Position numbers and translations under genes: made by a program. This document shows, in pieces, positions 1 through 23,533 of a stretch of DNA of 23,533 nucleotides. The first letter of the stretch is position 1. Each line of letters opens with the position of its first letter. Below the pieces are notes generated by a model. That model was not told the DNA's origin. It worked only from the letters and a program-made list of their open reading frames with translations, and searched no databases. The stretch comes from a virus: IMG/VR virus record IMGVR_UViG_3300031569_000042, positions 1-23,533 of that record, one strand, 5' to 3'.

Positions 1-183
1 AAGTCTTCTGAATTAGACAAACTGGTAGCACTACGAGTCTTAGGAGTTTCTTACTTAAACTGCGCCAAGTTATTACATAGGGGCCAGAGTGCTATCGTTT
101 CAGCTATCGCATACAATGATTTGTACGGTAAAATTGATAGTCAAAGAAAAGAAAAAATAACCCAAATAATGAGAGCCTTATAA
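1..183 (+). CDS. C-terminal end of a small helix-turn-helix-like protein (partial)
   Basis: An open frame enters from the left edge and runs 60 codons to TAA at 181-183. The visible part is lysine-rich and helical. The stretch GVSYLNCAKLLHRGQSAIVS has the spacing of a helix-turn-helix: a small residue in the first helix, a turn around HRG, then a second helix with regular hydrophobics. A small DNA-binding or regulatory protein is therefore possible, but this is inference from pattern only. It lies 2 bases upstream of the next gene and is in the same operon. The N-terminus is outside the window, so full size and family cannot be judged. Confidence 0.6.
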   Translation, partial: KSSELDKLVALRVLGVSYLNCAKLLHRGQSAIVSAIAYNDLYGKIDSQRKEKITQIMRAL

Positions 184-185
184 AC

Positions 186-374
186 ATGACTGAACTAATG
201 ATTAAGACACTGAAAAATAAATCACTAAAGGAAAAGATTGCAGCGTCTAAAGCCCGTACTAAGATTGAAACGGAAATAACAAACTATGAAGAGGGTGTTA
301 GAAGAGGTGGTCAGTTTGTAGCATACAATGAGGATATGATAGCTAAGTTAAAGCTTAGGCTGGAGGATCTATGA
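186..374 (+). CDS. Small hypothetical protein, 62 aa
   Basis: This short, highly charged protein (many Lys, Glu and Arg) is predicted to be mostly alpha-helical: an N-terminal Lys-rich stretch, then an Arg/Glu-rich segment, ending KLKLRLEDL, which could form a short coiled coil. No known domain is recognised. The start ATG follows the previous stop by 2 bases; the nearest upstream purine stretch (GAGAG) is far, so translation probably depends on coupling. Its TGA overlaps the ATG of the following gene (ATGA at 371-374). Its place directly before the primase-helicase suggests an early or replication-associated accessory role, but nothing in the sequence proves it. Confidence 0.65.
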   Translation: MTELMIKTLKNKSLKEKIAASKARTKIETEITNYEEGVRRGGQFVAYNEDMIAKLKLRLEDL

Positions 375-598
375 ACCTAACAGATCAGCAGATTGAAGAG
401 TTGGTAATATCTGAGTTAAAGAATTACTATAACGTCCTAGACCATGCGGTAGAGGATAGAGGGTGGTATCCGACCACTAGGGAAAGGGATAACGACAGAG
501 TTACCCTAGCAGCAATCATTAACTTATTGACACACTACCTAACAAAAGAGGATCACGATAAATGGCTATCAACTATTCGGCAGGTAACGCAGAAGTAG
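371..598 (+). CDS. Small acidic hypothetical protein, 75 aa
   Basis: This is an acidic, helical protein with no recognised domain. The pattern of a conserved-looking core (ELKNYYNVLDHAVED, then LAAIINLLTHYLTKEDHDKW) resembles small phage proteins that often sit beside replication genes, but I cannot assign it to a named family. It begins at an ATGA overlap with the upstream gene and overlaps the primase-helicase start by 37 bases, so the primase ribosome binding site (AGAGG at about 546-551) is inside this gene. That nesting suggests coupled translation of the two. Confidence 0.65.
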   Translation: MNLTDQQIEELVISELKNYYNVLDHAVEDRGWYPTTRERDNDRVTLAAIINLLTHYLTKEDHDKWLSTIRQVTQK

Positions 599-2232
599 AC
601 AGTAGAGGCCCATGCTCTAAGTGTGGATCTAAAGATAATTTAGTTAAGTATAAAGACGGTCACGCTACCTGCTATTCTGTAGGCTGTGGTCACTTCATTA
701 AAGCAGGTGAATCAATGCACAATCAATCGACAGTAGTTCCTACCCCTCCGCGTAAAGAGGTAAAGCAGGAGGATCTAATCAAGGGCACTAAAGGCTCTAT
801 ACCAGACCGCAGGTTATCCCAAGATATTCTAGACAAGTTTGGCGTTACGATAGAGTATGACGCTAAAGGAGATATCACTAAACACCACTACCCGTACTAC
901 AACAGCGACAATAAGATTGTGGCCTTGAAGACAAGGGTAACTAAGTATAAGCAATTCTTTTGCAGTGGTAATCTAGGGGACGCAGGACTGTTCGGTCAGA
1001 ATGTATTTGAGGGTCGTGCTGGTGGACGCTATATAACGGTCACTGAAGGTGAGTTAGATGCCCTAGCAGTTAGTTCTATGTTTCACGGTAAATGGCCTGT
1101 AGTAAGCTTAAAGAACGGCTCAGGTAGTGCGGTGAAGGGAATCAAGGAATCACTTGAGTTTTTGGAGTCGTTTGATAGTGTCATACTGTGTATGGATCAA
1201 GATGATGCAGGTTCAGATGCGACTAAGAATATCGTAGACTTATTCTCACCTAACAAAGTCAAAGTAATGCAGATGCCTTTTAAAGATGCGTCTGAGATGT
1301 TGATGAAGGGTAAGGTTAAAGAGTTTACCGAGTGCTGGTGGTCTGCTAAACCTCATCGACCTGCTGGCGTAGTCTCTTTGTCTGATGCAGGTAACTGGGA
1401 TCTATTCGTAAAGCGAGGTACTGAAGAAGTCACGCCACTACCTAAAGCATTCGGTTCATTAAATGCCATGATGAATGGTGGTATTGCGGCTGGTGAAATT
1501 ACTGTACTAGGGGCGTTAACGTCTATCGGTAAGAGTACCGTAGTCTATAACCTAGTCTACGATATGTTGATGGAGTCTAATAAGCGTATAGGCTGTATTT
1601 TCCTAGAGGCTGATGTCGGTGAAACGATAGAGAAATTAATATCAGTACATATCGGTCAGAACATATCTAACGTACCTCAACCTGAACGAGACTACGACCA
1701 GTTACATAAGAAGTATTCGGAATTAGCTGATACAGATAAGTTACACATACTAGACCATCAAGGGGCACTAGAGGCTGATGAACTGTTCTCTAAGATGCGT
1801 TACATGGTTAAAGGGCTAGACTGTGATGTTCTTATACTAGATCCTCTACAGGCTGCTGTGACCTCCAATGAGAATGGAACCATAGATGCCTTTATGGATA
1901 AATGCCTTAAACTAGCTAAGGAAACTGGAGTTAGTATTATTGTAGTTAGTCACATGAGGAAACCTAGTGCTAAGGATGCACACGATGTAAACGAATATGA
2001 TATGAAGGGATCAGGATCTATTAACCAGATTGCATTCAACACTATCCTATTAAGCCGTGACAAATTAGCTGAAGATGAGTATGCTAGGAACTGTACTAAG
2101 ATCCAGCTAGTTAAATGTCGTAGGACAGGTAATACAGGCGTAGGTGGGTGGTTGTTCTATAACTCAGATACTAGCCGATTAGAGGCTGGTCAGGCCCCGA
2201 TAATACAGGAAACAAGTAATTATGACTTCTAA
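562..2232 (+). CDS. Fused DNA primase-helicase, T7 gp4 type
   Basis: This bifunctional replication protein of 556 aa synthesises primers and unwinds DNA at the phage fork. The N-terminal zinc-binding domain is C18-x2-C21 and C37-x4-C42. The TOPRIM primase core has TEGELDA (E162) and MDQDDAG (D212, D214, D215). After a linker, a DnaB/RecA-like helicase domain has Walker A GALTSIGKST (317-326), Walker B LILD (D427), and a KGSGSINQ segment typical of motif H4. Length is close to T7 gp4 (566 aa). The start lies inside the preceding gene and the end overlaps the polymerase ATG by 11 bases. An internal ATG at 715 (Met52), just after the zinc domain and preceded by AGGTGA, could make a helicase-only form like T7 gp4B; this is inferred. 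Confidence 0.96.
   Translation: MAINYSAGNAEVDSRGPCSKCGSKDNLVKYKDGHATCYSVGCGHFIKAGESMHNQSTVVPTPPRKEVKQEDLIKGTKGSIPDRRLSQDILDKFGVTIEYDAKGDITKHHYPYYNSDNKIVALKTRVTKYKQFFCSGNLGDAGLFGQNVFEGRAGGRYITVTEGELDALAVSSMFHGKWPVVSLKNGSGSAVKGIKESLEFLESFDSVILCMDQDDAGSDATKNIVDLFSPNKVKVMQMPFKDASEMLMKGKVKEFTECWWSAKPHRPAGVVSLSDAGNWDLFVKRGTEEVTPLPKAFGSLNAMMNGGIAAGEITVLGALTSIGKSTVVYNLVYDMLMESNKRIGCIFLEADVGETIEKLISVHIGQNISNVPQPERDYDQLHKKYSELADTDKLHILDHQGALEADELFSKMRYMVKGLDCDVLILDPLQAAVTSNENGTIDAFMDKCLKLAKETGVSIIVVSHMRKPSAKDAHDVNEYDMKGSGSINQIAFNTILLSRDKLAEDEYARNCTKIQLVKCRRTGNTGVGGWLFYNSDTSRLEAGQAPIIQETSNYDF
715..2232 (+). other. Possible internal start giving a short helicase form (4B-like)
   Basis: ATG 715-717 is in frame as Met52 of the primase-helicase and sits 10 residues after the last zinc-binding Cys (C42). 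AGGTGA at 705-710 lies 4 bases upstream, a usable ribosome binding site. In T7, gp4B starts at an internal Met64 just after the zinc domain and lacks primase activity. The matching position suggests the same two-form strategy here; it is unproven. Confidence 0.45.
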
Positions 2233-3955
2233 ATCTATAGTTCTGGACATCGAAGCTAATGACTTTAATCCAGACAAGATATGGTGTGTAGTCACCTTAG
2301 ACATCAATACTAAAACGTCTACCCAGTACGTCAATAATCTAGCCCAGTTAAAGACTGATTTGTTAGACGTTACTGAGATCATAGGCCACAACATACTAGG
2401 TTATGATATACCTGTATTGGAACGTCTATTAGGTATTGACTTCAGCAACATCAAACTAACCGATACTTTAGTCTTGTCTAGACTTGCAGATCCAGCGCGT
2501 CAGGGTGGGCATTCTCTAGCATCATGGGGACAGCGTTTAGGTTATCCAAAAGGTAAGTTCACTGACTTCAGTTATTATAGTGATGAGATGCTAGAGTATT
2601 GTATTACCGATACTGAAGTAAATTTATTCACCTATCGTAAGTTACTAAAAGAAGTTAAGGATTTTTCTGTAGAGTCTATCCAACTAGAGATGGACGTACA
2701 TAAAATCATAGCTGAACAGACCCGTAGTGGTTGGTTACTGGACGAAAAGAAAGCCTTTATATTGTTAGCTGAACTCAAAGAGAGCATGATGAATGCAGAA
2801 GCTACAGTCCGTAAACGCTTTACACCTTTGCCAGTATGGGTAGAAAAGAACTACCCTAAGAACCCACTAAAGAAAGACGGTACTGAAGCAGCCATCATGG
2901 GTAAGCATAGAGATCAAGGCTTTCATCATAACTCACAAGGCAGTTATGGTGTCTTTGAATACCCTATCTTTAACTTAGGTAGTCGCCAACAGATCGGACG
3001 TTACTTGATCCACTTTGGTTGGAAGCCTACTGAGTTTACTGAGACAGGATTACCTAAGATAGACGAGAAAGTATTAGAAGATGTAAACATACCTGAAGCA
3101 GTGATGATCAAAGAGTTTCTATTACTCCAGAAGCGCGTAGGAATGGTTCTAAGTTGGGTAGAGTCTGTAGCAGACGATGGCAGAGTACACGGCTACGTTA
3201 ATGCTATAGGCGCTCAAACAAACCGTATGACGCACAGCAGCCCTAATGTTGCCCAAGTCCCTGCATCATACAGCCCGTATGGTAAAGAGTGCCGTGAGTG
3301 CTGGATAGTGCCTAAAGGGTATAAGCTAGTTGGTTGTGACGCTTCTGGCCTAGAATTGAGAATGCTCGCCCACTACATGAATGATGAAGAGTACATCAGT
3401 CAGATTATAGACGGTGATATACATTCCTACAATCAGGAGATGGCTGGACTACCTTCTAGAGATCAGGCCAAGACAATGATATATGCTCTCTGCTATGGGG
3501 CTGGTGACGTTAAGATGGGCACTATAATCAATGGATCTGCCGCAGAAGGTAAGCAGCTAAAAGCCACTCTATTCAATAACATTCCTTCACTAGCTGACTT
3601 AATTACTAAGATTAAGAAAGCTTCTAACAGGGGATATTTGAAGGGCTTGGACGGTCGTAAAATCTGGGTTAGGTCTGAACACTCAGCCCCTAATTTTCTC
3701 TTACAGTCAGCAGGAGCGATTGTTATGAAAAAGGCACTTGTGTTATTATACAACAGTGCTAGAGAAGAAAAGCTAGACTTTACTTTTGTAGGTAACATCC
3801 ACGATGAGTATCAGACTCAAGTGCTGGAGGCACACTCAGAACGCTTTGGTGTATTGGCTGTAGAAGCTATCGTTAATGCTGGTATAGAGTTAAACATGAA
3901 CTGTCCATTGGACGGAGAATCTAAGATAGGGAATAATTGGTATGAGTGCCACTAA
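2222..3955 (+). CDS. DNA polymerase, family A (T7 gp5/Pol I type)
   Basis: This is the replicative polymerase with 3'-5' proofreading. The exonuclease domain shows DIE (D9, E11), GHNILGYDIP (D62) and YCITD (Y126, D130). The polymerase domain shows motif A DASGLELR (D373), motif B RDQAKTMIYALCYG (R413, K417, Y421, Y425) and motif C HDE (527-529). At 577 aa it is about 125 residues shorter than T7 gp5 (704 aa); the thioredoxin-binding insert of the thumb appears absent or much reduced, so processivity may not use host thioredoxin. Tyr421 aligns with T7 Tyr526 and E. coli Phe762, a residue tied to nucleotide selection. It overlaps both neighbours by a few bases, with AGGAA upstream of its ATG. 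Confidence 0.97.
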   Translation: MTSKSIVLDIEANDFNPDKIWCVVTLDINTKTSTQYVNNLAQLKTDLLDVTEIIGHNILGYDIPVLERLLGIDFSNIKLTDTLVLSRLADPARQGGHSLASWGQRLGYPKGKFTDFSYYSDEMLEYCITDTEVNLFTYRKLLKEVKDFSVESIQLEMDVHKIIAEQTRSGWLLDEKKAFILLAELKESMMNAEATVRKRFTPLPVWVEKNYPKNPLKKDGTEAAIMGKHRDQGFHHNSQGSYGVFEYPIFNLGSRQQIGRYLIHFGWKPTEFTETGLPKIDEKVLEDVNIPEAVMIKEFLLLQKRVGMVLSWVESVADDGRVHGYVNAIGAQTNRMTHSSPNVAQVPASYSPYGKECRECWIVPKGYKLVGCDASGLELRMLAHYMNDEEYISQIIDGDIHSYNQEMAGLPSRDQAKTMIYALCYGAGDVKMGTIINGSAAEGKQLKATLFNNIPSLADLITKIKKASNRGYLKGLDGRKIWVRSEHSAPNFLLQSAGAIVMKKALVLLYNSAREEKLDFTFVGNIHDEYQTQVLEAHSERFGVLAVEAIVNAGIELNMNCPLDGESKIGNNWYECH

Positions 3956-4310
3956 ACTGTGTACTAGCTGTGACATAACGAAGCCTATAAGAGGTTTCGA
4001 TAAAGACGGTACAAAAAAAGACAAGCTACAAGGAACCTGTAAGTCCTGTAGAAAAGATTACAGACTAAAACTTAGCTTAGATAAATTCAATATAACAATG
4101 GATAAGTATAAAGAGATGCTTAAAGCCCAGAACCATCTATGCGGTATATGCTTTGTAGATGAAGGTAAGTCCTTATGTATAGACCATGATCATCTAACTA
4201 ACAAGGTTAGAGGATTACTCTGTAGTAGATGCAATAAAGGACTAGGTTTACTTGGCGATAGTGTAGCCGCAGTTAAGTCAGCATTAAATTATTTTGAGAG
4301 GTGCAAATGA
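3942..4310 (+). CDS. Recombination endonuclease VII-like HNH nuclease
   Basis: This 122-aa protein matches the T4 endonuclease VII fold in its second half: C67-x2-C70, DHDH at 81-84, the VRGLLCSRCN stretch with C94-x2-C97 and N98, and a C-terminal helix ending in YF. These are the zinc ligands and the Asp-His-Asn catalytic set of the family, which resolves branched DNA. The first 36 residues form an extra zinc ribbon (C7-x2-C10, C33-x2-C36), probably for DNA binding. The start overlaps the polymerase end by 14 bases, with AGGGA upstream. The stop overlaps the ATG of the exonuclease. It could also be a free-standing HNH homing-type nuclease, but its fixed operon position favours a DNA-processing role. 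Confidence 0.9.
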   Translation: MSATKLCTSCDITKPIRGFDKDGTKKDKLQGTCKSCRKDYRLKLSLDKFNITMDKYKEMLKAQNHLCGICFVDEGKSLCIDHDHLTNKVRGLLCSRCNKGLGLLGDSVAAVKSALNYFERCK

Positions 4311-5146
4311 AAACATTAGACACATTAATAGAAGATGTTTATTCGGTAGTCAAGAATAGCAAAGCAGATCCAGACGTAGATGTTGATGCGATATTTGATC
4401 TGTTCGGGACTAACGTAAAGGAGGCTGTATTTAAGTCATTGTTTGAAGAGCGCGGAGACTCCACACGATTGCGTATGTCGTCCGTAGGCAAACCTGATAG
4501 ACAGGTATGGCTTAACTCCAAAGACTACCCTAAAGAGGAATTAGAGCCCTCTACGTTGATTAAGTTCCTGTACGGTCATGTAATAGAAGAGTTAGTCTTA
4601 TTGTTAGTACGTCTAGGTGGTCACACTGTAGCTAATGAACAAGATAAGGTAGAGGTTAATGGAGTCAAGGGCTCTATGGACTGTACTATTGATGGTAAGC
4701 TTATTGATGTTAAATCAGCCTCTAGCTACGCCTTTAAAAAGTTCAAGGATAACACTGTAGAGTTTGACGATCCCTTTGGTTATGTAGATCAGCTAAAAGG
4801 GTATGGTGCAGGGCTAGGAGTTAAGGAGGGTGGATGGCTTGCTATGGACAAAGGCAATGGACATTTAGCCTTAGCAATGATAGACTTGACTGAAGGTGAA
4901 AGCATTGAGGACAGGATCACTCACTTAAAAGATATTGTATCTAAAGATGAAATGCCTGAGCCATGTAGCTACCCAGTACCAGATGGTAAAAGTGGGAATA
5001 TGAAGTTATCTACACAATGCTCTTACTGTCCTTATAAGCATACTTGCTACCCTGAATTAAGGACTTTCTTGTATAGTACAGGCCCTAAGTTCCTAACGGA
5101 AGTTTGGAGTTTACCTAGAGTAATTGAAATAACCGAGACTAAGTAA
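4307..5146 (+). CDS. PD-(D/E)XK exonuclease, Cas4/RecB-like
   Basis: This 279-aa nuclease probably replaces T7 gp6 exonuclease in primer removal, recombination or host DNA breakdown. The visible nuclease core is GHVIEE (E94), then GSMD (D125), IDVKS (D134, K136), and QLKGY (Q162, Y166), the order seen in RecB-family nucleases. The C-terminus carries C220, C238, C241 and C247 with C-x2-C-x5-C spacing, like the iron-sulphur cysteines of Cas4/AddB enzymes. The position of the usual N-terminal cluster cysteine (in RMSSVGKPDR) has no Cys. I chose ATG 4307 over the upstream GTG 4301 because GAGAGG lies 6 bases before it and ATGA overlaps the previous stop. The cluster is inferred. Confidence 0.85.
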   Translation: MKTLDTLIEDVYSVVKNSKADPDVDVDAIFDLFGTNVKEAVFKSLFEERGDSTRLRMSSVGKPDRQVWLNSKDYPKEELEPSTLIKFLYGHVIEELVLLLVRLGGHTVANEQDKVEVNGVKGSMDCTIDGKLIDVKSASSYAFKKFKDNTVEFDDPFGYVDQLKGYGAGLGVKEGGWLAMDKGNGHLALAMIDLTEGESIEDRITHLKDIVSKDEMPEPCSYPVPDGKSGNMKLSTQCSYCPYKHTCYPELRTFLYSTGPKFLTEVWSLPRVIEITETK

Positions 5147-5147
5147 C

Positions 5148-5336
5148 ATGAGTGTAAAGTTTAAAGTAGTACAGACTCCACGATCTGAGCGTTTTGAAGA
5201 GCAGATCAACATACTATTGAATCTAGGATGGGCACTACACGGCAGTCCTTTTATTGATGGTACAGGTCAAATGGTACAGGCGTTATTAAAGGATATTCCA
5301 GATGTCAAAAAAGCAACTGCCAAAGTACCGAAGTAA
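5148..5336 (+). CDS. DUF1737-like small protein, 62 aa
   Basis: The core resembles DUF1737: FKVVQT near the N-terminus, then an amphipathic stretch with EEQINILLNLGWALHGSPF, and a final MVQALLK, fitting the family's 'vn..i..GW...G' and 'y.QA' pattern. The family is common in phages and bacteria and has no settled function. The gene starts 2 bases after the exonuclease stop and overlaps the endonuclease I gene by 35 bases; the AAGGA used by that next gene is within this one. The operon context suggests a minor role in DNA metabolism, which is inference. Confidence 0.75.
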   Translation: MSVKFKVVQTPRSERFEEQINILLNLGWALHGSPFIDGTGQMVQALLKDIPDVKKATAKVPK

Positions 5337-5682
5337 ACTAGAAGCTAGGGTAGCTTTAGGTTTATCTGAATGGGAGTACGAATCTGAAAAGATGGGGTAC
5401 ATCATCCATAAGACCTATAATCCAGACTTCATTAAGGGTAATATCTTTATCGAAGTCAAAGGATTCTTTAGGTCTGGAGACACCCAGAAGTATAAAGCTA
5501 TCCACGACCAGATGCTAAAAGAGAATAAGATACTTGTCTTTGTCTGGTCTAAGCCCCATCAGAAACTACGGAAAGGATCTAAACTAACTAACGCTGGCTG
5601 GTGTGATAAGCACGACATTAAATGGTTCTCACAAGATGATATGAAAGCCCTTAATAAGTGGAGTAAGACAGCCAATGGCTAA
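5302..5682 (+). CDS. Endonuclease I, T7 gp3-like Holliday junction resolvase
   Basis: The 126-aa protein matches T7 endonuclease I in order and spacing of its active site: SKLE (E14), YNPDF (D42), IFIEVKG (E51, K53). The family's later stretch KGSKLTNAGWCDKH and IKWF is also present. T7 gp3 uses the equivalent Glu, Asp, Glu and Lys to cut branched DNA, needed for maturation and recycling of host DNA. Length is a little under T7 gp3 (149 aa); the missing part is at the C-terminal tail. ATG 5302 is preceded by AAGGA with 8-base spacing and overlaps the preceding gene. Confidence 0.92.
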   Translation: MSKKQLPKYRSKLEARVALGLSEWEYESEKMGYIIHKTYNPDFIKGNIFIEVKGFFRSGDTQKYKAIHDQMLKENKILVFVWSKPHQKLRKGSKLTNAGWCDKHDIKWFSQDDMKALNKWSKTANG

Positions 5683-5836
5683 GACAGTAGAGGAACTAAT
5701 CGAAGACATAACCAGAGACTACGATGTAGACCTGTTAGTTGAGATATTATGTATTTCTGCTGAAGAGTTGTTAGAGAGGTTTGACGATAAATTAATGATT
5801 GCTATAGAGCGAGGGGATTTTGAAGATGGAACCTAA
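5675..5836 (+). CDS. Small acidic protein, 53 aa
   Basis: This short gene was read directly: ATG at 5675, TAA at 5834-5836. It encodes a very acidic helical protein with the core LVEILCISAEELLERFDDKL. It overlaps the endonuclease I gene by 8 bases and the DUF3310 gene by 11 bases, each in a different frame, which is the packing expected of a genuine gene in this operon; without it there would be a gap of 143 bases on an otherwise gap-free arm. GGAG lies upstream of the start. From memory, similar short LVE.L.IS.E.LL.RF proteins occur in marine podoviruses. Function unknown. Confidence 0.8.
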   Translation: MAKTVEELIEDITRDYDVDLLVEILCISAEELLERFDDKLMIAIERGDFEDGT

Positions 5837-6059
5837 TTCATCACTAGACACTCAAGTAGGAGGTAGTCACTATCAGATGGGAGGCATTCAGCCTATTGAA
5901 TACATTCACGCTAACAACCTGTCCTTTATCGAAGGTAGTATTGTAAAGTACATATCTAGGTGGCGTAATAAGAATGGTGTGGAGGATCTAGAGAAGATCA
6001 AACATTACATAGACCTTCTCATAGAGTTAGAAGATAATGTAGGTAATAGAAAGAAGTAA
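5826..6059 (+). CDS. DUF3310 protein, 77 aa
   Basis: The sequence has the DUF3310 signature: VGGSHYQMGGIQPIEYIHAN, then FIEGSIVKYISRWRNKNGVEDLEKIKHYIDLL. A DUF3310 region occurs in T7 gp1.7, a phage nucleotide kinase, so a role in nucleotide metabolism is often suggested, but this short form has no recognisable nucleotide-binding loop and its activity is open. I chose ATG 5826, which has GAGGGG about 10 bases upstream, over the in-frame TTG at 5820. It overlaps the end of the 53-aa gene and is the last gene of the rightward arm, directly before the terminator. Confidence 0.85.
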   Translation: MEPNSSLDTQVGGSHYQMGGIQPIEYIHANNLSFIEGSIVKYISRWRNKNGVEDLEKIKHYIDLLIELEDNVGNRKK

Positions 6060-6062
6060 ACA

Positions 6063-6098
6063 AAAAAGGCCCCAAAGAGAAATCTGAGGGGCCTTTTT
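6063..6098. terminator. Bidirectional intrinsic terminator between the convergent arms
   Basis: AAAAAGGCCCC (6063-6073) pairs with GGGGCCTTTTT (6088-6098) around a 14-base loop. The GC core followed by a T run on either strand gives a rho-independent terminator for both directions. It lies 3 bases after the last rightward gene and 13 bases beyond the last leftward gene, the only place where the two arms meet. Confidence 0.93.
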
Positions 6099-6111
6099 AT
6101 TTGCCTAAAAT

Positions 6112-7053
6112 TTAGTCTAGAGATCCCTCGTTAGTCATCGACTTACTGTGTCTATTACTCTGCTTTCGGTGAGACATTATTTCATTACCTTCTGCGTCTA
6201 AGTAAGTGACTTTTTCCCTGTAAGTTTTATCCCCTATTTTAACTAAGTCCTTTTCTAGTTTCCAAGAAGAAATAGGAGGGAAGCCATAAGACTCAGCAGC
6301 CATATTATAGTCTGCTGCCTTACGCGCTATAAGACCGCCTAACGGCCTCATTTTACCGTCTTTAGGGTCGTTAGTAGACACTCCATCTAATAACTGATTC
6401 TTTAAGCTAGACTGTACAGCCTTGACTTGATCTTCACCTGTAAGATCCATAGCAGCATTAAGGCTTTTCTTTAGCTCGTCTGCGCCTGACATCCCTTGAT
6501 TCCATACAGTGCTAACTAATGTTTCCTGTAAGCCACTACGCATATCATCAAACTCAGGGTAGGAACTCTGAAGCTGGCCTACTCTTTGATTAATTAAGTT
6601 TGTTGCTGCCGACTTGTAATCCACTACTCCATCAGGGCCAGTAAAGTCTGTCATGTTTAAATCTGCCATACCCTCCTTTAGTCCATAGGGCATAGTGTCT
6701 GCTCCACCTTCTACACTCTTATGTTTAAATATACCTTCTGATTTATCGAAATCTGATATAATTTTATCTACTAAGCTAAGACCAGAATCTACTTCTACCG
6801 CTTCTGCCTCTAGATCAGGTGCTACCGTGTCGGCTATAGTGTCTTCAAACAGACCAGCCTCTAACTGAACAGCCTCACCGCCAGACCTAGACGTTTCTAT
6901 AGCTTGTGTCATGTTAGCATTCTCTGGAGTACCTGCTGCCCTCTTGAGAGCGTCAGAAGCTTTAGCAGCTATCATTTCACCATCTATAGAAGACCACATC
7001 CCAGATAACTCTTGCTTCCCTCGCTCGTACTGAGCCATCATCTCTTCTAACAT
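6112..7053 (-). CDS. Virion protein with GH24 lysozyme-like region
   Basis: This 313-aa protein is the last leftward gene. Residues 1-90 are acidic and helical. Residues about 92-250 show a GH24 (T4 lysozyme-like) pattern: KSEGIF (E106), EGGADTMPYG (D119, T120), a helix with LVSTVWNQG (185-187) matching the family's 'sf.fN.G', and GLIARKAAD (240-248) matching the usual 'GL..RR..E'. The Glu-Asp-Thr order fits the T4 lysozyme triad, though the Glu-Thr gap is 14 rather than 15 residues. It most likely cuts cell wall during DNA entry as part of the virion, or serves as the lysis enzyme. Start ATG has AAGGA 8 bases upstream. The fold call is from pattern only. Confidence 0.6.
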   Translation of the reverse strand: MLEEMMAQYERGKQELSGMWSSIDGEMIAAKASDALKRAAGTPENANMTQAIETSRSGGEAVQLEAGLFEDTIADTVAPDLEAEAVEVDSGLSLVDKIISDFDKSEGIFKHKSVEGGADTMPYGLKEGMADLNMTDFTGPDGVVDYKSAATNLINQRVGQLQSSYPEFDDMRSGLQETLVSTVWNQGMSGADELKKSLNAAMDLTGEDQVKAVQSSLKNQLLDGVSTNDPKDGKMRPLGGLIARKAADYNMAAESYGFPPISSWKLEKDLVKIGDKTYREKVTYLDAEGNEIMSHRKQSNRHSKSMTNEGSLD

Positions 7054-7065
7054 TAGTTCATTCCT

Positions 7066-8838
7066 TTATCGTGCTGCTTTTTGCTCATTTGACTGAGAAG
7101 CTTCAGCCACATTAGATGCTGTAATATAAGCAAGTGTTGTGCTAAGTGCCTCTCGCTGCTTTACTGGATCTTTAATTTTTCTAACTTTATTTAATGAATT
7201 TTGCCATTTTCCATTAGTTACTATATCCAACATAGCCTGATTATGACGACCTCTCATATAGCTTATTGTATTAGCAACAACGACACCAATCTTACCAAAA
7301 CCAAAAGAACCAGACTGAGCTACAGCACCTTGTTCGGCAGCGTTTAGAGCTTTAAAGGGAGTGTTTTTTAATCTAGCTAAGATAAAAGCAAGATCATCAA
7401 TAGCTTGTGAACTACCCCCTACGTCTTTTAACTGCCTAGCTAATTCCGTTCTTTGTTGTGGCGTTGCTAATATTGCATCATAAAATTGATCTGGAGTAGC
7501 GTTGTATATACTCGTACCTTCAGGAACTCCCTTAGTTTTTATTTCAGACAGCCTATCTAAAATTCTTTTTTGAGCTATTTGACGTTGAGCTATAGGAAGT
7601 GCTAAGGCATATTCATCACTCGATTTTTTTAATGCGCCTTTAATTAGGGAGTTTATACTTCTCAATACTCCTGCTTTTTGTCGTTCTAAAGTATCTATTG
7701 ATGTAGAGGCAGCGTGAGCGTTAGATGATATTTCTCTTCTTACCATTTCAACCTGCCCTAAAGAACCTTCTTTTAAAGCATTAAACTTTGCAGCTTTTGC
7801 TGGATCTGCCATAAGACCTTTTTTAGCAGCTTTAAATATAGGATTATCTTCTAGATTTTGAAGAAATTTAGGTTTCATTGTTACGTCAAACGCTTTTTTG
7901 TACAGGGATGTGAGTGTTGCTTTAGCTGCTTCTCTTCCTTCAGGTACAATATTTTTAACAAACGATCCAACAACATCTGCTAATTCTGAATCACGTTGCA
8001 TTCTTATTTCTTGAGCAACTAATGCTTTCTCAGGATTTAGCCCTGAAAATGCTCCTGCTTCCCTAGTTAAAATAACTTGGTTTGCTGAAGCTTCTGCTGG
8101 TGTAATGCGTACACCTAACCGACTACCTGCGTCCACCGCTTCTTGTACGGCAGGGGTAGTTACTCCCTCTAATGCTTTTTTACGGCCTCCCCTTGCACTA
8201 AAGAAATCAACAGCTTTTTTTAGAGGATCTATTATAACTTTACCTGCTAAGTATTTACCTGTGTTTATTAAAGCCGTTGGTGCTAATCCTAAGTTAGCAG
8301 CTACTAACATATTCATAGTTCTTTCTTGAGATATTAAAGAACCATCTGATGTAGATAAACTAGCTCCTAGAACCGCACTTGTACCTAACACTGCTTTTGC
8401 AGTTTTTGCAGGGAGTGCTGCTACATAAGATGCAGTTTCTCCTGTCATAGCGGCACTGCCATAAGCTAATTGCTCTGCATAGTTCATCTTATCTAAGTAA
8501 TCACTTATCTCTTGTTCTTTACCAATTCTTTGATTTTTCCAATCACTTAAAACATCAAACCCTGTTAATTCGGTAATAGCAGACCTGCCTAATTCTTGAA
8601 AGCCAGCCCCCACTTTTTCAACACCCCTTAAAAACCCCTGCCCTGCTAATTCAGCATAGTTAGCGTCTACTCCTTTAGTTGAGGTTTCTTCTTCTTCTTG
8701 GGTCATTCCTAGAGAAGTCAAAAGGGAGTCTACACTAATATCTGTATTTGCAGGAGTAGTTGTAGGCGTATTAGTAGTGCTAGAACTAGATCCATTCATA
8801 GCACCCATAAGGTCTGCTACACTAATATTACTAGCCAT
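7066..8838 (-). CDS. Putative internal virion/DNA ejection protein, 590 aa
   Basis: This large protein has no recognised enzyme motif. The N-terminal 60 residues are Ser/Thr/Pro-rich with low complexity, followed by small-residue, weakly hydrophobic helices (about 125-215, Ala/Gly/Leu/Thr-rich) and long charged helices with many Lys, Arg and Gln. The central stretch RITPAEASANQVILTREAGA followed by Arg-rich helices is a pattern I associate with phage internal or ejection proteins. Its place between two other large virion proteins, after the tail genes, equals the T7 gp14-16 region. The start directly abuts the upstream stop (TAAATG) with AAGGA 7 bases before the ATG. Role inferred from position. 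Confidence 0.65.
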   Translation of the reverse strand: MASNISVADLMGAMNGSSSSTTNTPTTTPANTDISVDSLLTSLGMTQEEEETSTKGVDANYAELAGQGFLRGVEKVGAGFQELGRSAITELTGFDVLSDWKNQRIGKEQEISDYLDKMNYAEQLAYGSAAMTGETASYVAALPAKTAKAVLGTSAVLGASLSTSDGSLISQERTMNMLVAANLGLAPTALINTGKYLAGKVIIDPLKKAVDFFSARGGRKKALEGVTTPAVQEAVDAGSRLGVRITPAEASANQVILTREAGAFSGLNPEKALVAQEIRMQRDSELADVVGSFVKNIVPEGREAAKATLTSLYKKAFDVTMKPKFLQNLEDNPIFKAAKKGLMADPAKAAKFNALKEGSLGQVEMVRREISSNAHAASTSIDTLERQKAGVLRSINSLIKGALKKSSDEYALALPIAQRQIAQKRILDRLSEIKTKGVPEGTSIYNATPDQFYDAILATPQQRTELARQLKDVGGSSQAIDDLAFILARLKNTPFKALNAAEQGAVAQSGSFGFGKIGVVVANTISYMRGRHNQAMLDIVTNGKWQNSLNKVRKIKDPVKQREALSTTLAYITASNVAEASQSNEQKAAR

Positions 8839-10635
8839 TTAAAATTCCTTATCTGCTATCATCTGTTGAAGTATTGCGCGTTCTGATTGAGTCAAAGATT
8901 CCATTATTATAGCCATCTCACCTTTGTTGTCCCTATCTACTCCACTAAACATAAAATTAATTTCAATCTTTTTATCTACACTTCCAAAAACATCATCTTG
9001 GTTTAACTCGTACCTTTTAGTCACGCCTTTTATTTTAGATATTGTAGGCCCTGCAAGTTTCTTAATTTTAGTGAATAAAGTACCGCCAACTTTTACAAAA
9101 TCTGCTCGTTGGTCTACTCCCATTTTTTCACCGTTCATTGCTTTATTGTAAACATTTTTAATAGTGTCTGGAATACCACGCGCATTTTCTGCTGTAGCTT
9201 GCTCACCCTCACGTACTACCGAATCAGGGTCTAACATCTTCATGTAAGCAAAGATAAGGGACATATCTCCTGCTGCTGAGTCTGCTTCTGCTGAAGTTTT
9301 TATTTTAGCAAATTGTAATTCGCTTTCTTTGAAGTTCTTGTAGTTCATGTCTTTACTTAGTTCTTGTCGTAAAGATTGAGTTTGCGTAAACTGCCTGTTA
9401 ATTTTATCTATTGGAGACTCATTACTTGGCGGCTTGCCTGTTTGAACCCATTTTTCACCATCCCAATCTTCTAAGATAGCAGCACCATTTGCGTCAGTGC
9501 CTTGTCTATACGTAGGCGCAGAGTCTTTAGGTTTCTTTTCTACTCCTGCAAATAGTCTATCGTCAGGATTATTAGGATCAACATAATATTGATTATTTAT
9601 ACCTTTCTCAAGAACAGTAATTAACTGTCTATTTGCTTTATCTCCCTTTTTAGCCAATCCCATTCTTACTTTAGTATTTTCTGGATCAGAAGGATCAAAA
9701 GAATATACTACGTTTTCTCCTTCTTCACTGAGGATTACAGTTTGCCTAGCTGCTTCTGTTCCTGCCTTAGCTTCCCCTACTAATGTTCTATTTTTAGGGT
9801 TTTTAGGGTCAACAAAGTATTGCATATTTTTACCGTTTTCAAGAACAGTAACTAACTCAGCCCCTGCTGGGTTGTATACTTTACCTGTAGTAGTCCATAC
9901 GTTATTTATTAAATCTTGCTGTACTTCTACTCCACCTATCTCAGTTTTTCTTGTTTGTACTTGACCATCTTGGGAAGGAGCCGCTTGCCCTAAAACAACT
10001 TTCTTTGTAGGGTCTGTTTTACTTACAGATACTTCTTGTAAAACACCATCAATAAGTAATTTTACAGTTTCATACTCTTCACTTTCTACTGTACCAGTGC
10101 CTCCTAAAGATTTCCAAACTCCCCCTCCTGATCCTTTTTTATTGAACACCCCTTCTACTGTTACACCGTCTATAGTTCTTGATTGAGAAACCCACTCTTC
10201 CCCTTCTACTGCTTCTGGTTTTGTAGCTGACCCGTATGTTGTTCCTTCAGGAACATTAGCAATATCAACAACTCTTTGAGTACCTACTCCATTTACATCA
10301 TACTCAGAAATAATTCTCATATCTGTTTTAGGAACCAGAGAAGATGCTAGAACTCGCCCTTTATCCATCATAGCTAAACCGCCATTAGGATCAAACTGCA
10401 TAATCTGCTCACCAGCCCTCTGATATGTTTCTGGCTTACTCCAATCTGCGTCTTTAAAATCATTCTTAAATTGATTCATACCAATTGCTTTAGGGCTTAT
10501 CGCTTGTCCAAAAGCACCCATAGCAGCCTGTGCGGATACACCCTTCTGCTTTTCAGCATTAAGCATATCCCCATAAGAAGACTGTACTGTCTGTAAAATG
10601 TTTGATGATGGCCCTGAGCCAAATAATCCTGCCAT
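8839..10635 (-). CDS. Putative internal virion protein with tandem repeats, 598 aa
   Basis: This structural protein has three parts. Residues 1-110 are mixed helical. Residues about 190-370 carry repeats of about 33 aa with the pattern hydrophobic-VLE-x-G-x-N-x-Q-Y-x-V-D-P. Residues about 410-598 are helical, with AYMKMLDPDSVVREGE and DQRADF, a conserved block I know from podovirus internal/DNA-transfer proteins. The repeats look like beta-strand units facing one another. The start follows GGAG with 8-base spacing. It lies in the ejection protein block; assignment rests on the C-terminal block and position. Confidence 0.7.
   Translation of the reverse strand: MAGLFGSGPSSNILQTVQSSYGDMLNAEKQKGVSAQAAMGAFGQAISPKAIGMNQFKNDFKDADWSKPETYQRAGEQIMQFDPNGGLAMMDKGRVLASSLVPKTDMRIISEYDVNGVGTQRVVDIANVPEGTTYGSATKPEAVEGEEWVSQSRTIDGVTVEGVFNKKGSGGGVWKSLGGTGTVESEEYETVKLLIDGVLQEVSVSKTDPTKKVVLGQAAPSQDGQVQTRKTEIGGVEVQQDLINNVWTTTGKVYNPAGAELVTVLENGKNMQYFVDPKNPKNRTLVGEAKAGTEAARQTVILSEEGENVVYSFDPSDPENTKVRMGLAKKGDKANRQLITVLEKGINNQYYVDPNNPDDRLFAGVEKKPKDSAPTYRQGTDANGAAILEDWDGEKWVQTGKPPSNESPIDKINRQFTQTQSLRQELSKDMNYKNFKESELQFAKIKTSAEADSAAGDMSLIFAYMKMLDPDSVVREGEQATAENARGIPDTIKNVYNKAMNGEKMGVDQRADFVKVGGTLFTKIKKLAGPTISKIKGVTKRYELNQDDVFGSVDKKIEINFMFSGVDRDNKGEMAIIMESLTQSERAILQQMIADKEF
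9532..10065 (-). repeat. Protein repeat array in the 598-aa virion protein
   Basis: Three clear copies at residues 261-291, 298-331 and 338-368 share VLE/LSE-x-G-x-N, Q/V-Y, (V/F)DP-x-(N/D)P, and a closing (V/M)G-E/L-A-K-K/A. A more divergent copy at 191-219 has LLIDGVLQEVSVSKTDP and VLGQAA. The copies differ at DNA level, so the duplication is old or selected at protein level. Confidence 0.8.
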
Positions 10636-10659
10636 GTGTCTTACTCCGTAATTCCAATA

Positions 10660-12429
10660 TTAGCTAGTTAGCCAGCCCCAAGCATCACCTATCAAATCCT
10701 GACCTACGTCAGTACCTAGTAATGAAGTTCCTAAGCCCATCCAGTTAGATGTATTATTAGCACTCTGCTGTGCTGCAATACCTTGCTGTGCTAGACTTTC
10801 TTGGAACTGAGGCTCTTGTGCAAAGCCGTATACTTGTTGCAGCATAGGGACAGAACCGAGTGCTTGCTGCTGTGGTTTGAATTGTTGATCTGCTACGTTC
10901 TGAGTCAGACCAAATAGACCAGCCTGATTAGCCATCATACGATCTTGCATCTGAGCCCCATACTGTTGGGCTTGTGTTGCTTCTTGGAATCGTTGGTTGT
11001 TTTGTTCAGTCTCTAATTGAGCCAAAGCTTGTGTACCGACTGTAGATCCTAGTTTACCAGACTCTATTAGACGACTCAAGGAGGATTGCGTCTGCTGCTC
11101 TCTGAGAGGCTCTCTAAGGGCATTTACGCCACGTAGGTACTCTGCTGCCGCATCATTGGGATCGAAGCTCTGGTAGGCTTCCTGAGAGCCCTGAAGCTGC
11201 CCTAGAAGTCCCTGCTGGAACTGTTCAAACTCAGGCGCTGCTGTTTCGATGTATTGACCTGTAAGAGGATCAAAACGAGTAGTTCCATATATATTACCAA
11301 ATTCCATACCGCGAGGGGCACGGGCTTGTGATAATTGATTTACCGCACTCCCTGTATAACCACCATCAAAGTATTGACCATTATTTCCAGACACACTTGC
11401 CCCTCCACCTATACCACTATTATTACCACCGCCTGTACCTGCTGAATAACCACCAAAAGCATTACCGCCCCCACCACCACCCATACTGCCCATCATACCG
11501 CTTGATTGTGCTAGTTGTGATTTCATACCTTGAGGTAAACCAGCCCACTGTGATTCAGATATGTTTGATGGACGCATAGCGTTTAACTGCGCTTCATTAG
11601 GACGACCTTGCCCACCGCCTATGTAGGCATTAGGTAGCTGGTTATCTAACTGAGGTTTACGGGCTAAAGATACTCTATCAGCCTCAGACATCATCTGCCA
11701 ATCAGGGTTTGTTGACTCCTGTCGTAGATATTCTTGTCTGGCCTGATCATTCATACCGTACATAGTCTGTTGGGCGAAATCACCTAGAGGATCAAACTCA
11801 TTGTAAGCACCTAACATACCACCAAAGTAGCTGTCTGTTCCTATTGCATTGCCTAACTCATCTAATAATTTACCTTTAAAACCACCCGTAATTCCATTCC
11901 CTAAACCTCTAAACATTGTGTCAGGGGCTGCGTCAGGGTAAAAAGCAGATCCTCCGCGAACATTAGTAAATTGAGTAGGGGCGTTAGCGTAAGTATTACC
12001 AGCTACATTAGGATTACCTTGAGGGCCTCCATACATAGGCCCTGTTTCTGTAGCAGAAGTTATTTGAGTTTGTGGAGAAATAGGGTTATTACCACCCCAA
12101 GATAAACCAAATAAAGATTCAGACCTTTTTTGTTCTTGTAGTTTTTGGTTATAAGCTGCCTCTGCTGCTGCATTACTTGCTGCTGTTTGTTGTGCTGCTT
12201 GAACTGCCGCCATCTGCGCTGCTTTAGCTTGTGCTGCTTCTGCTGCTGCTATCTGCGCTTGCATATTCCTATTAGCCGTAGCTTGTGCTACTGCGGCTGC
12301 TTGTGCTGCTGCTTGACCGCCACCGCCACCATTATTATTATTGTTATTATTTCCACTGCTAGTACGTGTCCCAATGGCGTTTCCATTACCCGACCTAACA
12401 GGATTACCGCTTCTATCAACTAATGCCAT
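10660..12429 (-). CDS. Low-complexity virion protein, 589 aa
   Basis: The N-terminus has an Asn run then a Gly run (residues 27-38), followed by an Ala/Gln-rich helical segment (39-100) probably forming a coiled coil. Residues about 310-355 are Gly-rich (GMMGSMGGGGGG and nearby). Residues about 400-550 are Gln-rich helices, and the C-terminus has hydrophobic GLGTSLLGTDVGQDLIGDAW that could touch membrane. No enzyme motif is seen. Such Gln/Ala/Gly-rich proteins are usual among podovirus internal or tail proteins, so a structural or ejection role is likely. Its ATG overlaps the upstream stop by one base (TAATG). Confidence 0.65.
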   Translation of the reverse strand: MALVDRSGNPVRSGNGNAIGTRTSSGNNNNNNNGGGGGQAAAQAAAVAQATANRNMQAQIAAAEAAQAKAAQMAAVQAAQQTAASNAAAEAAYNQKLQEQKRSESLFGLSWGGNNPISPQTQITSATETGPMYGGPQGNPNVAGNTYANAPTQFTNVRGGSAFYPDAAPDTMFRGLGNGITGGFKGKLLDELGNAIGTDSYFGGMLGAYNEFDPLGDFAQQTMYGMNDQARQEYLRQESTNPDWQMMSEADRVSLARKPQLDNQLPNAYIGGGQGRPNEAQLNAMRPSNISESQWAGLPQGMKSQLAQSSGMMGSMGGGGGGNAFGGYSAGTGGGNNSGIGGGASVSGNNGQYFDGGYTGSAVNQLSQARAPRGMEFGNIYGTTRFDPLTGQYIETAAPEFEQFQQGLLGQLQGSQEAYQSFDPNDAAAEYLRGVNALREPLREQQTQSSLSRLIESGKLGSTVGTQALAQLETEQNNQRFQEATQAQQYGAQMQDRMMANQAGLFGLTQNVADQQFKPQQQALGSVPMLQQVYGFAQEPQFQESLAQQGIAAQQSANNTSNWMGLGTSLLGTDVGQDLIGDAWGWLTS

Positions 12430-13082
12430 TATGCAGTCCTCTTCCAGAAGTAGACGACAACGTAAGGTTGTACGATATCATGTGTATGTGCTGCGTTACC
12501 GCCTGTAGATCCAGAAGCAGGGGCTCCAGCACCACCGTTAGTTGTAGCGTAGACATTCGCACTACCATCACCACCACCCAATGTCCAACCAGAAGCGTGA
12601 GTGTGGGCTGGTATCTCGCTGACTGACAGAGCGTGAGAATCAGTCTTAGAACCGCCTGTCTCTTCAACAGTATCAAAAGAAGCATCTGATGCATCAATAC
12701 CTATCAGTACCTTACCTGCACCAAAGGCTGACCATGTACCTACACCTAACAAAGTAGCAGGGTTAGTCGCTACTACTGAGGTATAGACAGACCCTACTGG
12801 ATAGGCAAGGCCATTGACAGTAGCTGCTGTAGGCGCTGCCGCAGTAATAGCAGTAGCAACAAAAGACGTAGTAGCTACTTTAGTTGTGTTGTCACCTGTA
12901 GTTGCTTTAGACGCACTAAATACTTCTAGTGGATCTCCGTTTAAGTTTGCTTTGGAGTTAACTGCTGTCTGTACAGATACAAATTCAGTATTAAAATCAT
13001 CACCTGAGACAACCTTAGCTGGATTAGAGTCTGCAAGCGCATCTTTTCCCGACCACGCTACTTGTACTGTATAATTACTCAT
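12429..13082 (-). CDS. Tail collar-type fibre protein, 217 aa
   Basis: The N-terminus (VQVAWSGKDALADSNPAKVV, then GDDFNTEF) is the type of attachment segment found on phage fibre proteins, and NSKANLNGDP followed by VFSASKATTGDNTTKVATTS is a typical fibre linker. The C-terminal half has the tail-collar pattern: YPVGSVYTS, GTWSAFGAGKVLIG, a loop with SEIPAHTH, a Gly/Ala/Ser-rich stretch, and HTHDIVQPYVVVYFWKRTA. The paired HTH motifs are those that bind metal ions in collar/short-fibre tips. It likely contacts the cell surface. It is linked to neighbours by ATGA upstream and TAATG downstream overlaps and sits between the tail tube and ejection genes. Confidence 0.88.
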   Translation of the reverse strand: MSNYTVQVAWSGKDALADSNPAKVVSGDDFNTEFVSVQTAVNSKANLNGDPLEVFSASKATTGDNTTKVATTSFVATAITAAAPTAATVNGLAYPVGSVYTSVVATNPATLLGVGTWSAFGAGKVLIGIDASDASFDTVEETGGSKTDSHALSVSEIPAHTHASGWTLGGGDGSANVYATTNGGAGAPASGSTGGNAAHTHDIVQPYVVVYFWKRTA

Positions 13083-14692
13083 CGTATTTTGCCTTCTTTT
13101 GCTAGGACTGTCATGCTTTGAAGCGAGCCTTTAAATCCATTAATTAAATTTATCATTTCTATCTGGACTGTTTTAGCTGATTTACTCATATTGACTTTAT
13201 ACTCTCTAGGGAAAAACAATGGAGAGTATTTAGAAGTTCCGAATAAGCTAGTGCTGGCCCCGTATACAGCCGTAGTTCCTGATGAAACAGGGGTCAAGTT
13301 AAACGTAGCTGAGTTACCTTGTGTAATGTTGTAGTCTCTAAACCATTTAACCGTAACGTCCTGTTCACGGCCTCCGTCTATAACACAAGAGAATTGTTTC
13401 AGTAGTTTAGCAGAGTGGGGCACACCAAAGTCCATCCAGACTGTCTTAAATGTAGTCTGGTAAGTCTTATATACGGCAGTAGAACCTGAGTAGTCTAGAT
13501 CGTAATAGTTATCATACGTAGCTATCACACCATTAAAATTACTTGATCCTAGACCTAAATATAATTGACCAGTGCTTAACGATAAGAAAGACTTAGGACT
13601 ACGGTTTTTATCGAATAGCCACTTAGTAATTCTAGGGGTGTTGTCTGGGTTTATTACTTTAAAATCTAAGATGTACGTCTCATTAATTCCTGTGAAGGAT
13701 AAGACATAATAACCACCTGATGTGTTATATTCTGATTTAATGTCGTCTGGATTAGACGATGTAATGTGTTTGATAATATCATTCTTGACATTCTTAGTCA
13801 AGTCTGTTAAGGGCATCTTGTCTTGGATCTTAGTACGGTTCAGCGACCTAACGCCATCAGCAGCTAAGAATAAAACATCATCACCAAAGGCTTGTATAGA
13901 ATCTCTAGCGATACACCCTACACCTTGTATTACTTCATCTAAAGCAAAAGTAGTAGCACTAGGATCAAACGGATCATTATAGATGGCTATGTTGTTCTTA
14001 CCGAATATAATCAACTTACCATTAAAAGATTCTAAGGCTACAATATCATCGTAACCCCAGACTGATTTCATGTTTAAAGCACCAGACCCTGTCCCTGTCC
14101 ATTTATGATGTTCTAATGTCCGAGAGTACAGTATAGTTTGTTTATCTTCAGTAAATCCTGCCGCCCATAGACGACCGTACTGAGACAACATAGTAGAAGG
14201 ATCAAAAGTAGTTATGTTTGTAGATGCTGAGTAATGCGCTGTATCTTCTAAGTCTGACCATACTCCTGTGTCTGAAGTAAAGTGTATGGGCCTGTGTCCT
14301 GCTTGAACACCAATAGAGTCATCATCGTACTGTATCCACTGCCAGTTATCGCCTGTAATAGTCTGTGGAGTACCTGCGAATGTTTGTTCAGTATTTACTT
14401 GAGGTACAGCACTAGAGTTAATCTTCCAAATCTTATTGTTAGCTGAAGAGATTAAGTTAGCAGTGCCATTAGCATATTGATGCCAATGCAGAGATTTAAC
14501 TGGGTAGTTACCTACAGTAGCAGAGATAGCCTGAATACCCTTACGAGAAGTCAGACGACCCTCTGAGTTAATCATTATATTGTCTGCGTTAACTAACCAC
14601 CTGTGATCTAGACTAGAGGCGTTAGCTTGAGTGTTTAACCCAAATACACCTACAGAGTCTAGAACTAAAGGGTTTAATTGCTTAGTTGGCAT
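13079..14692 (-). CDS. Tail nozzle/DNA stabilisation protein, P22 gp10-like (T7 gp12 role)
   Basis: This 537-aa protein starts with a motif usual for this class: SLDHRWLVNADNIMINSEGR followed by LTSRKGI. It continues with repeated beta-rich blades typical of a propeller: GYDDIVALESFNGKLIIFGK, IAIYNDPFDP and FGDDVLFLAADGVRSLNR. Such proteins form the hexameric tail nozzle that closes the DNA channel (gp10 in P22, gp12 in T7). It directly follows the gp11/gp4-like gene with an 11-base overlap, the expected order for adaptor then nozzle. Confidence 0.85.
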   Translation of the reverse strand: MPTKQLNPLVLDSVGVFGLNTQANASSLDHRWLVNADNIMINSEGRLTSRKGIQAISATVGNYPVKSLHWHQYANGTANLISSANNKIWKINSSAVPQVNTEQTFAGTPQTITGDNWQWIQYDDDSIGVQAGHRPIHFTSDTGVWSDLEDTAHYSASTNITTFDPSTMLSQYGRLWAAGFTEDKQTILYSRTLEHHKWTGTGSGALNMKSVWGYDDIVALESFNGKLIIFGKNNIAIYNDPFDPSATTFALDEVIQGVGCIARDSIQAFGDDVLFLAADGVRSLNRTKIQDKMPLTDLTKNVKNDIIKHITSSNPDDIKSEYNTSGGYYVLSFTGINETYILDFKVINPDNTPRITKWLFDKNRSPKSFLSLSTGQLYLGLGSSNFNGVIATYDNYYDLDYSGSTAVYKTYQTTFKTVWMDFGVPHSAKLLKQFSCVIDGGREQDVTVKWFRDYNITQGNSATFNLTPVSSGTTAVYGASTSLFGTSKYSPLFFPREYKVNMSKSAKTVQIEMINLINGFKGSLQSMTVLAKEGKIR

Positions 14693-15356
14693 ACCAAGTC
14701 ATCTCCATCTGAGTCTTACCAGCATCAATCTGTACGGCTCTAGATAGGATGTTGACGTACTCTCCTGCGGCTACTGATACCTGAGTACCACCATCTTCAC
14801 CACGTTCAGCTAGGGCCCTCATATAAGCACCTAAGATAACTGCTTGCTCATTGACGTAACAGTGAGTCTCAGCTAATTGAAGCTTGTCTTGTGGCTTAAC
14901 TACGTTAAAGTTAATTCGTCTTGTGTCATTAGGTAGAGGCCATACATCAACCACCATATCTAAGTTATCATCAATACCGTTAAAACCGTAAGAAGAGGGC
15001 TCACCTTTAGCTATGTTAGCTGTGGGAAATACTCTAGTGTTTATGTCAGCACTAGACATTTGGTTTAAGATAGTACCTGTTGAAGTATCAATGACATCTA
15101 ATACTTTAAAGTCTCTTCCTGCACCTAAAAGGGAGTAAGACATAACACCATCACTTGTAGAGATAGCAGACGTAACTCGTAATACTTGCCAATCCCAATA
15201 ATGCTCTACTTCATACTTTGCATCATTGACAAAATCACCAACCATTTTATGATAGTCAGTAGGGCCGTTTGCTGAAGAAAGATTACCAGACCAATCAGTC
15301 ATCTGATCTTCTCGTAATCTCCGCAGCACTTCATTTATAATATCTCTATAAATCAT
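14682..15356 (-). CDS. Tail tubular protein A/adaptor, T7 gp11/P22 gp4-like
   Basis: The 224-aa protein begins with an amphipathic helix (MIYRDIINEVLRRLRE) and has WDWQVLRV followed by a beta-rich core, then a late helix AVILGAYMRALAERGED, the layout of the gp11/gp4 adaptor family that joins the portal to the nozzle. Its size matches T7 gp11 (196 aa) with a modest extension. The start overlaps the stop of a 58-aa membrane protein (ATGA at 15356-15353), with AAGGA 6 bases upstream. Confidence 0.85.
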   Translation of the reverse strand: MIYRDIINEVLRRLREDQMTDWSGNLSSANGPTDYHKMVGDFVNDAKYEVEHYWDWQVLRVTSAISTSDGVMSYSLLGAGRDFKVLDVIDTSTGTILNQMSSADINTRVFPTANIAKGEPSSYGFNGIDDNLDMVVDVWPLPNDTRRINFNVVKPQDKLQLAETHCYVNEQAVILGAYMRALAERGEDGGTQVSVAAGEYVNILSRAVQIDAGKTQMEMTWYAN

Positions 15357-15529
15357 AATGTTCCTTCTTTAAAATATAACCAACAAGCAAAAGCACTTGC
15401 GCCTATAATCCACATCAGTTTCTTAACGACTGACTTACCTACTGAAAGGTAAAAACGATCATAGGCTTTCTGTGCAGCTAACTCAGCTATTTCATCTTTA
15501 TCTTGTTCTGTCAATTTAGTATCACTCAC
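15353..15529 (-). CDS. Small single-pass membrane protein, 58 aa, GTG start
   Basis: This gene was read directly from the - strand. It starts at GTG 15529-15527 and ends at TGA overlapping the ATG of the tail adaptor gene. The first 37 residues are polar and charged (TEQDKDEIAELAAQKAYDRF), followed by one hydrophobic segment, LMWIIGASAFACWLYF, and a short charged tail. The only standard start is GTG, since in-frame TAA lies four codons upstream. It fills what would otherwise be a 175-base gap. A lysis role (small holin-like) or a membrane-entry role is possible; neither is shown. Confidence 0.75.
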   Translation of the reverse strand: MSDTKLTEQDKDEIAELAAQKAYDRFYLSVGKSVVKKLMWIIGASAFACWLYFKEGTL

Positions 15530-15531
15530 TT

Positions 15532-15954
15532 TTAATATTTAAGATACATAACTACGCCAAAGAAAGCAGCTAGAACAGTTACGAGTATTCCTATCACTTG
15601 TCCTGCCAGTACCATAGTCTCTTTAATTTCTTTAGCTTGTGCCTTTTGTTTCTTAACATCAGCTTTTTGTTTCTTATAATATTCATCTCTAAACTGCTGA
15701 TACTTATAGTATCCTAGAAGACCTTGTTTATTGAGCATAAACTCTAATTCTTTCTCTTGCTTCTCTATTTGCTGTTTAGCTTGGTATGCTCCTAGTACAT
15801 CACCATTACCAGACTTAATCTTGTTTTCAATACTCTGACTTGCACCAAAGTATTTAGTTAGGGCAGATCCAGCATCAGCAATCTCTTTTCCGTTAGCTAG
15901 TGTAGTTTTGATAACTGCAAAGGCAGCATTCGCAATAGCCAGTTCTGCTAACAT
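15532..15954 (-). CDS. Coiled-coil protein with C-terminal membrane segment, 140 aa
   Basis: The N-terminus is hydrophobic and Ala-rich (LAELAIANAAFAVIKTTLAN). Residues about 60-75 contain EKQEKELEFMLNKQGLLGYY, and the middle is a Lys/Gln/Glu-rich coiled coil. The C-terminus has one strong membrane helix, GQVIGILVTVLAAFFGVVMY, ending in Lys. From memory, small proteins opening with 'AELAIANAAFAVIK' are widespread in marine phages and lie beside tail genes, with no settled function. AGAGGG lies 7 bases upstream of ATG. A tail-linked membrane or channel role is possible by analogy with tape-like proteins. Function unproven. Confidence 0.75.
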   Translation of the reverse strand: MLAELAIANAAFAVIKTTLANGKEIADAGSALTKYFGASQSIENKIKSGNGDVLGAYQAKQQIEKQEKELEFMLNKQGLLGYYKYQQFRDEYYKKQKADVKKQKAQAKEIKETMVLAGQVIGILVTVLAAFFGVVMYLKY

Positions 15955-16130
15955 ACCCAGACCCTCTTTGTATACTCTACGGGAATCCCGTATGGTTCTC
16001 TTGATGGTTGTACTACTAGGTACTCAGCGTTAACTCTGTTGACAGATGGTTCAATAAGTAAACCCTGTCCCATAGGCGCAAGGGCAGGAGCTACGTGAAC
16101 TGGGTATATCTCTAAAGGACTAGAATTCAT
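15948..16130 (-). CDS. Small hypothetical protein, 60 aa
   Basis: A Pro/Val-rich peptide (YPVHVAPALAPMGQG) with predicted extended structure and no recognised domain; the C-terminus is KRVWVC. It overlaps the next gene by 7 bases and joins the upstream gene by a 1-base TAATG overlap. Its place in the dense run of small structural genes supports translation; the function cannot be told. Confidence 0.65.
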   Translation of the reverse strand: MNSSPLEIYPVHVAPALAPMGQGLLIEPSVNRVNAEYLVVQPSREPYGIPVEYTKRVWVC

Positions 16131-16360
16131 TATATACTCTCAATGTTTCGTATACAGAATGCTATAGTAGTTTTATCTTCAGTTTCTTTCTGAACTGCAT
16201 AGCCAAGAATAGGATTTGTAACTAATCTATAGTCTAACTCTTTAGCTACTACCAGTAACTCCACTCTACACTTTTTAAGAGTTGGATAACTAGATACCAT
16301 AACAGGCAGTGCAGGTTCTGTACTTACTGAAAGCATAGTAGCTACTACAAGAGCATACAT
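16130..16360 (-). CDS. Small protein with N-terminal hydrophobic segment, 76 aa
   Basis: The N-terminus (MYALVVATMLSVSTEPALPV) resembles a short signal or membrane segment with an Ala/Ser-rich end, followed by a polar region with two Cys (KKCRVE, AFCIRN) and a C-terminal helix. It could be an exported or envelope-associated protein. It is linked by TAATG overlaps on both sides to the 46-aa and 60-aa genes, so its translation is likely coupled. No family recognised. Confidence 0.7.
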   Translation of the reverse strand: MYALVVATMLSVSTEPALPVMVSSYPTLKKCRVELLVVAKELDYRLVTNPILGYAVQKETEDKTTIAFCIRNIESI

Positions 16361-16500
16361 TATGACTTAGGTTTTTTATGGGTTAGAGGCTTACTAGAAG
16401 CAGTGTGTTTTGCACCTGTCATAAGTTTACCTGACGGATGCTTATGAGTCTTACCTGTGTATGCTTTACCATTCTTTAGATAATGTGTAACGCCTTTCAT
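16360..16500 (-). CDS. Small basic His/Lys-rich protein, 46 aa
   Basis: Read directly: ATG at 16500-16498, TAA at 16362-16360. The protein has GVTHYLKNGKAYTGKTHKHP and TGAKHTASSKPLTH, giving repeated TGxxH-type units and a strongly basic, His-rich composition. From memory, small phage proteins of this style occur near structural genes. Both junctions are TAATG overlaps, so it is linked to the 21-aa gene upstream and the 76-aa gene downstream. Binding to nucleic acid or metal is plausible from composition only. Confidence 0.72.
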   Translation of the reverse strand: MKGVTHYLKNGKAYTGKTHKHPSGKLMTGAKHTASSKPLTHKKPKS

Positions 16501-16565
16501 TATTTTTTAACCTTCTTTTTCTTTCCCTTCTTTGGAGGGGATACTAACTTAGTTCCGTATGACAT
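16500..16565 (-). CDS. Very small Lys-rich peptide, 21 aa
   Basis: ATG at 16565-16563 follows a strong ribosome binding site (AGGAGA, 5 bases before it). The peptide begins MSYGTKLVSPP and ends in a run of Lys residues. Its TAA overlaps the ATG of the 46-aa gene by one base. The good ribosome site and coupling suggest it is a real peptide, or at least a leader that loads ribosomes for the next gene. Too short for homology-based assignment. Confidence 0.5.
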   Translation of the reverse strand: MSYGTKLVSPPKKGKKKKVKK

Positions 16566-16574
16566 ACTATTCTC

Positions 16575-16850
16575 CTACCATTTTACCTTTGCTGACCAAT
16601 AGGCTGCACTGGTTTTACCTTTAGCTATGTTCTTACCGTGCCTCGCTTTAAAACTGGCTCTCTTAGCTTTCATTGCGTCTGACTCACCAGCTTTAGGTTT
16701 ACCAGCCGTTGATGCTCCCTTTTCGCCAAAGCGGATCATGCGATCCTTTCCATCATCTTTTATCAAGACAACGTGAGACTTCTTGCCTTTGGCAGATGCT
16801 TTTGGCTTGTTATAACCTGAGAACTTTTCACCTCTGTACTCTATGCTCAT
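16575..16850 (-). CDS. Conserved phage structural-region protein, 91 aa, basic
   Basis: Lys/Arg-rich protein with a first part of beta strands (HVVLIKDDGKDRMIRFGEKG), then STAGKPKAG, and a C-terminal part KAKRASFKARHGKNI, ending AAYWSAKVKW. I recognise this as a type often found in phage structural regions (patterns 'IRFG...STAG', 'RaSFkARH', 'SAAYWs.KvKW'). Its function is not known; a DNA or capsid contact role is a guess from charge. Its ATG overlaps the upstream stop by 4 bases (ATGA). Confidence 0.78.
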   Translation of the reverse strand: MSIEYRGEKFSGYNKPKASAKGKKSHVVLIKDDGKDRMIRFGEKGASTAGKPKAGESDAMKAKRASFKARHGKNIAKGKTSAAYWSAKVKW

Positions 16851-17170
16851 ACAATCGCTGCCCTTGCTGCTGCCCTAGCTGTAGTCACATCATCTGGCAC
16901 TGCTACACCTGTCTCAGCATGGCGAGTGATGTACCAATCGGTTGATGCTAAGTATGCTTGGCTGGTTGCGTTTAGTTCTGCTTGAGTGTTGGCTGCTATC
17001 TCTGCATCAGTGTACTGTGGGGCAGGAGTGTTACCCTCTGCTATCCACTGTAGTACATCTTGACAGTCTCGGTTGGCAGGGTCATTGGGTACGCCCATAG
17101 TGCCATTGACTAGCCAGCCAGAGTTTTGTAGTTTGCAGGAGGTTATCCATGCTGTTTGATTTTCAATCAT
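16847..17170 (-). CDS. Tail fibre assembly chaperone-like protein, 107 aa
   Basis: The sequence has SGWLVNGTMGVPNDP, DVLQWIAEGNTPAPQ, and a C-terminal STDWYITRHAETGVAVPDD followed by an Ala/Arg-rich helix. This fits small tail fibre assembly chaperones, which have an AxxxLxxTDWYvxR segment. I chose ATG 17170 (MIENQTAW) rather than the ATG at 17185, because CGGAG lies 7 bases before it and it falls just after the fibre gene stop. It follows the 376-aa fibre gene, its likely client. Confidence 0.78.
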   Translation of the reverse strand: MIENQTAWITSCKLQNSGWLVNGTMGVPNDPANRDCQDVLQWIAEGNTPAPQYTDAEIAANTQAELNATSQAYLASTDWYITRHAETGVAVPDDVTTARAAARAAIV

Positions 17171-17171
17171 G

Positions 17172-18302
17172 TTATAACTCCGCATTAAAGGTAGCGTGTA
17201 TACTAATAAATACAGTTTGGCTTACAGCCACTCCATTTGTGTAAAAATTACAACCAGTATTTGTTGAAGGGTGACTAACTGCATTAGAATAATTAGAACT
17301 ATCACCTATAAAACTATTTACAGTTCCAGTTATAGGATTATAAATTATAACAGTTGGTGCAGTTCTCATTTGGACAGGGAAATTAAAATTCCCTATATTC
17401 TGATAATTATATCCATTTGAAACTTCTCGTATACAAGTATCAGCATGGTTTCCACCAGCATACTGTCCAACCTTATAAGATGAACAATAATAACGCTGAC
17501 ACAACGCTAACTCTTCCCCGAAGCTCCGATGCTCAAAGTCAGTGCCTGAGCCAACCTCAAGCTGGACTCCTGCAATGTACCAATCATTAGAGGTGCTACT
17601 TGCAAGGTTAACCTGACTGTCTGCTAATACATTAGCTTGACTGTATGCAGCCCAACTTGTAGCCTGTGTTCCACTACTAAAGCCAGAGCCACCACCTAAC
17701 CAAAACCATAACCGCATACCCTCACCTGTGTCATTGTTGAGTGTGCCGCCTGTGTCACCTGCAAATGTTATCGTTTTATGTTCCCATGTATTGGCACTGC
17801 CAATTGTATAAGAACTCTCTATGTGCCTATTACCATCAGGGGAATAAAGACCTACAGTGTAGACTCCCGTTACAGTCCCACGAACCCAAAAAGATGCCGT
17901 TACAGATTTTGCTGTGGCTAAACCATACTGTAAATGTTGTAAGTTTTGTCCTTCCATCGCTTGTTGGTGGATAATAGATACACCAGAACTAGGAGAAGCA
18001 TTTGCTGTAGTGCAATCCCATTTACAAGAAGAGGCAAAACCAGAGGGTGATTCACTAGATTTAGAAACTGTAAATTCTGAGGTGTCATTTACACGAGTTT
18101 TCCAGCGATCAACAGAGGAATAAATGTCCGTTGTAAGAGCCGTTGCGCTTTCACTTCTTTGCCAAACTGTATAGTCGCCATTCAGAATCAAATTCTTCCT
18201 GCCAGCCCTAGCTGCGGTGTCTCCTGCTGTAATCGCAGAGGTGACTTCTGTTTGAGTAAACGTGACCTTATCAGCCGCTACTCTTGTTGCACTTTTAGTC
18301 AT
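17172..18302 (-). CDS. Tail fibre with carbohydrate-binding-type domain, 376 aa
   Basis: The protein has a short N-terminal linker (VAADKVTFTQTEVTSAITAG), then a domain starting GRKNLILNGDYTVWQR with VDRWKTR, ASFWVRGTV, a Trp/Gly-rich stretch and VQLEVGSGTDFEHRSFGEEL. This layout is typical of phage fibre receptor-binding modules with a carbohydrate-binding jelly-roll fold. A second region (residues about 280-376) is beta-rich and probably the tip. The start has GGAG in the end of the preceding gene, 3 bases before its ATG. A receptor-binding function is inferred from the family. Confidence 0.85.
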   Translation of the reverse strand: MTKSATRVAADKVTFTQTEVTSAITAGDTAARAGRKNLILNGDYTVWQRSESATALTTDIYSSVDRWKTRVNDTSEFTVSKSSESPSGFASSCKWDCTTANASPSSGVSIIHQQAMEGQNLQHLQYGLATAKSVTASFWVRGTVTGVYTVGLYSPDGNRHIESSYTIGSANTWEHKTITFAGDTGGTLNNDTGEGMRLWFWLGGGSGFSSGTQATSWAAYSQANVLADSQVNLASSTSNDWYIAGVQLEVGSGTDFEHRSFGEELALCQRYYCSSYKVGQYAGGNHADTCIREVSNGYNYQNIGNFNFPVQMRTAPTVIIYNPITGTVNSFIGDSSNYSNAVSHPSTNTGCNFYTNGVAVSQTVFISIHATFNAEL

Positions 18303-18305
18303 CGT

Positions 18306-18536
18306 CTACTCTCCTGCTGGCATCAATGCCTTTAGCGCATCCGCATCTGAGGCTGCATCCATACTTACTTGCAATGCTGCATCGTTGGTGCGAATGGTTG
18401 CCCGTGATGCTTCTGCTGCTTCACTCTCGGCAGGGATGGTGGCCTTAATGTCTAAGGGGGCAAACGCTGCGTTTCGTGCGGCTCGTCTTGCATCGTGTGC
18501 AATGACTTTGGCTTTTGTCATGTCTACTGTAATCAT
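18306..18536 (-). CDS. Small tail-cassette protein, 76 aa
   Basis: The protein is a helical, charged sequence: MITVDMTKAKVIAHDARRAA, then APLDIKATIP, then ASRATIRTNDAALQVSMDAA. I associate this pattern with small proteins near phage tail fibre genes, perhaps assembly chaperones. The start is the internal ATG at 18536, not the ATG at 18578, because it forms an ATGA overlap with the preceding stop and has GGAG 8 bases upstream. Lies between a chaperone-like gene and the large fibre gene. Confidence 0.65.
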   Translation of the reverse strand: MITVDMTKAKVIAHDARRAARNAAFAPLDIKATIPAESEAAEASRATIRTNDAALQVSMDAASDADALKALMPAGE

Positions 18537-18781
18537 TTCGGGTACTCCGTTTTGATGGCAGCGATAGCATCTTGCCATGTGGTTGTTGAGTTGATGAGGT
18601 CGTCATAGCGCATCTCATCTTGGTTGAGTGCTGCGTAAGCTGTTGCTCGTAAGTATGAGTAGGCTTGTGGGTCGTCAGGTAATGTCTCCGCATCTGCTGG
18701 TATTAAATGCGAGTACCATTCTTTAGGCGCATCATCTTCAAAAGCATAATAACCATCTGCACTGTCTTTAAAATGTAGCAT
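18533..18781 (-). CDS. XkdW-like tail assembly chaperone, 82 aa
   Basis: The N-terminal LHFKDSADGYYAFEDDAPKE and C-terminal AALNQDEMRYDDLINSTTTW followed by DAIAAIKTEYPK match the layout of short tail-fibre chaperones related to XkdW. These help fold or assemble neighbouring fibre proteins. Its ATG overlaps the upstream C1q-like gene by one base (TAATG) and its stop overlaps the next ATG (ATGA), so the neighbouring fibre proteins are probable clients. Assignment is by pattern, not search. Confidence 0.7.
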   Translation of the reverse strand: MLHFKDSADGYYAFEDDAPKEWYSHLIPADAETLPDDPQAYSYLRATAYAALNQDEMRYDDLINSTTTWQDAIAAIKTEYPK

Positions 18782-19275
18782 TACGAAATCCTCTCAATAA
18801 CAAACGCTGTACCTGCCCGACCTGTTGCCGTTGTTACTACCCCGTTACCTATATGTGCGCGTACAATGTCCCCAGCAGCAAACCTATAACTGACAGAAAC
18901 TTGATTTGGTATATTTAGGGCCGTTGTTTGTGTTACGGCTATGCGGCCTTCTGGGGGTGTGATGGAGTTTATGTATGTTGATAATTGGGTGGAGTTAACG
19001 CTAATTCCTGTCCAAGTGGAGGCATTAAACACTGAGATATAAGCAACGTTATAAACCCCTGCCGTATTGATAACAAATTTACCACCTAATGATGCTGAGT
19101 CAGTGTAAGTAATGTCCGAGCCTATTGATTGAACAGTATTGGCAAATCTTGCTATACGCGTGTTTGTTGATGGTAAACCAGTTACCGCCCCGTCTACATA
19201 TATTCTTGATTGAGAAAACTCCTTACTAACAGTAGCCGAATCAAGATTATCATCACCTCTAATTATGCTACTCAT
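18781..19275 (-). CDS. Tail fibre protein with C1q-like jelly-roll domain, 164 aa
   Basis: Residues 1-40 are a polar N-terminal segment (MSSIIRGDDNLDSATVSKEF). The rest has a C1q/TNF-like beta pattern: LGGKFVINTAGVYNVAYISV, RIAVTQTTALNI, VSYRFAAGDIVRAHIGNG and a closing AFVIERIS strand. Such domains form trimers at phage fibre tips and bind surface ligands. The N-terminal segment is reminiscent of the opening of the two sister proteins upstream, suggesting shared attachment to the tail. The start overlaps the previous stop by 4 bases (ATGA). Confidence 0.72.
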   Translation of the reverse strand: MSSIIRGDDNLDSATVSKEFSQSRIYVDGAVTGLPSTNTRIARFANTVQSIGSDITYTDSASLGGKFVINTAGVYNVAYISVFNASTWTGISVNSTQLSTYINSITPPEGRIAVTQTTALNIPNQVSVSYRFAAGDIVRAHIGNGVVTTATGRAGTAFVIERIS

Positions 19276-19484
19276 GCACCCACTCCATCCGTCAACGTAG
19301 CCTCATCAACTGTCCACGCATTCCGAAATACTCTGTCTGAAGGGACAACTGAGTCGTCCACAATCTTAAACTTGAGTCCTGTTGGTACGTCTTTCAAAGC
19401 AGTCTGTGCATCAGTTAAGGAACAGTTAGCTGCGGGGGTTATTACGGCTACACTGCCGTCTGTTTGTTGGTATATGATTTTCAT
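19272..19484 (-). CDS. Small tail-cassette protein, 70 aa
   Basis: The sequence MKIIYQQTDGSVAVITPAAN, then VDDSVVPSDRVFRNAWTVDE, ending LTDGVGA, is the type of short protein often seen beside phage fibre genes. It has predicted beta strands and no membrane segment. AAAGGA lies upstream of ATG 19484, and its stop overlaps the ATG of the C1q-like gene. Its function is unknown; an adaptor or chaperone role is possible. Confidence 0.7.
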   Translation of the reverse strand: MKIIYQQTDGSVAVITPAANCSLTDAQTALKDVPTGLKFKIVDDSVVPSDRVFRNAWTVDEATLTDGVGA

Positions 19485-19496
19485 TAGTTTGTTCCT

Positions 19497-19886
19497 TTAA
19501 TTTCCGAATACTAGAATGCTGTCGGTTCCATTTGTAATTTCATAATTTGCTCCATCTACTCCATTAGCCCTATAAAATTGAACAGAGGACGTTGTTGGAA
19601 TATTAGCGATGGAAAGCATACCCGACGCAGCTACACCCCCATGATGGTACGGTGTTCCTAAAGCAACGTAATTTGCGCTAGACATATTTACGGCAAAGTT
19701 AACAGTGAACACACCTGTACTATTATCAGTAACAGAACTGACGTTATAAGAGTCATTAATAACTACTGTGTTTTCTACAAAGTTAACCCAAGCCTTTGCC
19801 ATACGCTTATCTAACGCTGGAATACTAGGCTGAGTCGTTGTTGAGCCGTCTGAGTGCAGGAGGGTGTTTGCTTTGATTGTGGACAT
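19497..19886 (-). CDS. Tail protein with AWVNF-type domain (sister copy 2), 129 aa
   Basis: The protein has a short N-terminal segment MSTIKANTLLHSDGSTTTQP, then a domain starting KAWVNFVENTVVINDSYNVS and ending NGTDSILVFGN. It is closely related to the preceding gene: both have AWVNF, (D)S-x-NVSS(V/I)TD, and VTVNFA/VTFATQM-ANY. This domain is common in phage fibre proteins. The two genes are linked by TAATG. It probably forms a short fibre or caps the main fibre; receptor use is unknown. Confidence 0.78.
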   Translation of the reverse strand: MSTIKANTLLHSDGSTTTQPSIPALDKRMAKAWVNFVENTVVINDSYNVSSVTDNSTGVFTVNFAVNMSSANYVALGTPYHHGGVAASGMLSIANIPTTSSVQFYRANGVDGANYEITNGTDSILVFGN

Positions 19887-20266
19887 TATGCTTGGCCTCC
19901 TAAGACTATTATTGAAATCGTTGGAGCATCATAAAGCGAGTTATTTGCATAAACAGTATTATATCGACAACTGCTAGTAGTCGGATTGAACGAATCAAAG
20001 GGTTGTGCGATGCTTCTCTGGCTTCCTGTGGAAGCACCTGCCGATCCTCCCGATGCGTAATTAGCGTTAGCCATTTGTGTTGCAAACGTAACCGTGTAGT
20101 CACCCGAAGCATGATCAGTAATACTACTCACATTCTCACTGTCCCTAATAGCCACTGTACCTGTGCCATTAAAGTTCACCCAAGCCGTAGGTATTAGCTG
20201 CTGACCTTTAACAGTAGGTATGCCACCTGTGACGTTTGTTATATCGTTGCACTTAACTGTACTCAT
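19886..20266 (-). CDS. Tail protein with AWVNF-type domain (sister copy 1), 126 aa
   Basis: Its N-terminal segment MSTVKCNDITNVTGGIPTVK resembles that of the next gene, then AWVNFNGTGTVAIRDSENVS starts a beta-rich domain ending IIVLGGQA. I chose the ATG at 20266, which overlaps the fibre stop (ATGA), rather than the ATG at 20278, four codons earlier and inside the fibre gene. The long fibre gene lies directly upstream; this protein may sit on it or compete for it. The domain is common in marine phage fibre genes; exact role unknown. Confidence 0.78.
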   Translation of the reverse strand: MSTVKCNDITNVTGGIPTVKGQQLIPTAWVNFNGTGTVAIRDSENVSSITDHASGDYTVTFATQMANANYASGGSAGASTGSQRSIAQPFDSFNPTTSSCRYNTVYANNSLYDAPTISIIVLGGQA

Positions 20267-21696
20267 AAGACCACCCACGTACTTCCAGATGCTACTGTTA
20301 CTGTGTAGCCTGAGTTAATTGTAATTGGCCCTATGGTCATACCATTCTCAGTGCCAGCGAATGTAATGTTCTCTGCTATGACTTTGGAGTTGGTGCGAAT
20401 AACGCTGTTGGTTCCAAGTGACGGGCCTCCACCTACTAATCCAGTAAGCTGACTTCCATCAACGGCTGGTAATTTAGCTGTTCCATCTAACGCAACCAGT
20501 TTGTTAGCAGTTGTACCAACTTGTGAGTCGTCTAGCTTTGCATCAAGTAAACTGTCGGTCTGTGCTTGTGTATAGGTGTTAGCCACCACGAATGATTGGA
20601 AAGCAACTATGCGAACAATCGTGCCAACTACCGCCCCATCGTCTAGGACTACTGTAGTTCCGTTTGTCGCCACATAGTCAGCTTTAGGAATGTCTAAACC
20701 ACCATAAGTCACATGGATATTATTCGCTGTGTAACTGAGGGTCTGACCATTTACGTCTGCGCCTGAGAATGAAGTCTGTCCTGCGGTGGCGATATATTCG
20801 TAGGAATAAAGCGACACGTTGCCCGATGAACTAGCTGCTATCCAGTTAGCCCCGTCATACACTTGCATACCTGTGCCAGTTAGAAAGTACAGGTTGCCTA
20901 CGACTAAAGCATCCCCATCATTATCAGTCGATGGTTCAGATCCTTTAGCACCTAGATACTTGTCATCAAAATCATCGAATGCTGCGGCAGCAGAGGCGGC
21001 ACTATTGGCTGCGTTGGTAGCTGAAGTAGCTGATTCGGATGCTTTGGTGGTTGCTGTAGATGCTGATGAAGCCGCACCCGTAGCTGAGTTAGCAGATGCT
21101 GTGGCTGAGTTAGCCGAGTTAGTTGCACTTGTAGCTGCGTTGGTAGCTGAGGTACTGGCTTCAGAAGCTTTGGTAGTTGCTGTGCCAGCCTGAGTGGTAG
21201 CTAAAGTAACCTGTGCTTGTCCGTTAGTTGTAGCTAAGGAAGCTTGTGTAGTGGCTGTAGAGGCACTGTTAGCACTTGCTGTAGCTGAGTTAGCTGAAGC
21301 AGTGGCGCTATTAGCAGATGCAGTGGCACTGTTAGCTGAAGCAGTAGCAGAGTTAGCCGAGTTAGTGGCTGAGGTACTTGCTTCTGAGGCTTTAGTGCTT
21401 GCCGTAGTTGCAGAAGCAGCCGAGTCAGTAGCTGAACTAGCTGATGCCGTTGCTGAGTTACTTGATGCTGTAGCTGAGTTAGCAGAGGATGTAGCTGATG
21501 TAGCTGAGTTAGTCTCATTTACAGAAGCTGCGGCTGCGCTTGATACTACAGTATTGTATTTATCTATGTAGTCTTGAGTGGAAGCACCATCGTCTCCCTT
21601 TGGGCCCTGAGCGCCCCTTGTCGTTGCTGTATAGTCATCATCATCAATCCCTAACGGATTAGTGGATGACGAGTTCAAGCCTCTATCTAGTCCCAT
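20263..21696 (-). CDS. Long tail fibre with heptad-repeat stalk, 477 aa
   Basis: The N-terminal segment (residues 1-27) precedes a short collagen-like stretch, GAQGPKGDDG (28-37). Residues about 60-239 form a Ser/Ala/Thr/Asn stalk of SATASAN-type heptads, probably a triple-stranded shaft. A knob starts at FDDKYLGAKG (about 243), with VVGNLYFLTGTGMQVYDG and VTYGGLDIPKADYVATNGTT, and the protein ends GPITINSGYTVTVASGSTWV. The last 25 residues are a frequent fibre terminus. No T7 gp17-like head-binding domain is seen, so attachment may use the N-terminal 40 residues. AAGGT lies 8 bases before ATG. It is the main candidate adsorption fibre. Confidence 0.88.
   Translation of the reverse strand: MGLDRGLNSSSTNPLGIDDDDYTATTRGAQGPKGDDGASTQDYIDKYNTVVSSAAAASVNETNSATSATSSANSATASSNSATASASSATDSAASATTASTKASEASTSATNSANSATASANSATASANSATASANSATASANSASTATTQASLATTNGQAQVTLATTQAGTATTKASEASTSATNAATSATNSANSATASANSATGAASSASTATTKASESATSATNAANSAASAAAAFDDFDDKYLGAKGSEPSTDNDGDALVVGNLYFLTGTGMQVYDGANWIAASSSGNVSLYSYEYIATAGQTSFSGADVNGQTLSYTANNIHVTYGGLDIPKADYVATNGTTVVLDDGAVVGTIVRIVAFQSFVVANTYTQAQTDSLLDAKLDDSQVGTTANKLVALDGTAKLPAVDGSQLTGLVGGGPSLGTNSVIRTNSKVIAENITFAGTENGMTIGPITINSGYTVTVASGSTWVVL
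20980..21519 (-). repeat. Heptad (about 21-base) coding repeats of the fibre stalk
   Basis: The stalk encodes many SATASAN or close variants, with perfect SANSATA units at residues 112-146 and degraded ones elsewhere. At DNA level codons for Ala, Ser and Asn vary between units, so protein sequence is better conserved than DNA. The set makes the opposite strand look like an Ala/Val/Leu/Glu-rich frame, which is an artefact. Confidence 0.9.
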
Positions 21697-21719
21697 GAGT
21701 CTTTACCTTGTGTTAAAAT

Positions 21720-22124
21720 TTATTTACGTGAAACTATCGACTGACCAAAGTACATACCTACGACAGCCATAATTGCATGAGGAAGCCACTCAGGAGTAAC
21801 CATTCCTTGTAGTGATCGCCACTCTGTCACTGTATTAGTAAAGTCTAAAAATAAGAACTTAAACCCACTCGTTACTTCTACAGGAACTACTGTATCGAAT
21901 CCCAATACAGGAGCAATAAGAATAAAACAAGCCATCCCCATAAAGGATACAACTAGAAAACGTCTAATCCACTGGGCATTTGGGTTCTGGTAAGCCCTAG
22001 CAGACTGTACACTGTCCTCAGAGGCCGAGAATCGCTGTATGAGGGCTTTTTGCTGGTCAGCCTTATCAGACTGTCCCTGCGACCACATCTTCATTACACC
22101 GCCACCTATGACGCTCATAATCAT
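21720..22124 (-). CDS. Membrane protein, holin-like, 134 aa (start uncertain)
   Basis: The protein has an N-terminal hydrophobic stretch (MIMSVIGGGVMKMW), a polar helix, then a membrane segment (RRFLVVSFMGMACFILIAPV), a loop, and a C-terminal membrane segment HAIMAVVGMYFGQSIVSRK. The ending 'MYFG' with basic residues and the W-RRF motif recall the three-segment holin family used in gene-transfer-agent release, so a holin role is a candidate. The reading frame stays open for 10 more codons upstream (to 22154) and encodes IFGFPIEAIT, which looks like part of the protein; that start would be ATC with a strong GGGAGGG upstream. ATG 22124 has no good ribosome site. Confidence 0.7.
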   Translation of the reverse strand: MIMSVIGGGVMKMWSQGQSDKADQQKALIQRFSASEDSVQSARAYQNPNAQWIRRFLVVSFMGMACFILIAPVLGFDTVVPVEVTSGFKFLFLDFTNTVTEWRSLQGMVTPEWLPHAIMAVVGMYFGQSIVSRK

Positions 22125-22157
22125 GGTAATAGCTTCTATAGGAAATCCAAAGATAGG

Positions 22158-22403
22158 TTATCCCTCCCTTTTTTTCTCTAATCGTAATTCTTGTTTCATT
22201 TGTTTAGCCCTGTTACGTTCCCAAGTCATCCAAGTACCAGCAAAGGCTGGATCAGACGGATCTAAGGATACTTTAACAGGGGTGATAATCATATGAGCAT
22301 CGGCTCTACAAACCTTACATAATTTTGTATTGTTACGGTCTGAGATAGGGCATAAGTGATCTGTTACGTGATCGTCTTCGCACTTATAAGAGTAGATGGG
22401 CAT
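22158..22403 (-). CDS. Zinc-ribbon (FmdB-like) small protein, 81 aa
   Basis: The first residues MPIYSYKCEDDHVTDHLCP and LCKVCRADA give a zinc-ribbon pattern similar to the FmdB-type regulatory proteins (MPIYEYxC opening; C-x-x-C). The rest is a charged helix rich in Arg, Lys and Glu. I chose ATG 22403 because TAGGAAA lies 6 bases upstream and the frame then opens MPIY; the longer frame to 22469 adds a non-conserved-looking stretch. Its stop is directly before the membrane gene. Zinc ribbon proteins of this kind often bind nucleic acid or act in assembly; the exact job is unknown. Confidence 0.75.
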   Translation of the reverse strand: MPIYSYKCEDDHVTDHLCPISDRNNTKLCKVCRADAHMIITPVKVSLDPSDPAFAGTWMTWERNRAKQMKQELRLEKKREG

Positions 22404-22434
22404 ATAATTTCCTAGATACTTTAAGTAAGTAGAA

Positions 22435-22454
22435 GCCCTCACCGTAGTAAGGGC
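22435..22454 (-). terminator. Weak terminator-like stem-loop after the capsid gene
   Basis: GCCCT (22435-22439) pairs with AGGGC (22450-22454); after one C/A mismatch, two more pairs close on a CGTA loop. Read leftward the hairpin is followed by a pyrimidine-rich but not U-run stretch (TTCTACTTACTT), so any termination would be partial. T7 has its terminator directly after its capsid gene, which limits downstream expression; the same role here is inferred. Confidence 0.4.
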
Positions 22455-22472
22455 CTCTATTGATGTCAACTA

Positions 22473-22487
22473 CTTAACTAAGTTAAG
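22473..22487. repeat. 15-base near-perfect palindrome
   Basis: CTTAACT-A-AGTTAAG has 7-base arms around one base. It lies 31 bases beyond the capsid stop. It could be an operator, an RNA processing site or part of a second structure; no role is proven. Confidence 0.6.
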
Positions 22488-22517
22488 CTTGTGAAAGATC
22501 AATGCACCTCGCACTGA

Positions 22518-23378
22518 TTAGGTTGACGGAACAAGAATGCTAACACCAGCGTTGTCACGCAACTCTTTAACACCGTAGATAGTATCCGCAGTGAACAAGT
22601 CACCAAGATACTGCTGCTGGTATTGAGTCTGTGAACGAACACTCTGTTGCTCTGCGAGTACCAAAGCATCTTTGTGCAACATAACAGCTACACGGTTACT
22701 ACTGGCGGTAGGGCAAGCAGAAGATACAAATACTTCTACACCATACACATTACCAATCATACCCGTCTTAATAGCGTCACCACTACCAACAAAAGCTTGC
22801 TCAGTGAAACGTGCAATACCCAACAAGTCACTCTTAGCGACAGGAGGGATTACCAAAGAACGACCTGTCATAGGTACGTCATTGTTGTCCAAAACAAGCA
22901 TAAACTTACGGATACCAGCATCAGTCATGTCAGCAGCAGAACTACCGCCATCACCACCTAACTGAGTACCGCCATTTAAGGCAGGAACTAGACCGAAAAG
23001 ATCAGCGTCTACTTGAGTAGCTAGGGCATAACCTGCGTCATCAGTGTAGAACCTACGTAGAGAGGATAATGCTTGCTTCTCTACAATGTCTTCAATCAAA
23101 GTTGAATATTCATAGTGCTTGTTGATTAGAACTTGAATGTCTGCGGTTGCAGGAGAGTTAAGCACTACTTGGGTGCTTGCAGCTTTTGCGTTTGCAGCGC
23201 CACGACTAGGTGAAGGAATGTGAATTGAATCACCTTTCTTACCTACGTGACTCATACGAGTTACTAGATTAGCTAGTACAAGATTCTTCTTGTAGCCAGC
23301 GATTACTTCATCCGACCATAATTCGGGGATAAAGGCGGCTGCTGTTGAGCCTGTTACGTGATTAGTACCTAATGCCAT
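22518..23378 (-). CDS. Major capsid protein, HK97-fold type
   Basis: The 286-aa protein has the start motif MALGTNHVTGSTAAAFIPEL, WSDEVIAGYKKNLVLANLV, and GKKGDSIHIPSPSRGAA, a pattern typical of the N-arm and early core of podovirus major capsid proteins. Later blocks include RFYTDDAGYALATQVDADLF, RSLVIPPVAKSDLLG, and IGNVYGVEVFVSS, typical of the P and A domains. The C-terminus (DNAGVSILVPST) is intact. It follows the end of a probable scaffolding gene, the standard order. Translation likely starts at ATG 23378 with GGAG 9 bases upstream inside an inverted repeat. High expression is expected. Confidence 0.92.
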   Translation of the reverse strand: MALGTNHVTGSTAAAFIPELWSDEVIAGYKKNLVLANLVTRMSHVGKKGDSIHIPSPSRGAANAKAASTQVVLNSPATADIQVLINKHYEYSTLIEDIVEKQALSSLRRFYTDDAGYALATQVDADLFGLVPALNGGTQLGGDGGSSAADMTDAGIRKFMLVLDNNDVPMTGRSLVIPPVAKSDLLGIARFTEQAFVGSGDAIKTGMIGNVYGVEVFVSSACPTASSNRVAVMLHKDALVLAEQQSVRSQTQYQQQYLGDLFTADTIYGVKELRDNAGVSILVPST

Positions 23379-23381
23379 GTG

Positions 23382-23401
23382 AATTAACTCCAGTGTTAAT
23401 T
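23382..23401 (-). promoter_or_regulatory. Inverted repeat holding the capsid ribosome binding site
   Basis: AATTAAC (23382-23388) and GTTAATT (23395-23401) flank a 6-base centre. In the mRNA the loop reads ACUGGA, so three of the four bases of the GGAG ribosome site are in the loop and the last in the stem. The start codon is 3 bases beyond the stem. The structure could keep the site open and accessible, or control initiation. Confidence 0.55.
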
Positions 23402-23407
23402 ATAATA

Positions 23408-23533
23408 TTATTTAACGCGTCCTTCTGCGTATGCCCGATAGATTTCATCTCCGAGAGATTCATAACGTGAAGGATCACTATTTTTTAAACGTATGAGGTC
23501 AGCCCTACGGTAAATTTTCTTACCTCCAACAGA
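23408..23533 (-). CDS. C-terminal end of a probable scaffolding protein (partial)
   Basis: A leftward frame enters from the right edge and stops at TAA 23410-23408, giving 41 residues. The end contains KKIYRRADLIRL, SRYESLGDEIYRAYAEGRVK, a C-terminal helix pattern that I know from proteins directly before the capsid gene in related marine phages (probable scaffold or head assembly protein). The strongly basic and helical C-terminus fits the coat-binding tail of scaffolds. The gene continues outside, so the full protein cannot be judged. Confidence 0.7.
   Translation of the reverse strand, partial: SVGGKKIYRRADLIRLKNSDPSRYESLGDEIYRAYAEGRVK

Follow-up and report, generated by a model that had tools for sequence, protein, structure and literature searches.

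The window analysed here is the whole of a 23,533-nucleotide stretch of viral DNA (positions 1-23,533 of IMG/VR virus record IMGVR_UViG_3300031569_000042). Its tail genes of interest form a single run on the minus strand, in the order F, A, B, a 70-residue protein (h70), C, two small proteins (h82 and h76), D and a fibre-assembly-like protein (g112) (Table 1). Open reading frames A and B, which the earlier note had singled out as tandem sister tail genes, were confirmed on this strand. F and A overlap in an ATGA sequence, as do h70 and C, and A and B overlap by one base. We refer to the positions of A, B and C as slots 1, 2 and 3.

The long tail fibre F begins with a Gly-X-Y region, continues as a shaft of (SATASAN)n repeats and ends in a conserved C-terminal tail of about 52 residues (GGPSLGTNSVIRTNSKVIAENITFAGTENGMTIGPITINSGYTVTVASGSTWVVL), hereafter the F-tail. 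A can be subdivided into an N-terminal tag (residues 1-27; MSTVKCNDITNVTGGIPTVKGQQLIPT) and a domain characterized by an AWVNF motif (residues 28-126) with a variable part at about residues 71-120, and B into a tag (residues 1-31; MSTIKANTLLHSDGSTTTQPSIPALDKRMAK) and an AWVNF domain (residues 32-129). C is composed of the tag MSSIIRGDDNLDSAT and a beta-rich domain of putative C1q/TNF type. The codons that end A likely contain the ribosome-binding site of B, and both glycines and the glutamine that they encode are invariant among 32 slot-1 proteins. Searches of Pfam and PHROG returned no family match for h70, which from its position is a probable assembly helper.

Table 1. Features of the tail gene run, in window coordinates.
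Feature	Coordinates	Strand	Basis
F, long tail fibre 5' of the putative array	20263..21696	-	phrog_38058 tail fiber, E 8e-49
A, putative slot-1 adhesin, 126 aa from ATG at 20266, starts MSTVKCNDITNV	19886..20266	-	phrog_11355, E 1.2e-18
Slot-1 tag coding stretch, codons 1-27	20186..20266	-	protein-level conservation
Last codons of A, GGA GGC CAA GCA, inside TTAGGAGGCCAAGCATAATG	19884..19903	-	read from sequence
B, putative slot-2 adhesin, 129 aa, starts MSTIKANTLLHSDG	19497..19886	-	phrog_11355, E 8.5e-17
Slot-2 tag/domain joint RMAKAW, from gene nt 86	19791..19801	-	blastn comparisons in other phages
h70, small protein between slots	19272..19484	-	conserved in all mapped loci, 71-97% in relatives
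C, slot-3 protein, 164 aa, starts MSSIIRGDDNLD	18781..19275	-	tag common to slot-3 proteins of many phages
h82, small assembly-chaperone-like protein	18533..18781	-	phrog_9114 (unknown function), E 1e-5; conserved position
h76, small assembly-chaperone-like protein	18306..18536	-	phrog_20196 (unknown function), E 3e-5; conserved position
D, further tail fibre, 376 aa	17172..18302	-	phrog_4492 tail fiber protein, E 5e-60
g112, tail-fibre-assembly-like	16847..17185	-	phrog_27919, E 5e-12; phrog_4912 tail fiber assembly, E 2e-7

A scan for promoters and terminators gave no clear excess over shuffled sequences. No inverted repeats of at least 18 nt were found between positions 16500 and 21800, giving no sign of invertible (shufflon- or Mu-like) fibre switching. 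At the DNA level, the tail region shares only short similar pieces with named phages. Elsewhere in the window, the DNA polymerase (2222-3955) is nearest to that of pelagiphage HTVC115P (49%) and the capsid protein (22518-23378) to those of cyanobacterial podoviruses (about 33%); judged by these sequence affinities, the genome is a mosaic.

Two sister proteins and a third with its own tag

The proposal that A and B share a domain and similar N-terminal tags was borne out by alignment. The local alignment of the two proteins scores 163, compared to 35.3±6.6 for shuffled versions of B, and that of their first 25 residues scores 35, compared to 15.8±3.3; in neither case did any of 1000 shuffles reach the observed score. 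Both proteins are members by score of PHROG 11355 ('tail fiber protein', a name that says nothing of tags, slots or mechanism), with matches spanning residues 15-122 of A and 8-98 of B. The earlier note had also read the start of C as a looser version of the same tag, and here the three N-termini part ways: those of A and B align above chance, whereas the scores of C against A and B were reached by 656 and 606 of 1000 shuffles, respectively. Profile-profile comparisons yielded the same picture, with the similarity between tags 1 and 2 reached by 1 of 3000 column shuffles, that between tags 1 and 3 marginal (105/3000) and that between tags 2 and 3 not significant (609/3000). On these comparisons tags 1 and 2 are homologous, while tag 3 is not demonstrably homologous to either and defines a separate conserved family, IRGDDN(F/W/L)D. 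A common origin that takes in all three tags and the SVIRTN motif in the F-tail was also considered and is suggestive only, at 105 to 609 of 3000 shuffles once the tag 1-tag 2 pair is set aside.

The description of C as C1q-like proved plausible but weak. C itself has no C1q match in Pfam at E <= 1 and no convincing match in PHROG or the PDB, and on the C1q profile its score was beaten by 4 of 999 shuffles. A relative carrying the same tag (L098) scores 29.5 bits against Pfam C1q, above the cut-off of 23.7, and a profile built from C, L095 and L098 matches cerebellin at E 1.8e-9, a result probably driven by L098 and not a proof for C. Among viral contigs, the module of C found one near-identical contig with the full module and another match that covers the tag only. 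Taken together, these sequence matches suggest that the module of C is probably C1q/TNF-like.

Tags and gene order across related phages

Two scans of a viral contig collection identified about 95 contigs with relatives of these genes, and we mapped gene order gene by gene in 26 loci, among them the window itself and L001, a sister with 98.9% identity to it. Slot 1 is followed by slot 2 in all 26. Wherever the contig extends far enough (one, L044, starts within slot 1, leaving no upstream gene visible), the gene 5' of slot 1 ends in the F-tail, whether it encodes a fibre or is a short ORF. Slot 2 is followed in one arrangement by a third AWVNF protein, tagged MAS(T/I)IRG(N/D/S)DNFDTVGSSN, and then h70; in the other, h70 comes first and is followed by a protein tagged IRGDDN(F/W/L)D or, in fewer cases, MAT(V/T)I(S/T)G. 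By its tag and place, C belongs to this third position. The mapped order is thus F-tail, slot 1, slot 2, helper/slot 3, helpers and fibre. The cultured Vibrio phages 1.052.A and 1.232.O present a matching order, with an F-tail gene, two AWVNF genes, a helper-like gene and an (I/V)RG-tagged protein.

Several of these contigs present variations on the same elements. The MAT(V/T)I(S/T)G form, often MATVISG(D/N)TGI(D/N)KVADG, replaces MATVIRGDDNFD after h70 in some phages (L018:6569-7441, L020:6986-7729, L023, L027, L031 and L037), and L037 carries both slot-3 tag forms, on two proteins. The F-tail (window 20263-20430) also ends separate ORFs of 80-100 residues, found in L009, L012, L013, L019, L026, L027, L031 and L043 and occurring twice per locus in several contigs; this tail may act as a fibre-end (docking) module that can be carried from gene to gene. 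Two further phage lineages (L047/L054/L066/L067/L071-L077 and L050-L052/L055/L116-L118/L122) have other slot-specific tags before tandem AWVNF domains, with MASNLVVDTLSKGAVTLNTDE and MTSSVVSDNFETSTGAIPTLGG, and MSTLKADTI, MSTIKANTLTGTS and MAGKIVADQLEHSTAGS, as examples.

The tags separate cleanly by slot. For each of 71 distinct slot proteins, the closest tag comes from the same slot (71 of 71); slots were originally assigned by tag motif, and the independent fact is the constant gene-order position of each motif. Tags from the same slot have a mean identity of 0.78 (slot 1), 0.85 (slot 2) or 0.92 (slot 3), compared to 0.24-0.32 for tags from different slots. Column identity in slot 1 is 0.7-0.9 for the tag and 0.06-0.2 for the variable part, and in slot 2 it is 0.74-0.94 and 0.09-0.26, respectively; within the domain, it is 0.4-0.8 in the first half and about 0.1 at residues 71-120. 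At codon positions 1, 2 and 3, identity in the slot-1 tag is 0.81, 0.90 and 0.61 (33 distinct DNAs), and in the slot-2 tag it is 0.89 at second and 0.65 at third positions. Since third positions have diverged and second positions have not, tags 1 and 2 are kept as protein. These sequence comparisons support position-specific tags and not one common tag.

Fold of the AWVNF domain and exchange of modules

To characterize the AWVNF domain, we predicted the structure of A with AlphaFold2 from an alignment of 54 sequences. The resulting model is an all-beta, beta-sandwich fold, with pLDDT values of 85-97 in the domain and 53-62 at residues 1-20; the low confidence of the tag in this monomer model fits a docking peptide. 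The best fold neighbour of the domain is the C-terminal domain of the phiAB6 tailspike (Z 7.8, rmsd 3.0 over 94 residues), and the list also contains the C-terminal domain of the cyanophage Pam1 tailspike (Z 7.5, rmsd 1.9 over 69), the AP22 fibre gp53 (Z 6.0), Helix H-type lectins (Z 5.6, rmsd 2.8-3.0 over 74-76 residues), R-pyocin fibre tips (Z 5.0-5.4) and, lower down, TNF/BclA-like entries at about Z 4, all of these values being below 8, where the tool warns that a common arrangement alone may be reflected, so that our reading leans on the coherence of the neighbour list. The nearest folds of A are thus fibre or spike tips (phiAB6, Pam1, AP22 gp53 and the R-pyocin fibre) and Helix pomatia agglutinin, at Z 5.0-7.8 and 10-16% sequence identity. 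By sequence, A has no convincing relatives in the PDB, none of the 54 alignment members matches the Pfam H-lectin family at E <= 0.1, and no Pfam family covers the AWVNF domain. The model of C was poor (pLDDT 49) and for this reason was left out of the fold search.

The domain also occurs outside small slot proteins. Predicted viral structures containing it include long tail fibres (Syn5, ACG-2014f). In L076:5041-6318, it lies C-terminal to a Major tropism determinant N-terminal domain (Pfam PF18454, 40 bits) and occupies the place of the receptor-binding domain of Mtd. Elsewhere, six to seven tandem proteins of about 370 residues each carry an AWVNF domain (L068/L069:422-8538 and L062:4090-10756); these large arrays have short variable N-termini such as MREFLLNKIKATGTT, and the one protein scanned from them (L068:422-1531) also contains a concanavalin-like (Laminin_G_3) domain.

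Comparison of phages with near-identical flanks (L019/L041/L043 and L002/L018) reveals module replacement: across 3.9-8.8 kb outside the slots their DNA is about 95-97% identical, and the variable parts are only 21-29% identical, with tags at 70-90%. Modules have also moved between slots. The slot-2 modules of L018 and L009 are 98% and 96% identical in their variable part to the slot-3 module of L026, and those of L019 and L104 match slot 3 of L037 at 83% and 87% identity, while the tags in these four pairs are 25-28% identical. In blastn alignments of all four pairs, homology begins at nt 86 of the slot-2 gene and nt 68 of the slot-3 gene, with 86-96% identity beyond, and this common start point is the (R)(M/L)AKAW joint. 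The joint lies at a domain border, since the ordered domain in the A model starts at residue 25-28.

The earlier note had envisaged a common attachment tag with exchangeable C-terminal domains. The exchangeable domains are found: besides the cross-slot transfers, tag 3 precedes about 11 C-terminal clusters without mutual match at E 1e-3 (30 proteins), including AWVNF domains (six loci), a Pfam C1q domain (L098) and several unnamed ones, with distant homology possible among some of them. The common tag is not, its place being taken by slot-specific ones.

A proposed tail-tip array, its alternatives and known systems

A, B and C probably occupy three slots in an array of tail-tip adhesins, and each would combine an address tag with one swapped beta-sandwich receptor-binding module. 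What is observed of this array is the homology, the slot-specific tags, the gene order, the variable modules, the cross-slot transfer at a fixed joint and the fold model. Each slot protein would start with an address tag about 12-31 residues long, followed by a compact beta-sandwich receptor-binding module, which in A and B would be an H-type-lectin- or fibre-tip-like domain. The slot proteins would be made in order behind F by coupled translation, and each tag would dock its module at its own place, either on the distal end of the fibre, where the F-tail may serve as docking site, or on a neighbouring slot protein, with the small inter-slot proteins assisting. An equal docking mode for C is a guess, because the comparisons above do not establish homology of tag 3 with the other two tags. 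The docked modules, probably trimers, would bind a receptor, probably a surface glycan, and all slot proteins would be present on one virion. Homologous recombination at the tag/domain joint would bring in a new module and leave the tag in place, so that receptor specificity would change without any change in assembly. The occurrence of both slots in 26 of 26 loci, the predicted coupled translation and the absence of inverted repeats argue for simultaneous expression of the slot genes.

The most serious competing explanation, although an unlikely one, is that a virion carries a single slot protein, with A, B and C competing for one fibre end. The homology of tags 1 and 2 and the derivation of the modules from one family would be consistent with such competition, but alternatives for one site should swap tags as well as modules, and the tags remain distinct by slot in all phages in spite of module movement between slots 2 and 3. 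Every mapped locus also keeps both slots, a further point against it, and without inverted repeats there is no sign of invertible switching. We regard as improbable a role for A and B as chaperones of fibre-tip assembly, or as transient caps that help the fibre fold and later depart, with variation that tracks the fibre and not the host receptor. Small genes directly 3' of a fibre gene do encode such caps in Alteromonas phages A5 and V22 (PMC10579305). Co-variation with the fibre would, however, predict the reverse of what is seen, namely a conserved F-tail beside hypervariable A and B modules. The A5 gp9 and V22 gp27 chaperones, moreover, are described as alpha-helical bodies with beta-hairpin tentacles, absent from the all-beta A model, a sandwich resembling fibre tips; the AWVNF domain also ends full-length fibres, and other small genes of the cluster suit a helper role better.

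Two simpler accounts appear very improbable. If A and B were merely a recent tandem duplication, the tag would be the undiverged end of the copy, in keeping with homologous neighbours that have common N- and C-terminal blocks. Each slot, however, has own-tag orthologues across many contigs, which makes the duplication older than the lineage and refutes this as a full account, and the tags are under purifying selection. Just as hard to sustain is conservation of the 5' ends as DNA only, as a recombination joint or translation signal with no protein tag: the C-terminal GGQA of A does double as the likely ribosome-binding site of B, and the joint is situated at the conserved end, but in both tags third codon positions stand at 0.61-0.65 against 0.89-0.90 for second positions.

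A broader form of the array reading is possible, though somewhat less likely than not: aquatic phages would widely share a design whose fibre tip displays at least three different small adhesins at once, each with its own tag of 12-31 residues, and in which modules would move freely between phages and slots via one short joint. How phages of uncultured marine bacteria track host surfaces that change rapidly is usually described only in terms of 'variable tail-fibre islands'. In the loci compared here, this variability takes the form of a simple grammar of exchangeable modules with fixed address tags, joint and gene order. Such an array would allow a change of target without rebuilding the tail, and it would make the constant-diversity idea testable, since metagenomes allow the modules of each slot to be counted. 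A further benefit is a set of short peptides as docking candidates, open to test in the cultured Vibrio phages that have the matching arrangement. If true, the broader reading would amount to a naturally occurring plug-in system for receptor binding in which the docking tags are unusually short.

Modular tail fibres and receptor islands of marine phages have been described (PMC3909814, PMC7468147, PMC10684548), and tail fibre and C1q genes vary among near-identical marine and cryoconite phage genomes (PMC3909814, PMC7468147); the relevant passages of these two metaviromic-island papers treat variability of whole genes or domains, and not slot-specific tags or cross-slot transfer. A limited literature search returned no description of either for such small fibre proteins. 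Puniceispirillum phage HMO-2011 has a comparable cluster, containing small 'putative tail fiber' genes of AWVNF type, an F-tail-like protein and a C1q protein. Its tags MSTLKADTI, MSLIKTNAI and MASVLKVENI precede different domains, with MSxLK-type tags before AWVNF, 'VLQVV' and Pfam-C1q domains, but the tags are other ones, the arrangement is doubled into two cassettes and chaperone-like genes are interleaved differently. Our literature search found no published tag/slot dissection of HMO-2011-type clusters.

In the Ackermannviridae, conserved N-terminal domains of the tailspikes assign their place, while C-terminal domains recombine, even between tsp4 and tsp5 within one phage (PMC11414711). 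The proposed array resembles TSP1-4 of this family (kuttervirus CBA120/S117) in its tandem receptor-binding genes, conserved slot-specific N-termini, variable C-termini and exchange between genes. The Ackermannviridae proteins recognise polysaccharides and have N-terminal structural domains (anchor, XD, TD); A, B and C gave no Pfam match to the gp10-like XD/TD domains, for which tags of 12-31 residues are too short. Unlike those tailspikes, the proteins described here comprise about 120-170 residues, combine a short tag with a lectin-like module and accompany a separate long fibre. Without claiming membership of that family, we suggest by analogy that the array would work as the Ackermannviridae complex does.
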